DNA of 64,000 nucleotides. Origin: Myxococcaceae bacterium. Its GTDB lineage: Bacteria; Myxococcota; Myxococcia; Myxococcales; Myxococcaceae. The stretch covers positions 1 through 64,000 of the forward strand of contig JAEUJQ010000060.1 in assembly GCA_016793095.1 (NCBI GenBank), written 5' to 3'. The position numbers were made by a program, and so were the translations under genes. This document shows positions 1-64,000 of the stretch, in pieces. Below the pieces are notes generated by a model. It was not told where the DNA came from. It saw only the letters and a list, made by a program, of their open reading frames with translations, and made no database searches. The first letter of the stretch is position 1. Every line of letters begins with the position of its first letter.

Positions 1-217
1 CCGCTTCGGAGACCTGATGACTGAGGTCGAGCTGCTGCTCGAGCCGGGCGATGCACTGCCGCAGCGCACCGATGTCTGCCTCGAGCTCGTGCGTGAGTGG
101 TTGACTCTGAACGAGAGCGGCGAGTTTTCGGCGCGCGGCGACAAGTTCTTGAGTCCTGCGTGCCCATTCACGTTCAAGCCGGGCGAACGCCCGCAACGGC
201 TCGAACTCATCGCGCAT
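1..217 (-). CDS. Coiled-coil hypothetical protein, C-terminal part cut by window edge
   Basis: An open frame starts at ATG 217-215 and runs off the left edge without a stop (72 codons visible). It begins MRDEFEPLRAFARLEREW and continues as a charged heptad-rich helix (LEADIGALRQCIARLEQQL), so it is probably a coiled coil. The start overlaps the end of the upstream HTH gene by 11 bases, and a GAGG-like ribosome site precedes it. The other two frames on this strand either stop or give Ser/Arg-rich nonsense. The function is unknown; its operon position suggests a phage or element protein. Confidence 0.55.
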   Translation of the reverse strand, partial: MRDEFEPLRAFARLEREWARRTQELVAARRKLAALVQSQPLTHELEADIGALRQCIARLEQQLDLSHQVSEA

Positions 218-503
218 TGGAGGCCTCGCAGTGGCTCGTCAGCTCCGACGCCGTCACGCCGAGAGCGCGAGCCAGGCGCTCGATGGTCCGCTGCGTGGCG
301 ATGCCGCGCACAGCGAGGCGCACCGTCGATTGACCGAGGCGTGCCTTGATGGCGAGCCGGTAGAGGTCGAGGCCGGCGGCGCGCCGAGCTTCGTCGATGC
401 GCTGAGCCAGGGAGGCGCTTGTTACCGATTTCTCACGGCGAGGGGGAGACGCGGGCGGCGTGCTGACGTCCGCACCGAAAGGAACGTGGCCGAGGTCGTT
501 CAT
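207..503 (-). CDS. HTH (Xre/Cro-type) DNA-binding protein
   Basis: This small protein (98 aa from the ATG at 503) has a C-terminal helix-turn-helix of the lambda-repressor type: LAQRIDEARRAAGLDLYRLA, then a recognition-helix region around QSTVRLAVRG, then TQRTIERLARALGVTASELT. The last part matches the usual Xre ending, where the helix bundle closes with LA.ALGV....L. Such proteins bind operator DNA and are usual in phages and mobile elements. A TTG at 524 is an alternative start; neither has a strong ribosome site. The downstream partial gene begins inside its last codons. The target is unknown. Confidence 0.7.
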   Translation of the reverse strand: MNDLGHVPFGADVSTPPASPPRREKSVTSASLAQRIDEARRAAGLDLYRLAIKARLGQSTVRLAVRGIATQRTIERLARALGVTASELTSHCEASNAR

Positions 504-605
504 GCCCTGAACGTGTCCCGGCAATCATGCAAGGTCCCACACCCATCGACGTTGCTGTCGACGTCGCTACCAACGCCCGAGAAGAGAAGTTCTCGTGACC
601 CAGAT

Positions 606-839
606 TCAGCCGCGGGCAGGCCTCGGGTGTCTCCCGCGGCCGGTGGCGAGCTCGAGGTGGTGCCGGTAGTGCTCGACGGTGGGTTCCCGAAGCTCGAGGC
701 GCGAGGCCGACTCGCCGACGCTGAGCCCTTCCATCCAATGCGCGAGGACCTTCCTGAGGTGCTCGAGCTTCGTTCTCGCCCTCTCGTAGCGAGTAGCCCG
801 CGATTCTTCGCGCTCGTGGCGGCTGGTGACGAGGTTCAT
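606..839 (-). CDS. Small protein with LuxR/sigma-4-like helix-turn-helix
   Basis: A 77-residue basic protein. Residues about 38-62 (GLSVGESASRLELREPTVEH) resemble the LuxR/sigma region 4 pattern, in which LS..EIA..L..S..TV is followed by a basic helix. The ATG at 839 overlaps the stop codon of the upstream gene as ATGA, so the two are probably translationally coupled. It could be a small regulator of the element. The family assignment rests on one motif only, and the rest is unrecognised. Confidence 0.5.
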   Translation of the reverse strand: MNLVTSRHEREESRATRYERARTKLEHLRKVLAHWMEGLSVGESASRLELREPTVEHYRHHLELATGRGRHPRPARG

Positions 840-1060
840 GCTCGCGAGGACGGGGCAGCGTCGCGGAGGCGCTCGAGCTCGGCGACCGAGTACTTCCGGA
901 AGAACGCCTCGGCGGCGGGTGTCACCTCGATGAAACCAGCCCGAAGCAGAAACTCCAGCAGGGCCTCGGCTTCGCTCGTGACGGGAGGCACAGGACCCGG
1001 CAGCTTCACTGCGGCTCGCTTCCTGGTGTCACGCTTCTTCTTCGTCTTGCTCGGCATCAT
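836..1060 (-). CDS. Small basic hypothetical protein
   Basis: A 74-residue protein with a very basic N-terminus (MMPSKTKKKRDTRKRAAVKL) followed by a short helical part (EAEALLEFLLRAGFIEVTPAAE). I chose the ATG at 1060 (or 1057) because an AAAGGGG ribosome site sits a few bases upstream; a longer reading back to 1222 would run inside the preceding gene. The start lies inside the last codons of the upstream DUF5681-like gene, and its stop overlaps the next start. I do not recognise the family. The basic tail suggests nucleic-acid contact. Confidence 0.55.
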   Translation of the reverse strand: MMPSKTKKKRDTRKRAAVKLPGPVPPVTSEAEALLEFLLRAGFIEVTPAAEAFFRKYSVAELERLRDAAPSSRA

Positions 1061-1565
1061 CGGCCCCTTTCGTGTTTGAGGTGCTGCGAACGCCAGCCAG
1101 AGCATTGGCGCGTTCGAGGATTCCGAACACACGGCGCGCGCGCTCGAGCAGTCTGTCGCGATCGACCGGCGGCAAAGCCTGAAGCGGCTCGTCGACGGCT
1201 TCACCGCGAGTTCGTCGGTCAACGCGGCCGACCAAGGCGTGAATGAGCGCGAGCTCGTCGCTCGTTGCGCGACGAAGCACCGTTGGCCAGTCGACGGGCG
1301 TCTCGAGCTCGGCCGTCAGCTGCACGTACTCGGGCGGCTTCCCGAAGCCGCGAGACATCGAGTCGCTCGCAGCGCGAATCGCATCGGCGGCGCTGCCCTT
1401 TCCTTCGAGGTAGTCCTTCATCGTCTTCTCCCAGACCTGCAGGGCCAGGGGAGAAAGCTCCCGCGCCGCCCGGGCAAGCTCGGAGTCGACCTTTGGCCGG
1501 CCCGACGGGTTGAGCGCGCCGGCGACGATTCGCCCCTGCGGGTCTCTCTTCACGGGGAGGCCCAT
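1029..1565 (-). CDS. DUF5681-like phage-type protein, second copy
   Basis: This 178-aa protein opens with a short motif, GRIVAGALNPSGRPK, that resembles the GNP.GRPK signature of DUF5681 proteins found beside phage terminase genes. Residues 28-75 (ELARAARELSPLALQVWEKT, then MKDYLEGKGSAADAIRAAS) are clearly homologous to the gene immediately upstream, so the two are tandem paralogues. This copy carries about 90 extra C-terminal residues ending in an acidic tail (DDAEQDEEEA). Its ATG shares one base with the upstream stop (TGATG), which implies coupled translation. The function is unknown; a packaging or small-terminase-like role is only a guess from the family context. Confidence 0.7.
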   Translation of the reverse strand: MGLPVKRDPQGRIVAGALNPSGRPKVDSELARAARELSPLALQVWEKTMKDYLEGKGSAADAIRAASDSMSRGFGKPPEYVQLTAELETPVDWPTVLRRATSDELALIHALVGRVDRRTRGEAVDEPLQALPPVDRDRLLERARRVFGILERANALAGVRSTSNTKGADDAEQDEEEA

Positions 1566-1924
1566 CAGTGCGGCCCTCCGCCTTCGTCGCCCGCCATGCG
1601 CTTCATCAGCTCGATGAGCCCCGAGTCGTCAGGCAAGCCGGTCAGCTCGTGGTGAAGCAGCGCCACCCGCTCCGTCGGCTTCCCCCAGGCGCGGTTCAGC
1701 GAGACCTCCGCCGCCCGGATGGCCGTCGCTGCGTCGCCCCGACCTTCGAGGTAGTCCTCCATGGCCTTGTCGAGCACCGCGACCGACCTCGGCGTCAGCT
1801 CCCGGAAGGCCTCCACGAGCTCAGGCGACGTCTTCGGCCGCCCGGTCGGGTTGAGGCTGCCCTCGATGATGCGGCCGCGCTCGTCGCGGCGTACGGCCTT
1901 CTTCGTCTCGATGTCGTCACTCAT
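1565..1924 (-). CDS. DUF5681-like phage-type protein, first copy
   Basis: A 119-aa protein starting MSDDIETKKAVRRDERGRII, followed by the same short motif as its neighbour (EGSLNPTGRPK) and a helical region, ELTPRSVAVLDKAMEDYLEG. Alignment by eye with the downstream paralogue is continuous over about 80 residues. It is the first gene of the leftward operon and lies about 350 bases from the tRNA fragment. DUF5681 proteins usually sit near terminases, but no terminase is visible here. Function not known. Confidence 0.7.
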   Translation of the reverse strand: MSDDIETKKAVRRDERGRIIEGSLNPTGRPKTSPELVEAFRELTPRSVAVLDKAMEDYLEGRGDAATAIRAAEVSLNRAWGKPTERVALLHHELTGLPDDSGLIELMKRMAGDEGGGPH

Positions 1925-2265
1925 GCGTGGTTTCTCCAGTTCAGGGCCAGATGGCTGGTGGTTGTCAGGAGTAGTGGGGTGGGTTTCAGGGAAACAACCA
2001 CTCCCGCGCTCTTCCCTCTGGTGAGCCCCATTTCAGGGGTTCTCTCCGTTCTTTCCCTCATGCCCCCTCCTCGTCGAGTCTGGTCAGGAGGGAGAGCAGC
2101 TCACGGCGTAGGGTCCGGGAGTCGCCCCCGGCCCGCCACGCCTCGATTGCTGCCGTCGCCCTGGCTGTGACTGCGTGACGCGAAACCGCCCCGTCGTGCG
2201 CTTCAGTGCGCTCGACGACGCTGGAACCCTGCGGAAAGTCGCTGTCGTGCGCTTCGGTGCCTTGG
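1925..2265. other. Gene-free segment beside the attachment site
   Basis: No convincing gene lies here. It must carry the promoter of the leftward operon. It contains two imperfect 17-base direct repeats, GTCGTGCGCTTCAGTGC at 2193-2209 and GTCGTGCGCTTCGGTGC at 2244-2260, each preceded by a GAAA..CGC stretch. Short spaced repeats next to an attachment site are what accessory arm-type sites of a tyrosine recombinase look like, but this is unproven. Confidence 0.4.
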
Positions 2266-2270
2266 TTGGA

Positions 2271-2295
2271 GTGGGTTCGAGTCCCGCCCTGCCCA
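2271..2295 (+). other. tRNA 3' end fragment, putative attR
   Basis: The sequence GTGGG-TTCGAGT-CCCGC forms a 5-bp T stem with a 7-base TTCGAGT loop (2271-2287). It is followed by a 7-base acceptor strand CCTGCCC and discriminator A (2288-2295). The matching 5' acceptor strand GGGCAGG and a D arm are absent upstream, so the gene is not complete. This is the classical footprint left when an integrase recombines within a tRNA 3' end. Confidence 0.6.
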
Positions 2296-2328
2296 CTCAG
2301 CGCTCACCACCGCGGTGCGTCGAATGGC

Positions 2329-2337
2329 TGGTATGAC
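2329..2337 (+). promoter_or_regulatory. Possible extended -10 promoter for the hybrid kinase
   Basis: TG-G-TATGAC is an extended -10 element about 20 bases before the GTG start of the kinase. There is no clear -35, which extended -10 promoters tolerate. Seen by eye only. Confidence 0.3.
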
Positions 2338-2357
2338 ACCTGCTTTGACGCATCGGT

Positions 2358-4658
2358 GTGCACGCGCTGCTCTCGAACCTGATGCACCCCGTTCTGGTGC
2401 TCGCCAGTGACGGCGCGGTGCTCGCGGCGAGTCGTGGCGCGCGGGTGTTGCTGGGGCTCGGGTCGAACGACACCCACACGCGTCTGTCCGACCTCAATGC
2501 GCCGTTGGCTGACGCCTGGGCGCGGCTCTCGGCGCAGACCCCGGTCGGCGTGAGGGTGAGCGAGCCCGTGGCACTGCATGGCGCTCAGTGGGCGTTCTCG
2601 GTCGAACGAAGACCCGACGAGACCTCGATCTGCGAGCTCGTCGAGCAGGTGCAGCCGCTCGCGGTTCGCCATGAACCTCGCGACTCTGCCGTCTTCACCC
2701 AGCTGCGCGCCCTGCTGCGCATCGCGCGCGAGCTGCCCGAGCAGTCGTTCAGCGAGCTGAGCGAGTTGACGGTGTCTTTGACGCTCGGCGCGCTCGACTG
2801 CGAACACGTCGAGCTGTGGCTCTTCGACGACGCTGACGCAGCGCTCTTCTCGGAGCGCGATCATGCGCTACTGCTCGCGACGCACGTCGGCCGCTCGCCG
2901 CGGCACGGAGCGACGCGCGTGGCCGCCGAAGCCGTGCCGATTCTGCACATGGTGCGCATGCAGCGGCAGGTCGAGCGCGACGACGTCTCGACCGACCCGC
3001 TGGTGTTTGGCAGTCGCGAGCTGCTTCAGCCCGACACACGCACCGTCACCTTCACTGGCCTCTTTCTTCGTTCGTCGCTCGTGGGGGTGCTCGTCTGCCA
3101 TCGTTGCGAGCGCGCGCCGTGGGGGCCCGAAGCCCACGCATTTCTCGGGTTCGTCTCGGTGGCCTTGTCGTTGAGCCTCGAGATGGCGAGGCGGCGCACG
3201 GCCGAGCGGCATCTGCAGGAGCACGTCAACGAGCTCGAGTCGGCGCGCGCCAGGGCCGAGGCGGCCGATCGCGCCAAGAGCGAGTTCCTCGCCATGATGT
3301 CCCACGAGATCCGCACGCCCATGAACGGGGTGCTGGGCTTCACCCAGTTGCTGGGCGAGACGCGCCTCGACGACGAGCAGCGCGCGTTTCTCTCGACGAT
3401 CAAGGGCTCGGCCGAGCACCTGCTCGTGATCATCAACGACATTCTCGACTTCTCGAAGATCGAAGCGGGGAAGCTCGAGCTGGCCATCGAACCCCTCGAG
3501 CTCGAGCCGCTGGTCGCCGGAGTGCTCGAGCTGCTGAGCGCCACCGCACACGCCAGAGGTCTGTGGTTGACGCTCGAGTACGGCGCGCGGGCGCCCCGGC
3601 TGATTCGCGGTGACGAAGGTCGGGTTCGTCAGGTGGTGCTCAACCTCGTGTCGAACGCCCTCAAGTTCACCGAGCGCGGCGGAGTGACCGTCTTCGTCGA
3701 GGCGTCGGCTGACGACGTCGTGCTCAGGGTGAAGGACACGGGCATCGGCATCTGTGAAGCCGATCTCGGCAAGCTCGGTGGCGAGTTCACCCAGGTCGAC
3801 ACCTCGTCGAAGCGGCGCTTCGGGGGCACCGGGCTCGGTCTGGCGATCTCGAAGCGGCTCGTCGGTCTGATGGGCGGGGCGTTCGCCGTTCGCTCCGAAG
3901 TCGGTCGCGGCAGCGAGTTCTCGTTCAGGCTGCCCGCGTTGCCGCGCGAGGAGCAGCCGCCTCGCCTACGCCCCCGGGTCGTGCTCGTTCAGCCGGAGGG
4001 CCCGGTCGCGCAGATGTGGTTGAGCGCCCTGCAACCGGTCTCCCTCGTCGAGCGGGTCGACGCGGTTCCCGAGCCCTCACCCGACACCGTCGTGATCGTT
4101 CAGCACCAGTCGCCTGGGCTGGGCTGGCGCGGCGTCATCCGTCGTGGCCGCTCGACGTCGAGCGGCGAGGTGGTGATCTCGGAGTGCGCGGTCAGACCGT
4201 CGGCGATGCGGGAGGCCGTGGCTCGTGCGCTCGAGGTGACGCCCAGAGCCCTCGAGGTGGTGTCGCTCCCTGTGGTGACTGCCTACCCCGGCCGCAAGGT
4301 GCTGCTCGTCGACGACAACGTCGTCAACCAACGGCTCGCTGAACGGCTGCTCCGCCGACATGGCCTCGAGGTCTCGGTGGCGAGCAACGGCGTCGAGGCC
4401 GTCGAGCAGTGTCTGGCGGGGCGCTTCGATCTCGTGTTGATGGACTGCAACATGCCCGAGATGGATGGTCTCGAAGCGACCCGCCGGATCCGCGCGAGTG
4501 AGATCGATCGCCGCACCCCGATCGTCGCGCTCACGGCCGACGCGATGGAGTCAGAGAAACGGCAATGCGTGGAGGCCGGCATGGACGAGCACTTCTCGAA
4601 GCCGATTCGAGACGAGCAGCTCAAGTCGGTGCTGGAGCGCTTTCTGCACGCCGCCTGA
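2358..4658 (+). CDS. Hybrid sensor histidine kinase (PAS-like, GAF-like, HisKA, HATPase, receiver)
   Basis: A cytosolic two-component hybrid kinase of 766 aa. Residues 1-95 look PAS-like and 115-290 GAF-like. A short coiled linker leads to the dimerisation helix with phospho-acceptor His316 in MSHEIRTPMNG. The ATPase domain has the N box NLVSNALKF, the G1 box DTGIGI and the G2 box GGTGLGLAIS. Residues 535-640 resemble a receiver fold without the acidic pocket. The C-terminal receiver (from about 647) has LVDDN and phospho-acceptor Asp696 in LMDCNMPEMDG. No membrane segment is seen, so an internal signal is likely. The start is GTG with no good ribosome site. It stands alone, and the output partner cannot be inferred. 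Confidence 0.9.
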   Translation: MHALLSNLMHPVLVLASDGAVLAASRGARVLLGLGSNDTHTRLSDLNAPLADAWARLSAQTPVGVRVSEPVALHGAQWAFSVERRPDETSICELVEQVQPLAVRHEPRDSAVFTQLRALLRIARELPEQSFSELSELTVSLTLGALDCEHVELWLFDDADAALFSERDHALLLATHVGRSPRHGATRVAAEAVPILHMVRMQRQVERDDVSTDPLVFGSRELLQPDTRTVTFTGLFLRSSLVGVLVCHRCERAPWGPEAHAFLGFVSVALSLSLEMARRRTAERHLQEHVNELESARARAEAADRAKSEFLAMMSHEIRTPMNGVLGFTQLLGETRLDDEQRAFLSTIKGSAEHLLVIINDILDFSKIEAGKLELAIEPLELEPLVAGVLELLSATAHARGLWLTLEYGARAPRLIRGDEGRVRQVVLNLVSNALKFTERGGVTVFVEASADDVVLRVKDTGIGICEADLGKLGGEFTQVDTSSKRRFGGTGLGLAISKRLVGLMGGAFAVRSEVGRGSEFSFRLPALPREEQPPRLRPRVVLVQPEGPVAQMWLSALQPVSLVERVDAVPEPSPDTVVIVQHQSPGLGWRGVIRRGRSTSSGEVVISECAVRPSAMREAVARALEVTPRALEVVSLPVVTAYPGRKVLLVDDNVVNQRLAERLLRRHGLEVSVASNGVEAVEQCLAGRFDLVLMDCNMPEMDGLEATRRIRASEIDRRTPIVALTADAMESEKRQCVEAGMDEHFSKPIRDEQLKSVLERFLHAA

Positions 4659-4722
4659 GCGACCAGCCCCCTGCAGCTCGCGCTCTGGCTCATCGTGCAG
4701 GGCCCGCCCGTTCGCGTGATGC

Positions 4723-4739
4723 AGAGCGCGCTGCGCTCT
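4723..4739. terminator. Hairpin between the kinase and tig
   Basis: AGAGCGC-GCT-GCGCTCT forms a perfect 7-bp stem with a 3-base loop. There is no clean T tract (only TCTTT nine bases later), so it may be a weak terminator or transcript-end structure for the kinase gene. Confidence 0.35.
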
Positions 4740-4775
4740 CAGATGATGTCTTTCGTGCTCCACGGCTCCTCTTCG

Positions 4776-4804
4776 TTGACCGGATCCACCGCCTCCCCTA
4801 AAGG
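4776..4804 (+). promoter_or_regulatory. Putative sigma-70-type promoter of tig
   Basis: TTGACC (4776-4781, five of six to consensus) and TAAAGG (4799-4804, weak -10) are spaced by 17 bases and end 34 bases before the tig ATG. Confidence 0.4.
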
Positions 4805-4838
4805 CTCCGGCTTCGTCACTTTCCCCGAGGAAGCACGC

Positions 4839-6113
4839 ATGAAGGTTCAGGTCGAGTCGGTGTCGTCCATCGAGAAGCGCTTGTCGATCGAGGTCGACGC
4901 TCAGGTCGTCAATCGCGAGCTCACCACCGCGTACGCCACGCTGGCGCAGCAGGTGAAGCTGCCCGGCTTCCGCCCCGGCAAGGTTCCCCGTCGCATTCTC
5001 GAGCAGAAGTTCAAGAGCGAGGTCGAGGCCGACGTCGTTCGTAAGGTGCAGGCGCAGGCCACCGTCGACGCGATCAAGTCGCACGACGTGAAGGCCGTGG
5101 GCGAGCCGCACTACTCGGGCGGCAAGCTGGTGCCGAACGCGACGTACGCGTTCACGGCGCGCCTCGAGGTGAAGCCCGAGGTGGTGACGAAGGAGTTCAA
5201 GGGCCTCGCGCTCAAGAAGCTCGACACCAGCATCGACGACGCGAAGGTGACGGAGCAGATCGATCGTCTGCGTTCGTCGCGCTCCACGCTCGAGCCCGTG
5301 ACCGGCCGCGACGTCGCGAAGACGGGTGACATGGCCGTCATCGACTTCGACGCGACCAAGGGGGGCGCCACGTTCCCCGGCAACACCGGCCGCAACGTCA
5401 CCGTCGAGATCGCTCCGGGCGAGCTCGTCGAAGGCAACCTGCCGCAGCTCGACGGCATGAAGCTCGGCTCGCAGAAGACGTTCGACTACGCCTTCCCCGC
5501 CGACTACCGCGTCGACGAGGTGAAGGGCCAGACGGCGTCGTTCACCGTCACGCTCAAGGAGCTCAAGGAGCGCAAGCTGCCCCCGCTCGACGACGAGTTC
5601 GCCAAGACGCAGGGCTCCGACACCGCCGCGGCGCTCAAGGCCAAGGTGAAGGAGGACCTCGAGCGCGGCGCGAAGAATCGGGCCGAGACCGAGGCGCGCG
5701 AAGAGCTGCTCAAGGCCCTCATCGCGAAGAACCCGTTCGAGTGCCCGAACTCGATGATCGAGCGCGGCATCGACTACATGCTCGACGGCGCGCTGGGCTC
5801 GCTCATGCGCTCGGGGGTCGACCCCCGCATGCTGAACCTCGACTGGGGCAAGCTGCGTGGCGACATGCGGCCCCGCGCCGAGGTCGAGGTGCGCGGCTCG
5901 TTGCTGCTCGAGGCGCTCGGCAAGAGCGAGAACCTCACCGCCACCGACGCCGACGTCGAGGCGAAGTACGAAGAGATCTCGAAAGAGACGGGCATGCCCG
6001 CCGCGCAGGTGAAGACGCGCTACGCCACGCCCGAGGCCCAGGAGAGCCTGAAGGTTCGCATCGTCGAAGAGAAGGCCATCGCGCTGGTTCGTCAGCACGC
6101 GAACTGGAGCTGA
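4839..6113 (+). CDS. tig: Trigger factor (ribosome-associated chaperone, PPIase)
   Basis: Trigger factor binds nascent chains at the ribosome exit and has peptidyl-prolyl isomerase activity. The 424-aa length fits the family. The N-terminal domain carries the ribosome-docking signature GFRPGKVP. Residues about 150-235 form the FKBP-type PPIase domain ([14 protein letters not shown], then [15 protein letters not shown]), and a helical C-terminal chaperone domain follows. The start is the ATG at 4839 because GAGGAAGC lies four bases upstream and [19 protein letters not shown] is a typical N-terminus; the longer upstream reading is not plausible. It begins the tig-clpP-clpX series. Confidence 0.97.
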
Positions 6114-6142
6114 ACCCCGAAGTCCCCACCGAGGAAGCCGAG

Positions 6143-6760
6143 ATGCCCTACATGCCTGTCCCCTACGTCGTCGAGCAGACCCACCGTGGCGAGCGGTCGT
6201 ACGACATCTACAGCCGCCTGCTGAAGGACCGGATCATCATGCTGGGCACGGAGATCGATGACGACGTGGCGAACGTCGTCACCGCGCAGCTGCTGTTCCT
6301 CGAGTCGGAAGATCCCGACAAGGACATCAGCATCTACGTGAACTCGCCCGGCGGCTCGGTCACCGCCGGTCTCGCGATCTACGACACCATGCAGTACGTG
6401 AAGCCGCAGGTCTCGACGATCTGCATCGGGCAGGCGGCGTCGATGGGCGCGGTGTTGCTCGCGGCCGGTGCCAAGGGCAAGCGCTTCGCCCTGCCACACG
6501 CGCGCATCATGATTCACCAGCCCCTGGGCGGCGCGCGCGGCCAGTCGAAGGACATGGAGATTCAGGTCGCCGAGATGGTGCGCCTGCGCAAGGACCTCTA
6601 CGACATTCTCTCGCGCGCGACCGGCCACACGTTCGATCGCATCGAGAAGGACTGTGACCGCGACTTCTTCATGAGCGCCGCCGAGGGCAAGCAGTACGGC
6701 CTGATCGACGAGGTGATGGAGAAGAAGAAGATCGTGCCGCCGACCGCCGACAAGAAGTGA
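6143..6760 (+). CDS. clpP: ATP-dependent Clp protease proteolytic subunit
   Basis: ClpP forms the tetradecameric serine protease chamber that degrades substrates fed by ClpX. At 205 aa it has the usual length. The catalytic triad is visible: Ser100 in GQAASMGA, His125 in MIHQP, and Asp174 in CDRDFF. The oxyanion Gly-rich turn SPGGSV is present. The ATG at 6143 has the same ribosome site and spacing (GAGGAAGC plus four bases) as tig, 29 bases upstream, so the two are probably co-transcribed and similarly translated. A hairpin separates it from clpX. Confidence 0.98.
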
Positions 6761-6780
6761 CGGCGTCGTCGCACCACCGC

Positions 6781-6811
6781 GGCCCGCTCCGTCAGCGCGA
6801 TGGGGCGGGTC
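6781..6811 (+). terminator. Hairpin between clpP and clpX
   Basis: GGCCCGCTCC (6781-6790) can pair with GGGGCGGGTC (6802-6811) in a 10-bp stem with two G-U pairs around an 11-base loop. No T tract follows. It may attenuate read-through or protect a processed end rather than act as a full terminator. Confidence 0.3.
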
Positions 6812-6903
6812 GTCGTGCGTCAGGGCTTTGACGCCCCCGCCGCACCACTCGAGCAGTGCATCACTCGCACACCCAAGGAAGCCCGGTTAGGGTTCACAGA
6901 GTC

Positions 6904-8178
6904 ATGGCCACCAAGAACGTCGGGCGCGACGGCAATCAGACGCTGTGCTGTTCCTTCTGCGGCAAGTCCCAGAAGGAAGTGAAGAAGCTCATCGCCGGCC
7001 CGACCGTCTACATCTGCGACGAGTGCAGCGGCCTCTGCAACGACATCATCGCCGAAGAGATCGATCGCGAAGAGACGAAGGACACCAAGGTTCGCATTCC
7101 ACGCCCGAACGAGATCAAGGCCATTCTCGACGAGTACGTGATCGGCCAGGAGCGCGCCAAGAAGACGCTCGCGGTGGCCGTGCACAATCACTACAAACGC
7201 ATCGAGTCGCGCGTCGCGATGGATGACGTCGAGCTGCAGAAGTCGAACATTCTGCTCCTCGGGCCGACCGGCTCGGGCAAGACGCTGCTGGCCCAGACGC
7301 TCGCGCGCATTCTCAACGTGCCGTTCACCATCGCCGACGCCACCTGCCTCACCGAGGCGGGCTACGTGGGTGAAGACGTCGAGAACATCATCGTCAACCT
7401 GCTGCAGGCGGCCGATCACGACATCGAGCGTGCCCAGCGCGGCATCGTCTACATCGACGAGATCGACAAGATCGCCCGCAAGTCCGAGAACCCGTCGATC
7501 ACCCGTGACGTCAGCGGTGAAGGCGTGCAGCAGGCGCTGCTGAAGATCGTCGAAGGCACGGTCGCCAACGTGCCTCCGAAGGGTGGCCGCAAACACCCAC
7601 AGCAGGAGTTCCTGCAGGTCGACACCACGAACATTCTCTTCATCTGCGGTGGCGCGTTCGGTGGCCTCGAGCAGATCATCGATCGCCGCCTGGGTGGCCG
7701 CTCGCTCGGCTTCGGCGCCGACGTGAAGAAGCGCGAGCCCAAGTCGCTCTCCGAGCTGTACCACCACGTCGAGCCAGAGGACCTGCTCAAGTTCGGCATG
7801 ATCCCCGAGTTCATCGGCCGGCTGCCGGTCGTGACGGCGCTCGAGGAGCTCGACGAGGCGACGCTGGTCGACATCCTGGTACGGCCGCGCAACGCGCTCA
7901 CCAAGCAGTACAAGAAGCTGCTCGAGCTCGACGGGGTGCAGCTCAAGTTCACTGACGGGGCGATGAAGGCGATCGCCAGCGAGGCGATCCGCCGCAAGAC
8001 GGGCGCCCGCGGCCTGCGCGCGATCCTCGAGAGCGTGATGCTCGAGGTGATGTACGAGATCCCCTCGAAGAAGACGGCGCGCGAGGTGGTGATCAGCGAG
8101 GACGTGGTGCTCAAGAAGAAGGACCCCGTGATCCTCCACGCGAGCGCCGAAGAGAAGAAGGCCGGGAGCGCGGCGTAG
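6904..8178 (+). CDS. clpX: ATP-dependent Clp protease ATP-binding subunit ClpX
   Basis: The AAA+ unfoldase that recognises, unfolds and threads substrates into ClpP. The 424-aa protein begins with the ClpX-type zinc-binding domain (CCSFCGK, then [10 protein letters not shown]). It continues with Walker [13 protein letters not shown], Walker B region [12 protein letters not shown], the pore loop GYVGED, and the sensor region EFIGRLPV. I prefer the ATG at 6904 because [10 protein letters not shown] directly precedes the zinc domain; an in-frame GTG at 6856 would only add an atypical tail. The nearest AGGG is too far away to be a good ribosome site. Cytosolic partner of ClpP. Confidence 0.97.
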
Positions 8179-8200
8179 GCAGCGACGGGGCGAGCTCGCT

Positions 8201-8219
8201 CCATGCTTCGCAAGCGTGG
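8201..8219. terminator. Hairpin at the convergent end of clpX
   Basis: CCATGCTT-CGC-AAGCGTGG forms an 8-bp stem with one T-G pair and a 3-base loop, 23 bases after the clpX stop and between two convergent genes. There is no T tract. It could act as a bidirectional terminator. Confidence 0.4.
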
Positions 8220-8295
8220 GCCGGAGGGTCGCGCGACGAGTGCGCCCGCCATCGCTCGTCCGACTCGCTCGGGATCGTCCCGCAGGGAGCGCCCG

Positions 8296-10113
8296 CTACC
8301 CACCGGCTGGCCTGACGCCCAGCGTCCGTAGCTCCGCGGCGATCGTCCCTGAAGGGACGGGGAGCACGATCGTCGTGCACGCACGAAGGGCCTCATCGAG
8401 CGTCGGCAGGACCCGGAGCAGGATGCTCCGCTGGGCCGCCCGCGTGGACTCGTGGACGTCCTCCGCGCCGTGCACCTCGAGCGACCAGCCGGCCTCGTCG
8501 CGCGTGAAGCGCCACGTCAGCTGCCCGTGCTGTGCGCCGTTCGGTCCCAGCTCAGGGCTGACGACCAGGACGCGCAGCGACGACTCCCGGGCGAACGCCC
8601 AGAACGAGGTGGGGTCGTTCGACTCGACCTCGAGCGCCGAGATGCGCGCCGGCCACTTCGCGGCGCGGAGCAGCGGCACCGTCTCAGCGCGCACCTGGCC
8701 CTTCAGCACGATCGTCTTCACTCGCGGCAGGTCGATGGCGTCCAGGGATGGGACCGCCGTCTGCACCGTGCGCTCCGGGATCCCCCACGACAGATGAAGG
8801 CCGAAGGTCTCGAGTCGCTCTCTGACTGACGCAGGCAGCGCAGTGTGCATCGGCGCCGGGACCACCAGGCGCCGGACCCGCAGAAGCGGCGACTCGACGA
8901 TCGGCGCGAGCTGGGCGGGGGCGCCGTTCAGCTCCAACGACGTCAGCGTCGCGAGCTGCGGCTCATCGCCAGCCGCCGTTGCGATCGGGCTCCACCCGCT
9001 GAGCGCCAGCTCGCGCAGCACGCCACCCTCGAAGCGCTGCGTGCCCTTCACGAGGCCCTTCCAGAACGGCTTGAGCCACTCGCGCTGGTGCTTGTTCTGA
9101 AGGGCCGCCATGCGCTTCTGCTGCTTCGCGTCGAGCGGCCTCTCGAGCGCGGCCAGCTGCAGCGCCATGAACTCGCCGCGCGGGTTGCCCTGCTCGAGCA
9201 GCCAGTCGGCGAAGGCGTGCCGGCGCGTGAGATCCTCCGGGGCCCCGGCGAGCCAGCGCAGGAAGTCGGCCTCGGAGCCAGGGCTCGTGTCGCGGCGCGC
9301 TGGCTTCGCGGGCGTCGGGGCGCGGGTGTGCTTCGACATCACCAGCTCGAGCCACGCGAGCGACGCCACCTCGCTGCCCAGACGCTTCGCGGCGTCGGCA
9401 TGGGAGGCGTCTCCATGGGCGGCGAGCACGAGCGCGAGCACCGGGAAGATCGCCGCAGACGCATTGAAGCCCACGATGGGCCGCTCGATGAAGCGGGCCG
9501 CCGCGTCCGCGATCGCCGGCGATCGTGGCCACCCGACGAGCGCGCTCAGCCGCTGCGTCACGTCCGTCGCCGGGCCGTCCGCGAGCAGGCTCAACAGCGC
9601 GGGCAGGTCGGCCTCACGATGAAGCGCCGCGCGTGAGAGCCACGCCTCCTGGAGCGCCGCCCGCGGGCTCGTCGGCAGGGCAGGCCCCGCGGGTCCGGCG
9701 TTGAACGTCGGCGCCCGCCTCGACTCGAGCAGCGCCGCGCCGCTGCCCGCCACCACGTCACGCCACGCCGGCACCACGTCGTTCGGAGCGTCCACCTTCT
9801 TCAGGCGCTTCGCGAAGCCTGCCCCGGCGCCGTGGACGACGAGCGCGCCAAGGGCCGCGCACCCCGTGCCGAGCTGCTCGCGGAAGCGCACCGGGAAGCG
9901 CTCGAAGAACGACGCCGCGGCCTCGCCGATCGCGGGCGTCGGCGGCCACAGGGCCAGCGCGAAGAACCGGCGCTCGAGCTGCGGCAGGCTGGTCTCCTCG
10001 AGGCAGGCCAGCAGGGCGGGCAGGTGCAGCGGGTCTTTCGCGTCGGCCAGCGCGAGCCACTGAGGCCCGGTCAGTGCCGCCTCCGTCTTCGCCTTCGTCC
10101 GCTTCGCAGCCAT
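8296..10113 (-). CDS. TIGR02996-domain protein
   Basis: A 605-aa cytosolic protein of unknown function. Around residues 285-330 it contains [19 protein letters not shown] followed by [20 protein letters not shown], the hallmark of the TIGR02996 repeat-companion domain common in Myxococcota and Planctomycetota. The N-terminal part is helical and repetitive (two similar blocks with WPPTPAI and WPRSPAI). The C-terminal part has leucine-rich segments such as [11 protein letters not shown]. No enzyme motif or signal peptide is seen. It lies opposite clpX and divergent from the prolyl oligopeptidase gene, 84 bases away. Confidence 0.8.
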
Positions 10114-10197
10114 CAGGCCAGCGAGCCTGCCAAATGGGCGGTCGGCCTGTCGTGTTTCCTCGACCAGCCCGGGGCCCGGGCGTTACACCGCCCGTCC

Positions 10198-12396
10198 ATG
10201 CGACGACTCCTCGTTGTCTCGCTGTTCTCCCTGAGCTGTGCCTCGACCCAGGACGCCGTGAAGCCCGAGCCGAAGGTGGCCGGCGCGATCGTCGACGCAG
10301 GCACGCCCCCGCCTCCGGAGCCGAAGAAGCCCATGGTCCCCCCGACCCGCACCCAGCTCGTGAAGGACTCCGTCCACGGCATCGCGTTCAACGATCCCTT
10401 CCGCTGGCTCGAGGACGAGAAGGCGCCCGAGGTGCAGGCGTGGATGAAGGCCCAGGACGACTTCGCGCGGAAGAACCTGCGCGACCTGGCTGGCCGCGAC
10501 TGGCTCACGAAGCGCTACACCGAGCTGTACTACCTCGACGCGATCTCCATCCCCATCAAGCGCGGCGGCCGGTACTTCTACACGCGCCAGCGCAAGGACA
10601 AGGAGAAGGCCGTCGTCTACTGGAAGGACGCGAAGGGCGACGAGAAGGTGTTGCTCGACCCGAACACCTGGTCCACCGACAACACCGTGTCGCTCGGCGT
10701 CTGGGTGCCCTCGTGGGACGGCAAGAAGGTCGTCTTCGCCGAGAAGCCGAACGCCGCTGACGAGTCGACGCTGTACGTGCTCGACGTGGACTCGGGCGAG
10801 CGCTCGAAGATCGACGTGATCCCCGGCGGCAAGTACGCGAGCCCCTCGTGGACGCCGGACTCAAAGGCCTTCATCTACGAGTGGCTGCCCACCGACGCGA
10901 AGATCCCCGTCTCCGAACGCCCCGGCTACTGCGAGGTGAAGAAGCACGTGCTCGGTGACGACCCCGCGAAGGACGAGCAGCTTCACCCGCGTACCGGCGA
11001 CCCGAAGACGTTCATCGGCGGGTCGATCTCTCGAGACGGCAAGTGGCTGTTCATCTCGATCATGCGCGGCTGGAACGAGAACGACGTCTTCTTCAAGCGC
11101 GCCGGCGCCGACAAGGAGTGGCGCCTGCTCATCAAAGGCAAGGACGCCAAGTACGGCGTCGACGTGTGGAAGGACGTCTTCTACGTCTTCACCGACGAGG
11201 GCGCGCCCAACAAGCGCCTGTTCTCGGTGGACCCGAAGAAGCCCGAGCGCGCCAACTGGAAGGAGCTCGTGCCCGAGAACAAGGACGTCGCGCGCGACGG
11301 CTTCGCGATCGTCGGCGGCCACTTCGCGATCTCGGGGCTGGAGAAGGCGGTCAGCGTCGTCGAGGTGTTCGACTTCAAGGGGAAGAAGGTGCGCGCGGTG
11401 CAGCAGCCCGGCCTCGGCACCGCGTCGAACCTCGTCGGCCTCGAGGACGACGACGAGGCGTACTACGCGTTCTCGAGCTTCACGATGCCCCGGCAGATCT
11501 TCAAGACGAGCGTGAAGAGCGGCAAGAGCGAGCTGTGGGCCAGCGTCGACGTGCCGGTCGATCCGACGCCCTACGAGGTGCGGCAGGTCGTCTACCCGTC
11601 GAGAGATGGCACCCGGGTGTCGATGTTCATCGTCGCCCGCAAGGACGTGGTGCTCGACGGCAACAACCCGGTGCTGCTCTACGGCTACGGCGGCTTCGAC
11701 ATCAGCCTCACCAGCGCGTTCACCTCGTTCATCTACCCCTGGCTCGAGTCGGGGGGCGTGTACGCGGTGCCCAACCTGCGCGGCGGCGGGGAGTACGGCA
11801 AGGCGTGGCACGACGCGGGGAAGGGCGCCAACAAGCAGAACGTGTTCGACGACTTCCACGCGGCCGCCGAGTACCTGGTCAAAGAGAAGTGGACCTCTCC
11901 GAAGCGGCTCGCGATTCGGGGCGGCTCCAACGGTGGCCTGCTGGTGGGCGCGGCGATGACGCAGCGGCCCGAGCTGTACGGCGCCGTGATCTGCGCGGTG
12001 CCGCTGCTCGACATGGTGCGCTACCACCTCTACGGCTCGGGCAAGACGTGGATCCCCGAGTACGGCGACCCTGAGAAGGCCGACGAGGTGAAGGTGCTCT
12101 ACGCCTACTCGCCGTACCACCACGTGCAGGAGAACGGCGCCTACCCGGCGATGCTGATGATGTCGGCCGATCACGACGATCGCGTCGATCCGTTCCACGC
12201 CCGCAAGTTCACCGCCATGGTGCAGCACGCCACCAGGGGGAAGGGCACGGCGTGGCTGCGCATCGAGATGCACGCGGGCCACGGCGGCGCCGATCAGGTC
12301 GCCAAGTCGATCGAGTCTTCGGTCGATCAGGTGGCCTTCCTGCTCTCGACGCTCGGTGTCACCCCGCCAGCCCCCGCGGCCATGAAGTCGAACTGA
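10198..12396 (+). CDS. Prolyl oligopeptidase family serine peptidase (S9A)
   Basis: Cleaves small peptides after proline. The 732-aa protein has an N-terminal secretion signal ([14 protein letters not shown]), probably a lipoprotein although the lipobox is not canonical. A Pro-rich spacer follows, then the S9A N-terminal segment ([18 protein letters not shown]), a propeller region, and the hydrolase domain from about 460. The catalytic residues are Ser577 in GGSNGGLL, Asp in [10 protein letters not shown], and His in HAGHGGA. The start is the ATG at 10198; a much longer upstream frame is antisense to the neighbouring gene and is not real. The likely location is the periplasm or outer membrane, where it may process peptides. 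Confidence 0.93.
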
Positions 12397-12433
12397 GCCC
12401 GGTCCCGCGCTAGAAACCCCGCAGGTCGCCTTT

Positions 12434-12446
12434 CTCTCCTGGAGAG
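12434..12446 (+). promoter_or_regulatory. Hairpin covering the lon ribosome-binding site
   Basis: CTCTC-CTG-GAGAG is a 5-bp stem whose 3' arm is the Shine-Dalgarno sequence GGAGAG, five bases before the lon GTG. Such a short stem could melt on heating and expose the site, but this is inference. Confidence 0.3.
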
Positions 12447-12451
12447 CCTCA

Positions 12452-14820
<2,369 letters not shown>

Positions 14821-14821
<1 letters not shown>

Positions 14822-15162
14822 TGGATCTGCTGGCCCGATACGGGCGGTTCGTCATTCCCGCGCTGCTGGTGCTCACCATCGGAGCGTGGGTGCTGACGCC
14901 GTCGTCCCGCGCGAAGCGCATTCACGGGCCGTGTCTCGTGCATGGCGACTGTCACGCGACGGAGCGGTGCCTCGTGATCCCCTCGAAGGACGGCTTCGCG
15001 ACCCAGGGCGAGTGCGTGGATCCCTGCGAGGCTGATCTGCAGTGCCCGCCGCAGCACCGCTGCCAGCCGCTCGCCGAGGTCGGGAAGTACTGGACTCCGC
15101 CAGTCTCGGGGAAAGGCGCAGGAGCGCCGGTCGCCGCCTGCCGCCCGGGCGCGGGTCCCTGA
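14821..15162 (+). CDS. Membrane-anchored Cys-rich small protein
   Basis: A 113-aa protein with an N-terminal membrane anchor (residues 9-26, FVIPALLVLTIGAWVLTP). An exported Cys-rich module follows, with the pattern CLVHGDCHATERC, then GECVDPCEADLQCPPQHRC. Its spaced cysteines should form disulfides outside the cytoplasm, as in the small Cys-rich repeats common in myxobacterial lipoproteins. The ATG overlaps the lon stop (TGATG), so translation is coupled to lon. The function is unknown, and no homologue with a known role is evident to me. Confidence 0.75.
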
Positions 15163-15199
15163 GCGGGTGAGGGGGAAGTGTGCGACGCTGGGCGCCCTC

Positions 15200-16225
15200 A
15201 TGCGTCCGCTCCTCGTCGCCGCGCTGTTCGTCGGGTGTGCCACCACGTCTCCCGCGCCGCGGTCAGAGGTCCACGCTGCGTCTCCCGTGCTCGACCCACC
15301 GGTCGCGCGGGTCGGCGAGCGCACCATCTTCCAGTCCGAGGCCGATCGGCGCGCCGGCGACGAGTTCTTCAAGCTGCAGGATCAGGTGTACGAGCTGCGC
15401 GTCGACACCGCTGAGCGCATCGCCATCGAGTTCCTCGTCGAGCGGGCCGCGAAGCAGGACGGCGTCTCGCCCGACGACTGGGTGGAGCAACGGCTCGAGC
15501 AGGGCCTCAAGGCTCCGTCCGAGGCCGACCTGCAGGAGTTCTTCGCGCGGGTGAAGCGCAGCCTGCCCGAAGACGCCACCTTCGCCGACGTGCGCCCGCA
15601 GTTGCAGCGCGCGATGCTGCGCGAGCAGAAGGTGAAGCGGGCCCGAGGGATCTTCGATCAGCTCAAGCGCGAGGCCGGCTACCAGGTGTTGCTGCCCATG
15701 CCGGATCGCCCCCGCAAGCAGGTCGACGCGACCGGTCCCGGCCGGGGCCCATCGGACGCGCGGGTGATCATCGTCGAGTTCGCCGACTTCCAGTGCCCGT
15801 ACTGCTCGAAGGCCTCGGAGATCATGAAGAAGGTCGCCGCCGAGTTCCCGGGTGACGTCCGCGTGGTGTTCCGCCACTTCCCGTTGTCGAACCACCCGCT
15901 CGCGCCGAAGGCCGCCGAGGCGAGCGCGTGCGCGAACGAGCAGGGCCGCTTCTGGGAGTACCACGATCACCTCTTCGCCAACCCCCGCGACCTCGACGAG
16001 ACGGCGTTGAAGGCCCACGCCGTGACGCTCGGGCTCGAGGTGAAGCCCTTCGTCGATTGTCTCGAGTCGGGCCGGATGAAGGCGCTGGTGGAGAAGGACC
16101 GGAAGGCCGGCGAGGCGCTCGGGATCAGCGGCACGCCGGCGTTCTTCATCAACGGGTTGCCGCTCTCGGGGGCGCAGCCGGAAGAGGCGTTCCGCCGCGC
16201 GATCGAGCGAGAGCTGGGCCGCTGA
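15200..16225 (+). CDS. Lipoprotein with SurA-like N-terminal region and DsbA-type thioredoxin domain
   Basis: A periplasmic lipoprotein of 341 aa. The signal is MRPLLVAALFVGC with a good lipobox (FVGC). Residues 35-170 resemble the helical N-terminal part of SurA/PpiC chaperones (VARVGERTIFQSEAD, then EFLVERAAKQDGVSPDDWVE). Residues 185-340 form a DsbA/DsbG-like domain with the redox motif CPYC (Cys199, Cys202) in VEFADFQCPYCSK and the cis-Pro loop GISGTPAFFING. It probably makes or isomerises disulfides in exported proteins. The start at 15200 places the lipobox correctly. It lies 37 bases after the Cys-rich protein, which could be a client. Confidence 0.88.
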   Translation: MRPLLVAALFVGCATTSPAPRSEVHAASPVLDPPVARVGERTIFQSEADRRAGDEFFKLQDQVYELRVDTAERIAIEFLVERAAKQDGVSPDDWVEQRLEQGLKAPSEADLQEFFARVKRSLPEDATFADVRPQLQRAMLREQKVKRARGIFDQLKREAGYQVLLPMPDRPRKQVDATGPGRGPSDARVIIVEFADFQCPYCSKASEIMKKVAAEFPGDVRVVFRHFPLSNHPLAPKAAEASACANEQGRFWEYHDHLFANPRDLDETALKAHAVTLGLEVKPFVDCLESGRMKALVEKDRKAGEALGISGTPAFFINGLPLSGAQPEEAFRRAIERELGR

Positions 16226-16246
16226 GCGACGAGCGCCCAGCGTGAC

Positions 16247-17104
16247 TCAGGTGGGCTCCACGCTCGTTGGCTGCCGGAGGGTGGCGGGGTCGGGCTCCTG
16301 CCGGATCGACGGGAAGAGCCAGGGCCAGGTGCTGCGCGGGAGAAACGGGGCGAGCAGCTGCCCCGGGTAGGAGGTGGGCCACGCCTCGGGGATCCCCATG
16401 GCATACGCTTCGTTGCCCGCTGCGCCCCGGTGGTGTGTGCGGAAGAGGAAGTCGCACCACGGCGAGAGGTTGGCGAAGTTCGCCACCTGCCCGGGGTGCT
16501 TCGCGTGGTGCCAGCGGTGCCACTGCGGCGAGCCGAACAGGTAGCCGAGCGGGCCGAGCGGCAGGCGCACGTTCGAGTGGATGAAGATCGCCCACAGCCC
16601 ACGGAACACCACGAAGGACGAGATGGTGGCGAAGTCGAAGCCGAGCAGAATGCCGGGCAGGTTGATCGCCAGCTGGGTCAACACGCCGTCCACCGGGTGT
16701 TCGCGATGGGCGGCGACCCAGTCCACGTGCTCCGAGGTGTGGTGGACCGCGTGAAAGCGCCAGAGCAGCTCGAAGCGGTGGGAGGCGCGGTGGAACCAGT
16801 AGACCGCGAGATCGCCGAGGAGCAGCGCCTCGAGCACCTGGAGCACGAACGGCTGGCGGGCCACCGTCGCCTGGAAGCCGGCCAGCGCGCCCCAGGCGTC
16901 CACCTGGTGCCGCAGGCCCATCAGGACGGTGAGGGCGAGGCCGTTCCACACGAGGTACTGGCCAGTGAGGAAGAGGAAGTCGGTGCCCACGCGCGCGCGC
17001 AGCCACCGCTGGCCCTCACGCGCAGGCCAGGCCCACTCGAGCGGCCAGTAGACCGACGCGAGCACGACCGCTGAGGTGAGCCACGAGAGGACCGCGTTCG
17101 TCAT
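16247..17104 (-). CDS. Sterol desaturase / fatty acid hydroxylase family membrane protein
   Basis: A di-iron membrane oxygenase family member of 285 aa. The histidine clusters that bind the iron pair are present: HRASH (around 115), HAVHH (around 128), WHRWHH and RTHHRG in the C-terminal half. Hydrophobic helices occupy roughly 8-25, 40-62, 85-105 and 150-180. Family members hydroxylate or desaturate sterols, carotenoids or fatty acyl chains; the substrate cannot be told from sequence. It is followed four bases later by a small exported protein on the same strand. Confidence 0.88.
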   Translation of the reverse strand: MTNAVLSWLTSAVVLASVYWPLEWAWPAREGQRWLRARVGTDFLFLTGQYLVWNGLALTVLMGLRHQVDAWGALAGFQATVARQPFVLQVLEALLLGDLAVYWFHRASHRFELLWRFHAVHHTSEHVDWVAAHREHPVDGVLTQLAINLPGILLGFDFATISSFVVFRGLWAIFIHSNVRLPLGPLGYLFGSPQWHRWHHAKHPGQVANFANLSPWCDFLFRTHHRGAAGNEAYAMGIPEAWPTSYPGQLLAPFLPRSTWPWLFPSIRQEPDPATLRQPTSVEPT

Positions 17105-17107
17105 ATG

Positions 17108-17362
17108 TCACTTCTTCTGCGCGGGCGGGGCGGCCTGCTGCGTGGGCGCCTGCGGTGGCGCGGGCTCGACGGCCTTCGCGTCTTCCCGGAAGTGCATGGG
17201 CGCGGCCTTGGTCGCAGGCAGGTAGTCGAGCTTCGTCGGCGCGCCGGCGTCGGGGGCTCCGCGCTTCTTTCTGGAGGGCGACGCGTTGGTCTGCGCCAGG
17301 GCCGCGGCGCACACGAAGCACGCCGCCACCACCACCGTCACGATGCGCAGGGATCGTCTCAT
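17108..17362 (-). CDS. Small exported Pro/Ala-rich protein
   Basis: An 84-aa protein with a clear signal peptide (MRRSLRIVTVVVAACFVC, cleavage near AALAQ). The mature part is short, basic then Pro/Ala/Gln-rich (PPQAPTQQAAPPAQKK), and looks unstructured. It lies immediately upstream of the hydroxylase gene on the same strand, with three bases between them. The function is unknown. Confidence 0.65.
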   Translation of the reverse strand: MRRSLRIVTVVVAACFVCAAALAQTNASPSRKKRGAPDAGAPTKLDYLPATKAAPMHFREDAKAVEPAPPQAPTQQAAPPAQKK

Positions 17363-17411
17363 GGGCGTATTGAAACCACGGGAAGGCCTGCCGGTTCCAC
17401 CCTCCGTCGGG

Positions 17412-17645
17412 TCACGGGCCTGCCGGTGTGGGAGGAGCGGGGGCTCCGGCGTCGGCTCGTTGGAGCCGCGGGTGTGCGGGCTCGTCGCCGGCGAGCGCGT
17501 CGGCTGACACGCGGAAGCCCGGGCCGAACTTGGAGCCGAAGAGCGTCACCACCCCCGTCGCGGTGCACGCGAGGATCGCCACGACGACCAGCGCCCAGAC
17601 GATCGTCGCGGCCTTGAGCGCCGTGGGCTTCCGCGGTTCGGACAT
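17412..17645 (-). CDS. Small single-pass membrane protein
   Basis: A 77-aa protein with one membrane segment (residues 12-33, AATIVWALVVVAILACTATG) and a Gly/Ala/Pro-rich tail carrying PAHPRLQRADAGAP. No family is recognised. It lies between the small exported protein and the MDR dehydrogenase, all on the same strand, with 49- and 45-base gaps. Confidence 0.55.
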   Translation of the reverse strand: MSEPRKPTALKAATIVWALVVVAILACTATGVVTLFGSKFGPGFRVSADALAGDEPAHPRLQRADAGAPAPPTPAGP

Positions 17646-17690
17646 GGGCAGGTGATGCCACGAATCTGTGGCCCGTGCATCGGACCGCCC

Positions 17691-18716
17691 TCAGGCCTCG
17701 ACGTCGAACACGACCTTGCCGATGTTCTTCCGGGCCTGGACGTAGGCATGCGCGTCGGCCGCCTTCGACAGCGGGAAGACGCGATCGACGTGGGGCTTCA
17801 CGTGTCCCCGCTCGTACATGGCGAGCAGGGCGTCGAGGTGCGAGCCCATGAGCGCCCCCTCGTGCCACAGGTGGCCCAGGTTGATGCCGATGATGCCCTT
17901 GTTCGCGCCCATCAGCTCGAAGGGGCTCCACTTGCGCATCGAGAGGAACTCCTTCGCCATGTGCAGGTAGTTGCGCTTCTCACCGTCCACCATGTTCGCC
18001 CAGCCGAACGCGAAGACGGTGCCGCCCGAGCGCAGCGCCGAGAGGCTTCGCTCCCAGTTCTTCCCGCCGAGCGCGTCGAGGATGCGATCGGCGCCGCGCC
18101 CGCCGGTGACGCGCATCGTCTCGGCCACGAAGTCCTGCGAGTGGTAGTCGATGGGGTGGTGCACGCCCTGGCTGCGCAGGAAGTCGTGCTTCGAGGCCGA
18201 GGAGGTGCCGAGGATGGTGACGTTCTCGACCGCGCGGCAGAGCTGAATCGCCGACAGGCCGACACCACCAGCGGCCATGTGCACGAGCACCGTCATCCCG
18301 GGCTTGAGCGGCGCCGTCCAGTACAGCATCTGGTAGGCGGTGAGGTAGTTGACCGGCAGCGCGGCGGCCTCGTCGAAGCTCATCGCGTCGGGGATCCTCC
18401 GCGTCTGCGACTCGGGCACGCAGCGCAGCGTCACCTGCCCGCCGAAGCGGCACATCGCAGTGACCCGATCGCCTTCCTTCAAGGTCTTGACGCCCGGCCC
18501 CAGCCGATCGACGACGCCCCCCACCTCGTAGCCCACCACCATCGGGAACTTCGGCGCGTCGGGGTACAGGCCCACGCGGGCCGCGATGTCGGAGAAGTTC
18601 AAGCCTGCGCGCTTGACGGCGACGCGCACCTCGCCCTCGGCGGGGCTCGGGTCTGGTTGCTCCTCGACCGCCAGAACGTCGGGCCCCCCTGCCTTCCGGT
18701 TCACCAGTGCGCGCAT
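17691..18716 (-). CDS. Zinc-type alcohol dehydrogenase-like (quinone oxidoreductase / VAT-1 type) protein
   Basis: A medium-chain dehydrogenase/reductase of 341 aa. It has the GroES-like N-terminal domain (NFSDIAARVGLYPDAPKFP, VVGYEVGGVVDRLG) and the Rossmann NAD(P)H domain (AAGGVGLSAIQL). The structural and catalytic zinc cysteines of classical alcohol dehydrogenases are absent, which fits the zinc-free quinone oxidoreductase branch. The likely reaction is NADPH-dependent reduction of a quinone or enone; the substrate is unknown. The start is the ATG at 18716 (MRALVNRKAGG); the upstream in-frame ATG is 18 bases away, in the space shared with algH. Confidence 0.88.
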   Translation of the reverse strand: MRALVNRKAGGPDVLAVEEQPDPSPAEGEVRVAVKRAGLNFSDIAARVGLYPDAPKFPMVVGYEVGGVVDRLGPGVKTLKEGDRVTAMCRFGGQVTLRCVPESQTRRIPDAMSFDEAAALPVNYLTAYQMLYWTAPLKPGMTVLVHMAAGGVGLSAIQLCRAVENVTILGTSSASKHDFLRSQGVHHPIDYHSQDFVAETMRVTGGRGADRILDALGGKNWERSLSALRSGGTVFAFGWANMVDGEKRNYLHMAKEFLSMRKWSPFELMGANKGIIGINLGHLWHEGALMGSHLDALLAMYERGHVKPHVDRVFPLSKAADAHAYVQARKNIGKVVFDVEA

Positions 18717-18722
18717 GAGGCC

Positions 18723-18730
18723 CGTATACT
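18723..18730. promoter_or_regulatory. Symmetric GTATAC core, putative shared divergent promoter
   Basis: Only 20 bases separate the divergent starts of the MDR gene and algH. They contain TATACT on the plus strand (18725-18730) and TATACG on the minus strand (18728-18723). Each hexamer is followed by exactly six bases and then a start codon. If these are -10 elements, both transcripts would begin at or next to the start codon and be leaderless. Confidence 0.4.
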
Positions 18731-18736
18731 GCAAGC

Positions 18737-19282
18737 GTGAAGGCGCTCGCTCCCGGGTTTCTCATCGCCATGCCGCAGATGCTCGACCCGAACTTCTCGA
18801 AGACGGTCGTGCTCATGCTCGAGCACAACGACGAGGGCTCGATGGGCCTCATCATCAACCGCACCGCCGAGCTGACGTTCGCCGACCTCGGGCGCTCTCA
18901 GAAGCTCGAGATCGCGCCCGTGCGGGAGGACGACGCGATCCTCGTCGGCGGCCCGGTGGAGCCCTATCGCGGCTTCGTGCTGCACGATCGCGAGTCCATC
19001 GGTGAGCGCGCGCCGCTGCTGCCTGGCCTGTTCCTGTCCGTCACCACCGACGCGCTCGAGCCGCTGCTCCGTGACGGCGCGACACGGCTGCGCTTCTGCC
19101 TCGGCTACGCAGGGTGGGGCCCCGGCCAGCTCGAGAAGGAGATCGCCCAGGGAAGCTGGCTGTTCACCGAGGCTCAGAGCGAGCGGGTGCTCTCGGCCGA
19201 TCCATCGACCCTGTGGAACGACGTCATCAAGAGCATGGGGGTCGACCCCGCGATGCTCGTCACCACCGGAGGGATCAACTGA
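18737..19282 (+). CDS. algH: YqgE/AlgH family protein
   Basis: A 181-aa member of the YqgE/AlgH (DUF179) family, recognised by FLIAMPQMLDPNFSKTVVLM, GSMGLIINR, GGPV and GYAGWGPGQLEKEI. The biochemical role is unsettled; in some bacteria it is linked to alginate or transcriptional control. It starts with GTG and has no visible ribosome site, which fits a leaderless message. Its stop overlaps the bolA ATG, putting it in one operon with bolA and the monothiol glutaredoxin and hinting at a link to iron-sulfur or redox control. Confidence 0.92.
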   Translation: MKALAPGFLIAMPQMLDPNFSKTVVLMLEHNDEGSMGLIINRTAELTFADLGRSQKLEIAPVREDDAILVGGPVEPYRGFVLHDRESIGERAPLLPGLFLSVTTDALEPLLRDGATRLRFCLGYAGWGPGQLEKEIAQGSWLFTEAQSERVLSADPSTLWNDVIKSMGVDPAMLVTTGGIN

Positions 19283-19536
19283 TGCTCGACCCCGTCATGC
19301 TCAAGGCCCGCCTCGAGGAGGCGCTGCCCGGCGCCACCATCGAGATCCGTGACACGACCGGCACCGGCGATCACTTCGAGGCGCGGGTGGTGAGCCCGTC
19401 GTTCGCCGGCCTGTCGATGGTGCAGCAGCACCAGGCCGTCTACGCGCCCCTGAAGGACCTGTTGGCGACCGGCGAGCTGCACGCGCTGGCGCTCAAGACG
19501 TACACCCCCGAGCAATGGAGCAAGGTGAAGCGATGA
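19282..19536 (+). CDS. bolA: BolA family protein
   Basis: An 84-aa BolA-fold protein: MLDPVMLKARLEEALPGATI, GDHFEARVVSPSFAGLS, and MVQQHQAVYAPLKDLL with the conserved His, ending in LALKTYTPEQW. BolA proteins form [2Fe-2S] complexes with CGFS glutaredoxins, and the next gene, overlapping by four bases (ATGA), encodes such a partner. The ATG shares one base with the algH stop. A role in iron-sulfur cluster transfer or iron sensing in the cytosol is therefore likely. Confidence 0.93.
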   Translation: MLDPVMLKARLEEALPGATIEIRDTTGTGDHFEARVVSPSFAGLSMVQQHQAVYAPLKDLLATGELHALALKTYTPEQWSKVKR

Positions 19537-19844
19537 TCAGCGACGCACTCAAGGCCCGGTTCGACAAGGAGATCGCGGACCACCCCATCGTCATCTACAT
19601 GAAGGGCAACGCGCTGTTCCCGCAGTGCGGGTTCTCGGCGCGGGCGGTCGAGCTGCTCAAGCCGTACGGCCCGCTCTTCACCGTCGACGTGATGAAGGAG
19701 CCCGAGGTGCGCGACGGGATCAAGGTGTACTCGAGCTGGCCGACGCTCCCGCAGGTGTACATCAAGGGGAAGTTCATCGGCGGCAGCGACATCGTCGCCG
19801 AGCTGGCCGAGCGCGGTGAGCTCGAGGCGCTGGTGAAGGGCTGA
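19533..19844 (+). CDS. grxD: Monothiol glutaredoxin, Grx4/GrxD family
   Basis: A 103-aa monothiol glutaredoxin with the diagnostic active site CGFS (in FPQCGFSARAVELL), the glutathione-binding WPTLPQVYIKG and GGSDI motifs, and the typical length. It differs from the usual KGTP lead (KGNALFPQCGFS here). Such proteins carry a bridging [2Fe-2S] cluster and pair with BolA, whose gene overlaps its start. The ATG at 19533 is chosen over an upstream in-frame ATG inside bolA. Confidence 0.95.
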   Translation: MISDALKARFDKEIADHPIVIYMKGNALFPQCGFSARAVELLKPYGPLFTVDVMKEPEVRDGIKVYSSWPTLPQVYIKGKFIGGSDIVAELAERGELEALVKG

Positions 19845-19848
19845 TCGG

Positions 19849-20361
19849 TTGCCTGCGAGCTGCCGCGGAGTGCTGTTCCTGCTCGCGCTCTCAGCGTGTA
19901 ATGAGTCCCCCGCGTCGATCGAGTCGGTCGTGACGCTCCCGCCGCGGAACGCCGATGGAGGGCTGAGGCGCGCGTCACCCCGGCCCGTGGTGGCCGAGGT
20001 GCCGAGGCCGAAGAAGGTCGCGGGGCCGATTCAGGTCGAGGTCGCCCCATCGGCTGAGCTCGACGTGGGCGCGGTGCGGGCCTTCGTCACCGGCTTCGAC
20101 GACGTGCTGCGCAGCTGCGCCGAGCGGGTGATCAACCAGCCTGCGGCAGGAGTGCCGGCGATCGATGGACGAGTGGTGGCGGAGGCGCGCGTGACGCCGG
20201 CCGGCCGGCTTCAGGGGATCGAGCTGACGTCGGACACGATTCGCAATGACCAGTTCTTCGCCTGTCTCAAGACGGTGATGCGGGGGTGGACGCTGCCGGT
20301 CACTCCCGCTGGCCTCGTCCCGGTGACGATCACCTTCGGCTTCTCGACGCTGCCCGGCTGA
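19849..20361 (+). CDS. Lipoprotein with AgmX/PglI-type C-terminal domain
   Basis: A 170-aa protein beginning at TTG, four bases after grxD. Residues 1-17 form a lipoprotein signal (GVLFLLALSAC). A Pro-rich spacer follows, then from about 70 a domain with DGRVVAEARVTPAGRLQGIE and FFACLKTVMRGWTLPVTP. This is the pattern of the AgmX/PglI C-terminal domain of myxobacterial proteins, related in fold to TonB-type ends. It is probably an envelope protein attached to the outer membrane. The role is unknown, and the link to the Grx operon may be only transcriptional. Confidence 0.75.
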   Translation: MPASCRGVLFLLALSACNESPASIESVVTLPPRNADGGLRRASPRPVVAEVPRPKKVAGPIQVEVAPSAELDVGAVRAFVTGFDDVLRSCAERVINQPAAGVPAIDGRVVAEARVTPAGRLQGIELTSDTIRNDQFFACLKTVMRGWTLPVTPAGLVPVTITFGFSTLPG

Positions 20362-20412
20362 CGCGCCGAATCGGGTTGCCGAAAGAGTCCAAGCTGGGAT
20401 TCTCGGGGAACC

Positions 20413-21669
20413 GTGGCCAGCCCGACGCCGCCGACCGAGCCCTCTGCTGCTGCCGACGTGCCCGCGACGGGCGCCTGGGCGCGCTTCAAGCACTTCAAGG
20501 AGAAGAACCACATCGCCTTCGAGGTCGGCTTCTTCTTCGCCGGCTTCCTCTTCGACGTGGTGCTGCTGCACCGCATCGACTCGACGCCCCTGCTGATCCA
20601 CCAGGGCATCTACCTGGTGCTCTCGGGCCTGTTGATCTTCGTCGATCACCGGCTGCACGTGCGCGGCAAGGAGCCCGAGGGCCTGCTCGGCCGCATCGCC
20701 AGCTTCCGGCTCTGGGTGATGCACTTCTTCCTCGGCACGCTGCTCAACGCCTTCATGGTGTTCTACTTCCGGGCGTCGAGCGGCCTGATGTCGTTCGTCT
20801 TCCTCGTCGCGCTCGCCGGGCTGATCGTCGCCAACGAGCTGCCGCGGTTCAGGGCGCAAGGGCCGATCGTTCGCGTCGCCATGCTGTCGTTCGCGACGAC
20901 GTCGTTCCTCGCGTACCTGCTGCCGGTGATCGTCGGGCGCCTGTCGCCATGGCAGTACTACCTGTCGGTCGCGCTGGGCTCGGGCGTCACCTTCGGCCTG
21001 TGGAAGCTCTTCACCCGCTTCACGCACGATCCGAACTGGACGTTCCAGCGCGCGGTGGCGCCGGGGCTCGTCGTGCAGGGCGCGCTGCTGGGCTTCTACC
21101 TCGTGGGCGCGGTGCCGCCCGTGCCGCTGTCGCTCAAGTACATCGAGCTGTACCAGCACGTGCTGTCGGAGAAGACCGAGGGGAAGCGCCGCTACGTGCT
21201 CGAGTACCAGCCGGCGCCGGGGTGGCGCTTCTGGAACCGGCACTCCCGTGACTACGTCGCCTCGCCGACCGGCGTCTGTCTCAACGGCGCAGAAGGTTAC
21301 GCCCGCACCTCGATCGCCTGTGAAGACGACAAGCCGTGCGAAGGCCTCGGCAGGAAATCGCTCTGCTCGGCGAAGCGCGTCTGGGTCTTCGTGAAGATCT
21401 TCGCGCCCACGAAGTTCCAGGACACCGTGAAGTTCCGCTGGGAGAAGGACGACCCGAAAGACGGCTGGAAGCTGCTCGGGTCGAGGCCGTTCGAGACCGG
21501 CCTGTCAGGCGGCACCGAGGAGGGCTTTCACACCTTCGCGTACTCGTCGATCAGCGACGACACCGACTACCGCGTCATGGTGCTCACGAAGGACGATCGC
21601 GAGATCGGCCGGCTCACCTTCCACGGGCGCCTGGGCGAGCCGCCCGCGCCCGAGACCGACGTCGAGTGA
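20413..21669 (+). CDS. Polytopic membrane protein with C-terminal DUF2914
   Basis: A 418-aa protein beginning at GTG. Residues about 35-240 hold six to eight hydrophobic helices (for example GFFFAGFLFDVVLLH, FLGTLLNAFMVFYF). The soluble C-terminal part, residues 300-410, has the DUF2914 pattern: KRVWVFVKIFAPTKFQDTVK, FRWEKDD, and FHTFAYSSISDDTDYRVMVL. DUF2914 is thought to be a periplasmic beta-sandwich; its partner is unknown. It lies downstream of the AgmX-domain lipoprotein and converges on pepP with no gap between stops. Confidence 0.8.
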   Translation: MASPTPPTEPSAAADVPATGAWARFKHFKEKNHIAFEVGFFFAGFLFDVVLLHRIDSTPLLIHQGIYLVLSGLLIFVDHRLHVRGKEPEGLLGRIASFRLWVMHFFLGTLLNAFMVFYFRASSGLMSFVFLVALAGLIVANELPRFRAQGPIVRVAMLSFATTSFLAYLLPVIVGRLSPWQYYLSVALGSGVTFGLWKLFTRFTHDPNWTFQRAVAPGLVVQGALLGFYLVGAVPPVPLSLKYIELYQHVLSEKTEGKRRYVLEYQPAPGWRFWNRHSRDYVASPTGVCLNGAEGYARTSIACEDDKPCEGLGRKSLCSAKRVWVFVKIFAPTKFQDTVKFRWEKDDPKDGWKLLGSRPFETGLSGGTEEGFHTFAYSSISDDTDYRVMVLTKDDREIGRLTFHGRLGEPPAPETDVE

Positions 21670-23127
21670 TCAGCGGGCCTTCTTCTTCCAGACGCCCTTC
21701 ATCCACGCCTCGACCGCGCCCGCCTCGCTGGGGATCGACGCCGACAGGTTCTTCATGCCCGACTCGGTGACGAGCACGTCGTCCTCGATGCGCACGCCGA
21801 TGCCGCGGTACTTCGCTGGCACCCGCAGATCGTCGAGCTGGAAGTAGAGCCCGGGCTCGACGGTGAGCACCATGCCCGGCTCGAGCTTGCCGTAGCGGTA
21901 CACCTCTTCGCGGGCCTTCGCACAGTCGTGCACGTCGAGGCCGAGCATGTGGCTCACGTTGTGGAGCGACCACCGCTTGAAGAAGAGGTGCTCGGGCCTG
22001 AGCGCGTCCTCCACGCTGGTGGGCAGAATGTCGAGATCCTTCAGGCCCTGCGCGAGCACCTTCGACGCGGCGAGGTTGGGGGCCATGAAGTCGTTGCCGG
22101 GCTTCACCTCGGCCAGGGCCGCCTGCTGCGCGCGCCACACCAGCTCGTAGATGGTGCGCTGCGCCTTCGAGAACTTCCCCGAGATCGGCAGCGTGCGGGT
22201 GATGTCGGCGGTGTAGAGCGCGTGCCCCTCGACGCCGGCGTCGATCAGGATCAGGTCCTTCTTCTTCAGCCCGGCGTCGTTGCGCGTCCAGTGGAGGATG
22301 CAGGCGTTGGCGCCGCTCGCCGCGATGGTGCCGTAGCCGACGTCCTGGCCCTCGACCCGCGCGCGCAGGTTGAAGGTGCCCTCGACCTCGCGCTCGGAGC
22401 TCGCCTTCGGGAGCACGCGGATGATGTCCTCGAAGCCGCGCTTGGTGGCGTCGATCACCTTCTTGAGCTCTTTGATCTCCAGCGCGTCCTTCACGAGCCG
22501 GTGCTCGGACAGGAAGGTGGCGAGCTCGTCGTCGGGCTTGCCCTCATCGCGTCTGGGCACGACGCCGTCGGTGAGGTGGGAGAAGCCCCGGAGCACGCGG
22601 GCGATCGGGTGCTGCTCGAGGAACGCCTTGAGGGCCTCGAGCGGGTGGGCGAAGTCGACCCCGTAGCGCGCGCGGCTCTGCTCGACGCCGAGGCGAGCGC
22701 CGACCCACAGCTCGCCCTTCTTGCGATCCGTGTAGAACGTCTCGCTCGCGCGGCCCGGGTTCGGCTCGACGAAGAGGTGGCTGTCGTGTCCGCCTCCGTG
22801 GCGCGGCGTCAGCACGAGGACGCAGTCAGGTTCGGTGTTGCCGGTCAGGTAGAAGAAGTCGGAGCCGGGGCGGAAGCGGTAATACGTGTCGTTCGCGCGC
22901 ACCTTCTCGTGGCCCGTGGGGATGATGAGGACCTCACCGGGGAACCGCTCGGACAGCGCGGCACGTCGGCGGGCGTGGAAGTCCGTCGCGGCCACCGGCT
23001 TCGGCAGCGGCTTTGCCTGCGGCTTCCACTCCGTCATCATGAAGCGGACGAGCGCCTCGGGGTTGTTCGGGTCCCCTGGCTTCTCGGCTGGTTTGGCCGC
23101 GTCGGACTTGTCGTTCTGGAAGCTCAT
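21670..23127 (-). CDS. pepP: Xaa-Pro aminopeptidase (M24B)
   Basis: Removes N-terminal residues that precede proline. The 485-aa protein has an AMP_N domain (about 50-190: DFHARRRAALSERFPGEVLI, DSHLFVEPNPGRASET) and an M24 pita-bread domain. The metal ligands are visible: Asp in LILIDAGVEGHALYTADIT (two Asp), His in VSHMLGLDVHD, Glu in VEPGLYF, and Glu in VTESGMKN. The ATG at 23127 is followed by a short charged tail. It is cytosolic and used in peptide turnover. Confidence 0.94.
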   Translation of the reverse strand: MSFQNDKSDAAKPAEKPGDPNNPEALVRFMMTEWKPQAKPLPKPVAATDFHARRRAALSERFPGEVLIIPTGHEKVRANDTYYRFRPGSDFFYLTGNTEPDCVLVLTPRHGGGHDSHLFVEPNPGRASETFYTDRKKGELWVGARLGVEQSRARYGVDFAHPLEALKAFLEQHPIARVLRGFSHLTDGVVPRRDEGKPDDELATFLSEHRLVKDALEIKELKKVIDATKRGFEDIIRVLPKASSEREVEGTFNLRARVEGQDVGYGTIAASGANACILHWTRNDAGLKKKDLILIDAGVEGHALYTADITRTLPISGKFSKAQRTIYELVWRAQQAALAEVKPGNDFMAPNLAASKVLAQGLKDLDILPTSVEDALRPEHLFFKRWSLHNVSHMLGLDVHDCAKAREEVYRYGKLEPGMVLTVEPGLYFQLDDLRVPAKYRGIGVRIEDDVLVTESGMKNLSASIPSEAGAVEAWMKGVWKKKAR

Positions 23128-23146
23128 GGCGGCGTTATGCCACTGG

Positions 23147-23881
23147 TCATGGGCGCATGAGGAGGGTGGGGCGCAGCGCAGCGATCACCGCCGGCACCGC
23201 CACCTCACCTCGCAGGACCCGAGGCCCAAGCGAGACCGGGGTGAAGCCGTGGCGCGTGAGCAGGTCGACCTCGAAGGGCACCCAGCCCCCGTCGGGCCCG
23301 ATCGCGATCACGAGGCGGCGATCGGCGGGCATCGCGTGCGCTCGCTCGGCGGCGGTGGGGTGCGGCACGAGGCGCAGCGCGTCCTTCGGCGCCCAGGCGT
23401 CGAGCTCGTCCTCGACGAAGGGCCTGAAGCGCTCGTGCACCTCGATGCGCGGGGGGATCGTGTCCTTCGCCTGCTCGAGGCCGAGATCGATGAGCGCGTC
23501 GAGCGTCTCGGCGGTGAGCACCTTCGCGTCGAAGTAGCTCTTCTCCACCCGCGCCGCGTTGATGAGGACGAGCCGGTCGATGCCCAGCGAGGCGATCGCG
23601 GGGATGACTCGCTTGAGCGCCTTTGGCCTGGGGATCGCGAGCAGCAGATCGACGCCGGGCCGCGGAGGAGGCTCGTCGCTGAGCGTGACCTCGAGGACCA
23701 GCGCGTCTTTCGTCAGGGACCGCACCACGGCAGCGCCGCAGTAGCCGGCCCGCACGCCGACCCGGAGCGTGTCTCCGGCCTGAACGCGCAGCACCTCCTT
23801 CGCGTGCGCGAGTCGGCGATCGCGCAGCGTGGCGGTGCCGTCCGCGGCCACCTCATCGGGCTGCAGCAGGAGCAGGTTCAC
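23147..23881 (-). CDS. rsmE: 16S rRNA (uracil(1498)-N(3))-methyltransferase
   Basis: A SPOUT-class methyltransferase that modifies U1498 of 16S rRNA with S-adenosylmethionine. The 244-aa protein shows the N-terminal PUA-like part (RRLAHAKEVLRVQAGDTLRV) and the knotted C-terminal domain with RPKALKRVIPAIASLGID, VIAIGPDGGW and SLGPRVLRGEVAV. The last motif is the usual S..LG.RILR.ETA cofactor loop, here with V in place of T at the end. It starts with GTG one base after the stop of the upstream lipoprotein gene. Confidence 0.94.
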   Translation of the reverse strand: MNLLLLQPDEVAADGTATLRDRRLAHAKEVLRVQAGDTLRVGVRAGYCGAAVVRSLTKDALVLEVTLSDEPPPRPGVDLLLAIPRPKALKRVIPAIASLGIDRLVLINAARVEKSYFDAKVLTAETLDALIDLGLEQAKDTIPPRIEVHERFRPFVEDELDAWAPKDALRLVPHPTAAERAHAMPADRRLVIAIGPDGGWVPFEVDLLTRHGFTPVSLGPRVLRGEVAVPAVIAALRPTLLMRP

Positions 23882-23882
23882 G

Positions 23883-26561
23883 TCACGGACACGACCAGGG
23901 CGCCGTCGATCGGCTCAGGTTGCGGGAGTTCGCCGGATCGTGCGCCGTGTTCGGCCAGGGAGCAGTTCCGTCGAGCCCCTGTGAGTCGATGAGCCACGCT
24001 TCAGTCGAGTTGGCCCCGAGGAGGTACACCGTGCCGAAGTCCTGGCCGCAGGCCTTGGCGCCGCTCGGGAGTCTGGGAACGTCGACGGTGAAGTCGTTGA
24101 GCTGGGCGCTGAACGGCACTCCGAAGACGCCGCCATCGGGCCGAATCTCGGCAGCGCCGCCGAGAACGGGGACCCACACACCGCTCGAGCTCTTGATGGC
24201 GCGGGACGACGGGTTCAGCGACGGGCCATAGGCGACGCAGCCTGAGATGGCTGGCGTGGCGTCATAGTCACAGCGGTAGAGAACCCCGCTCGCTAGATGG
24301 ATGGAGTCGTTCCCAGCAACTGCCATTGTGCCTCCCAATCCCCCGAACGAGGTGGGGCCGCCGAGGTGGTTTGGCTGCAACACCAGAGTTACGTTACTCA
24401 ACGTTCCGAGCGTACCGGAGAGCAGGAACACCTGGGCGGCTGCTGGACCCTGAGCAATGCCCGCGTCCGAGAATGAAAACCCGTCGAAGGTGAACTTCTG
24501 GGGCGGACCACCTGACGCCATGTAGACACTGATCTCCCCGGTCAGGCCCAGCTCAACCGCCGCGCTGAGCCCAGTCCCGACGTCCAGACCGAGCTCGGGA
24601 CACGACGCCGTGCCAGCGAACACCCTGTCCTTGCGCCTCCCGATGGGGACCTCAGCGCCGATTGACGACGTCGCCAGAGCGAGCGGCGTGTCGAAAGGGC
24701 GCTGGTAGTCTGCGGTGCAGGTCGTCGCCAGCACACTGCCCGTGGCCAGACTGAGTCGGCGAATGCTGCTCTCCTGACTCCCATCATAGTCCGTGACATA
24801 GACACTCCCGGCGCCGACCACGGGGGGACGGACGGTGAGGGAGTTGGCTCCTGCCGACCAGAGCCACAGCGTGCCCCCGTCCGGTGCGACAGCGCGCACC
24901 TCGTTCGAGCTCTGGACGATGAGCGTGCCGTTTTCGGCGAGCCCAAGGCCATTGCCCCCGAATGCCCGCTCCCAGAGGAAGCGGGTGACGGGCAGCTCGT
25001 CGGTGAGCGCCGGGCTCTGGTTTCCGGCAGAGTCCGCGATGGGACGGACGGTCACGAAGGCCGCGCTCCGAGAGCCGCTCCGCGCTGGCAACTCGGCAGC
25101 GTGGCGCAGCGGCACCTGGAAACACTGGCAGCCCGAGCACCCGCAGGCAGCCGGGGCGACCTGCGTGATGGTCACGCCCGAATCGACGACGCTCAAGTCC
25201 GCGACCGTGACGGGCGGCCCGGCGTCCACGACGACCGCGAGCAATGCGGTCTCGTTCATCTTCCATGCTCCGGGGTCGCGGGAATACGGGTCGGGCCAGG
25301 AGGCAGGACGCGTGAGGGGCAAGAGGATCACCCCGGGCGGCACGGTGTCGCGCTCGATGGCGACGCTCGCCGTTGGGCCCCCGGCCGGCCAGCCGGCGAC
25401 GAAGGTCTTGCTGCCCTCCGGCGCGGCCATGGGGAGCGAGCCGGTGAAGACGCCCGCCGCGCCTGTCAGCGGTGGGAGCGGCCCCGTCGGCCCGGACAAC
25501 GGAATCGACGTCAACCCCGGAGGCACCGGCCCTCCGCTCCGCGTCACTGACAACCGGGCCGGCACGCTCGCCGAGTTGAAGGCCAGCCCCGCATCGGGCG
25601 AGGTCCACGTGAGCGAGAGGTTCAGCGATGGGCACGAGCCTCCGTCCAGCGAAGGGGTGCAGAACTGCCAGGGCTGACAGGCCGCGACGCACGAGATCGT
25701 CTGCACCGAGACCGACGCGCTCGGCCCGCCGTCCCAGCCGGCCGTGAACGACCACGTCCCGGCGACTGGGAGCGTGACGTTGGAGGCCACGCCCGCGGCG
25801 ATCGTCGCTGGCGCGCTCGCGTTGGTGCTCAGCGGGATCGCCACGGCGAACGAGCCGCCGTCTCGCAGGCGGGCGCTCACCTCGACGGGCACGGTGATTC
25901 CCGCGTCATAGACGGCGCCGTTCGGTGGCGAGACGAAGGCGAGGCTGAGGTTGACGCAGCGGCCCCCGTCGAGGTCGGCCTCGCACGGCGCGTAGACAGG
26001 ACAGCTCGCAGGACAGCTTGGGACGGGCGTTCCCCCCGCGCTCCCTCCGCCGGCGCCCCCGGCCGAGCCGCCCGCGGCGCCTCCAGAAGAGCCACCTGCT
26101 GCTCCACCGGCTGAGCCACCGCCGCCCCCGCCAGCAGCGCCCCCGCCGAGCCCGCCTGCGACCCCGCCCGAGCTGCCACCCGCGTCGCCGCCTGCGACAC
26201 CACCTGAGGTCCCACCCGCGTCGCCTCCCGCCACGCCCCCCGCGGTCCCGCCCGCATCGCCACCACCGCCTCCGAGACCGCCCGCCACGCCACCGGCAAG
26301 CCCACCCGCGACACCGCCCGCCAGACCCCCGCCGGTGCTCCCGCCCGCAGTTCCGCCGCCTGCTCCGCCAGCACGCCCACCCGCTGACGCACCACCGGCC
26401 GCGCCACCTCCGCCAGCGCTGGCCAGGCATCGTCCGTCGACGCAGCTCTGCCCACTCGCGCACGGCGGGAGATCGGGGCCGCAGCGATCACCGATCGGCT
26501 CCGGGCACCCGCTGGTGACGACCACGAGTCCCGTGACGACGAATGACAACTTCCAGTTCAT
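23883..26561 (-). CDS. Large surface lipoprotein with Gly/Ala-rich linker
   Basis: An 892-aa exported protein. The lipoprotein signal is MNWKLSFVVTGLVVVTSGC. A small Cys motif follows (CGPDLPPCASGQSCVDGRC), then about 130 residues of GG/A/S repeats (about 50-180), two similar Cys-containing modules (CPASCPVYAPCEADLDGG; SCVAACQPWQFCTPSLDGG) and immunoglobulin-like segments. The C-terminal third resembles a PQQ-type repeat (NEVRAVAPDGGTLWLW). This architecture is typical of myxobacterial outer-membrane lipoproteins whose linker lifts a binding module off the surface. The ligand is unknown. The C-terminal third is locally less GC-rich than its neighbours. Confidence 0.8.
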   Translation of the reverse strand: MNWKLSFVVTGLVVVTSGCPEPIGDRCGPDLPPCASGQSCVDGRCLASAGGGGAAGGASAGGRAGGAGGGTAGGSTGGGLAGGVAGGLAGGVAGGLGGGGGDAGGTAGGVAGGDAGGTSGGVAGGDAGGSSGGVAGGLGGGAAGGGGGGSAGGAAGGSSGGAAGGSAGGAGGGSAGGTPVPSCPASCPVYAPCEADLDGGRCVNLSLAFVSPPNGAVYDAGITVPVEVSARLRDGGSFAVAIPLSTNASAPATIAAGVASNVTLPVAGTWSFTAGWDGGPSASVSVQTISCVAACQPWQFCTPSLDGGSCPSLNLSLTWTSPDAGLAFNSASVPARLSVTRSGGPVPPGLTSIPLSGPTGPLPPLTGAAGVFTGSLPMAAPEGSKTFVAGWPAGGPTASVAIERDTVPPGVILLPLTRPASWPDPYSRDPGAWKMNETALLAVVVDAGPPVTVADLSVVDSGVTITQVAPAACGCSGCQCFQVPLRHAAELPARSGSRSAAFVTVRPIADSAGNQSPALTDELPVTRFLWERAFGGNGLGLAENGTLIVQSSNEVRAVAPDGGTLWLWSAGANSLTVRPPVVGAGSVYVTDYDGSQESSIRRLSLATGSVLATTCTADYQRPFDTPLALATSSIGAEVPIGRRKDRVFAGTASCPELGLDVGTGLSAAVELGLTGEISVYMASGGPPQKFTFDGFSFSDAGIAQGPAAAQVFLLSGTLGTLSNVTLVLQPNHLGGPTSFGGLGGTMAVAGNDSIHLASGVLYRCDYDATPAISGCVAYGPSLNPSSRAIKSSSGVWVPVLGGAAEIRPDGGVFGVPFSAQLNDFTVDVPRLPSGAKACGQDFGTVYLLGANSTEAWLIDSQGLDGTAPWPNTAHDPANSRNLSRSTAPWSCP
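26030..26420. repeat. Low-complexity GC-rich tract encoding the GG/A/S linker
   Basis: Short imperfect units coding GGxAGG, such as AGGVAGGDAGGTSGG and GLAGGVAGGLAGG, are repeated in tandem within the lipoprotein gene. The tract is likely to vary in length by slippage. Confidence 0.75.
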
Positions 26562-26645
26562 GGAGACCCCGCTGGCGAGGGGTCGACTTTGCCCGACGCG
26601 CGCCTCGCTTGCACCGATTCAAAGGGCGCGGCACAAGGCCTGCCG

Positions 26646-27842
26646 ATGGAAGCGCGCGCCGAGGCCTTTCGCGAGATCTGCCTGCGCTGCCGGCGCCCGA
26701 AGCGTGTCTGCTGGTGTGACGCCGTCACCCCGGTGCCGAGCCGGACCCGCGTCGTCTTCATTCAGCACCCACGGGAGTTCAAGGTGCCCATCAGCACCTG
26801 TCGAATGGCGCACCTGTCGTTGCCGAACTCCGAGCTGCACGTGGCGGTGACCGCCGTCGGCACTCCGGCGCTCGAGGCGCTCTGCGCGCGGCCCGGCACG
26901 GCGCTGCTCTTCCCGCTCGGGGACGACGTGGTGGACGCGGACACGATCGACTCGCCACCGCAGACGCTCGTCGTGGTGGATGGCACGTGGGCGAACGCGC
27001 GCAAGCTGGTGACGAACTGCCCCCTCCTGTCGAAGCTGCCCCGGCTCGCGTTCCGCCCCGACGCGCCGAGCCGGTACCGCATTCGCGCTGAGCCCGACGA
27101 CGACTTCGTGTCGACGATCGAGGCCACCGCCATCGTCCTCGAGAAGCTCGAGCGCGCCCCTGGCCGGTTCCTGCCGATCCTGACGGCCTTCGACGCGATG
27201 GTGGAGCGCCAGCTCGACTACGCGAAGGGCAACGAGCGCCGAACCCGGCACGCCCGCCTCAAGGCCCGCAACACGGTGCGTGTCGATCCGCTGGCCGAGC
27301 TGAAGGCCGCCCCGTCGCTGGTCGCGGTCTTCGGCGAGGCGAACGCGTGGCCCCTCGACGCCGTCGACGCGCCCGCGGGAGAGGCCGAGCTCGTCCAGTT
27401 GGTCGCCGAGCGGCTCGACACGGGGGCGCGCTTCGAGGCGTTCCTGCGTCCGACGCGACGGCTCGCGCCCAGCGTGCCGCTGCACCTCGATCTGCCGTCG
27501 AGCGTGCTGGAGACGGCCGAGCCGCGAGGGGCGGCGCTCGAGCGCTGGGCGGGCTTCCTCAAGCCGGGCGACGTGCTGGTGGGCTGGGGCCGGTACTGCC
27601 GCGATCTCCTCGAGCGGGAGGGCCACCCCTGTGGCGCCTTCATCGACGTCCGCGCGCAGCTCTGTCAGTTGAACGCCGGTCGGCCGGGCTCGGTCGAGGC
27701 GTGCGCGGCCCGGCTCGAGGTCGCCCTGCCGGAAGGAAGAGGCCGTGCCGCCCGTCGCTTGAACGCCGTCGCGGCCGTCACGCGCGCCGCCATCTCAGGG
27801 CGCGCCACTGACGCCCTCTCGCGGCCCGGGAAGGCCCGATGA
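26646..27842 (+). CDS. DTW-domain protein (tRNA acp3U-type) with a degenerate DnaQ-like C-terminal domain
   Basis: The N-terminal 200 residues are a DTW domain: CLRCRRPKRVCWCDA, PVISTCRMAHLSLPNSEL-like SPOUT-related core, and the signature VVDGTW. DTW proteins such as TapT transfer the aminocarboxypropyl group of SAM to tRNA uridines. Residues about 215-395 have a different fold. They read like a 3'-5' exonuclease of the DnaQ type (SLVAVFGEANAW, FEAFLRPTRRLAPSVPL, FLKPGDVLVGWGRYCRDLL, AFIDVRAQLCQL), but the first catalytic Asp and the final H....D are replaced. I prefer the ATG at 26646; a TTG at 26589 is possible. The next gene overlaps by four bases. Confidence 0.82.
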   Translation: MEARAEAFREICLRCRRPKRVCWCDAVTPVPSRTRVVFIQHPREFKVPISTCRMAHLSLPNSELHVAVTAVGTPALEALCARPGTALLFPLGDDVVDADTIDSPPQTLVVVDGTWANARKLVTNCPLLSKLPRLAFRPDAPSRYRIRAEPDDDFVSTIEATAIVLEKLERAPGRFLPILTAFDAMVERQLDYAKGNERRTRHARLKARNTVRVDPLAELKAAPSLVAVFGEANAWPLDAVDAPAGEAELVQLVAERLDTGARFEAFLRPTRRLAPSVPLHLDLPSSVLETAEPRGAALERWAGFLKPGDVLVGWGRYCRDLLEREGHPCGAFIDVRAQLCQLNAGRPGSVEACAARLEVALPEGRGRAARRLNAVAAVTRAAISGRATDALSRPGKAR

Positions 27843-28438
27843 ACCTCCGAACGCTGCAGCTGCTCTTCGTCCTCTCGTGGCTCGCCTGGGCGTGCATGCC
27901 GGCGTGGGGCGCGACGGCCTTCGCGGCGATGGAGGTCACGCTGCTCTTCGGCCTCGGCTCCCGCCAGCGGCAGGCAGTGCGCGAGCTCGAGACGACGCAC
28001 GCCGAGGTGAAGCACGCCCTCGACGAGCCGCAGCAGGCCTGGCTCGCGAAGTACGCCTTCTTCTACACCCAGCGACCGGCGGCCAGGGAGTGGGCGGGGC
28101 TGCTGCGCGCCTCTGCGCTGGCGCTGATGCTCCTCATCCCCGTCTTCGCGGTTCACGCGCTGGTGCGGCGAGAGCTCTTGCCGCTGGTCGCGCTCCTGCC
28201 CGCGGTGATCTTCATCGTCCTCAACTCGATGCTGGCGCCGTCGCTCGAGGTCGATGACTGGACGAAGGAGGACGGGCGCGAGGCCGAGAAGGCGCTCCAC
28301 GACGCGGTGACGAAGGCCGTCGCGGCGCGAGCGCTGAAGGGCCTCGATCTGAGCGCCCTGCCTGCGCGGCTCGGAGCGCCCGGCGGGCTCGCACCTCCAC
28401 CAGCTGCGCCACCGCCCACCGACCCGCCGGAAGACTGA
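27839..28438 (+). CDS. Membrane protein of unknown function
   Basis: A 199-aa protein with about four hydrophobic segments: residues 5-25 (TLQLLFVLSWLAWACMPAWG), 27-42, then ASALALMLLIPVFAVHALV and LLPLVALLPAVIFIVLNSML. A Pro-rich tail follows (APPPAAPPPTDPPED). Its ATG overlaps the stop of the DTW gene (ATGA). I do not recognise a family. Confidence 0.65.
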   Translation: MNLRTLQLLFVLSWLAWACMPAWGATAFAAMEVTLLFGLGSRQRQAVRELETTHAEVKHALDEPQQAWLAKYAFFYTQRPAAREWAGLLRASALALMLLIPVFAVHALVRRELLPLVALLPAVIFIVLNSMLAPSLEVDDWTKEDGREAEKALHDAVTKAVAARALKGLDLSALPARLGAPGGLAPPPAAPPPTDPPED

Positions 28439-28516
28439 ATCAACCACCTGGCCGGGGGTACGCAACCGTCGAAAACCGCTCGGGCTTGAGCTAACCGGGC
28501 CATCGAGGAGATCACC

Positions 28517-29796
<1,280 letters not shown>

Positions 29797-29797
<1 letters not shown>

Positions 29798-30816
29798 TGG
29801 CGGCGTTCGATCTCTCTGCGGCGCTGGCGAGCCCGCAGCGGTGGCTCGTCACCGGCGCGGCGGGCTTCATCGGCTCGCACCTCGTGGAGCAGCTCCTCGC
29901 GGCCGGGCAGCGCGTCGTCGGGCTCGACAACTTCGTCACCGGCAAGCGCGCCAACCTGGACGACGCGGTGGCGAAGGCGGGGCAGGGCGCCCGCGAGCGG
30001 TTCTCCTTCGTCGAGGGTGACATCACCTCGCTCGAGACCTGCCAGCGCGTGTGCGCGGGCGTGGACTTCGTGCTGCACCAGGCCGCGCTCGGCAGCGTGC
30101 CCCGCAGCATCAAAGACCCGCTCGCCTCGCATCGCGCGAACGTCGATGGCTTCGTCAACATGCTCGTCGCGTCGCGTGACGCGAAGGTGAAGCGCTTCGT
30201 CTATGCCTCCTCGTCGTCGGTCTACGGAGACGATCCCACGCTGCCCAAGCAGGAGGCGCGGACCGGCCGCGTGCTCTCGCCCTACGCCGCGACGAAGCAC
30301 GTGAACGAGGTCTACGCGCAGGTGTTCGAGCGGACCTACGCGTTGCAGACGGTGGGCCTGCGCTACTTCAACGTGTTCGGCCCCCGACAGGATCCCAACG
30401 GCCCCTACGCCGCGGTGATCCCCAGGTGGATGGCGCTGCTCTTCGCGGGCCAGCCGTGCGACCTCAACGGCGACGGCTCGACGAGCCGCGACTTCTGCTT
30501 CGTGCTGAACGCGGTGCAGGCCAACCTCCGCGCGGCGCTCGCGCCCGGCGAGGACGTGAGCGACTGCGTCTACAACGTCGCCGTGGGCGACAAGACGAGC
30601 CTCTCCGAGCTCTACCAGTTGATCCGCGAGCGGGTCGCGAAGACGGTGCCTGCGGTGAAGAGCCTCGAGCCGCGGCGGCAGCCGTTCAGGCCCGGCGACA
30701 TCAAGGACTCGCAGGCCGACATCTCGCGCGCGCGGCAGCACCTCGGCTACGCGCCCACCCACACCGTCGCGCAGGGGCTCGAGCTGACCGTCGTCCCACC
30801 AGGAGGAGTGCCATGA
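29797..30816 (+). CDS. tviC: NAD-dependent epimerase (TviC/WbpP type UDP-HexNAc 4-epimerase)
   Basis: An extended SDR enzyme of 339 aa. The NAD-binding motif is VTGAAGFIGSHL. The catalytic Ser is in ASSSSVYGD, and Tyr and Lys are in SPYAATKHVNEVY. Typical motifs also present are LRYFNVFGPRQDPNGPYAAV and the substrate region TSRDFCFV. It interconverts UDP-GlcNAc and UDP-GalNAc or the derived uronic acids. The N-terminal SAALASPQRWLVTGAAG lead is typical of the TviC/WbpP group. The start shares one base with the tviB stop, and the end overlaps a second epimerase gene. Confidence 0.91.
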
Positions 30817-31733
30817 AGATCATCGTCACCGGGGGCGCAGGCTTCATCGGCTCCAACGTGGTGGATGCGTTCGTCGCGCTCGGTCACGAGGTGCTGGTCC
30901 TCGACGACCTCTCGACCGGCCAGCGGGAGAACCTGAACCCGAAGGCCGAGCTCGTGCACGCCGACATCCGCAGCGAGCAGGCCGCGAAGGCGGTGGAGGC
31001 GTTCGCTCCCGAGGTGCTGAACCTCCACGCTGCGCAGATCGACGTTCGTCGCAGCGTCTCTGACCCGCGCTTCGACGCCGACGTGAACGTGGGAGGCCTG
31101 CTGAACGTGCTCGAGGCGGCGCGGCGCGCGGGCAGGCTGAAGCGCGCGATCTACGCGGCCTCTGGCGGCTCGATGTACGGCGACACCCAGCAGGTCCCCA
31201 CGCCCGAGACGCACCCGTGCGGCGCGGTCTCTCCCTACGGCGTGTCGAAGCACGCCTGTGAGCTGTACCTGCAGGCCTGGCGCGGCATCTACGGGCTCCA
31301 CGACGTCGCGCTGCGCTACGCGAACGTCTACGGACCGCGGCAGAACCCGCACGGCGAGGCCGGCGTGGTGGCGATCTTCACCGAGCGCCTCGTCCACGGA
31401 AAGCCGTGCACCATCAACGGCGACGGCGGGCAGACCCGCGACTTCGTGCACGTGGCCGACGTCACGCGGGCGAACGTGCTGGCGCTCACCACCAGCTTCG
31501 TCGGTGGGGTAAACATCGGCACCGGGATCGAGACCGACGTGAACACCGTCTACCGGCACCTCTCCGCCGCCGCCGGGGTGACGGCGCCCGCGCTCCATGC
31601 CCCGGCGAAGCTCGGGGAGCAGCGCCGCAGCGTGCTCGACAACCGCAAGGCGAAGGACGTGCTGGGGTGGGCCCCCTCGTTCGACATCGCCGGCGGCCTC
31701 GCCAACACCGTGGCGTGGTTCAAGGCCCGCTGA
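30813..31733 (+). CDS. NAD-dependent epimerase/dehydratase (UDP-glucose 4-epimerase-like)
   Basis: A 306-aa extended SDR with VTGGAGFIGSNVVDAF, the active-site Ser region ASGGSMYGD, Tyr and Lys in SPYGVSKHACELY, and RYANVYGPRQNPHGEAGVVA. The GalE-like pattern suggests sugar nucleotide 4-epimerisation. AGGAGG sits just upstream of the ATG at 30813, which overlaps the preceding stop by four bases. The identity with the previous epimerase is modest, so this is a second activity and not a duplicate. No glycosyltransferase lies next to the trio. Confidence 0.9.
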   Translation: MKIIVTGGAGFIGSNVVDAFVALGHEVLVLDDLSTGQRENLNPKAELVHADIRSEQAAKAVEAFAPEVLNLHAAQIDVRRSVSDPRFDADVNVGGLLNVLEAARRAGRLKRAIYAASGGSMYGDTQQVPTPETHPCGAVSPYGVSKHACELYLQAWRGIYGLHDVALRYANVYGPRQNPHGEAGVVAIFTERLVHGKPCTINGDGGQTRDFVHVADVTRANVLALTTSFVGGVNIGTGIETDVNTVYRHLSAAAGVTAPALHAPAKLGEQRRSVLDNRKAKDVLGWAPSFDIAGGLANTVAWFKAR

Positions 31734-31799
31734 CGGCGCCGCAAGAATTGCCGCCGCGGCCCTGAAGGGTCTGTCGGCTCGTCGTCGCAGCCGCAGTGG

Positions 31800-31828
31800 T
31801 TGCGCGCTGAACCCTCTGATTTTCTACT
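31800..31828 (+). promoter_or_regulatory. Possible promoter of the sulfur operon
   Basis: TTGCGC (31800-31805) and TCTACT (31823-31828) are 17 bases apart inside a short AT-richer island, about 60 bases before the sqr ATG. Both boxes are weak matches. Confidence 0.3.
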
Positions 31829-31886
31829 GCATCTCACCCTCCGCATGAGGCCGCGTACCTCCACCGCGGCCATTTCCGGAGGCGTC

Positions 31887-33146
31887 ATGAAACGCATCGC
31901 GATCCTGGGCGCGGGCACGGCCGGCACCCTGATGGCCAACAAGCTCGTCAAACGGCTGCCACCGGGCTGGCAGGTGACCGTCTTCGATGAGGACGATGTT
32001 CACGTCTACCAACCGGGGCTGCTCTTTCTGCCCTTCGGAGGCTACCGCGAGGACGAGATCGTGAAGTCCCGCCGGCCGCTCTTCGACCGCCGTGTGGAGC
32101 TGCGACTCCAGCCGGTCGAGCGCGTCGATGCAGCGTCGAACACGGTGCAGCTCGGCTCGGGCGAGAAGGTGCCGTACGACGTGCTGATCCTCGCGACCGG
32201 GAGCCGCATCGCCCCCGACCAGACGCCCGGGCTCACCGGCAAGGGCTGGAACGAGACGGCGTTCGAGTTCTACACGCTCGCCGGGGCGAAGGCCCTCCGC
32301 GGAGCCCTCGAGAAGTTCGAGGGCGGCAAGCTGGTCGTGAACGTCGCCGAGCTGCCCATCAAGTGCCCCGTCGCGCCGCTCGAGTTCCTCTTCCTCGCAG
32401 AGGCGTTCTTCACGGAGCGCGGGCTGCGCGACAAGGTCGAGATCGTCTACGCCACGCCGCTCGAGGGCGCGTTCACCAAGCCGGTCGCCTCGGCGACGCT
32501 GGGTGACATGCTCTCGCGCCGCGGCATCAAGGTCGTCCCAGACTTCAGCCTCGCCGAGGTCGACGGCGGTCGACGGGTGATCAAGTCGTATGACGGCCGG
32601 GAGGTGCCCTACGACCTGTTCGTCTCGATCCCGCTGCACGCGGGAGCCGAGATCATCGGCCGCTCCGGCCTCGGCGATGGCGGAGGCTGGGTGCCGACCG
32701 ACAAGCACACGCTGCAGACGAAGGCGCACACGAACGTCTTCGCGATCGGCGACTGCACTGATCTGCCCGCCTCCAAGGCCGGCGCGGTCGCGCACTTCCA
32801 GGGTGACGTGCTGATCGACAACGTCATGCGCTTCATCGAGGGGCGGGCGCTGCTGCCAGCCTTCGACGGCCACGCCAACTGCTTCATCGAGACGGGCCAC
32901 GGCAAGGCGATGCTGATCGACTTCAACTACCAGACCGAGCCCCTGCCAGGGCGCTTCCCCCTGCCCGGGGTGGGCCCGTTCACGCTGCTCGAGGAGAGCG
33001 CGATGAACCACTGGGGCAAGCTGGCCTTCAAGTGGACCTACTGGAACGTGCTCCTCGCAGGCGAGGAGCTGCCGCTGGATCACCACATGTCCATCGCTGG
33101 GAAGTGGCAGCGGCCGCCTTCCCCTGAACTGAGGAGCTCGCCATGA
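31887..33146 (+). CDS. sqr: Sulfide:quinone oxidoreductase-like flavoprotein
   Basis: Oxidises sulfide to sulfane sulfur and passes electrons to quinone at the membrane. The 419-aa protein has the N-terminal FAD motif ILGAGTAGTLMANKL, the mid motif LILATGSRIAPDQTPGL, and the FAD closing motif FAIGDCTDLPASKAGAVAHF, which is close to the type II/E enzymes. Candidate redox cysteines are Cys160 (LPIKCPVAPLEF) and Cys332 (HANCFIETG). A hydrophobic C-terminal part could dip into the membrane (HWGKLAFKWTYWNVLLAG). The start is the ATG at 31887 after TTCCGGAGGC. It overlaps the DUF1641-DsrC gene by four bases, which supports a sulfur role. Confidence 0.88.
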   Translation: MKRIAILGAGTAGTLMANKLVKRLPPGWQVTVFDEDDVHVYQPGLLFLPFGGYREDEIVKSRRPLFDRRVELRLQPVERVDAASNTVQLGSGEKVPYDVLILATGSRIAPDQTPGLTGKGWNETAFEFYTLAGAKALRGALEKFEGGKLVVNVAELPIKCPVAPLEFLFLAEAFFTERGLRDKVEIVYATPLEGAFTKPVASATLGDMLSRRGIKVVPDFSLAEVDGGRRVIKSYDGREVPYDLFVSIPLHAGAEIIGRSGLGDGGGWVPTDKHTLQTKAHTNVFAIGDCTDLPASKAGAVAHFQGDVLIDNVMRFIEGRALLPAFDGHANCFIETGHGKAMLIDFNYQTEPLPGRFPLPGVGPFTLLEESAMNHWGKLAFKWTYWNVLLAGEELPLDHHMSIAGKWQRPPSPELRSSP

Positions 33147-34189
33147 ACGCCGTCACCATCGACCCTCGAGCCGCGGACGCCCGCGCTCCCGCCGTGCCGG
33201 CGATGCACGACGTCGTGCACGACGCGCGCAGCGAGGTGCAGTTGCTGATCCTCGAGAAGCTCGACGCCATGTCGGCGCAGGTCGCCTTCCTCGCCGAGCG
33301 CCAGCGCAAGCAGCAGGAGTTGATCGAGGAGTTCACGCCCATCGTGAAGGAGATGATGAAGACCGCGACGGGCAAGCTCGACGCGCTCGAGAAGGAGGGC
33401 GTGCTCGCTTTCGGGAAGGAGCTGCTCGTCGTCGGCCAGCGCATCGCGAAGGCCTACACTGCGGACGACGTTCGGCAGCTCGGCGACTCGGTCGTGGCGA
33501 TCCTCGACACCGTGCGCGCGATGACTCAGCCGGAGATCCTCACGGCCGCGAACGAGGCCGCTCAGGTGCTGCAGCACGCGGACGAGACCCAGCCCATCGG
33601 CCTGGTCGGCATGGTGCGCGCGACGCGGAACGACGACGTTCAGCGCGGCATGGCGGTGATGATGGAGGTGCTGAAGAAGGTTGGCCAGGGCGTCGCTGCC
33701 GCCTCCCAGCGCCAGGCCGCGCAGGGAGACAAGCGGGCGAAGCTCCAACGGCTCCTGGGATCGAAGAAGAGGGCGCTGGGCATCGAGCGGCCCCAGTTGC
33801 CGGCGCGCGCCGTCCAGATGAAGCGCCCGGACGAGATGCCGGCGGCCCCGGCGTGCGCCGTGCCGAGCTCCGAAGCGCCGAAGGCAGCCGCCGTGTTCGA
33901 CGGGGTGGCGTTCACGGCCGATGGGGCGCTGGTCGATCAGTCGCAGTGGACTCGTGAGCTCGCGGCCACCATCGCCGCGACCCAGGCGGTGACGATGACG
34001 GACGCGCACTGGGCGTTGATCGAGTTCGCCCGGCGCGACTTCGAGCAGACGAAGGCGTCGCCCAACATCCGCCGCATGACGCAGGGCACCAACCTCACCA
34101 CGAAGGACATCTACGCGTTGTTCCCCAAAGCCCCGGCACGCACCGTGTCGAAGATCGCAGGTCTCCCCAAACCAGCAGGATGCCTATGA
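33143..34189 (+). CDS. DUF1641 protein fused to a DsrC/TusE-type sulfur carrier domain
   Basis: A 348-aa two-part protein. Residues 35-190 match DUF1641, which often accompanies SQR genes (LLILEKLDAMSAQVAFLAER, then QPIGLVGMVRATRNDDVQRG). After a basic and Ala-rich linker, residues 250-348 are a DsrC/TusE domain (VAFTADGALVDQSQWTRELA, ASPNIRRMTQGTNLTTKDIY). It ends SKIAGLPKPAGCL with the invariant penultimate Cys347. The second DsrC cysteine is Ser here (TVSKIAG), so it resembles TusE-type carriers that use a single Cys. The protein probably accepts sulfane sulfur made by SQR. It overlaps sqr and the DsrE-type gene at both ends. Confidence 0.82.
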   Translation: MNAVTIDPRAADARAPAVPAMHDVVHDARSEVQLLILEKLDAMSAQVAFLAERQRKQQELIEEFTPIVKEMMKTATGKLDALEKEGVLAFGKELLVVGQRIAKAYTADDVRQLGDSVVAILDTVRAMTQPEILTAANEAAQVLQHADETQPIGLVGMVRATRNDDVQRGMAVMMEVLKKVGQGVAAASQRQAAQGDKRAKLQRLLGSKKRALGIERPQLPARAVQMKRPDEMPAAPACAVPSSEAPKAAAVFDGVAFTADGALVDQSQWTRELAATIAATQAVTMTDAHWALIEFARRDFEQTKASPNIRRMTQGTNLTTKDIYALFPKAPARTVSKIAGLPKPAGCL

Positions 34190-34692
34190 ACGCCCTCTCT
34201 CAGCCGAACCCCGCACGCGACGTCATCGCCAGCACCCAGCGCAAGGTCGCGATCATCTGCTCACACGGCGGGCTCGACGAGGTCTACCCCTCGTTGATCC
34301 TCGCCAACGCCGCCCGGCAGTCCGGGATCGACGCGTTCGTGTTCTTCACCTTCTGGGGCCTCGACGCGATCACCGAGGGGAAGGTCGATCACCTGCACCT
34401 CAACCTCGTGGGGCAGCCGTCGTCTGGCATGCCGACGATGCTGGCGGGCCTGCCCGGCATGGAGAGCTTCGCGGCCACCATGATGAAGAAGCAGATGGCT
34501 GAGCTCGAGCTCCCGACCGTGCGGGAGATGATGCAGATCCTGGAAGAGGCAGGCGCCGAGCTGTACGCCTGCGAGCTCGCGATGAAGATGTTCAAGCGCG
34601 AGAAGAAGGACCTGCTGCCGTCCGTGAAGGACGTCATCACCGCCGGCGATTTCTACGATCTCGCCGAAGGCGCTCAGATCATCTTCACGTGA
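34186..34692 (+). CDS. DsrE/DsrF-like sulfur-transfer family protein
   Basis: A 168-aa DsrE-like protein: KVAIICSHGGLDEVYPSLIL, DAFVFFTFWGLDAITEG, and the conserved Cys129 in GAELYACELAMKMF, the position that carries persulfide in the family; Cys25 lies near the N-terminus. The C-terminal DVITAGDFYDLAEGAQIIFT is typical. I chose the ATG at 34186 (ATGA overlap with the preceding stop, AGCAGGA seven bases upstream) over 34180. With SQR and the DsrC-type domain it would complete a sulfide-to-carrier relay in the cytosol. Confidence 0.88.
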   Translation: MNALSQPNPARDVIASTQRKVAIICSHGGLDEVYPSLILANAARQSGIDAFVFFTFWGLDAITEGKVDHLHLNLVGQPSSGMPTMLAGLPGMESFAATMMKKQMAELELPTVREMMQILEEAGAELYACELAMKMFKREKKDLLPSVKDVITAGDFYDLAEGAQIIFT

Positions 34693-34735
34693 GCGCTGGT
34701 TGACCACCCTCGCTGTTCGGGGGAGAGAGCAGGGC

Positions 34736-35185
34736 ATGCGCGCGCTCGTCCTGCTCTCTTCGTTGATGGTCGCCTGCGGTCCCGCGACGGTGCAGCTCAC
34801 CTCGGCGACCTACTCGTTCGAAGGCCTGCGTGGACGGGAAGGCACGCCGTCGGCCGTGGTGACCGGCTCGACCCTCGAGGTCGATGTGGTGCTGCGCGAG
34901 GTCAAGCTCACCATCGGCGGCGCGACGCGGAAGTTCACGTTGTCACAGGCGTCCACCATCACCACGGGCTGTCCAACCAACTTCAGCTCGAGCCCCCAGG
35001 AGACGCGCTCGCTCGACGCGCCGAACCTGCAGTTGGGGGAGCTGCTGATCGACGCGCCGTTGCTCCGCTCCGACTGCCCGGCGGGCTCTCGGCAGATCGT
35101 GCTGCAGCAGGGCCCGGTAGGCGCCATGGGCGCGGCGCCCGACTGTTCGGCCGAAGTCCTCTGCCTCGCATACCGCCGACGCTGA
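34736..35185 (+). CDS. Hypothetical lipoprotein
   Basis: A 149-aa protein with the lipoprotein signal MRALVLLSSLMVAC. The mature part is beta-rich with four Cys (TTGCPTNF, RSDCPAGSRQIV, PDCSAEVLCLAY) that may form disulfides. GGGAGAGAGCAGG precedes the ATG at 34736. It follows the DsrE-type gene by 43 bases and may be read from the same transcript, but nothing in it suggests a sulfur role. Family not recognised. Confidence 0.65.
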   Translation: MRALVLLSSLMVACGPATVQLTSATYSFEGLRGREGTPSAVVTGSTLEVDVVLREVKLTIGGATRKFTLSQASTITTGCPTNFSSSPQETRSLDAPNLQLGELLIDAPLLRSDCPAGSRQIVLQQGPVGAMGAAPDCSAEVLCLAYRRR

Positions 35186-35432
35186 CGCTCGAACCCCGCG
35201 CCCGCGACGGGTGGCAGCGCCGGGATGCCGGAACTCGCCGTCGCTGCAGCACCCGGACGTGACGGCAGGTTCCGAGGTGCCCGCCGCGGGGAGCCGACGG
35301 TCTGCCGGGGGGCGAGGTGGGCAGCCGCGTCTTCCGCCTGTCCCTCGAAGGGAAGGAGCTCGAGGACCGCGGCATGATGGCCATGCGCGAGGTCGGAGCT
35401 CCGCGCCGCACGGCAGCGCTCGACCCCCGGCG

Positions 35433-37733
35433 TCAGGGGACGATGAAGGCCCAACAGAGACGGAGGATCTGCACGTCGCTCGCGCGCGGGACGACGAGCT
35501 GCTCGGTGAACCGCCGAGGGTCCACGTCCTTCGTCGCTGCGACCTGGGCTTCGAGCTGCCGTACCTCGACCTGAAGATCCTCGAGCTTCGCTTCGGCGCC
35601 GCCCTGCATGCGGTGCGAAGAGACCGCCCGACTCGCCGCTGACAAGGTGCTCCGCCGACCGCCGAAGAGGCCCAACACGCCGGCGCCGACGTCGAGCCAC
35701 TTCTGCGCCTTGCGTGAGGTGATCTCACGCTCCATCTGGGCGAGGTCAGCGCGCTTGCGCTCGAGCGTCCGCAGGAGGGTCTGCGAGGTCTTCGCCACCG
35801 CCTCCTTCGCGACCACGCGGGCGGTGAACGCCTCGAGGGACTCGGTCGGCCCCGAGATCAGCTTCGTGGTCGGATCGACGAGCAGCTTCGTCTCGAGCTT
35901 GGAGGGTAACCGCTCCTTGATCGCCCCCTGGAGCTTCACCAGCTTGAGGCTCTGGACCCACGAGGGCGTCGCCGCGAAGGTGACGCCGGGCGGTGGGGTC
36001 GCCTGAAACGGCACGCCGTTCACCGAGAAGGGCGCGTGCTCGAGCACCTCGCCCGGCGTCAGCGCCTGCTCAGTGGGGAACGCCAGCTCGTGAATCGTCT
36101 CCTCGCTCGCCGCCGTGCCGACGCGGTACCGGACGCCGAACTTGAGCAGCAGGAACAACTGCGCCACCCCGCGATCCACCTCGTAGATGGGCCCCAGCTC
36201 GGGCTCGAGGCCGACGAGCGGCGGCGTCAGCGAGGCGCCTGCTCCGCCCACTCCCGGAGCCGCAGTCGGTGCGCCCACCGCTCCCGTCGCCACCGCTCCC
36301 GCCACTGCCGCCGCCGCTGCTCCTCCGGCAGCTCCTGGTCCAACGGCCGTCGGCGCGGCACCTGCCGAGCCGCCGCCACCAGCGTCAACGCGAGCAGCCC
36401 CCACCTGGGCCTTCATCGGAGCCGTCACGGCCCGCAGCTCGTCTTCGCTGAACGGACCCCGGAGGATCGTGAGGGCGTCCCGCGTCTTGAGGATCGACGG
36501 CTTCGGGCGGTGCACGGAGTGCAGCAGGAATTGTCTGGGCTGGAGCTGCGCGATCTGGGTCTCGAGCTCGCTTGCCGTCACCCCCGTCGCGGTCGCGGCG
36601 GCCACGAGCGCGTCGCGAATGCGCGCCTTGTCCTGTTCGGTCTGCAGGCGCCCCACCAGCCAGGTGCCGATGTTCGCCAGCCCGCGGTAGTCGAGATCGA
36701 TCGGGTTCTGCGTCGCGAGCACCACCGACACCCCGAACGCGCGGGCCTGCTTGAGGAGCCCGATCAGCGGCGGCTTCGTCGGCGGATTGGCCGGGCTCGG
36801 AGGGAAGTAGCCGAAGATCTCGTCGATCAGCAGCACCGCGCGCAGCGCGTTCGAGCCTCCCTGGCGGCGCATCCACCCCTGCAGCCGCTCGAGGAGCAGC
36901 GCGACGACGGCGAGCCGCTCCTCGTCCGGAAGGTGCGCGACCGAGTAGATGGACAGCCGCGGGCGGCCATCGGGCGCGCGCAGCAGCACCTCGGGATCGA
37001 GCGGGTCACCCGTCCTCCACGCCTGGAACTTCGGTGAGGCGATGAGCCCGTTGAGCCGAATCATCAGCCCCTGGCGCTCCCGCTGCGGGAAGAAGTCCTC
37101 GAGCGGCAGCGCGCCCACCACCGCGAACGGGGGCTGGTTCACCTGTCGCACGAGATCGACGAGCGTCGGCGTCTGGCCCTGCTGCCACGCGGTGGTGAGC
37201 AGCTGCACGAGCAGGAGGTACTCACGCGAGGTGAGCGGATCGATCTCGACACCGAGGAGGCCGAGGAGGCTGCGCGCGACCCCGTCGGCGGCGCCGTTGA
37301 TGGCGTCGGTGTCGCCCTGGGCAGGAGGCGCGAGCGTGCCGAGCAGATCGAGCGGCAGGCCCACGGTCGAGCCCGGGGTGTACAGCCGCGCCTCGTAGCT
37401 CGCACGTACGGCAGCGTCCTGGTCCAGCGCCCGGCCGGACTGCGCGAGCGCGTTCGCGAGCTGGGCCGCTGCGGCGCCGGCATCAGTCGTCCACTGCGCG
37501 AGCGACGTCGTGTCCATGGCGTCGAAGCGCAACAGCAGGGTGCCGAGATCGCCCTTGCTGTCCACGGCGATGACGGGAATGCCCTGCGCGAGCAGCTCTT
37601 CGACGAGCACCGCGCAGAGGCCCGTCTTTCCCGAACCCGTCATGCCGAGCACGAAGCCGTGCGTGGTGAGCGCCTTTGGATCGAGCGTGAGCGGCGTGCC
37701 GTCGGTCGCGACGCCAAGGGACAGGGAGGTCAT
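35433..37733 (-). CDS. HerA/DUF87-like ATPase with C-terminal coiled coil
   Basis: A 766-aa ATP-binding protein of the HerA/FtsK-like class. Walker A is GMTGSGKTGLCA near residue 33, followed by IAVDSKGDLGTLLL. Walker B and the following Arg-rich part are VLLIDEIFGYFPP and SVVLATQNPIDLDYRGLANI. Residues about 460-520 are Ala/Gly/Pro-rich. The last 160 residues have a coiled coil (ERKRADLAQMEREITSRKAQ, AEAKLEDLQVEVRQLEAQVA) around a short hydrophobic patch. Proteins of this kind move DNA or proteins through ring pores; the substrate is unknown. The start is the ATG at 37733; a longer frame upstream overlaps the divergent gene and is low-complexity. Confidence 0.82.
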   Translation of the reverse strand: MTSLSLGVATDGTPLTLDPKALTTHGFVLGMTGSGKTGLCAVLVEELLAQGIPVIAVDSKGDLGTLLLRFDAMDTTSLAQWTTDAGAAAAQLANALAQSGRALDQDAAVRASYEARLYTPGSTVGLPLDLLGTLAPPAQGDTDAINGAADGVARSLLGLLGVEIDPLTSREYLLLVQLLTTAWQQGQTPTLVDLVRQVNQPPFAVVGALPLEDFFPQRERQGLMIRLNGLIASPKFQAWRTGDPLDPEVLLRAPDGRPRLSIYSVAHLPDEERLAVVALLLERLQGWMRRQGGSNALRAVLLIDEIFGYFPPSPANPPTKPPLIGLLKQARAFGVSVVLATQNPIDLDYRGLANIGTWLVGRLQTEQDKARIRDALVAAATATGVTASELETQIAQLQPRQFLLHSVHRPKPSILKTRDALTILRGPFSEDELRAVTAPMKAQVGAARVDAGGGGSAGAAPTAVGPGAAGGAAAAAVAGAVATGAVGAPTAAPGVGGAGASLTPPLVGLEPELGPIYEVDRGVAQLFLLLKFGVRYRVGTAASEETIHELAFPTEQALTPGEVLEHAPFSVNGVPFQATPPPGVTFAATPSWVQSLKLVKLQGAIKERLPSKLETKLLVDPTTKLISGPTESLEAFTARVVAKEAVAKTSQTLLRTLERKRADLAQMEREITSRKAQKWLDVGAGVLGLFGGRRSTLSAASRAVSSHRMQGGAEAKLEDLQVEVRQLEAQVAATKDVDPRRFTEQLVVPRASDVQILRLCWAFIVP

Positions 37734-37855
37734 GGGGCGGGATGTAGCGCAAGCCGATGGGCGCGGCAGGTGCGTTCGTCGTCGCTCGTCGGTCGACTCG
37801 GCCCACCATCGCGAATAGGTTCCCGCCTCAGCGGAACACCTCTTCAGGAGCGCAC

Positions 37856-38875
37856 ATGCGGAAGTTGATCTGGTTTTCGGCGGCGGTGATCCTCGGCGCG
37901 GTCGTCGGGTTTGCGTGCGGCACGCCGGCCGCGAAGTGTTCGGTCGCGTCATGTGCAGGCTGCTGCGCCAGCGATGGCACCTGCCAGGGCGGGAACACGA
38001 CCCAGGCGTGCGGCACCCAGGGGAACGCCTGCAACGCCTGCAGCGCGAACCAGACCTGTGTCGTGGGTGCCTGCATGACGGGTGGCTCGTCGGGAGGGGC
38101 AGGCGGGGGCTCCTCGGCAGGCGGCGCGGCTGGTGGCTCGGGTGGTGGAGCGGCTGGCGGCTCGACGGCCGGTGGCTCAGCGGGCGGCAGCACGGGCGGC
38201 GGCTCGGTGGGTGGAGGCTCCGCTGCCGGCGGGAGCGCGGCCGGCGGGACGGCTGGCGGAGCGATGCTGATGTTCGACGCCGGCATGCCACCCCAGGTGG
38301 CGATCAGCTTCGCGACGACGTGTGCGGCCGCCCAGCCCTGCGGCGGCGCGCTGCCGGGCCTGTGGCACTACCAGACCGTGTGCGTGGAAGACTCCATCTT
38401 CACGCGGCTCCAGAACCTGTGCGGCGGGGCCTCGCAGAGCTCGGTCAACGATCGGTCGGGCACTGCGCGCGGCGCGGTGTTCTTCACGGCGACCCAGATG
38501 GCGCGGCAGGTGAGCGGTCGGGTGGACTTCTCCATGTCCACCACCAACTCGACCTGCGTGAACGGCTTCATGGGCTTCGGAGGGTGCACCAATCTGCCGA
38601 CGCTGCTCGGCAACGCGGGCGTGCAGGGCACCTGTGCGCTCGAGCTCGCTGACGGCGGCGCCTCGACGAGCACCTGCACCTGCCGGTTGAGCTTCGCGTT
38701 CAACGATCAGGCGACCGACACCTACACGGCGTCGGGCAACGTCATCACCACCGCGGGCAATCGCACCTTCGAGTACTGCGTGCAGGGCGCCTCGATGACC
38801 TACGAAGAGACGACGCCGGCGAGCGTGACGAACATCGCGCGCGATCCCGGAGTGTCCACGCTGTCGAAGCAGTGA
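37856..38875 (+). CDS. Cys-rich lipoprotein with Gly/Ala/Ser linker
   Basis: A 339-aa lipoprotein. The signal is MRKLIWFSAAVILGAVVGFAC. Residues 28-78 hold twelve cysteines in short loops (CSVASCAGCCASDGTC, CNACSANQTCVVGAC). Residues 80-140 are a GG/A/S linker. The C-terminal 190 residues contain two repeated-looking Cys pairs (CGGALPGLWHYQTVC, STCTCRLSF) and look beta-rich. CAGGAG lies seven bases before the ATG. The plan is the same as that of the large lipoprotein at 23883-26561. Surface location is likely and the ligand unknown. Confidence 0.78.
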   Translation: MRKLIWFSAAVILGAVVGFACGTPAAKCSVASCAGCCASDGTCQGGNTTQACGTQGNACNACSANQTCVVGACMTGGSSGGAGGGSSAGGAAGGSGGGAAGGSTAGGSAGGSTGGGSVGGGSAAGGSAAGGTAGGAMLMFDAGMPPQVAISFATTCAAAQPCGGALPGLWHYQTVCVEDSIFTRLQNLCGGASQSSVNDRSGTARGAVFFTATQMARQVSGRVDFSMSTTNSTCVNGFMGFGGCTNLPTLLGNAGVQGTCALELADGGASTSTCTCRLSFAFNDQATDTYTASGNVITTAGNRTFEYCVQGASMTYEETTPASVTNIARDPGVSTLSKQ

Positions 38876-38897
38876 GCCCACTTCACCTGGAGTTCTC

Positions 38898-40745
38898 GTG
38901 AGCCGCATCTCGGTCGGACTCGTCCTCGCGCTCTTGTCGTCGCAGGCCCTGGCGCAGACCCCCTGCGAGACGCCACGGATTCGTGACGTCGCGCCGCTGG
39001 CGGCGGCCATTCAGCAGGACAAGGCGATGGCCGCGACCTTCCTCAAGGGGTCTCAGGCCTGCCAGATGGCCCAGAGTGACGCCTGTGATGCCGCGCGGCT
39101 CGAGTGCAACAACCAGCTCGCCTCGACGCTGAAGGCCCAGGTGGGCTTCGACGACGGCGCCTGGCTGCGCGACATGCTGCTCCCCTACGGCGGGCTGACG
39201 TACCCGCCCACGCGCCAGTTCCTGCCCGGCGCCAGCGCCCTCGACACCTCGTGCAACGGCGACGCGAACCAGTTGATGTCGGCCTCCTCGCGGCGATCAG
39301 CGCAGGCCAGCCGCAGGCAGGCCCTGCTCGACGAGTACCCGCGCTACACCCAGTGGGTGCAGGATCAGGCGCGCGCCTGTCGAGATCGGGCCGCCCTCGA
39401 CGATCAGCGTCGGGCCCAGGAGCGCGCCGAGGCCGAGCGCCTCGCCGCCGCCGCGCTCGCCGCCAAGATGACTGAAGAGCAGCGGCAGAAGGCCGAGGCA
39501 GACGCGAAGCGCAAGGCCGAGCAGGAAGCCAAAGCCCGTGCCGACGCCCAGAAGGAGGCCGAGCGCAAGCAGCAGGACGCCCTGGAGCAACAGGCGAAGG
39601 AGCGCAAGTCGGCCGAGGAGCGCGCGAAGGAGGAGCGGGAGAAGGCGGAGGCCCGCGCGAAGGAGGAGCGCGAGAAGGCCGAGGAGCGCGCAAGAGACGA
39701 GAAGGCCGAGGCTGAGCGCAAGGCGAAGGAGGAGAAGGAAGAAGCTGAGCGCAAGGCCGAGAAGGAGCGCGACCGGCAGGAGCGCAAGGCCGAGGAGGAG
39801 CGCGAGCGCGCCGAGAAGGAGAAGCGTGACGCGAAGGAGGAGCGGGAGGCCGCCGAGCGCAAGGCGAAGGAGGAGGCCGAGCGGGCGAAGGCGGAGGCAG
39901 AGCGCAAGGCGCGGGACGCCGAGGAGCTGCGGCTGGTGAAGGCCCGCGAAGATCGCAAGCTGGCCCTGCGGACCCAGAAAGAGAAGCTGACCCAGCAGGC
40001 CGTCGAGGCCGAGCGCCGCGCCGCGGAGATCGCCGCGATGACGTTCACCGCGGATCAGTCACAGCAGGCGGCCCAGCTCAACACCGAGCGGGTGCAGGCG
40101 GTCGAGCGTGCGAAGACGTTGCGGGCGCAGGCCGCCGAGCTCGTCATCGATGACTCGGACGAGCGCGGCCGCGGCTCAGTCGGGCTGCTCGGCGGTGGCG
40201 GCGCGACGAACTGGCCTGGCACCGTCACCGCGGCGCTGGGCGGCGAGCTGCTCTTTCACCTGGGCTTCTGGGGCACCGCGCCGTCCGAGGGCATGGCGTC
40301 GGGCTTCGAGCTGCGCGCGCTCGCCCGCTTCCTCAGCACCATCGGCCCGAACAGCGTCCAGCAGCTCGAGGGCCTCGTCACCGCGCGGTACTTCTTCGGC
40401 CGCTTCGGCGTGGGCGGAGCGATCGAGTTCCGCTGGAACCAGCCTGTCGTCGCCAACATCACCAACGTCAACATCGGCTTCGGGCCGAGCATCGGGTTCG
40501 CGTTCGTCGATCAGCCGCGCACCCGCGTCATGCTCACCGCGTCGTGGTTGCCGCTGACCCAGCAGGGCTTCCAGAACCCGTTCCGCACCGTCGGCAACCT
40601 CGAGGTGGCGCATGAGTTCTTCGTCGCCAACCTCTCTGCCGGCATGCAGACGCAGCCGGTGCCGGTGAGCCCCCAGGCGCCGAACGGTGGGACGATCGTG
40701 GGCTGGTACGTGGGGGCCTTCGCCGGGGTCCGCCTGCGCTGGTGA
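38898..40745 (+). CDS. Exported EK/R-rich coiled-coil protein with C-terminal beta-barrel-like domain
   Basis: A 615-aa protein with a signal peptide ending ALAQ. Residues 20-160 have six Cys. Residues about 165-415 are a continuous run of charged heptads (EERAKEEREKAEARAKEERE and similar), probably one long alpha-helix or coiled coil. Residues 425-615 alternate hydrophobic and polar strands (LGGELLFHLGF, GFELRALARFL, VTARYFFGRFGVGGAIEFRW). They end in the aromatic VRLRW expected for an outer-membrane barrel. The GTG start follows GGAG. A helix of this length could span the periplasm. The family is not recognised. Confidence 0.75.
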   Translation: MSRISVGLVLALLSSQALAQTPCETPRIRDVAPLAAAIQQDKAMAATFLKGSQACQMAQSDACDAARLECNNQLASTLKAQVGFDDGAWLRDMLLPYGGLTYPPTRQFLPGASALDTSCNGDANQLMSASSRRSAQASRRQALLDEYPRYTQWVQDQARACRDRAALDDQRRAQERAEAERLAAAALAAKMTEEQRQKAEADAKRKAEQEAKARADAQKEAERKQQDALEQQAKERKSAEERAKEEREKAEARAKEEREKAEERARDEKAEAERKAKEEKEEAERKAEKERDRQERKAEEERERAEKEKRDAKEEREAAERKAKEEAERAKAEAERKARDAEELRLVKAREDRKLALRTQKEKLTQQAVEAERRAAEIAAMTFTADQSQQAAQLNTERVQAVERAKTLRAQAAELVIDDSDERGRGSVGLLGGGGATNWPGTVTAALGGELLFHLGFWGTAPSEGMASGFELRALARFLSTIGPNSVQQLEGLVTARYFFGRFGVGGAIEFRWNQPVVANITNVNIGFGPSIGFAFVDQPRTRVMLTASWLPLTQQGFQNPFRTVGNLEVAHEFFVANLSAGMQTQPVPVSPQAPNGGTIVGWYVGAFAGVRLRW

Positions 40746-41114
40746 GCGCCTGAACCCGCGCTGAACGCCTCATAGTCAGGCCTCAGCTCGTCTTTTGCGT
40801 CAAGGGGAGGTGGCTTCGGGCTGACCCTCAGCGCGGACGACGAGCGCCCGGAGGGGAACGGCGGGGAACCAGGGGCGAGCGCCTCGCGCGCGGCGCAGCA
40901 GCGGCGACCTGCGACGGCCTCGCGAACGGCCAGACCGACCCAGGGGCTGGTGTCGCTGCCGGCGAGGGGAACTTCTTCGAGGCGGCTCCGCGCGGGTGTT
41001 GGGGCTCCCTGCGACGAGGCGGCAAGCGCCGACGCAGCTACGGACGAGGGAGCTCCGAGGCTGCTCCGCCCGGGGTGTTGCGGCTGCCTGCGTCGAGGCC
41101 AGCGGCGTCCGGGC
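40746..41114. other. Intergenic segment with a duplicated 55-base block
   Basis: No gene is convincing between these convergent genes. It holds an imperfect direct repeat: 40964-41020 and 41046-41099 share GAGG...GGCTCCGC.CGGGTGTTG.GGCT.CCTGCG.CGAGGC with a few changes. Nothing else is evident. Confidence 0.5.
40964..41099. repeat. Imperfect tandem direct repeat (two ~55-base copies)
   Basis: The copies are at 40964-41020 and 41046-41099, separated by 25 bases. The central CGGGTGTTG and the ending CGAGGC are shared by both. Confidence 0.55.
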
Positions 41115-43832
41115 TCAGCCGCCCGGGTTGATGCCCGTGACGATGGTCGTGAGATCGAGCCCGCCGGTGTAGCCATAGCTGACGTACTCGTCGAAGCCGT
41201 ACACGGTCACGCCTGCGCCAGGCAGCGTCATCTGCCCTGGCTGGGGGATCACGAGGATGGTGTGCGTCCCCACCGGCACGGGCACGTTGGCCACCCGGAA
41301 CGCGGTGGAGCCGACGGCGTTGAAGCTCGTCATCGGCACCGCCGTGCCGTTCACCCGCACCTCGAGCACGCGGCTGCCGTCGATCACCAGGCCCAGGTAG
41401 TTGTCTCGCGTGCCCGGGGCGGTCAGCACGGTGTACTGGCTGCGCCACTGCTCGACCGGCGGAAGCAGAACCACCGAGGGGTCTCCCTGAGTCGGGTAGG
41501 CCGTGCCCACCACCGTCGTCGCGTTCTGGCTCGCGAAGATCTGGGCCACCTGGACCGGCTGATCGGCGGTGATGGTGAAGCTGGTCTTCGAGCGGAACTC
41601 GACGAAGGCGCCGCCTGCGAGCCTGCAGTTGTTCGCCGACAGCGAGCCCGAGAGGCACCGGTTCGGCGAGAGCACGTCGCCGGCCGCGGGCGGCGGCGTC
41701 AGGGTGACCGCGGTGCCGTTCGCGCACGCCGGGTTGCTGGTGGGGCAGCCGGCCACGATCTTGTAGTAGTCGGGCCCCGCGTTGCTCGCCGGCGCGAACA
41801 TGTTGTTCGACAACCGCAGCGGCGCGGTGCGCGTGGCCACGAAGTTGCGGCCCCAGGTCACGAAGGGGAAGAGCTGCTCCTCGACGTGATCGCACGCGGT
41901 GTCCAGGTGCCCGCGGGTGGTGCAGGCCGAGCCGCCGAACACGGCGATCGGCTTGTCGGCGGTGACGATGGTGCCTGTCAGATCGTTGTCCACCCGGCAG
42001 TGCTGGTTGCAGCAGGGGGGCGTGAAGAGGGTGCCGCAGGTGCCCTGGTTGTTCGAGCAACAGCAGGGCGGCTGAAAGAGACCGCCGCAGGTGCCGGGGG
42101 GCACGACGCAGGCCTGGCCGCTGATGCGGGTGGGGAGGAAGGGGTTGAGGCCGCACTCGAGGTTGATCGACGACGGCGTCGGGGAGGGGTTGTCGCTGGC
42201 GATCTGCAGGACGTCGTAGGTGTTGATGGTGAAGTCCTGCTGGGCGCCCCGGTTGAGGGCCACCACTCCCGGGCCGGCCCGCGTCCTCGCGCTCGCCCGC
42301 ACCGTCACGCGCGTGTTGTCCTGAGTGCCGACGATGGTGAGCATGGCGTTGAACGCGATGCTGGCGGCGCCGTTCGGATCGTTGCTGCCGGCGCGGTTCA
42401 TCACGTGCTCCGGCGTCAGCCCGACGTAGCTGAGCCCGAGGATGTGCGCGGGCAGCAGGAGCGAGGCGTCGTTGCTGTAGGCGAAGTGCCGACAGACGTT
42501 GCTCATGCACACCGGGTTCGCCGACTCGGGCACGGCGTTCTCGCACGTCGTCACCGAGGTGCACGCGCCGGTGTCGCGGAAGGCCGCCAGCGGGTTGAAC
42601 TGGTACACGGTGATCGGCCGCGTCGAGGTGATGCGGTAGCCGTAGCGCCGCAGTCCGCTCTGGGAGCTCGAGCCGACCCCGTTCGTCGACGTGGGGTGAT
42701 CACCGACCGACTGCCACGGCACGCGGATCACCGCGAGGCCACGGGTCATCGGATCCAGCCGACCGGGCACGGGCACCGACTTCACCATCTGGGTGGCGTT
42801 GTTGAAGAACCGCGAGACCGTCACCGTGGTCGCCAGCGTCGAGCGGTTCGTCACCACGAACGCGAACTCGGAGTCGTTGTTGAGCGCCCCCTGGCCCGTC
42901 AGCACGTTGCCCTTGAAGACCGCCGCCACCACCGGGTTGTCCATCACCGCGGTCCAGTACTCGCAGCCGAAGTAGCTCTTCTGGCGCACGGCATCTCCGC
43001 ACTCATCCACGCACGCGCCGTTCTGGCACTCCGCAGTCGGCCCGAGGCCCGGCACGGTGGTGCAGGTGACGTTGTCCCACCGGCCGGTGGCGTTGCAGGT
43101 CTGCTGCACGGCGGAGCTCATGCACTGGGTCGACCCGGGGATGCAGGTCGGCGGGACGCAGGCCGACTGGGCGGCGGTGCCCATGCACTGCTGGGTGATG
43201 CAGGTGCCGTCGAAGTTGTCGCCGACGTTCACCCAGGTGGTGGACAGGTTGAGCTGCGTGCGGCGCTGGCACTCCTGCACCGCCCTCCCGTCAGGGGAAC
43301 ACCGGCGCTCGCCAGCAGTGCACTCGCGGCACTCGCCCATGGTGCAGGTGGCCATGCCCGCGCACGTCACCGTGCGGAAGCCCGAGCCGTCCGTCTCGCA
43401 GACCTCGAGCTGGTTGGGCGCCGCAGCGCACTTCGTGGCGTTCGGGCGGCAGGTGAGGCAGCGCTCGTTCGAGCAGAACCCGTCAGGCTGCGGGCACGTC
43501 ACCTCGCTGGTGAAGCGGCCATCGGCGCCGCACAGCTCGACGGCGCTCCCGTTCACGCTGCAGCGCCGGGCGCCCTCGGTGCACGGCACGAAGACCGACG
43601 CGTCGGGCTGGGGTGGCTTCGGCTCGCACGTGCCCGCCAGCAGGTTGCAGCGCTGGCCGCTCCCGCAGTCGCCGTCGCGCTGGCAGACGAACCGGCACAT
43701 GCCGTTGACGAGCTTCTCGTTCGCTTCGCAGACCGGCCCCGCGTCGATGGGAGGCGGGGTGATCCGCGTGCGATCGGGGCAGCCGGTGACGCCCACGAGG
43801 AGGAGGCAGAGAAGAGGGAAGGAACCGCGCAT
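41115..43832 (-). CDS. IgGFc-binding-domain surface lipoprotein
   Basis: A 905-aa lipoprotein. The signal is MRGSFPLLCLLLVGVTGC. Residues 30-270 contain many Cys pairs in small repeats (CRFVCQRDGDCGSGQRC, CTAGERRC, CNATGRWDNVTC). From about 275 to the end runs the IgGFc-binding N-terminal domain: GCEYWTAVMDN, FAFVVTNRSTLATTVTV, ITSTRPITVYQFNPL, DASLLLPAHILG, LFPFVTWGRNFVATR and YVSYGYTGGLD. An inserted Cys-rich loop (PPCCCSNNQGTC, PPCCNQHC) is unusual. The family is widespread in Myxococcota; it probably mediates adhesion or contacts, since these bacteria have no natural IgG target. It follows aglZ on the same strand after 77 bases. Confidence 0.87.
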   Translation of the reverse strand: MRGSFPLLCLLLVGVTGCPDRTRITPPPIDAGPVCEANEKLVNGMCRFVCQRDGDCGSGQRCNLLAGTCEPKPPQPDASVFVPCTEGARRCSVNGSAVELCGADGRFTSEVTCPQPDGFCSNERCLTCRPNATKCAAAPNQLEVCETDGSGFRTVTCAGMATCTMGECRECTAGERRCSPDGRAVQECQRRTQLNLSTTWVNVGDNFDGTCITQQCMGTAAQSACVPPTCIPGSTQCMSSAVQQTCNATGRWDNVTCTTVPGLGPTAECQNGACVDECGDAVRQKSYFGCEYWTAVMDNPVVAAVFKGNVLTGQGALNNDSEFAFVVTNRSTLATTVTVSRFFNNATQMVKSVPVPGRLDPMTRGLAVIRVPWQSVGDHPTSTNGVGSSSQSGLRRYGYRITSTRPITVYQFNPLAAFRDTGACTSVTTCENAVPESANPVCMSNVCRHFAYSNDASLLLPAHILGLSYVGLTPEHVMNRAGSNDPNGAASIAFNAMLTIVGTQDNTRVTVRASARTRAGPGVVALNRGAQQDFTINTYDVLQIASDNPSPTPSSINLECGLNPFLPTRISGQACVVPPGTCGGLFQPPCCCSNNQGTCGTLFTPPCCNQHCRVDNDLTGTIVTADKPIAVFGGSACTTRGHLDTACDHVEEQLFPFVTWGRNFVATRTAPLRLSNNMFAPASNAGPDYYKIVAGCPTSNPACANGTAVTLTPPPAAGDVLSPNRCLSGSLSANNCRLAGGAFVEFRSKTSFTITADQPVQVAQIFASQNATTVVGTAYPTQGDPSVVLLPPVEQWRSQYTVLTAPGTRDNYLGLVIDGSRVLEVRVNGTAVPMTSFNAVGSTAFRVANVPVPVGTHTILVIPQPGQMTLPGAGVTVYGFDEYVSYGYTGGLDLTTIVTGINPGG

Positions 43833-43909
43833 GCGATGGACGCTCCCGAAAGGACGTGCCCGAACCGCCCGGGCGGGGCGTCGTCCTACCTCAGCTCACA
43901 GGCTTTGGG

Positions 43910-46900
43910 CTACTCGCCCAGCTTGTCGATGATGCTGGTGAAGTCGGCGTCGTCGTCCTTGGCGGCGGGCAGCTGGCCCACCACCGTGCGGTCCTCGGTC
44001 TGCGCCGGGCGCTTCGGGGCCTGGGCGGTGATCGACACCGCCGGCCGCGCGGGCTGGGTGGCGGGCCTGGCCGGAGCCGGCTTCCCGGCGGCGGCAACGG
44101 CGGGCCGGGTGGCGGCGTCGGGAATGGTGTTGACCTTGGTGGCCTCCTCGAACTCCTCGCCGAGCTGAGACAGCGACGCCGCGGCCGAGCGCTGGGCGTT
44201 CGGGACGGTGGTGTGAGGCACCCCAGCCGGGGGCGCCGGGCGCGCGGCGGCCGGAGCCGAGCTGGCCGCCCCACCCGCGGGCTTGTTCTTGTACCGGGCG
44301 AGCTCGAGCTCGACGACCTTGAGCTGCTTCGACTTCTCCTGCACCGCCTCCTGCAGGCGCTTGACCTCCTGGGCCTTGAGCTGCTCGCGGCGCTCGAGCT
44401 CTGCCTTGTGCTTGGTGTTGTTGTCCTCGAGGGCCTTGTGCTGGGCGCCCTCGAGCGTCTTCTTCTCGGCGATCGAGGCCTGCAGCTTGGCGGCGGCGTC
44501 GTTGGCCTTCTGCTCGGCGGCGGTGATCTTCGCCTGCAGCTCCTTCTCGGCGCGGGTGCGGGCGGCGTTGGCGCCCTCCATGGCCTGCTCGAGCTCCGAG
44601 ACGCGGCGCTGGCGGGTGGCGAGCTGGTGCTGGGCCTCCTTGAGGCGCGTCTCCATCTCGCCGAGCTTCGTCTGCAGCTCCTGCTGCACCTGGGCGATGC
44701 GCGCCTCGGCCCGCTGGAGCTTCTGGCCGGCCTCGTCGAGCGCCTTCTTCCCGCTGGCCTTCTCCTGGTTGAGCGCGTTGCCAGCCTCCTGCAGCCGCGC
44801 GTTCGCCTGCTGGAGCTGCTGGGTGAGCTGCGCCTTCACCTGGTCGCGCTCGGCGACCGCGTGCTGCTGGGCCTCGGTGAGCTTCTCGAGGGCGCCGCTC
44901 TTCTCGACGAGCTCCTTCTTCGCCGCGTCGAGCTCGGCGGCCAGCGCGGCCTTCGAGTGGGCGAGCTCGTCGGTCTTCTTCTTCGACTCGTCGAACAGCG
45001 ACTTGAGCTTGAGCTCGAGCTGCTTCGAGAGCTCGGTCTTGGCGGTGACCTCGCGGGTGAGGGCGTCGACCTGGCGCACCTTCTCCTGCTGCTGGGTGGA
45101 GAGCTTGCGCAGGGTGTCGGCGAGCTCCTTCGACTTGGTCGCGACGTCGTTCTGGAGCAGCTCCTCGCGCCGCTGCGACTCCTCCGAGAGGGTGGCGATG
45201 CGATCTTCGAGGTTGGCGCGGGTGTCTTCGGCGTGCGCCAGCTTGGCGTTGAGCTGGGTGAGATCCGAGACGCGGGCGCCGAGCTCCTGCTTGGTGGCGG
45301 CGAGCTGCTCGGTGAGATCCTGGGCCTGCTCGCGGGTCTGCGCGAGGTCGGCCTCGAGCGTGGTGATGCGCTCCTCGTAGTGCTTCTGCGTGTCCGCGTG
45401 CGCGCGCTTCTCGATGTCGAGGGACTTCGAGGTGTCGTCGAGGTTGGCGCGGGTGGCGGCGAGATCGACCTGGGTCGCCTCGAGCTTGCCCGCCAGATCG
45501 TCGCGCTGGGCGGTGAGCGTGCCGATCGTCTCGGTCGTCTCCTTGTCGAGCTGGGCGTGCGCGGCCGCCTCGGCCTCGTAGTTGCCTTGCGCCTCCGAGA
45601 GGGCGGTCTTGAGCTGGCCGATCTCGCCCGACAGCGTCTCCTCGAGCTGAGCCTTGGCGGCCTCGGTCTGGCGGAACAGGCCGGTGACGCGCTGGATCTC
45701 GTTGCGCGCGGCCACCACCTCGGCGGTCCGTTCGTCGCGCTCCTTGCGGGTGGAGTCGAGATCGAGCTGGGTGCGCTCGAGGGTGCCGGCGGTCTCTTCC
45801 TGCTCGCCCGTCTTCGCCTCGAGGGCGGCCTGGGTCTGGTTGAGCGTGTCCTGGGTCTGCAGGAGCGCGCGCTGCGTCTCGTCGAGGGTGGTGCTGAGGC
45901 GGGCAATGTTCTCGTCGCGCTCGGCGACGGCGGCCTGCAGCCCCTGGATCTCGGTGCCGCGCGCGTCGAGCGTCTGCTTGAGCGCGGCGATCTCGCCGTC
46001 CCGGTCGGCGATCGTCTGCTGCGCGTGTGAGAACCTGCCCTCGAGATCCTGAATGCGGCCGTCGCGATCGGCGACGTCGGCGTTGAGGCCGTCGATGGTG
46101 CTCTGCCGCTGCTCGAGCGTCTGGTTGAGCTCGGCGATGGTGGCGGTGTTCGCCTGGATGACGCCCTGGGCCTCCTGCAGCTGGCCGCCGACGTCTCCCA
46201 GCTCGCCCTGCAGCTCGGCTTCGCGGTCGGCCAGGGCCTGCTTGGCCGCCTCGACCTCGCCCTCGAGCTCGCCGATCTTCTCGAGCTTCTCCTGGATCTG
46301 CGACTGGAGCTCGGCCTCCTGGCGATCCTTGCGCTCGACCGTGTCGGCCAGCTCTTGCTCGAGGTGTTGAACGCGGCCGTCGCGTTCGCCGATCTTCTCG
46401 TTGAGGCTCTGCTCGGACTCGGCCCTGGCCTGCTCGAGCGCCTCGAGGTTGCCCTTGAGCCCCGCGACCTCACCCTCGAGCTCGCCGATCTTCTCGGCGG
46501 CGCGGGCCCTCGCTTCAGACAGCTCTCCCTCGAGCCGCGCGACCTCGGCCTCGCCGCGATCGCCGCGCTCCGTGGCCAGGCGCAGGTTGCTCTCGAGCTG
46601 CTGCACGGTGCCGTCGCGCTCGGCCTGGTTCTTGTCGATCGTCTCCTGCAGCGCCTTCCCGATGCCCTCGTACTCGGCGTACTTCGCGTCGCGGTCGGTG
46701 AGCGTGTCCTGGTGCGTCTTGCCGAGGTTCTCGAGGTCGGCCTTGAGCTGCGTGATCTCCTCGCCGCGGGTGGCGACGGTGCCCTGCAGCTCCTTCTCCT
46801 TCACCTCGAACTCGAGGGTGGCGAGCTGGTAGTCCTTCTCGAGGGCCTCGTAGTCCTTCCGCTGCTGCTCGAGCTCGCCGTTCTTCCGGTTCAGCTCCTC

Positions 46901-47926
46901 TTCGCGGGTGTTGAGCTCCTTGCGGAGGCCGTTGATGTCCTTCTCCTTGGCGGAGACGACCTCGATGACCTCCTTCTCTCCGATGAACTTCTGCAGCAGC
47001 AGATCCTCGACCTGTCGGCCGTGCTCGCGCTCCTTCTCGACGAGCGTGTTCTGCGCCTCGTTCAGGCGACGGGTGAAGTCGTCGACCTGCATCTTGAGGC
47101 CCTGGATCTCGACGTCCTTCTCCTGGATCCGATCCTCGACCGAGAGCAGCTCGCGCTCGCGCACGGTCCAGATCTCGGACAGGCGGGCGATCTGAGCCTC
47201 GCGCGTCTTCAGCTCGTCGCGCAGGATCTGGATCTTGGCCTCGGGCGTGCCGAGCATGTCGCGGCGGGGCGCGCTGCGCCGCAGCTCTCGCGACTCGGCG
47301 AGGAGCTCGGCCTTTCGGTCGGCGATCGACTGGAAGGCGCGATCGAGGAAGGCGCGATCTTCGTCGGTGAGCTGCGAGCGGCGCTCACGGCGGGGCAGCC
47401 TGGGCGGACCGCCAGCGGCTGTCTTGAGTGGCGGCGGGCCACCCACTGCGGGGATCTCGACGGTGGGCCCTGCGCCGGTGAGCGCGTTGTCCATCGCCGC
47501 GTCTTCTTCTTCCGAGGTCGTCGAGGGGTTGTTCTGCGCGGTCGAGGGCTGGCCCGGGGGCGCGATGGTGGTGCTCAGCCGCGTCAGCTCGCTCATCTCG
47601 AAGGGGATCGCGAGGTAGCCGTGGGCTGCGTTTGGAGACGCCGCGTGCTGCTGGAGCGCCTCCACCGGCGACTCGCTCGACAGCAGGATCACCGGCAGGT
47701 TCTGACCGAACTTGCCCTTCCGAATGGCTCCGCAGACGACGAAGCCGCTCTGGTCGGGCAGCTCGGCGCGAAGCACCACCAGATCCGGTCGGCGCTTCTC
47801 CAGCTCGCGGGTGGCTTCCGACGCGCTGGTCGCCAGGCTGGTCTGGTAGCCGGCGTCCTTCAGCACCGACGCCATGGTCAGGGCGAAGTCGTTCTGGCTT
47901 TCGACGATGAGAACTCGGCGCTCCAT
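43910..47926 (-). CDS. aglZ: AglZ-like protein: pseudo-receiver with very long coiled coil
   Basis: A 1338-aa cytosolic protein. Residues 1-125 have a receiver fold (VLIVESQNDFALTMASVLKD) but a degenerate pocket: Arg53 replaces the phospho-acceptor Asp (VVLRAELP), Glu9-Ser10 replace the acidic pair, and Ile107 replaces the conserved Lys (YLAIPF). A Pro-rich spacer is followed by about 1000 residues of coiled coil (from about 185), and the last 100 residues are Pro/Ala-rich. This is the architecture and size of Myxococcus AglZ, which links the Frz/MglA polarity system to the Agl-Glt gliding machinery; FrzS is much shorter. Assignment is by architecture. Confidence 0.8.
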   Translation of the reverse strand: MERRVLIVESQNDFALTMASVLKDAGYQTSLATSASEATRELEKRRPDLVVLRAELPDQSGFVVCGAIRKGKFGQNLPVILLSSESPVEALQQHAASPNAAHGYLAIPFEMSELTRLSTTIAPPGQPSTAQNNPSTTSEEEDAAMDNALTGAGPTVEIPAVGGPPPLKTAAGGPPRLPRRERRSQLTDEDRAFLDRAFQSIADRKAELLAESRELRRSAPRRDMLGTPEAKIQILRDELKTREAQIARLSEIWTVRERELLSVEDRIQEKDVEIQGLKMQVDDFTRRLNEAQNTLVEKEREHGRQVEDLLLQKFIGEKEVIEVVSAKEKDINGLRKELNTREEELNRKNGELEQQRKDYEALEKDYQLATLEFEVKEKELQGTVATRGEEITQLKADLENLGKTHQDTLTDRDAKYAEYEGIGKALQETIDKNQAERDGTVQQLESNLRLATERGDRGEAEVARLEGELSEARARAAEKIGELEGEVAGLKGNLEALEQARAESEQSLNEKIGERDGRVQHLEQELADTVERKDRQEAELQSQIQEKLEKIGELEGEVEAAKQALADREAELQGELGDVGGQLQEAQGVIQANTATIAELNQTLEQRQSTIDGLNADVADRDGRIQDLEGRFSHAQQTIADRDGEIAALKQTLDARGTEIQGLQAAVAERDENIARLSTTLDETQRALLQTQDTLNQTQAALEAKTGEQEETAGTLERTQLDLDSTRKERDERTAEVVAARNEIQRVTGLFRQTEAAKAQLEETLSGEIGQLKTALSEAQGNYEAEAAAHAQLDKETTETIGTLTAQRDDLAGKLEATQVDLAATRANLDDTSKSLDIEKRAHADTQKHYEERITTLEADLAQTREQAQDLTEQLAATKQELGARVSDLTQLNAKLAHAEDTRANLEDRIATLSEESQRREELLQNDVATKSKELADTLRKLSTQQQEKVRQVDALTREVTAKTELSKQLELKLKSLFDESKKKTDELAHSKAALAAELDAAKKELVEKSGALEKLTEAQQHAVAERDQVKAQLTQQLQQANARLQEAGNALNQEKASGKKALDEAGQKLQRAEARIAQVQQELQTKLGEMETRLKEAQHQLATRQRRVSELEQAMEGANAARTRAEKELQAKITAAEQKANDAAAKLQASIAEKKTLEGAQHKALEDNNTKHKAELERREQLKAQEVKRLQEAVQEKSKQLKVVELELARYKNKPAGGAASSAPAAARPAPPAGVPHTTVPNAQRSAAASLSQLGEEFEEATKVNTIPDAATRPAVAAAGKPAPARPATQPARPAVSITAQAPKRPAQTEDRTVVGQLPAAKDDDADFTSIIDKLGE

Positions 47927-48001
47927 GAGGCCCTTTTTCTTCAGAGGAAACGAACGCGGCGGGTCAGTCTGCTACGGCGACCCGGCCCGGTAAACCTGCA
48001 T

Positions 48002-51000
48002 CTACGTGTCGCGGCCGGGCATGGTCGTCGGGGGAACGTGGCGGGTGAAGAGCTGCGATTGCGGTGGGCAGTAGCCGTGGACGAGCTGGGCGAACCAGGG
48101 GTCGAGGCGCGAGGGTGGGGGCGTCGCCGACGTGTCGAGCGAGTGGACGTGGGAGTCGATCTCCTCGTGCTCGTCCTGCTCGTCATGGAGCGAGGCGAAC
48201 GACTCGTCGTTCACCATCTCGACCTCGTCGTCCTGCACCTCCTCGATGTCTTCTGCGGCCCGGGTCAGCACGGGAGCGCCGGTGGCTCCGGGGACGAGCC
48301 GCACCAGCGGCGGCAGGGCGGCCGCGAGCTCGGGGGCCGGCTTCTCGCGCAACGCCGGCGGGCCCATGGGCGGTGGACTCGAGGGCAGGGCTCTCGCGCC
48401 GCTCGGAGACGACGCGGGGCCCATGAGGGGGGGTGGACGTACGGCGCTCGCGGGGGAGGCTCCCCCGGCGGCCTCGCTCGTTGGCAGGACCTTCACGCCG
48501 CTCGGAGACGAGGTTGGGCCAGCGAGGGGGGGCGGACGTACGCCGCTCGCGGAGGAGGCTCCTCCGGCAGAGTCGCCCGTCGGCAGCGGCGTCGAAGGTG
48601 GGCCCGCGAGGGGTGGCGGACGTACGGCACTCCCGGAGGAGGGTCCGGCAGAGTCGCCCGACGGCAGCGGCGCCGAAGCTGGCCCCGCGAGAGGTGGCGA
48701 ACGCACGGCGCTCGCGGAGGAGGCTCCTCCGGCAGAGTCGCCCGACGGCAGCGGCGCCGAAGCTGGCCCCGCGAGAGGTGGCGAACGCACGGCGCTCGCG
48801 GCGGAGGCTCCGGCAGCCTCGCCCGACGGAAGAGGCTTCACGCCGCTCGGCGACGAGGCTGGCCCCGCGAGGGGTGGCGGACGCACGGCGCTCGCGGCGG
48901 AGGCTCCGGCGGCCTCGCCCGACGGCAGAGGCTTCACGCCGCTGGGCGACGAGGTTGGCCCCGCGAGGGGGGGCGGACGCACCGGCGACGCACCATTGGA
49001 GGGAGGTGCGTCACCCGGCCCGGACTGTGCGGCAGGCGCCGACGGGCGGGCGACCGGGAGGGCCCCATCGAAGGCGAGCGGCACCCGTGCGGGCGTCGTG
49101 GTGACGGAGACGCCCACCGGCACCGGGACGAAGGTCGCGCCAGGTGGCGAGGTGGCTGGCCTCGTCGGCAGCGAGAAGGAAGTGGGGACGGGGATGGGCA
49201 CCGGGGCTGGCGCGCGAGGAGCGCTCATCGGGTTGGGCGCCGTGATCTCGGGGGCGGGAACGGGGGCGCGCGCGGCAGTGGCCGGCTTCAACAGCGATGG
49301 GAGATCGAGCGGCTCGTCATCCAGCGGGAGGCTGCTGGCGCCCGTGGCCGATGCCGGGAGCGATGCTGGTGGGGCAGGGGCCGGGGGAGGGGACGGTTCA
49401 GGCGGAGAGGGGCGGGTCGGCAGGGCGTCCGACAGGGTCGACTCAGGCGAGACGGATGGTGCGCCTGGGGGCCGCTCGGAGGGCGACGGCGCCGGCGGTT
49501 CGGTCTCCGGCCGCTGGGCCTCGGGTGCGCGAGGGGGAGCGGTGGACGAACGTGGTGGCCGGGTCGCCGGCTCGGAAGGCCCCGGCTCCTCATCGGGAAC
49601 GGGGGGCCCTTCTCTCGGCGGCGGCGCTTCGACCGCCTCCGCGTCCGGGAGCTGATCGCTGACGGGCAACCCCATGACGATCGGCGGCTCCCTGGCCACC
49701 ACCACCGCCGGGTCCGTGGGCTCGGGCGGGACCGGCGGGCCCTCGTCGCGGAGCAGCACCCCCATCACCGGAGGCCGCTCGCGGGCGACCGCCTGATCGG
49801 TGCCGGTGTCGGCTTCGGGCGGTGGGGCGACCAGCGCCGGGTCGGTCTTCACCTTGTTGGTGCCGGGATCCGACCCGGGGACAGGGATCGGCAGCGGCAC
49901 GCCCGCCTGGGTGACGTCGCCGGTCTCGTCAGGTGGGCGGCCCCCGAGCTGGGTCGCCTCCGAGGGGTCGATGCTCGCGGCGTCTTCGGGGGCGCGGGCC
50001 TGCGGCGCCACCCGTTGGTAGAGCGAGATCAGGGCTTGTCGGATGATCTGGGTGTCGATCGGCGTCGTCGCCGCCCGCGCCGCTTCGCCCAGCGTTCGTC
50101 GCAGCGCTGGATCGGTCGCGAGCGCGTCGATCGCCTCGGCCAGCGCCGCAGAGTCAGAGACTCGATAGAAGCGCGCCGCGTCGGGTGGCACGAGCTCGCG
50201 GGTGAGCGGCAGATCCGCGGCGATGATCGGCCGGCCGGCCGCGAGGAACTCGCCGATGCGGGCGAGCGCCGTGGTGGTCGAATTGCGCGGGTCGCCCGTC
50301 AGCGTCAGCACGCCCACGTCCGCGGCGGCGAGCACCTTGTGAATGTCGTCGTGCGCCACGGGCTCCTGGAACTCGACCCGCTCTTCGAGCTTCAGCTCGG
50401 CGACGCGCTCCTTGAGGGGTGGCGTCAGCTCGGGCGCGCTCGGGCCCACCAGCGCCAGCTTCACCGCCGCCTTCGTCTTCGTCAGCGCCTCGAACAAGAC
50501 GGGTAGATCCTGGTGGCGCCCGTGGCTGCCGAGGTGCAAGAGCCGCATGGGCTGGCCATCGGGTTTGCCCATCACCTCGGGCGAATAGGGGGCGAGATCG
50601 ACGGGGGCCCGCAGCACTTCGATGTGATCGCCGGGCACGCCGAGCGAGATGCAGTGGGCCCTGGCGGCGTGGCTGCCGACCACCACCGCGTCAGCGTTCA
50701 TCAGGCAGAACAGCTCCTGCCGACGCGACCGCGCGAGCAGCCGCTTGTTCGAGCCCTCCTGCGGGAGCAGGGACGGGAGATCGCCCGAGGGGAATCGGCA
50801 CGCGTCGTAGACGAGCTTGTAGCCGAAGTCGCCGCGGCGCTCGCACAGCGGGTACCCGCTCACCGGATCGAAGAAGTGGACGATCAGGTACTCTTCGCTC
50901 TCGAGCTGTCGCCGCACCGCGCGATCGAAGGCCTCCATGCGCGTTCGCAGGTCGCCGCTCCCCACCGGCACCCGGAGCAGCCTGGCGCCATGGAACCGCT

Positions 51001-51154
51001 CGATGTGCGAGTGGTCGGGCGTCTTCACCGACAGCACGACCGTCTGATACCGCTCGTTGAGGCCCTTCAGGTACTCGCTCAGGCGTCGCGACGTGGCATG
51101 TGGCGCCGGCACCACGTCGAAGCAGCAGAAGAGCACTCTCGGCAGCTCACTCAA
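48002..51154 (-). CDS. GT4-type glycosyltransferase fused to a long Pro-rich repetitive tail
   Basis: About 1050 aa. Residues 1-385 are a GT-B glycosyltransferase: VLFCCFDVVPAPHATSRRLS, FDPVSGYPLCERRGDFGYKL, RLLHLGSHGRHQDLPVLFEA, VLAAADVGVLTLTGDPRNST, and EFLAAGRPIIAADLPL. The rest is disordered and Pro/Ala/Ser-rich, with eight tandem units (SAVRPPPLAGPASSPSG type). It ends with an acidic segment (EDIEEVQDDEVEMVNDE) and a short globular-looking end, RLDPWFAQLVHGYCPPQSQL. I favour the TTG at 51154 because the longer ATG frame (51235) overlaps the divergent start; this is uncertain. It lies directly upstream of aglZ. Confidence 0.8.
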   Translation of the reverse strand: MSELPRVLFCCFDVVPAPHATSRRLSEYLKGLNERYQTVVLSVKTPDHSHIERFHGARLLRVPVGSGDLRTRMEAFDRAVRRQLESEEYLIVHFFDPVSGYPLCERRGDFGYKLVYDACRFPSGDLPSLLPQEGSNKRLLARSRRQELFCLMNADAVVVGSHAARAHCISLGVPGDHIEVLRAPVDLAPYSPEVMGKPDGQPMRLLHLGSHGRHQDLPVLFEALTKTKAAVKLALVGPSAPELTPPLKERVAELKLEERVEFQEPVAHDDIHKVLAAADVGVLTLTGDPRNSTTTALARIGEFLAAGRPIIAADLPLTRELVPPDAARFYRVSDSAALAEAIDALATDPALRRTLGEAARAATTPIDTQIIRQALISLYQRVAPQARAPEDAASIDPSEATQLGGRPPDETGDVTQAGVPLPIPVPGSDPGTNKVKTDPALVAPPPEADTGTDQAVARERPPVMGVLLRDEGPPVPPEPTDPAVVVAREPPIVMGLPVSDQLPDAEAVEAPPPREGPPVPDEEPGPSEPATRPPRSSTAPPRAPEAQRPETEPPAPSPSERPPGAPSVSPESTLSDALPTRPSPPEPSPPPAPAPPASLPASATGASSLPLDDEPLDLPSLLKPATAARAPVPAPEITAPNPMSAPRAPAPVPIPVPTSFSLPTRPATSPPGATFVPVPVGVSVTTTPARVPLAFDGALPVARPSAPAAQSGPGDAPPSNGASPVRPPPLAGPTSSPSGVKPLPSGEAAGASAASAVRPPPLAGPASSPSGVKPLPSGEAAGASAASAVRSPPLAGPASAPLPSGDSAGGASSASAVRSPPLAGPASAPLPSGDSAGPSSGSAVRPPPLAGPPSTPLPTGDSAGGASSASGVRPPPLAGPTSSPSGVKVLPTSEAAGGASPASAVRPPPLMGPASSPSGARALPSSPPPMGPPALREKPAPELAAALPPLVRLVPGATGAPVLTRAAEDIEEVQDDEVEMVNDESFASLHDEQDEHEEIDSHVHSLDTSATPPPSRLDPWFAQLVHGYCPPQSQLFTRHVPPTTMPGRDT
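48370..49000. repeat. Tandem in-frame repeats, 84-96 bases each
   Basis: About eight units coding 28-32 residues (SAV.SPPLAGPASAPLPSGD.AGGASSA) lie in the glycosyltransferase tail. Two adjacent units with a period of 84 bases (around 48660-48720 and 48744-48804) look identical at the DNA level, which suggests recent expansion. It is not a CRISPR, because repeats and spacers are not distinct and the frame is kept. Confidence 0.8.
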
Positions 51155-51233
51155 GCAGCTTCGGATGATGCCACGTTGACCGCCACTGGACTGAATGAGA
51201 AACGCACGGGCCGTGACGGGTCGCGGCTGGACC

Positions 51234-51449
51234 ATGCGAGAGCTCTTGACGGCCGCCCGGGAGCGGTTTGGCCCCGACGCGGCGCGCTACAAGACGCGTC
51301 AGGAGCTGCTGCTCGCGCTCGGGCTCGCCGACGGTGGGGAGCCCGGCGACGCTCCTGTCCTTCCCCCGGCGACCGCCCCGCAGGCGGCTCCCGAGGCGCC
51401 CGGTCAGGTCGAGCTCGTGGTGAAGGACTTCTTCCTGCCGCCGCGCTGA
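51234..51449 (+). CDS. Small conserved-looking protein
   Basis: A 71-residue protein starting MRELLTAARERFGPDAARYK followed by TRQELLLALGL, a compact amphipathic helical unit. A Pro/Ala-rich linker and an end QVELVVKDFFLPPR follow. The ATG at 51234 is favoured because the helical domain begins there; an upstream in-frame ATG at 51195 is possible. The function is unknown. It lies between two divergent larger genes and 30 bases before the TPR protein. Confidence 0.6.
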   Translation: MRELLTAARERFGPDAARYKTRQELLLALGLADGGEPGDAPVLPPATAPQAAPEAPGQVELVVKDFFLPPR

Positions 51450-51479
51450 ATCGTCACCGGACTCCGCCAGCCCTTGGGT

Positions 51480-53477
51480 ATGGTGCCGCGCGTGGCGGGA
51501 CGGCTGAACAAGCGCAAGGCAGCGGCGCAGCTCGATCAGGCCCGCCTGCTGGCGCAGACCGGCGCGTGGGAGCGCGTGCTGGTCGCGCTCGCCCCCGCGC
51601 TCGAAGCGAAGGTGCTGCCCGCGACCGAGGCCGAGAGCTTGTACGCCGAAGCGCTCGAGCGGCTGGGTCGGAAAGCCGAGGCCCGCGCCTTCCTCGAGAA
51701 GGCCCTCACCACGCGCAAGGACGATCCCAACCTCACCGCGCGCCTGGGCATCCTGCTGGTCCACGCGAACGAGTCGGCGCGGGGCGTCGAGCTCATGTCG
51801 CGGGTGCGGCACCAGCTCAAGCGCGAGCCCACCTTCCTCACCAACTACGCCGCTGCCCTGCTGAAGCTGGGGCGGGTGGACGAGGCCGAGACCGCGCTCG
51901 CCACGGCGATGCTGACCGGCGGCGGCGATGACACGCGGCTCGTCTTCGCGCTGGCAAAGGCCCAGAAGGGCGACGCGACGGGCGCCGAAGCCATCGCGAT
52001 TCAGATCGGCACCCAGTCGAAGGACGCCCACCTGCGCGCGACCGCCCGCGCGATCGAGGCCGACTGCCGGCTGATGCAGGGAGACGCGCGCGGGGCGCTC
52101 GAGCGGTTTCGCGCCCTCGACGCGGAAGGGCGGCTCGAGGCCGATCACCTGCCGCACGCCGCCCTCGCCGCTCAGTTGGCCGGGGACGAGACGCTCGCGA
52201 ACGCCCTCATCCAGCGGCGGGGCGCCAGCGCGTCGGCCGAAGATCGGCTGCTCTTCGCCCAGGTGGCCTTGAGCCGGAGCCGCCCCATCGACGCGCTCTT
52301 CGAGCTCGACCAGGCGGCGAAGGCCGTGGGCGAGAAGCTGCCGGGGTACGAGTACGAGGCCAGCGTCGCGAGGGGCCGCGCCCTGCGCCTGCTCGGACGC
52401 GCCAGTGACGCGCGGGCGCAGATCGAACGGGCGAAGGCGATGCCCGAGGCCGAGCTCAAGCTGCTCGGCGCCCGCGTCTGGCTCGAGCTGGGGCACCTCG
52501 GCGCCGAGGCCGGTGACTTCGAGCTGGCCGACGCCGCGTTCGCCCGGGCGCTCGAGCTCGATCCCAACGAGGCCGAGGCCCGGCTGGCCCGCCAGTCGTC
52601 GTCGCGCAAGACGGCGTGGAAGACCGAGCTCAAGCAGTCGTCCGAGGCGCGGCTCGAGGCGGTGAAGTCGGAGGCGGAGGCCATGAAGCGGCGCTTCCTC
52701 GCGCGTGAGGGAGAGCTCGAGCAGATGCGGCGAGAGCTCCAGCGCCTGAAGTCCCTGTCTGCGGACGCCGAGCAGCGCGCGCAGGAGCTCGAGCGCGAGG
52801 CGAAGAAGGTGAAGGACGAGCAGGCCCGGCGGCTCCGCGAGGAGCTCGAGGCGCAGGAGCGCGACTCCGAGGAGAAGGCTCGCGAGGTCGTCGATCAGGC
52901 CCTCGGCGCGGCGTTGTCAGCATGCCCGGACACGCTGCTCCGCATGGTGCTGGTGGCCGAGCGGACGTACCAGAAGGGCCTGTACTCCGAGCTGCCCGCC
53001 GCCGCGGTGGCCGTGCTCTTCTCAGGCGCGCTCGAGCGGAGCCTCTTCCTGCTCCTCGTGCAGCGCTTCAACGAGTGGCTCGAGCAGCACGATCGCCGGG
53101 CGCAGTTCCTCAAGGGGGCGATCCGCGAGAAGCGGGGGCGTCGGGTCGAGTACTTCGATCGCTTCGTCGAGGCCTTCGACCGATCGCTCGACGCGAAGGC
53201 GCCGTCGCTCGGAGAGGTGAGCCGTGCGTTGAGCCGCCGTCGCGAAGCGCCGCTGGCTGACTTCAACGCGTTCCTGCAATCGACCGGGCTGGGCGACGGC
53301 TTCCTCGACGCGCTCGCGGGCTTCGTTCAATCGGCCAAGGAGCGCCTGCGGGATCCCGTCGCGCACGGCCTCGCGATCGATCTGAGCTGGGACGAGCTGA
53401 GGGACTTCCGCAAGGCGTTCCTCCTCGAGTTCCGAGCTGGCCCCGGCGTGCTCGCCCAGCTGCTGGGAGGCTCGTGA
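51480..53477 (+). CDS. TPR-repeat protein with coiled coil and helical C-terminal domain
   Basis: A 665-aa cytosolic protein. Residues about 15-360 are TPR-like helical pairs (ARLLAQTGAWERVLVALAPA, YAEALERLGRKAEARAFLEK, FELADAAFARALELDPNEAE). Residues 375-475 form a coiled coil (EAMKRRFLAREGELEQMRRE). The last 185 residues are a helical domain (LSACPDTLLRMVLVAERTYQ, EWLEQHDRRAQFLKGAIREK). TPR proteins are scaffolds, so a part in a multi-protein assembly is likely. Start is ATG 51480, with TTG 51474 possible. The next gene overlaps by four bases. Confidence 0.75.
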   Translation: MVPRVAGRLNKRKAAAQLDQARLLAQTGAWERVLVALAPALEAKVLPATEAESLYAEALERLGRKAEARAFLEKALTTRKDDPNLTARLGILLVHANESARGVELMSRVRHQLKREPTFLTNYAAALLKLGRVDEAETALATAMLTGGGDDTRLVFALAKAQKGDATGAEAIAIQIGTQSKDAHLRATARAIEADCRLMQGDARGALERFRALDAEGRLEADHLPHAALAAQLAGDETLANALIQRRGASASAEDRLLFAQVALSRSRPIDALFELDQAAKAVGEKLPGYEYEASVARGRALRLLGRASDARAQIERAKAMPEAELKLLGARVWLELGHLGAEAGDFELADAAFARALELDPNEAEARLARQSSSRKTAWKTELKQSSEARLEAVKSEAEAMKRRFLAREGELEQMRRELQRLKSLSADAEQRAQELEREAKKVKDEQARRLREELEAQERDSEEKAREVVDQALGAALSACPDTLLRMVLVAERTYQKGLYSELPAAAVAVLFSGALERSLFLLLVQRFNEWLEQHDRRAQFLKGAIREKRGRRVEYFDRFVEAFDRSLDAKAPSLGEVSRALSRRREAPLADFNAFLQSTGLGDGFLDALAGFVQSAKERLRDPVAHGLAIDLSWDELRDFRKAFLLEFRAGPGVLAQLLGGS

Positions 53478-54064
53478 GGAAGCGCCTCGTCGTGCTGCTC
53501 CCGGGCTTCAACGGCGACGCGCGCCAGCCGCTCCTCGTGCGCGTGGGGCAGGCGCTGGGCGCCCGACACTTCACGTGCCGGTTTCCGGGCTTGCCGGGAG
53601 GTCGCCCGTCACCAGGCCTCGGCGACGAGGTGGCGTTCCTCGCGAAGAAGCTGCCGCCGCGCGCCGCTCCGATCCTCGTGGGCAGGTCCTTTGGCGGTCG
53701 GGTGGCGCTGCGCTACGCGAACGTGAAGCGGGTCTCCGCGGTGGTGCTGCTCGGCTTCCCGGTTCGCCCAGCGGGCCGGGTCCGGCCAGACGACGAGGCC
53801 GCGCTGCTCACGGTGCGGGTGCCGACCTTGATCGTCCAGGGTGACGCCGACGAGAAGGGCCCGCTCGACGTGTTGGCGCCGATCGTCGCGAGGAACCCGT
53901 GGTTGACGCTCCTCGTGCTGGCCGGCGCGGGGCACTCGTTTGGCCGGCACGAAGCGCGCGCGGTGTCCCTCGCCAGGGTCTTCATCGCGGCGCGGGGCCG
54001 GCGCGCTGGCAGCTCCACACGTCCGGGCCGGGCTCGCAGGCCTGGTGGACGCGCGCGCACCTGA
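53474..54064 (+). CDS. Alpha/beta-hydrolase family protein
   Basis: A 196-aa hydrolase of the KANL3/Tex30-like (small dienelactone-hydrolase-type) group. Motifs are VVLLPGFNGDARQPLL, the nucleophile elbow GRSFGGRVALRYA (Ser in G.S.GG), the acid region LIVQGDADEKGPLDVL, and His in GAGHSFGRHEARAV. The substrate is unknown. The start is GTG overlapping the TPR gene stop, and the C-terminal 30 residues are a basic Arg/Gly tail (RRAGSSTRPGRARRPGGRAR). Confidence 0.85.
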   Translation: MRKRLVVLLPGFNGDARQPLLVRVGQALGARHFTCRFPGLPGGRPSPGLGDEVAFLAKKLPPRAAPILVGRSFGGRVALRYANVKRVSAVVLLGFPVRPAGRVRPDDEAALLTVRVPTLIVQGDADEKGPLDVLAPIVARNPWLTLLVLAGAGHSFGRHEARAVSLARVFIAARGRRAGSSTRPGRARRPGGRART

Positions 54065-54081
54065 CACGGCATAAGGCGCTC

Positions 54082-54750
54082 ATGGTGTCGTCCTTTGTCC
54101 TGCTCTCGCTCCTGTCCGGTCTGCCCGCCCTCAAGCCGCTGCAGCCGCCGCTCGCCCTCTTCTCAGCCGAGCTGCTGGTCGACTCGAAGCTGATGAGCCC
54201 GCAGAACGGAGACGACTTCCTCGTCTATGGGGGCGAGCAGTGCCCCGGGCGTGGGGTCTCGATCATGCGCTCCATGGGCGGGGCGCTGACCACGATCGAG
54301 CGCGTGCAGGCCTGGTTCAAGGAGAACCCGGGCGCCGAGGCGGCCCTCTTCAAGAAGGACACGCTGGCGCAGGCGATGAGACACGTGAGCGCTGGCGTGC
54401 CGTCGTCGTGGGTGCCCTGCAAGCCGTGGGCGGCGAACGAGTGGCAGTTCGCGCCCACCGATCCCGGCAGGTTGTGCGACCCGAAGAAGCCCCCCTCGCC
54501 GACCGAGCGGTACCTCCTGGTGAAGGGCAGGGCTTCGTCGGCGATCCAGGTCCGCCCGGCCGCCGACCCGTGCATGCCGCGCGTGTCGATCGCGCTGTTC
54601 GATCAGAAGGGCAAGACGCGCCTGCTGGTGCACGCGGACTTCGGAGGCGCGATGTCGGCGACGGTCGTGGGCGACAAGTGCCGGGTGGACTTCACGTATG
54701 ATCCGTCGGTCGAGGCGTTCAGGGCCGACTGGAAGGCCTGCAAAGGCTGA
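54082..54750 (+). CDS. Exported hypothetical protein
   Basis: A 222-aa protein with a hydrophobic leader (MVSSFVLLSLLSGLPALKPL). The mature part has six Cys (EQCPGRGV, PCKPWAAN, RLCDPKKP, DPCMPRVS, DKCRVDFT, WKACKG), suggesting three disulfides. No family is recognised. It follows the hydrolase gene by 17 bases and precedes a YciO-type gene, all on the plus strand. Confidence 0.65.
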   Translation: MVSSFVLLSLLSGLPALKPLQPPLALFSAELLVDSKLMSPQNGDDFLVYGGEQCPGRGVSIMRSMGGALTTIERVQAWFKENPGAEAALFKKDTLAQAMRHVSAGVPSSWVPCKPWAANEWQFAPTDPGRLCDPKKPPSPTERYLLVKGRASSAIQVRPAADPCMPRVSIALFDQKGKTRLLVHADFGGAMSATVVGDKCRVDFTYDPSVEAFRADWKACKG

Positions 54751-54775
54751 GGCTTTCGGCTACAGCCTGTGCGCC

Positions 54776-55393
54776 ATGACGTCGCCTGCCCCCATCCTCG
54801 AGGTCGATGCACAGAACCCGCAGCCGCGCATCGTCGAGCGGGCCGCGAAGGTCCTGGAGGACGGAGGGCTGATCGCCTACCCGACCGACACCTACTACGG
54901 CATCGGGTGCGATCTGCTGTCGCGAAAGGCGATCGATCGGCTGTACGGCGTGAAAGGCCGCGATCGGAAGAAGCCGCTCGCCTTCCTCTGCCCGGACCTC
55001 TCCGACGTGGCGAAGTACGCGATCGTGAGCAAGTTCGCCTACCGCACGATGAAGCAGCTGACGCCAGGGCCCTTCACGTTCGTGCTGAACGCGACGCGGC
55101 TGGTGCCTGACATGATGCAGTCGAAGCAGCGCGAGGTGGGCATTCGCGTGCCGCAGGCGCCCCTGATGCTGGCGATCGCCTCGCGCCTGGGCCGGCCGAT
55201 CGTCACGACGTCGGCCACCGATCAAGACGGGACGGTGCTGATCGACGCGAAGGACATCAAGGAGCACCTCGGGTCCCGGCTCGATCTGATCCTCGACGGC
55301 GGCGTGCAGCCCAACGAGCCCTCGACGATCGTCTCGCTGGTTGACGATCACCTCGAGGTGCTCAGGCAGGGGAAGGGCATCATCGTCGCCTGA
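54776..55393 (+). CDS. yciO: Sua5/YciO/YrdC family protein (YciO type)
   Basis: A 205-aa YrdC-like protein: AYPTDTYYGIGCDLLS, the nucleotide and carbamoyl pocket residues KGRDRKKPLAFLCPDLSDVA, TPGPFTFVLNATR, GIRVPQAPLMLAIASRLG, and TTSATDQDG. The family makes threonylcarbamoyl-AMP for tRNA t6A37; the KPLAFLC.DLSD wording is closer to YciO than to TsaC, and YciO's exact role is less certain. The start is the ATG at 54776; the longer in-frame reading overlaps the preceding gene. Confidence 0.9.
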   Translation: MTSPAPILEVDAQNPQPRIVERAAKVLEDGGLIAYPTDTYYGIGCDLLSRKAIDRLYGVKGRDRKKPLAFLCPDLSDVAKYAIVSKFAYRTMKQLTPGPFTFVLNATRLVPDMMQSKQREVGIRVPQAPLMLAIASRLGRPIVTTSATDQDGTVLIDAKDIKEHLGSRLDLILDGGVQPNEPSTIVSLVDDHLEVLRQGKGIIVA

Positions 55394-55414
55394 GCGCGTG
55401 CTACGCTGCCGGCG

Positions 55415-56032
55415 ATGGTCCGCGTCGTCCTCCTCCTCGTCGCAGCGCTCGCGCTCGGGTGCTCGCCCACCGTCAGCCCTCAGCCGGTCCAGGGCCGCAC
55501 GAAGCTCGAGACGAACGCCGTGTATTTCTGGAAGGTGACGTCTTCGACGGTGGAGTGGGGCGCCTGCGCCGACGCCGAGGACTTCCGGAAGAGCGTCAAG
55601 CCGCTGCCCTTCAGCCAGAACAGCTTCCTCATCTACAAGACCGACGCGATGGCGATGAAGGCGAAGGCCCAGACGTGCACCTCGCTCGACCCGTCGACGT
55701 GCATGGACTCGACGAGCGGCCTGGTCTTCGACGTCGCGGGCACCGAGCTCGTCTTCACGCGGCCGGTGCTGAAGGAGCCCCTGCGCGTGCGCGACGCCAA
55801 CGACGTGGAGCGCGACTCCCCCTGCCAGCTCACCCAGCTCGAGACGTGGACGGTGCGCGATCAGGGGCAGAAGTTCGAGCTCGAGGTGACGAACGCCCTC
55901 GGCCTCGAAGACTCGACGCCCCCGTCAGGCGAGTGCGAGCTGATCGAGACCAACCTGATCTCCCGCAGCACCAACATGGCCGGGGTGCGCGGGTGCGTGA
56001 TCACCTTCAAGATGGGCGGCGAGCTGCGGTGA
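55415..56032 (+). CDS. Hypothetical lipoprotein
   Basis: A 205-aa protein with the lipoprotein signal MVRVVLLLVAALALGC (lipobox ALGC). The mature part is beta-rich with seven further Cys (WGACADAED, AQTCTSLDPSTCMDST, SPCQLTQ, GECELIE, RGCVITF). No family recognised. It converges on the metallophosphoesterase gene with three bases between stops. Confidence 0.7.
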   Translation: MVRVVLLLVAALALGCSPTVSPQPVQGRTKLETNAVYFWKVTSSTVEWGACADAEDFRKSVKPLPFSQNSFLIYKTDAMAMKAKAQTCTSLDPSTCMDSTSGLVFDVAGTELVFTRPVLKEPLRVRDANDVERDSPCQLTQLETWTVRDQGQKFELEVTNALGLEDSTPPSGECELIETNLISRSTNMAGVRGCVITFKMGGELR

Positions 56033-56035
56033 GCT

Positions 56036-57250
56036 TCACCCGGCCGTGAGCACCAGCTTCACCACCTCTGGCGGCGCGCCCACCCGCATCGGCGGCCCGA
56101 CGAAGCCGCAGCCTCGTGAGGTGTAGAGCCACGAGTGGCCCTGCTTCGACAGGCCCGTGTTCCGCTCCTGCCAGATGAGCGCGCCGATCAGCGTTCCGGG
56201 GAACAGCTGTCCCCCGTGGGTGTGCCCCGAGAGCTGCAGCCCGATGCGCTTCTCGGACACCGCCTCGAGGTTGGAGGGCTGGTGGGCCAGCAGCACGGAG
56301 GCGCGGTCGGGATCCCGCCCGGCCGTCGCCGCCTCGAGATCGTACTCACCGCCCCCGAACCGGCCGCCGTAGTCCTCGACGCCGATCAGATCGAACGAGG
56401 CCCCCGCTTCACCGATGGTGACGAAGCGGTTGCGGAGCACCGTGAAGCCGAAGTCCGGCAGCGCCTTCGCCCAGCGGTCCCACCCCGAGTAGTAGTCGTG
56501 GTTGCCCGAGCAGAAGAAGGTGCCGTGCCTCGAGCTCAGGTTGCGCAGCCGCGCGACGTACCGGCCGAGCACCTGTGGGGAGCCGTCCACCAGATCTCCG
56601 GTGATGGCCACCAGGTCCGGCTTCGCGCGGTTCGCTTCGGTCACCAGCGCGTCGAGGAAGCGCTCCTGAATGACGGCCCCGACGTGAATGTCGGAGAGCT
56701 GGACGATGGTGAAGCCGTCGAGCGCGCGCGGGAGGCCGGGCAGCTTGATCGGCACCTCGGTGATCTCGGGCGGCGTGAGCGCCTTGTAGACGCCGAAGGT
56801 GGTGAGCCCGCCGCCGACGCCGAACGCCGTGGCCGCTCCCACCCGGGCGAGGAAGCGGCGCCGGTCGGGATCATCGAGCGCCGGCACAGGCGGGGTGAGG
56901 CTCGCGAGGGTGGGCACGCCGCTCGCGACCGAGCTGGGGTCGGGTTTCGCGGCGCGACGCGCGAGGAACCACCTGACGCTCTCGAACGCCACGAGGACGA
57001 GCAGCACGTTGAGCAGCAGGCCCCAGAACGCGAGGACGATGAGCGTCGCCGTGGACGGCGGTTGTCCGTTCCCGCTCCACCAGCGCAGCAGCGGCACGGC
57101 CCCGTACGTCGCGAGCAGCAGCAGCGCGAGCCCCCGCTTCACCCAGGCGTTGCTGGTGATGTCCATCACGAGACGCTTGAAGAGGAACCAGTTGAGGGCC
57201 CCGAAGAGGACGAGGGTGGTCAGCGCGAGGAGGATCCGGGCCCACGGCAT
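56036..57250 (-). CDS. Membrane-anchored metallophosphoesterase
   Basis: A 404-aa phosphoesterase of the YkuE-like group. Three hydrophobic helices (residues 5-25, 39-57, 70-95) precede a twin-arginine-like segment RRRFLARVGAATAFGVGGG, then the dinuclear metal domain: QLSDIHVG, ITGDLVDG, GNHDYYSG, LLAHQPSN and SGHTHGGQ. The active site would face the periplasm. Family members act on nucleotides or UDP-diacylglucosamine-like lipids; the substrate here is not known. Confidence 0.88.
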   Translation of the reverse strand: MPWARILLALTTLVLFGALNWFLFKRLVMDITSNAWVKRGLALLLLATYGAVPLLRWWSGNGQPPSTATLIVLAFWGLLLNVLLVLVAFESVRWFLARRAAKPDPSSVASGVPTLASLTPPVPALDDPDRRRFLARVGAATAFGVGGGLTTFGVYKALTPPEITEVPIKLPGLPRALDGFTIVQLSDIHVGAVIQERFLDALVTEANRAKPDLVAITGDLVDGSPQVLGRYVARLRNLSSRHGTFFCSGNHDYYSGWDRWAKALPDFGFTVLRNRFVTIGEAGASFDLIGVEDYGGRFGGGEYDLEAATAGRDPDRASVLLAHQPSNLEAVSEKRIGLQLSGHTHGGQLFPGTLIGALIWQERNTGLSKQGHSWLYTSRGCGFVGPPMRVGAPPEVVKLVLTAG

Positions 57251-57311
57251 GTGCGCAGGCTAACCGCTGGCCGGCTCGTTCGCTTCCCGACTGGCGAGGC
57301 TTCACGAGACT

Positions 57312-58865
57312 TCACACCCGGGCGGGGCGGCCCCGCGCGACCAGGGTGGCGGCCACGGCGACGCCCACCAGCAGCCCGAAGAGGCTGGCGCCGACGAGAT
57401 CGATGGCGTCGGCCAGCCGGGCCGGCGTGAGGGTGAGCTCGAGGGCGGAAAGGAGCTCGAACCGCTTCGTCTCGCGCCAGGCCTTCAGGGCGGTCAGGGT
57501 CGCCGCTCCCGCCAGGCCCAGGCTGAAGGCCAACACCGCAGCGACGCCTCCACGCACCCACAGGGTGCGACGATCCCAGGCTGCGCCCCGCGGGATCGCC
57601 ACCTGCTCGTCTGCCGAGAGCGGGGTGAGGGCGGGCGCACCAAAGGGCGCGAAGCGGTGGAGCATGAGGAGGCCCGGGATCGCCGCCGGGATGGAGAGGA
57701 GGAAGAAGACGGTCCAGCCCAGCGAGTCGGCGAGGGCTCCGGCAGGCGGGCCGGTGAGGGTGCGCCCGAGGCCGAAGAGGCTCGAGAGCAGCGCATACTG
57801 GGTCGCCGAGAAGCGCTTCTGGGTGAGCTGCAGCATGAGGAACGAGAACGCCGCCGTGCCCAGGCCCCCGGTGAAGTTCTCGAGGCTGATGGCGGCGTAG
57901 AGCAGCGGCCGGCTCGGCGGCATCGCGGCGATCACCGCGTAGCCGACGTTCGACAGGCCCTGGATCACCCCGAAGATCCACAGGGCGCGCGCGACGGACA
58001 GCCGCTCGGTCAAGACGCCCCCGATGAACGTGCCCAGCGCGATGGAGACGAGCGTCGCCGTCCCGCTGCCCACCCCGACGTCCCAGGCGTCGTAGCCGTG
58101 CTGCTGCAGGAACGGGCGGATGAGGGCGCTCGCGAGGTTGTCGGCCAGCTTGTAGAGGAACAGGAAGGCGGCGATCTCGAGCGCGCGGGGACGCGAGAGG
58201 AAGCCCACGAAGGGCTCCCAGACCGCGGCGCGCAGCGAAGCCGGAGGTGGCGGCTGAACGTCGGGCTCGGGCGCGAGGAGCGTGACGGGGAGGAGCACGA
58301 AGAAGAGACCGCCGAGCAGGGCGATGGTGACGTCCCAGCCCCAGAGGGGGCCGACCGAGATCGCCGCGTTGCCCGAGATCCACATCGCCACGCGGTACAT
58401 CGCGGTGCGGGTGCCGGCGGCCGCGCCCAGCTCGCCCTCGCGAAGCACCTCGACCGTGTACGCGTCGATGGCGATGTCGTGCGTGGACGAGACGAAGGAG
58501 ATCGCGAGGAGCAGCGCCGAGATCACCCCGACGGTGGGCGTGCTGGCGACCGACGCGAGCGCGCCGAAGAGCGCGGCCAGGCCGAGCTGGGTGACGAGGA
58601 TCCATCCGCGCTTGCGGCCGAGGAACGGCGGCCAGAGGCGGTCCATCAGCGGCGCCCAGGTGAACTTGAACGAGTAGGGCGCTTGCGCGAGCGTGAGCAG
58701 GCCGACCGTCTTGATGTCGACGCCGACCGCCGCCATCCAGGTCGGCACCGAGAGCCACACCACGCCGAGCGGCAGGCCAGAGGAGATCGACAGCAGGGAC
58801 ACCGCGCCCACGCGCCAGCTCGTGAAGGCGATGAGCCAGGACCTCCGCTCAGGCGCCGCCGTCAC
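57312..58865 (-). CDS. ampG: AmpG-like MFS permease
   Basis: A 517-aa transporter with about 12-14 hydrophobic helices. The motifs are AmpG-like: SSGLPLGVVWLSVPTWMAAV, LLTLAQAPYSFKFTWAPLMD, LGRKRGWILVTQL, and SSTHDIAIDAYTVEVL. AmpG imports anhydromuropeptides from peptidoglycan turnover and feeds beta-lactamase control in many Gram-negatives. The start is the GTG at 58865, which overlaps the stop of the upstream metallo-beta-lactamase by four bases (GTGA), so the two are coupled. A longer frame would run through that gene. Confidence 0.88.
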   Translation of the reverse strand: MTAAPERRSWLIAFTSWRVGAVSLLSISSGLPLGVVWLSVPTWMAAVGVDIKTVGLLTLAQAPYSFKFTWAPLMDRLWPPFLGRKRGWILVTQLGLAALFGALASVASTPTVGVISALLLAISFVSSTHDIAIDAYTVEVLREGELGAAAGTRTAMYRVAMWISGNAAISVGPLWGWDVTIALLGGLFFVLLPVTLLAPEPDVQPPPPASLRAAVWEPFVGFLSRPRALEIAAFLFLYKLADNLASALIRPFLQQHGYDAWDVGVGSGTATLVSIALGTFIGGVLTERLSVARALWIFGVIQGLSNVGYAVIAAMPPSRPLLYAAISLENFTGGLGTAAFSFLMLQLTQKRFSATQYALLSSLFGLGRTLTGPPAGALADSLGWTVFFLLSIPAAIPGLLMLHRFAPFGAPALTPLSADEQVAIPRGAAWDRRTLWVRGGVAAVLAFSLGLAGAATLTALKAWRETKRFELLSALELTLTPARLADAIDLVGASLFGLLVGVAVAATLVARGRPARV

Positions 58866-59671
58866 GGGCGCTTCGCCTCGAGCGCCGCGTCGACGAGATC
58901 GCGCGTGTGCAGGAAGAGCCCGTCGCCGCCGAGGCCTCCGTGGCCCGGCACCACCAGCATGGGGCGCAGCGGCCGTGGGTCCTTCGCGCAGAACGGCGTG
59001 TCGTCGGGGAACGAGCTCACCTCGAGCCCCTTCTTCCAACCCGCGAGATCGGCCTCGGCCAGGTTGCCGAGCGTCGTGGACGCGGGGGACCGGACCCAGC
59101 AGCCGCCGAAGAGGAGCTGCCTTCCCCTGAGCTGGACGACGAGGTTGTCGGGCGCGTGGCCGGGGCCGGGGTAGAGGGTCTCGACGCTGACGCCGGCGAG
59201 CACGAGCCGCTCGTAGGGAGCCGCGAGCGGCGCGGCTTTCAGATCGACGCCGTCAGCCTTCGCGCGATCGATGGTGAGCTGCAGCGCGTGGACAGCAGTC
59301 TCCGGAGCCAGCTCCGACACGCCGCCGATGCGATCGTCGTGCGAGTGCGTCGCGATGAGATCGGTCACTGGCAGGTGCAGCCGCGAGTCGACCCACTCCA
59401 GCAGGGTGCGCGTCGCCTTCGGCGTCCACGGGGTGTCGATCAGCACGACCCCGCCGTCACCCACGACGACGAGGCCGTTCGACGGAAAGGGCCCGACGTT
59501 CGGCAGCTCCTTCCACGTCGTGTGGAGCCAGACGTCGTCGCGCAGCTTCGCCAGCTCGAGCTCGGGCGACAGCACGAGGCGCTCGACGTGCACCTCCTCC
59601 GGTGTGGGAACCCGGAGCCCCTGCCGGGCGCAGGCCAGGCACGCCAGGCCCACGACCAGCCAGGCTCTCAC
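58862..59671 (-). CDS. Subclass B1-type metallo-beta-lactamase
   Basis: A 269-aa exported zinc hydrolase with a signal sequence ([15 protein letters not shown]), possibly a lipoprotein. Every B1 zinc ligand is present: His109, His111 and Asp113 in [10 protein letters not shown], His172 in PGPGHAPDN, Cys191 in [10 protein letters not shown], and His244 in [19 protein letters not shown] matches the B1 helix after the Cys. Arg194 stands where many B1 enzymes have the carboxylate-binding Lys. B1 enzymes hydrolyse penicillins, cephalosporins and carbapenems; the activity here is inferred. It overlaps nuoI upstream and the permease downstream, inside the complex I operon. Confidence 0.87.
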
Positions 59672-60411
59672 TTGAGGAACTTCGTCACCGCGACCGGCTT
59701 CGAGGTGTCCACCTCGATGGTGTTGTGCGGCAGCTTCAGCGACACCAGCCCATCACCGATGCGCGCGTGCTTCTCCATCGGCTGGTGATCGGGCGCCTCG
59801 GAGGAGCCGCGCTTGAACCAGGGATCCGACGGGTGCGTCACGGCCGGGCCGACCAGCAGCCTGGGGATGTCGTAGACGAAGCCCTGGCGCGTGTACTCGC
59901 TCGGCGTGTGCGTGTACGTGTCCATGCGGATCGCGTCCTTCGGGCACGCGTCCACGCAGAACCCGCAGACGATGCAGCGCAGCTCGTCGATCACGAACTG
60001 CTTCGGGTACTTCTCGATCGTGCGCGACTCCGCGCCCTCATCGGCCGGGTCGTACTCCGCCGCCTCGATGTAGATGCACTGGGCGGGGCAGATCGTCGCG
60101 CACATGTAGCAGGCCACGCAGCGCGGCTTGCCGTCCTCGCGGGGAACCAGGCGGTGCAGGCCGCGGTAACCGGGCGGGTAGGGCTGCTTCTCCTCCGGGT
60201 ACTGAATGGTGCTGATCGTGGACAGGCCCGTGCGATCGACGACCTCGGGGTTCGGGTCGCGCTCACCGAAGAGGTTCCGCAGGAAGTGCTTCGTGGTGAT
60301 CGCGAGGCCCTTGAGCAGCTCGGGCAGGTAGGCCCGCTCGCGAATGTCCTTCTCGATCAGCTCGCGCTTCTCGTGAACGGCGTGGCCGTGTCCGTGGGTG
60401 ATGGTGCCCAT
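59668..60411 (-). CDS. nuoI: NADH-quinone oxidoreductase subunit I
   Basis: Carries the two [4Fe-4S] clusters N6a and N6b of complex I, just before quinone reduction. The 247-aa protein has [15 protein letters not shown] and [15 protein letters not shown], the two ferredoxin motifs. It is longer than most NuoI proteins because of a C-terminal extension with [21 protein letters not shown] short His-containing N-terminus ([16 protein letters not shown]) is noticeable. It follows nuoH by eight bases and overlaps the beta-lactamase start. Confidence 0.96.
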
Positions 60412-60419
60412 GCGTTCCC

Positions 60420-61862
60420 TCAGTGCCCGCCGTGACCGGCCGAAAGCGCCGCCGGGGCGTGATCGTGTGCGTGCCCGTGATCGTCATGCCCGCCGCCGTG
60501 CCCGCCGTGGCTCGCCGCTTCCTGCGCCTTGCGCACCTGACGGGGCGGGGTGAGCGTGAGCCCGACGACCGCGAGGATCTCGAGCAGCCCCACGATGGTG
60601 AGCGCCTTGAGCGAGGGATCCCAGAGGATCAGCGCTCCCGAGACGAAGAGGTTCACGAGGCCGAGCGGCAGCAGGATCTTCCAGCCCAGCGTCTGGATCT
60701 GATCGTACCGGAAGCGGGGGAACGTCCACCGGATGGCGAGCTGCAGGTAGCAGAGCAGCACCACCTTCACCCAGAAGACCATGCCGAAGGTGGCGCCGAG
60801 CAGAATCGGGTACTGCCGCATGATCTCCAGGTTCGAGAGCCACTCGTTGCCGAAGGGCAGCGACCAGCCGCCGAAGAAGATCGCCGTCAGCACGCCCGAG
60901 AGCACCACGACCTCGACGAACTCCGAGATCATGAACATGCCGAACTGCATGCCCGAGTACTCGATGAAGTAGCCGACGATCTCGGACTCGCCCTCCGGGG
61001 AGTCGAACGGGGCGCGCTTGGTCTCGGCGAAGGCGGCCGCGAAGAAGAGGATGAAGCCGACCGGCTGCAGGAAGACGCCCCAGGCTGGCAGGCCGATGTC
61101 GAAGCCGCCGGCGTTGAAGGACCAGAGGTAGCGCGCCTGCAGCGCCGCCATGCCGTCGTCGCCGGCGAGCCGCACGGTCGAGAAGGCCGCCATCATGCCC
61201 ACCAGCGACAGGCCGAGGGCGACCTCGTAGCTCACCATCTGGGACGAGGCGCGCACGCCGCCCAGCAGCGCGAACTTGTTGTTCGACGACCACCCCGCGA
61301 TCGACGTGCCGTACACGGCGAGCGAGGCGATGGCGAACATGAGCAGCAGGCCCGAGTCAGGGTTCGTCGGCGACATCACGATGCGTGACGTGTAGTCGGA
61401 GATCGCGATCGTCAGCGTCGGGCCCGTCGGCACGATGGCGAACAGGGCGAAGGCCGGCGCGAACGCCATCATCGGCGCCAGGTTGAAGAGGAACCGGTTC
61501 GCCGTCGCCGGGCGGAAGGCCTCCTTCGTCAGCATCTTGACGACGTCGGTGGCGATGTGCGGCAGGCCGGCGAGGGCGGAGTTCTTGAGCCCGGGGATCG
61601 GCAGGCGCGCGCGGTTCGGGCCGGTGCGATCCTGCATGAAGGCCGACCACTTGCGCTCGGCGAGCGTGAGCAGGGTGGCCATCACCATCACGCACACCAG
61701 CATCGAGACCAGGATCTGCACGATGTGGCCGCCGCCCGCGACGCCGAGCTTCGCCTGCATGAAGCCCTCGAGCCAGGCGCCGCCTGCGTACGAGAGCGCG
61801 CTCACCGAGAAGAGGGCGCCGAGGATGAGGAAGACGCCGGTGAAGACCAGTCCGAGGCGCAT
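60420..61862 (-). CDS. nuoH: NADH-quinone oxidoreductase subunit H
   Basis: The membrane subunit of complex I that shapes the quinone chamber. The 480-aa protein has about eight or nine helices and the loops [37 protein letters not shown] (acidic loop), and [17 protein letters not shown]. The core matches the family. The C-terminal 35 residues are unusual: [18 protein letters not shown] and then AGHGGH, an exposed His/Asp-rich tail. It follows nuoG by three bases. Confidence 0.96.
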
Positions 61863-61865
61863 GGG

Positions 61866-63593
61866 TCAGGTTCCCGAGGGGAGAGTGAGGCCGCGAAGGT
61901 TGGGAGCGCCCTGCTCACGCCAGCCCGGCGGACGCCCGTCGGAGCCGGCCGCCATCGTCGAGATGCCGGGGCGGGTCTGGTTGATGGGAGCGTTCTTGTC
62001 CCAGGCGTAGTCTTTGAGCTCGGGCACCGAGGGCGCGAACGTCTTGAAGATCTCCCTCGACGAGCCGGCCTTGAGCTCGAGGCCCAGCTCTCGAGCGAGC
62101 TCGACCGCGCCCTTCCACAGCGGCTGCGACTCGCCCTTGGGCGGGTACGCGCGTCGCACGCGCTGCACGAGCCCGCCTTCGTTCGTGAAGGTGCCCTCGT
62201 CCTCGACGTGGCTGGTCGCGCCGATCACCAGGTTGGCGGCGGCCGTCACGGCGTTCTCGTTGGTGGCGAACACCGCGAAGTGCTCGACGCCCGAGAGGCG
62301 CTTGACGAACTCGGCCTGGTCCTCGGGCACGTCGGCGCCGAACGCGACCAGGCTCTTCACCTCGCCCTTGTCGAGGGCCGCGCTGAGCGCCGAGAAGTCC
62401 TTCAGCTCGACGCCGAAGCCCTTCGCGACCCACTCGAGGCCCTTCCGGTTGGGGTTCTTGTCCGCCTTCATGAGGAAGTCGTCGCCCACGCCCTTCGGCC
62501 GCCCCGTGACGTAGACCGCCTTCACCTGCAGCGCGTCACGAGCGACCGCGAGCGCGCCCATGAGATCCTCGTTCGAGAACGTGGGCGAGAGGGCGACCGC
62601 CACGCTGGCGCCCTTGAGCTTTGCGCCCAGGGCCTTGATGGCGTCGGCGAAGTGCGTCTCCTTCGCCTCGGCGCCCTTGCCAGAGAGGCACTGCTGCACG
62701 CGCTTCTGGTTGAGCGCCTTGTACGAGAGCCGCCCCTGATCGCAGAGCCACGACTTGTTCACCGCCTCGTTCTCGCGCGGCCGGAAGCGGTAGGTGTCCT
62801 GGCCCATGAAGTCGGCGAAGGTGTTGCAGCCCTGGGAGCAGCCGGTGCAGATGCTGGGCGCCGCCGAGAGGAACCAGGCACGCGCGCGGAAGCGGAAGTC
62901 GCGGTTGAGCAGCGCGCCTACCGGGCAGATGTCGACGATGTTCGCCGAGTAGTTCGACTCGAGCTTGCCGTAGTGCGGAGCGACGTCGACGACCTCATGC
63001 GAGCCGCGGCCGAAGACGCCGAGCTGCGGAGCCTTCGCCACCTCTTCCATGAAGCGCACGCACCGGGTGCAGACGACGCAGCGCTCCTGATCGATGACGA
63101 CGAGGTCGTTGAGCACCTTGCGCTTGTTGCGGAGGATCTTCGTACCCTCGAGGCGCGAGGGCTTGAAGTCGTACCGCATGTAGTAGTCCTGCAGCTTGCA
63201 CTCGCCGGCCTGATCGCAGATCGAGCAGTCGACCGGGTGGTTCAGCAGCAGGAACTCCATCACCGACTTCTGCTGGGCCTTCACCTTGTCGGTGTTCGTC
63301 TTGACGACGAGACCCTCGGCGATCGCGTGCTGGCAGGAAGGGACCAGCTTGGGCGCGTTCGAGACCTCGACCAGGCACATGCGGCAGTTGGCCGCGATCG
63401 TCAGGCGCGGGTGGTAGCAGTAGTAGGGAATCTCGCTGCCGACCGACTTCGCGGCCTCGATCAGGTTGGTGCCCGGCTTCACGACGGCTTCTTTGCCGTC
63501 GATGGTGAGGGTCACCATGCCCGGGTTCTTCGGGGGCGGCGGGCCCGGCGGCGGCGCTGGCTTCGGGGCCTCGACCTTCTTGTCTTCGCTCAC
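61866..63593 (-). CDS. nuoG: NADH-quinone oxidoreductase subunit G
   Basis: The peripheral-arm subunit with several iron-sulfur clusters. The 575-aa protein starts with a Pro-rich lead, then the [2Fe-2S] domain (YCYHPRLTIAANCRMCLVEV). Next are the His-Cys-type cluster (HPVDCSICDQAGECKLQDY), CVVCTRCVRFMEEV, and CTGCSQGCNTFADF. The C-terminal molybdopterin-like domain is short compared with the roughly 900-residue E. coli protein. Start ATG overlaps the nuoD stop. Confidence 0.95.
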   Translation of the reverse strand: MSEDKKVEAPKPAPPPGPPPPKNPGMVTLTIDGKEAVVKPGTNLIEAAKSVGSEIPYYCYHPRLTIAANCRMCLVEVSNAPKLVPSCQHAIAEGLVVKTNTDKVKAQQKSVMEFLLLNHPVDCSICDQAGECKLQDYYMRYDFKPSRLEGTKILRNKRKVLNDLVVIDQERCVVCTRCVRFMEEVAKAPQLGVFGRGSHEVVDVAPHYGKLESNYSANIVDICPVGALLNRDFRFRARAWFLSAAPSICTGCSQGCNTFADFMGQDTYRFRPRENEAVNKSWLCDQGRLSYKALNQKRVQQCLSGKGAEAKETHFADAIKALGAKLKGASVAVALSPTFSNEDLMGALAVARDALQVKAVYVTGRPKGVGDDFLMKADKNPNRKGLEWVAKGFGVELKDFSALSAALDKGEVKSLVAFGADVPEDQAEFVKRLSGVEHFAVFATNENAVTAAANLVIGATSHVEDEGTFTNEGGLVQRVRRAYPPKGESQPLWKGAVELARELGLELKAGSSREIFKTFAPSVPELKDYAWDKNAPINQTRPGISTMAAGSDGRPPGWREQGAPNLRGLTLPSGT

Positions 63594-64000
63594 TGCTCGA
63601 CCTCCCCGCCGATCATGTTGATGGTGTCGAAGGTGGGGATGAGGTCTGCCAGCATCCGCCCTTCACACATCTTCGCCAGCCCGCTCAGGATCTGGAACCC
63701 CGGCGCGCGCACGTGGCACTTGTAGGGCCGGCCGGAGCCGTCGCTCCTCAAGTACCAGCCGAGCTCTCCGTTGGCGGCCTCGGTCGCGTGGTAGATCTCG
63801 CCCGGCGGCACCGGCACGCCTTCCATCACCAGCTTGAAGTGGGCGATCACGCCTTCGATGGTGCTGTAGACCTGCTCCTTGGGCGGCAGGGCGATGCGCC
63901 AGTCGTCGATCATCACCGGGCCCGCGGGCAGCTGCTTGAACGCCTGGCGGATCATCTTCAGCGACTGGTGGATCTCGAGGACGCGCAGGTAGTACCGATC
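63590..64000 (-). CDS. nuoD: NADH-quinone oxidoreductase subunit D, C-terminal part
   Basis: The frame runs from the right window edge (first visible residues DRYYLRVLEIHQSLK) to the stop at 63590. It shows MIRQAFKQLPAGPVM, the NuoD end motif GELGWYLRSDGSGRPYKCHV and RAPGFQILSGL. This is the 49-kDa subunit near the quinone site. The 5' part lies beyond the window. The stop overlaps the nuoG start, so the order is D-G-H-I on the minus strand. Confidence 0.93.
   Translation of the reverse strand, partial: DRYYLRVLEIHQSLKMIRQAFKQLPAGPVMIDDWRIALPPKEQVYSTIEGVIAHFKLVMEGVPVPPGEIYHATEAANGELGWYLRSDGSGRPYKCHVRAPGFQILSGLAKMCEGRMLADLIPTFDTINMIGGEVEQ

Follow-up and report, generated by a model that had tools for sequence, protein, structure and literature searches.

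How does sulfur leave a sulfide:quinone oxidoreductase (SQR) in the bacterial cell, and what does the DUF1641 family do beyond its members ForE and HucM? Both questions are raised by a three-gene operon in a stretch of 64,000 nucleotides from a Myxococcaceae bacterium (contig JAEUJQ010000060.1), referred to below as the window. An earlier note, made from the sequence alone, described an SQR, a protein joining DUF1641 to a DsrC/TusE-type domain, and a DsrE-like protein; it read them as a sulfide-to-carrier relay in which DUF1641 docks the carrier at SQR. Our analysis indicates that the gene set most likely oxidises hydrogen sulfide, with menaquinone receiving the electrons and carrier proteins taking over the sulfur atom.

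Gene order and the DUF1641-DsrC fusion

The three genes at 31887-34692 are coupled by ATGA overlaps at both joints, as the earlier note had seen, and Pfam and NCBI profiles identify the products as SQR, a DsrE2-type protein and, between them, DUF1641 and DsrC fused in a single frame. An ATG at 34180 is also a possible start for the third gene; the ATGA overlap is formed only with 34186. The features are as follows:

31887..33146, + strand: SQR of the NF049943 subfamily, 419 aa (profile score)
32364..32366, + strand: SQR Cys160 codon, first redox cysteine (invariant in the SQR alignment; its counterpart in human SQR is the cysteine of V-K-C)
32880..32882, + strand: SQR Cys332 codon, second redox cysteine (invariant; aligns with the G-Y-T-S-C cysteine of human SQR)
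33143..34189, + strand: DUF1641-DsrC fusion protein, 348 aa (Pfam domains, recurrence in relatives)
33218..33757, + strand: DUF1641 helical region, residues 26-205 (predicted model helices, PF07849, profile homology to ForE1, YjlC and HucM)
33575-33688, + strand: DUF1641 Pfam core, residues 145-182 (PF07849, E 4.9e-12)
33854..33856, + strand: linker Cys238 codon (a linker cysteine is common in fused proteins)
33890..34186, + strand: DsrC/TusE domain, residues 250-348 (PF04358, fold match to 1yx3)
34181..34183, + strand: Cys347 codon, penultimate DsrC carrier cysteine, CysA (conserved in operon DsrCs)
34186..34692, + strand: DsrE2-type protein, 168 aa (PF13686 match)
34570..34572, + strand: DsrE2 Cys129 codon, predicted sulfur-carrying cysteine (invariant in the DsrE2 alignment)

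The fused gene recurs in 6 of 195 Myxococcota genomes, and 23 loci in a comparison of 90 have it; it is therefore not a sequencing artefact. Outside one Myxococcota-type clade DUF1641 is a separate gene or is absent; the fusion arose once, in that clade. The gene set as a whole is not a local oddity and is common to at least 13 bacterial phyla: the order SQR-[DUF1641]-DsrC-DsrE2 is fixed in all 72 loci of the SQR subfamily whose sequence continues for 2 kb or more downstream, from 13 named phyla. Culturable carriers include Anaerolinea thermolimosa, which has DUF1641, and Nocardioides szechwanensis, which lacks it. Among 189 Myxococcota genomes, the SQR subfamily (714-789 bits) is present in exactly the nine that have DsrC and DsrE2. 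No other SQR there scores above 256 bits; a tenth match, in G107, is a fragment cut off by the end of its contig. Clustering of neighbouring genes returned no further conserved enzyme, only regulators that differ between phyla. The three largest neighbour clusters consist of antisense frames that shadow the core genes. In the open-access literature we found no paper that names DUF1641 together with DsrC; the DUF1641 papers examined there describe no link between SQR and DsrC, and the operon does not appear in the titles or abstracts of open-access papers with SQR, TusE and DsrE.

Cysteines of the predicted sulfur relay

The window SQR scores 598.8 bits to NF049943, its nearest NCBI family (cut-off 525), and thus belongs to this subfamily, as do relatives scoring 563-663 bits. 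It is the only SQR match at E <= 1e-60 in its genome. Among solved structures it is best matched to human SQR (E 7.7e-42; PDB 6oi5 and others), with which it shares the FAD fold and two redox cysteines, and it also resembles YjlD, the NDH-2 flavoprotein of entry 9pxk (E 3.5e-9). Across the operon family, the two SQR cysteines and that of DsrE2 are conserved.

NF049943 is named a 'selenoprotein subtype' SQR, raising the question whether the main substrate is persulfide, polysulfide or selenide rather than sulfide, with the module serving to assimilate sulfur or selenium into biosynthesis. dsrA is missing from the genome, whose TusA-family proteins (three matches outside the operon) could accept the sulfur; both would be consistent with such a role. 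However, both SQR cysteines align with those of the human enzyme, and the selenoprotein subtype exchanges a redox cysteine, for which the substrate need not change; we regard another main substrate as very unlikely. In the selenoprotein members, selenocysteine (HxxU) occupies the Cys332 site (PMC13188914); no selenocysteine was found there in the window SQR or the relatives examined, all of which have Cys. In-match TGA stops in G163 and G162, considered as possible selenocysteine codons, are ordinary gene ends.

At the C-terminal end of the fusion, PF04358 (DsrC) matches residues 255-348 above its gathering score (E 5.1e-27), TIGR03342 scores 76.9 against 53.5 bits, and residues 249-348 of an AlphaFold model match A. 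vinosum DsrC (1yx3) with Z 13.4 and rmsd 2.0 over 100 residues. Profile and fold both place the domain in the DsrC/TusE/DsvC superfamily. The earlier note had staked its reading on a DsrC/TusE fold at residues 250-348 and on co-occurrence of the three genes in other genomes, and both are present. The domain is not a TusE by the equivalog NF008562 (56.8 vs 191 bits), and the genome, with no TIGR02064 match to dsrA, does not qualify it as a canonical Dsr-pathway DsrC. CysA is kept in all 84 operon DsrCs with an intact end. Eleven residues upstream, the CysB site is Ala, Ser or Thr in 84 of 84 (Ser in the window); the canonical DsrCs of G041, G056 and G108 have Cys at this site.

The third protein matches PF13686 (E 3.1e-30, the only match in the genome), which refines the DsrE-like protein with Cys129 of the earlier note to the DsrE2 type and finds its cysteine conserved; of the 79 full-length DsrE2 proteins from the operons, 78 carry the motif [FYW][AGS]C. 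The score to the SulfCarrDsrE2 equivalog NF047629 falls below the cut-off (87.6 vs 210 bits), and by profile comparison the operon DsrE2 is a distinct subfamily. The absence of dsrAB, sox and tus genes nearby, given in the earlier note, extends to the whole genome for dsrA, for TusBCD-type DsrE (no PF02635 match) and for a second DsrC/TusE.

A predicted relay of sulfur from SQR through DsrC to DsrE2 is well supported by these comparisons. This part of the earlier interpretation stands on the order of genes, fixed in every locus counted above, and on a natural direct fusion of SQR to DsrC in one relative, L064. In the model of the L064 protein, SQR residues 328-423 are below pLDDT 50, and the model is uninformative on DsrC docking. 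Mixed SQR/DsrC alignments (A6, A8), in which DsrC was misaligned on SQR, were left out. A longer SQR C-terminus in loci lacking DUF1641 was considered; it fails in L087, L101 and L109 and was not used. Across one SQR subfamily in at least 13 phyla, the operon would supply dedicated protein sulfur acceptors in a fixed order. Human SQR passes sulfur to small molecules, whereas here protein acceptors are encoded adjacent to the enzyme. In the TusA-TusBCD-TusE system of E. coli and the DsrEFH-DsrC system of sulfur oxidisers, a DsrE-type protein exchanges persulfide with the terminal cysteine of TusE or DsrC. The operon similarly pairs a DsrE-type protein with a terminal-cysteine DsrC, but in a genome lacking TusBCD and dsrA, with DsrE2 in place of DsrEFH, SQR as the putative donor and DsrC fused to DUF1641.

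DsrC could instead be a sensor or regulator, its persulfidation reporting the sulfide load and gating SQR or a regulator, rather than a bulk sulfur carrier. Regulatory roles have been proposed for some DsrC-family proteins, the C-terminal half of the domain resembles TetR helix-turn-helix (HTH) domains (Z about 7), and sensor-like regulators lie upstream in many loci. The HTH likeness, however, is general to the DsrC fold, the regulators vary between phyla whereas the enzymes do not, and DsrC is always followed by DsrE2, the position one would expect for a transfer partner. A regulatory DsrC therefore seems highly improbable to us.

The DUF1641 part as a candidate quinone-coupling subunit

PF07849 scores 45.9 and 49.6 bits on the fusion against a gathering score of 21, establishing DUF1641 membership. 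The AlphaFold model of the fusion (pTM 0.40) has a flexible linker and a DUF1641 half of moderate quality, with helices at 26-84, 87-104, 107-127, 130-144, 154-160 and 164-205. A fold search with the whole fusion returned a list filled by DsrC and HTH matches and none to the DUF1641 half, which was barely probed; the missing match in this model search is no evidence of a new fold. The kinship of DUF1641 therefore rests on sequence profiles, which match ForE1 (E 1e-9), YjlC (8e-5), an 'NDH-2 membrane coupling protein' (1.6e-4) and, weakly, HucM (0.035). In turn, segments of YjlC (25.0 bits) and HucM (30.9 bits) exceed the Pfam DUF1641 cut-off of 21.

These relatives serve redox enzymes. ForE is required for menaquinone use by the ForCE formate dehydrogenases of B. 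subtilis (PMC8808070); as predicted for the operon, a DUF1641 partner is found beside a soluble menaquinone-reducing enzyme, but the catalytic partner is a Mo/W enzyme and there is no sulfur carrier or DsrC fusion. In B. subtilis YjlD-YjlC (NDH-2; PDB 9pxk-9pxm, 9snk), known here from the names and sequences of the entries, a DUF1641-family subunit sits on a flavoprotein homologous to SQR, with NADH as the substrate and no cysteine relay. HucM is the proposed stalk carrying menaquinone to the soluble [NiFe]-hydrogenase Huc (PMC10017518). Its C-terminal stalk segment is the one above the DUF1641 cut-off; Huc differs in being a hydrogenase with a tetrameric stalk and no sulfur carrier, and its similarity to the operon profile is weak, as noted above. 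Four enzymes as different as formate dehydrogenase, NDH-2, Huc hydrogenase and SQR are linked by this one family of small helical subunits, which suggests that DUF1641 is a general adaptor connecting soluble dehydrogenases to the menaquinone pool. The genome of the window carries menD.

The earlier note took the fusion as direct evidence that DUF1641 is a docking domain bringing the sulfur carrier to SQR. DUF1641 does lie between SQR and DsrC in the gene order, and one clade has it fused to DsrC. However, in three Myxococcota (G162, G016, G182) a DUF1641 gene is directly upstream of an SQR of a different family without detectable DsrC or DsrE2. Conversely, at least 20 loci, about a quarter, keep SQR-DsrC-DsrE2 without a detectable DUF1641 gene, and DUF1641 is therefore not essential to the relay. 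Since its solved relatives also couple enzymes to quinone where no sulfur carrier is involved, docking is unsupported as the function of DUF1641, and we consider it quite unlikely. Judged from these sequence relationships, DUF1641 is most likely the menaquinone- and membrane-coupling subunit of SQR, and the fusion would hold the sulfur acceptor at the complex. Two further DUF1641 matches were set aside: C78, in the window's own genome, is a chance match below the Pfam cut-off in an open frame opposite other genes, and a 25-bit match in G132 sits among unrelated genes.

A proposed sulfide:menaquinone oxidoreductase

From the gene order, domain and fold identities, conserved cysteines, distribution and family relationships observed here, we infer a complex, its quinone, its catalytic and transfer steps and their direction. 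The operon probably codes for a sulfide:menaquinone oxidoreductase that is associated with the membrane and comes with sulfur acceptors of its own. SQR, with FAD and Cys160/Cys332, would oxidise sulfide, and one of its cysteines would retain the sulfane sulfur. DUF1641 would recruit this flavoprotein, soluble on its own, to the membrane and to menaquinone, a role like that of ForE with formate dehydrogenase, of YjlC with NDH-2 and of HucM with Huc hydrogenase. From SQR, the sulfane sulfur could then move to Cys347 in the DsrC arm, next to DsrE2 Cys129 and on to a further acceptor. With DsrC fused to the coupling subunit, the acceptor would be locally more concentrated around SQR.

A more specific version is tentative, and we think it rather unlikely in full: SQR, DUF1641 and DsrC would form a single sulfide:menaquinone:carrier oxidoreductase complex, in which the SQR cysteine would load the carrier arm directly, with no free polysulfide in between. 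In the form found in Myxococcota, whose carrier is built into the quinone-coupling subunit, Cys238 would replace the lost CysB and release sulfur from Cys347. The earlier note had given the fusion Cys347 as its only cysteine; it has two, Cys238 and Cys347, of which Cys347 is the sole cysteine of the DsrC domain. A linker cysteine is found in 15 of 22 fused proteins, and there is not one cysteine among 3570 residues of their DUF1641 regions.

Domain content of the operon

The operon consists of three genes:

31887–33146, + strand, sulfide:quinone oxidoreductase (SQR), Pyr_redox_2 (Pfam)
33143–34189, + strand, 348-residue fusion protein, DUF1641 and DsrC (Pfam)
34186–34692, + strand, 168-residue DsrE2, DrsE_2 (Pfam)

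Reading of the window confirms that the genes are coupled, as had been claimed, with an ATGA overlap at each of the two joints. Pfam places DUF1641 at residues 145–182 of the fusion (45.9 bits, cut-off 21) and DsrC at residues 255–348 (94.9 bits, cut-off 24.9); DrsE_2 matches the third protein with 105.6 bits (cut-off 25). The first protein scores 598.8 bits against NCBIfam NF049943 (cut-off 525), whose title is ‘type III sulfide quinone reductase, selenoprotein subtype’; the DsrC part is assigned to TIGR03342 but lies outside the TusE equivalog. Among solved structures, the SQR is closest to human SQR (E = 7.7e-42) and the DsrC part to DsrC chains. In the AlphaFold model of the fusion, the helices of residues 26–205 are followed by a linker modelled at low confidence and then by the DsrC domain. 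Residues 249–348 of this model match 1yx3 (Z 13.4), bearing out the DsrC fold that the earlier note had placed at the C-terminal end.

DUF1641 and its partners

Compared with PDB sequences, the operon-DUF1641 profile matches ForE1 of formate dehydrogenase (E = 1e-9), the NDH-2 partner YjlC (8e-5) and a protein its depositors call ‘NDH-2 membrane coupling protein’ (1.6e-4); its match to HucM of Huc hydrogenase is weak (0.035). When scored by themselves against PF07849 (cut-off 21), the matched segments reach 25.0 bits for YjlC and 30.9 bits for HucM. ForCE requires ForE for formate:menadione activity and for most of its bound menaquinone (PMC8808070), and HucM forms a stalk that is the proposed menaquinone path to Huc (PMC10017518). 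A paper on the Huc-type enzyme of Parageobacillus (PMC12976888) describes a hydrogenase operon there whose first gene encodes a DUF1641 protein. In Ignicoccus, a DUF1641 gene adjoins, by locus number, an FAD-dependent disulfide oxidoreductase and is up-regulated together with it (PMC3149612).

Among 189 Myxococcota genomes we found 12 DUF1641 matches. Seven lie in the SQR-DsrC-DsrE2 operon. Another three (genomes G162, G016 and G182) immediately precede SQR genes of a different family, with no DsrC or DsrE2 detectable beside them; one is next to a CobW/HypB-family gene, and one was discounted as chance. This division by partner indicates that DUF1641 tracks the quinone-reducing enzyme, including SQRs without DsrC, rather than the sulfur carrier, and the proposal that it docks the carrier at SQR was not upheld.

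At locus L168 (1120–4433; G016, contig C476), a 515-residue protein with a C-terminal DUF1641 motif adjoins a His-rich CobW/HypB-family protein, possibly as part of a hydrogenase locus. G182, which also has the fusion operon, carries a DUF1641 gene immediately 5' of the different SQR (L169, 1664–4951, contig C22), adjoined by a divergent metallo-beta-lactamase/rhodanese protein (persulfide-dioxygenase-like).

Distribution and gene order

The fusion is present in 6 of 195 Myxococcota genomes and in only two of seven from the same genus; its distribution is thus patchy. G163 has the same four domains in the same order as four separate genes. DUF1641 is missing from the operons of G192 and G058 (the latter assembled across contig ends), which read SQR-DsrC-DsrE2. 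An independent SQR-profile search found the NF049943-type subfamily (714–789 bits) in exactly these nine genomes; leaving aside a 338-bit fragment in G107 that runs to a contig end, every other Myxococcota SQR scores at most 256 bits.

An SQR-alignment scan with one genome per species gave at least 576 relatives, and the following describes the best 80, the closest to the SQR studied here. HMM searches of their surroundings showed the order SQR, optional DUF1641, DsrC, DsrE2. As anticipated, the genes co-occur in other genomes: DsrC and DsrE2 are found at all 72 loci with at least 2 kb after SQR. The named phyla with the operon are Myxococcota, Gemmatimonadota, Bacteroidota, Chlorobiota, Rhodothermota, Chloroflexota, Caldifarciminota, Actinomycetota, Calditrichota, Verrucomicrobiota, Fidelibacterota, Ignavibacteriota and Acidobacteriota. 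No conserved additional enzyme was found around it among the compared loci. Upstream regulators vary by phylum and include MerR and, by inspection, apparent ArsR-type and sensor-type proteins. In Calditrichota, KSB1 and Bacteroidota, a Cys-rich MerR-family regulator encoded immediately 5' of the operon (L074, 5499–5972, and relatives) is a candidate sulfide or persulfide sensor.

In the SQR tree all fused forms fall in one clade (96/83), so the fusion would most simply have a single origin. The clade also holds L060, interrupted by a contig end, and L064 (598–2262; Deltaproteobacteria MAG, VGRQ01000137.1), where a single open frame runs from SQR straight into the C-terminal half of DsrC. DUF1641 is absent from this frame, which is probably a later rearrangement.

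Cysteines and a putative sulfur relay

The fusion was said to contain only the terminal Cys347; this residue is present, but the protein has exactly two cysteines, the other being Cys238. Cys347 corresponds to the carrier cysteine at the penultimate position of DsrC, and each of the 84 operon DsrCs whose end is intact has its equivalent. In the same 84, the second cysteine site (CysB) is Ala, Ser or Thr; canonical DsrCs elsewhere in Myxococcota (G041, G056, G108) retain CysB. Cys238 (codon 33854–33856) sits within the Pro/Ala-rich linker. A linker cysteine recurs in 15 of 22 fused proteins, mostly in [AS]C[AS]xP, and might take the place of the lost CysB. The DUF1641 region has no cysteine among 3570 residues. 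Both SQR cysteines aligned with the human redox pair are conserved, the second being the selenocysteine position (HxxU) in the Sec form of the NF049943 family (PMC13188914). The DsrE2 motif [FYW][AGS]C occurs in 78 of 79 full-length proteins.

The best-supported reading of these sequences is that DUF1641 couples SQR to membrane menaquinone and that DsrC, then DsrE2, would be successive protein acceptors of sulfane sulfur. The first of these would be attached to the coupling subunit in the clade to which the window's operon belongs. Homology of DUF1641 and the partners it keeps argue for the coupling, and the invariant gene order, wide co-occurrence, direct SQR-DsrC fusion and conserved cysteines for the relay. 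In the structural model of L064, SQR residues 328–423 lie below pLDDT 50 and docking is not readable. The individual parts are all members of known families, and the combination is a new variant. We found no DUF1641-DsrC link in the open-access literature searched, which took in few preprints, and no report tying DUF1641 to an SQR-DsrC operon in the part of the open-access DUF1641 literature covered.

In the source genome, DsrC, DsrE2 and DUF1641 are each found once, as is SQR at E ≤ 1e-60, and all four lie within the operon. The reported lack of dsrAB and tus genes nearby extends to the whole genome for dsrA and for PF02635, neither of which gave a match; the absence of PF02635 argues against TusBCD. 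Three TusA-family matches could represent sulfur acceptors. The presence of menD, with no futalosine-type PF02621 match, is consistent with menaquinone synthesis by the classical route.

G056 has a canonical two-cysteine DsrC (L044, 5975–6292, contig C153) alongside the fusion, and thus both kinds. At L046 (4576–5223; G194, contig C187), a single open frame next to another DsrC gene contains two DsrC-like repeats, neither match extending to the carrier-cysteine end of the domain. In the window, the proteins of the open frames at 23883–26561 and 37757–38875 combine Cys-containing segments with extended runs rich in Gly, Ala and Ser (GGSAGG-type) and are likely exported.

Follow-up and report, generated by a model that had tools for sequence, protein, structure and literature searches.

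Within the 64,000-nucleotide stretch of Myxococcaceae DNA analysed here (the window), a minus-strand gene at 48002–51154 encodes a 1050-residue protein consisting of a glycosyltransferase (GT) domain and a long, disordered tail. The open frame on this strand extends over 48002–51235 (1077 aa), and we place the start at a TTG at 51154. Of 26 related loci, 25 carry an initiation codon in the equivalent column (17 TTG, 7 GTG and 1 ATG); the 26th, L099, has a GTG one codon upstream, and 14 of the 26 offer no alternative start in the ~40 codons preceding the column. The GT is present at E ≤ 1e-30 in 38 of 60 genomes of the order and its substitutions within the genus are mostly synonymous, showing that the gene is more than a chance open frame, while a plus-strand ORF that overlaps it (46355–50506) is probably a shadow of the high GC content. 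A single further GT match, with 37% identity over 112 residues, was found in the same genome. The first-pass annotation had described a GT-B enzyme fused to more than 600 disordered residues, and this architecture is borne out by the AlphaFold model, in which residues 1–383 (50006–51154, minus strand) form a GT-B domain and the 667 residues that follow (384–1050) are predicted to be disordered, with 631 of the 1050 residues having a pLDDT below 50.

The next gene on the minus strand, separated from the GT stop codon by a gap of 75 bp (47927–48001), is an aglZ-type gene (43910–47926, 1338 aa); the GT gene thus lies upstream of aglZ in the sense of transcription, at higher window coordinates, as had been proposed. 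Its product combines an N-terminal receiver domain (PF00072, 51.2 bits against a cut-off of 30.2) with a heptad-rich coiled coil that, judged from heptad content, is very long, unlike that of FrzS, whose receiver (2gkg, E 5.6e-13) is the closest PDB receiver of a named relative. Besides itself, the protein has only receiver-domain matches in its own genome. In Myxococcus xanthus the coil of AglZ comprises 1076 residues as against 235 in its paralogue FrzS, and the receivers of both proteins lack a working phosphorylation site, according to the accessible part of the published description (PMC4546325). We therefore liken the window gene to M. xanthus AglZ by layout, that is, by its receiver plus long coiled coil. 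No terminator-like site was found at 47700–51700, where a scan for promoter and terminator consensus sequences returned nothing; GT and aglZ are presumably co-transcribed. Past aglZ, the next gene on the same strand (41115–43832) encodes an IgGFc_binding-type protein (PF17517, E 3e-53), which follows aglZ in several relatives as well. Upstream of the GT gene, a divergent block of TPR, alpha/beta-hydrolase and Sua5/YrdC genes (51474–55393) is kept in the genus as well as by several further genomes, and is mostly missing from the named Myxococcus and Corallococcus loci.

The tail is Pro-rich and tandem-repetitive, and its only element in the AlphaFold model is a short, low-confidence helix at residues 1019–1025. 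Alignment places an array of short motifs (RPPVMGVLL ... PPIVMGLPV, ~30 residues apart) after the GT domain, at residues 455–500 (49655–49792, minus strand). It is followed by a variable Pro/Ala/Ser-rich linker at residues 501–960 (48275–49654, minus strand), recognisable by low column identity, disorder and tandem repeats of 84–165 bp at 48397–48987, and by an acidic patch, likewise anticipated from the first reading, at residues 966–1005 (48140–48259, minus strand). Over most of the linker column identity is only 0.05–0.4, compared with 0.6–0.9 in the GT domain and 0.80 in the last 25 residues. Uncorrected pN/pS ratios among six sequences of the genus are 0.34 for the GT domain, 0.53 for the VMG array, 0.58 for the linker and 0.54 for the acidic patch, and in a wider set of 22 sequences they are 0.53, 0.79, 0.82 and 0.81, respectively. 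By these sequence measures, most of the tail is weakly constrained. Its length in the complete, motif-bearing genes read here ranges from 192 residues (L067) to about 1,300 (L229), and since both length and repeats vary, the repeats of the linker are likely to reflect mere slippage.

At least two copies of the PPVVMGLPL-type (VMG) motif occur in 17 of the 22 sequences, one copy in two and none in three; the corresponding DNA pattern gave four matches in four genomes, three inside the GT gene and one elsewhere (G012:C1:1253251), and none in G028. The VMG array is a second, weaker feature of the tail and carries little weight in our reading, its ratio within the genus being hardly better than that of the linker. 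Seven draft contigs of Corallococcus and Myxococcus (L089, L090, L092, L096, L100, L101 and L103) stop within ~1.2 kb past the GT domain, which suggests that assemblies tend to break in the repetitive tail.

The short end of the protein, which had looked conserved at first reading, proved to be the most constrained segment of the gene. This C-terminal motif (DPWFAQLVHGYCPPQSQLFTRHVPPTTMPGRDT, residues 1013–1050, 48005–48118, minus strand) has a pN/pS of 0.09 within the genus and 0.34 among the 22 sequences; both lie below the corresponding values for the GT domain, indicating stronger purifying selection on the tail end than on the enzyme. Slippage was rejected as an explanation for the last 36 residues. 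Their consensus reads DPWFAQLxHGYCPPExxxFxRHTPPTTFPGRD, with the Trp and the Gly-Tyr invariant. When used as a query, the 39-residue tail end matched 28 of the 60 genomes of the order at E < 1e-7, in one place each. A broader profile, built to take in divergent forms (D.W[LF]..[LI][VL].G[YF].P), matched 35 of the 60 at E ≤ 1.2e-6, again in one place per genome, the next best match anywhere having an E of 0.009; 22 of these 35 genomes supplied rows of the profile and hence match by construction, and the other 13 did not. The pattern GYCPPE has no match in the window's own genome because the motif reads PPQ there.

The motif also occurs apart from the GT. In G017 and G053, drafts of 93% and 89% completeness, aglZ is directly preceded by an ORF for a short acidic protein with the motif at its end, and neither the surrounding region nor the genome (at E ≤ 1e-10) yielded a GT. 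In G049 the motif lies at the edge of a contig, and genome searches found neither GT nor aglZ. The GT-less proteins of G017 and G053 show that the motif acts as a module, whether or not AglZ is its partner. Many AglZ C-termini (window 43910–43960 and others) carry the pattern D-[DA]-[WF]-T-[AS]-[LI]-[VI]-D-x-L-x-K, loosely resembling D-P-W-F-A-Q-L-V in the GT tail; that the two might share a docking site is a guess from sequence.

To see how widely GT and aglZ are found together, we searched 60 genomes of the order, using the GT domain alone as the query for the former. The GT domain was detected in 39 of them at E ≤ 1e-10 and an AglZ-type receiver in 48 at E ≤ 1e-13. With cut-offs of 1e-30 for GT and 1e-24 for AglZ, both were present in 37 genomes, GT only in one, AglZ only in ten and neither in 12 (Fisher p 4.9e-6, treating genomes as independent and ignoring kinship); common descent alone could account for this order-wide co-occurrence. 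We also compared 41 rows, the window and 40 fetched loci; in 32 of them the GT gene is followed on its own strand by aglZ, at a distance of 15–281 bp. The remaining nine comprise three cases at a contig edge (L044, L064 and L069), two loci of family f9 whose AglZ lies on a separate contig (L071 and L072), the G038 locus (L074) and three distant GTs (L078–L080). Among the named loci, which overlap the 41 rows and are not independent of them, 26 of 37 have the pair, and contig ends cut short nine of the 11 misses, all but L113 and L117.

The pair was seen in Myxococcus eversor, M. dinghuensis, Corallococcus praedator, Archangium violaceum, A. lansinium, Hyalangium versicolor and Citreicoccus inhibens, so that it recurs in all five of these genera, and it is found in uncultured Myxococcales as well; five further chosen genomes of Myxococcus/Citreicoccus type all show the pair, on one strand, together with the motif. 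Myxococcus xanthus AM003 (L103) has the GT, and its contig breaks off within the tail, so the pair is not visible there. Conservation of the pair had been set beforehand as the test of the first-pass annotation, to be failed if both the pairing and the tail were lost in relatives, and we found both kept across Myxococcales.

We tentatively favour, at somewhat less than an even chance, a reading of these sequences in which a GT4-type glycosyltransferase is made together with AglZ and held by its tail at a partner in the gliding system. The disordered Pro-rich linker, free to vary in length, would act as a tether, and the 36-residue motif, a short Trp-bearing helix and then HGYCPPE...F.RHTPPT..PGRD, would be the docking peptide. 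Its partner would most likely be AglZ or a different cytosolic protein of the MglA/AglZ gliding complex, with AglZ as the first candidate in view of the operon and the GT-less motif proteins, and docking would bring the GT to gliding complexes. Docking, the choice of partner, localisation, catalysis and any effect on slime or motility are all presumed parts of this reading. A comparison of motif-bearing with motif-less genomes yielded 28 separating AglZ columns, which are scattered, with three in the receiver, and gave no candidate surface.

Several genomes depart from the pairing. At least four distinct ones (G011, G025, L114 and L116) have a GT adjoining aglZ and no motif; aglZ occurs with neither GT nor motif in G026 and in families f5 and f6, the ORF upstream of aglZ in f5 presumably encoding a MoxR-type AAA protein; in G010 the GT and aglZ are on different contigs and the motif is absent; and in f9 (G043 and G052) the two genes are on different contigs or apart. 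In G038 (f4; L074:5548–7539) the GT also lacks the motif, and the gene immediately after it codes not for AglZ but for a REC-DUF4388-DnaJ-TPR protein. These exceptions count against a strict link between GT, motif and aglZ. The proposal of a cytosolic scaffold linking polysaccharide synthesis to the gliding machinery is upheld in part: a tether ending in a docking peptide is well supported by the low pN/pS of the motif and by the GT-less proteins beside aglZ; binding of the motif to AglZ, a scaffold role and a part in polysaccharide or slime formation are hypothetical.

Outside the order, 16 genomes match the GT at E ≤ 1e-50, and no AglZ-type receiver was found beside the GT in the 14 of them that were fetched, some of whose contigs end soon after the gene. 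The GT family is thus older than its link to aglZ. These GTs have disordered-looking tails with other repeated motifs. Family f13 (L211, L212, L214, L215, L216, L221 and, in part, L213) has GT tails of 170–250 residues and no AglZ-type gene nearby; its tails carry LLGGPP[FY] in six of seven cases and a.WQ... (.WQV-type) motif in all seven. An adaptable peptide tail therefore seems typical of the GT family as a whole, with the Myxococcales form going with aglZ.

The age of the family, the gene that takes the place of aglZ in G038 and the genomes in which GT and aglZ are apart or the motif is missing would all be expected if an ordinary envelope glycosyltransferase merely shared an operon with aglZ by descent, its motif binding, for example, a polysaccharide complex or a membrane protein. 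We consider such unlinked neighbours a rather unlikely explanation, since the motif stays beside aglZ in G017 and G053, genomes in which no GT was found, and since the different tail motifs of GTs in other orders imply that the C-terminal motif goes with the aglZ neighbourhood.

GT4-type Pfam matches above the curated cut-offs (PF13692, 52.5 bits against 27; PF13579, 44.5 against 29.7; PF00534, 43.2 against 26.4) span residues ~49–390 of the 1077-aa frame and cover both the N- and C-terminal halves, and structure comparison returned 6kih_A (Z 38.2, rmsd 2.6, 363 residues aligned) and 3c4q_B (Z 37.3). The GT-B fold is common to the GT and to the GT4 enzymes MshA, sucrose-phosphate synthase Tll1590, HepE, BshA and, by NCBIfam, EpsE; the window GT differs from them in its replaced donor-phosphate Arg and Lys, its 667-residue tail and its scores for NCBIfam equivalogs, which are under every cut-off (the best being EpsE, NF041876, with 41.9 bits against 400). 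At the two positions that we take to be the counterparts of the MshA donor-phosphate-site Arg and Lys, 27 of 33 sequences have Ser and 28 have Gln, respectively. Of the EX7E pair, the first Glu is absent and the second is present in 27 of 33, so the residues expected of a canonical active GT4, the donor-phosphate Arg/Lys and both Glu, are not kept as a set. The residue replacements make GT activity uncertain and, with the lack of an NCBIfam equivalog, lead us to label the protein as GT4-like GT-B rather than as a canonical active GT4; it belongs there by sequence family and predicted fold, and its catalysis is putative. Many genomes of Myxococcus/Corallococcus type (G022, G028, G035, G084 and others) contain a second, weaker relative of the GT (E about 1e-65), in a frame of ~410–490 aa that is mostly without a long tail.

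The replaced residues, the loss of the first EX7E Glu and the better conservation of the N-terminal half of the domain would suit a pseudo-enzyme, a GT-B domain whose catalysis is lost or changed and whose role is to bind, at one end of the tether. We think this unlikely, because K/R at 299 (32 of 33) and E/D at 302 (31 of 33) are retained, UDP-sugar enzymes match the fold along the whole domain, and some GT4 enzymes work without the Arg/Lys pair. Least probable is self-regulation by a motif that folds back on its own GT domain, with the adjacency of aglZ incidental: motif and GT are usually one chain and weak docking is compatible with the AlphaFold models, but neither of two models, one with a natural 225-residue tail, packs the motif confidently on the GT (in both it is a short, low-confidence helix in a disordered tail), and G017 and G053 have the motif without the GT.

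Docking by such a tail has a precedent in the gliding system. RomR consists of a folded domain, a Pro-rich disordered linker and a C-terminal helix, of which W394 is needed for MglC binding, according to the available portion of one study (PMC12719032). The GT protein resembles it in having a folded N-terminal domain, a long disordered Pro-rich linker and a short C-terminal helix with a Trp; its N-terminal domain is GT-B, whereas that of RomR is a receiver, so the likeness is one of layout and not of membership. Pro-rich peptides are also bound in gliding by the GYF-type domain of GltJ. A GltJ-like domain of this type could read the Pro-rich tail of the GT, although the segment conserved in that tail is the C-terminal motif, and the Pro-rich linker for the most part is not.

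No glycosyltransferase is named as a component of the AglZ/Agl-Glt gliding complex in the accessible portions of the literature on the M. xanthus complex. Searches for AglZ with glycosyltransferase, for disordered Pro-rich glycosyltransferases and for AglZ with slime, which covered titles and abstracts and mostly left subscription papers outside, brought up no recognisable description of the GT gene. Nor did a search with similar coverage find any paper naming MXAN_2989, 2990, 2992 or 2993, tags that we guessed for the neighbour of aglZ, taking AglZ to be MXAN_2991. It is possible, if doubtful, that the tail rather than the enzyme is central here, and that it (an acidic stretch followed by W..LxxGYxPPE..F.R..PPT..PG) constitutes an undescribed, Myxococcales-specific docking module tied to aglZ, stand-alone or fused to a GT.

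The part that slime or surface glycan plays in gliding is not settled: slime aids adhesion by the Glt complex (PMC7310880), and phase-bright trails are furrows in the agar (PMC12288465), as far as the available parts of these two reports go. A conserved GT beside AglZ offers, in the model M. xanthus, a concrete gene for that question, and at its end is a peptide, small at 36 residues, that is under stronger constraint than the protein's own catalytic domain. If the peptide is indeed a docking module, it would constitute a direct molecular link from sugar-polymer synthesis to the bacterial focal-adhesion motor.
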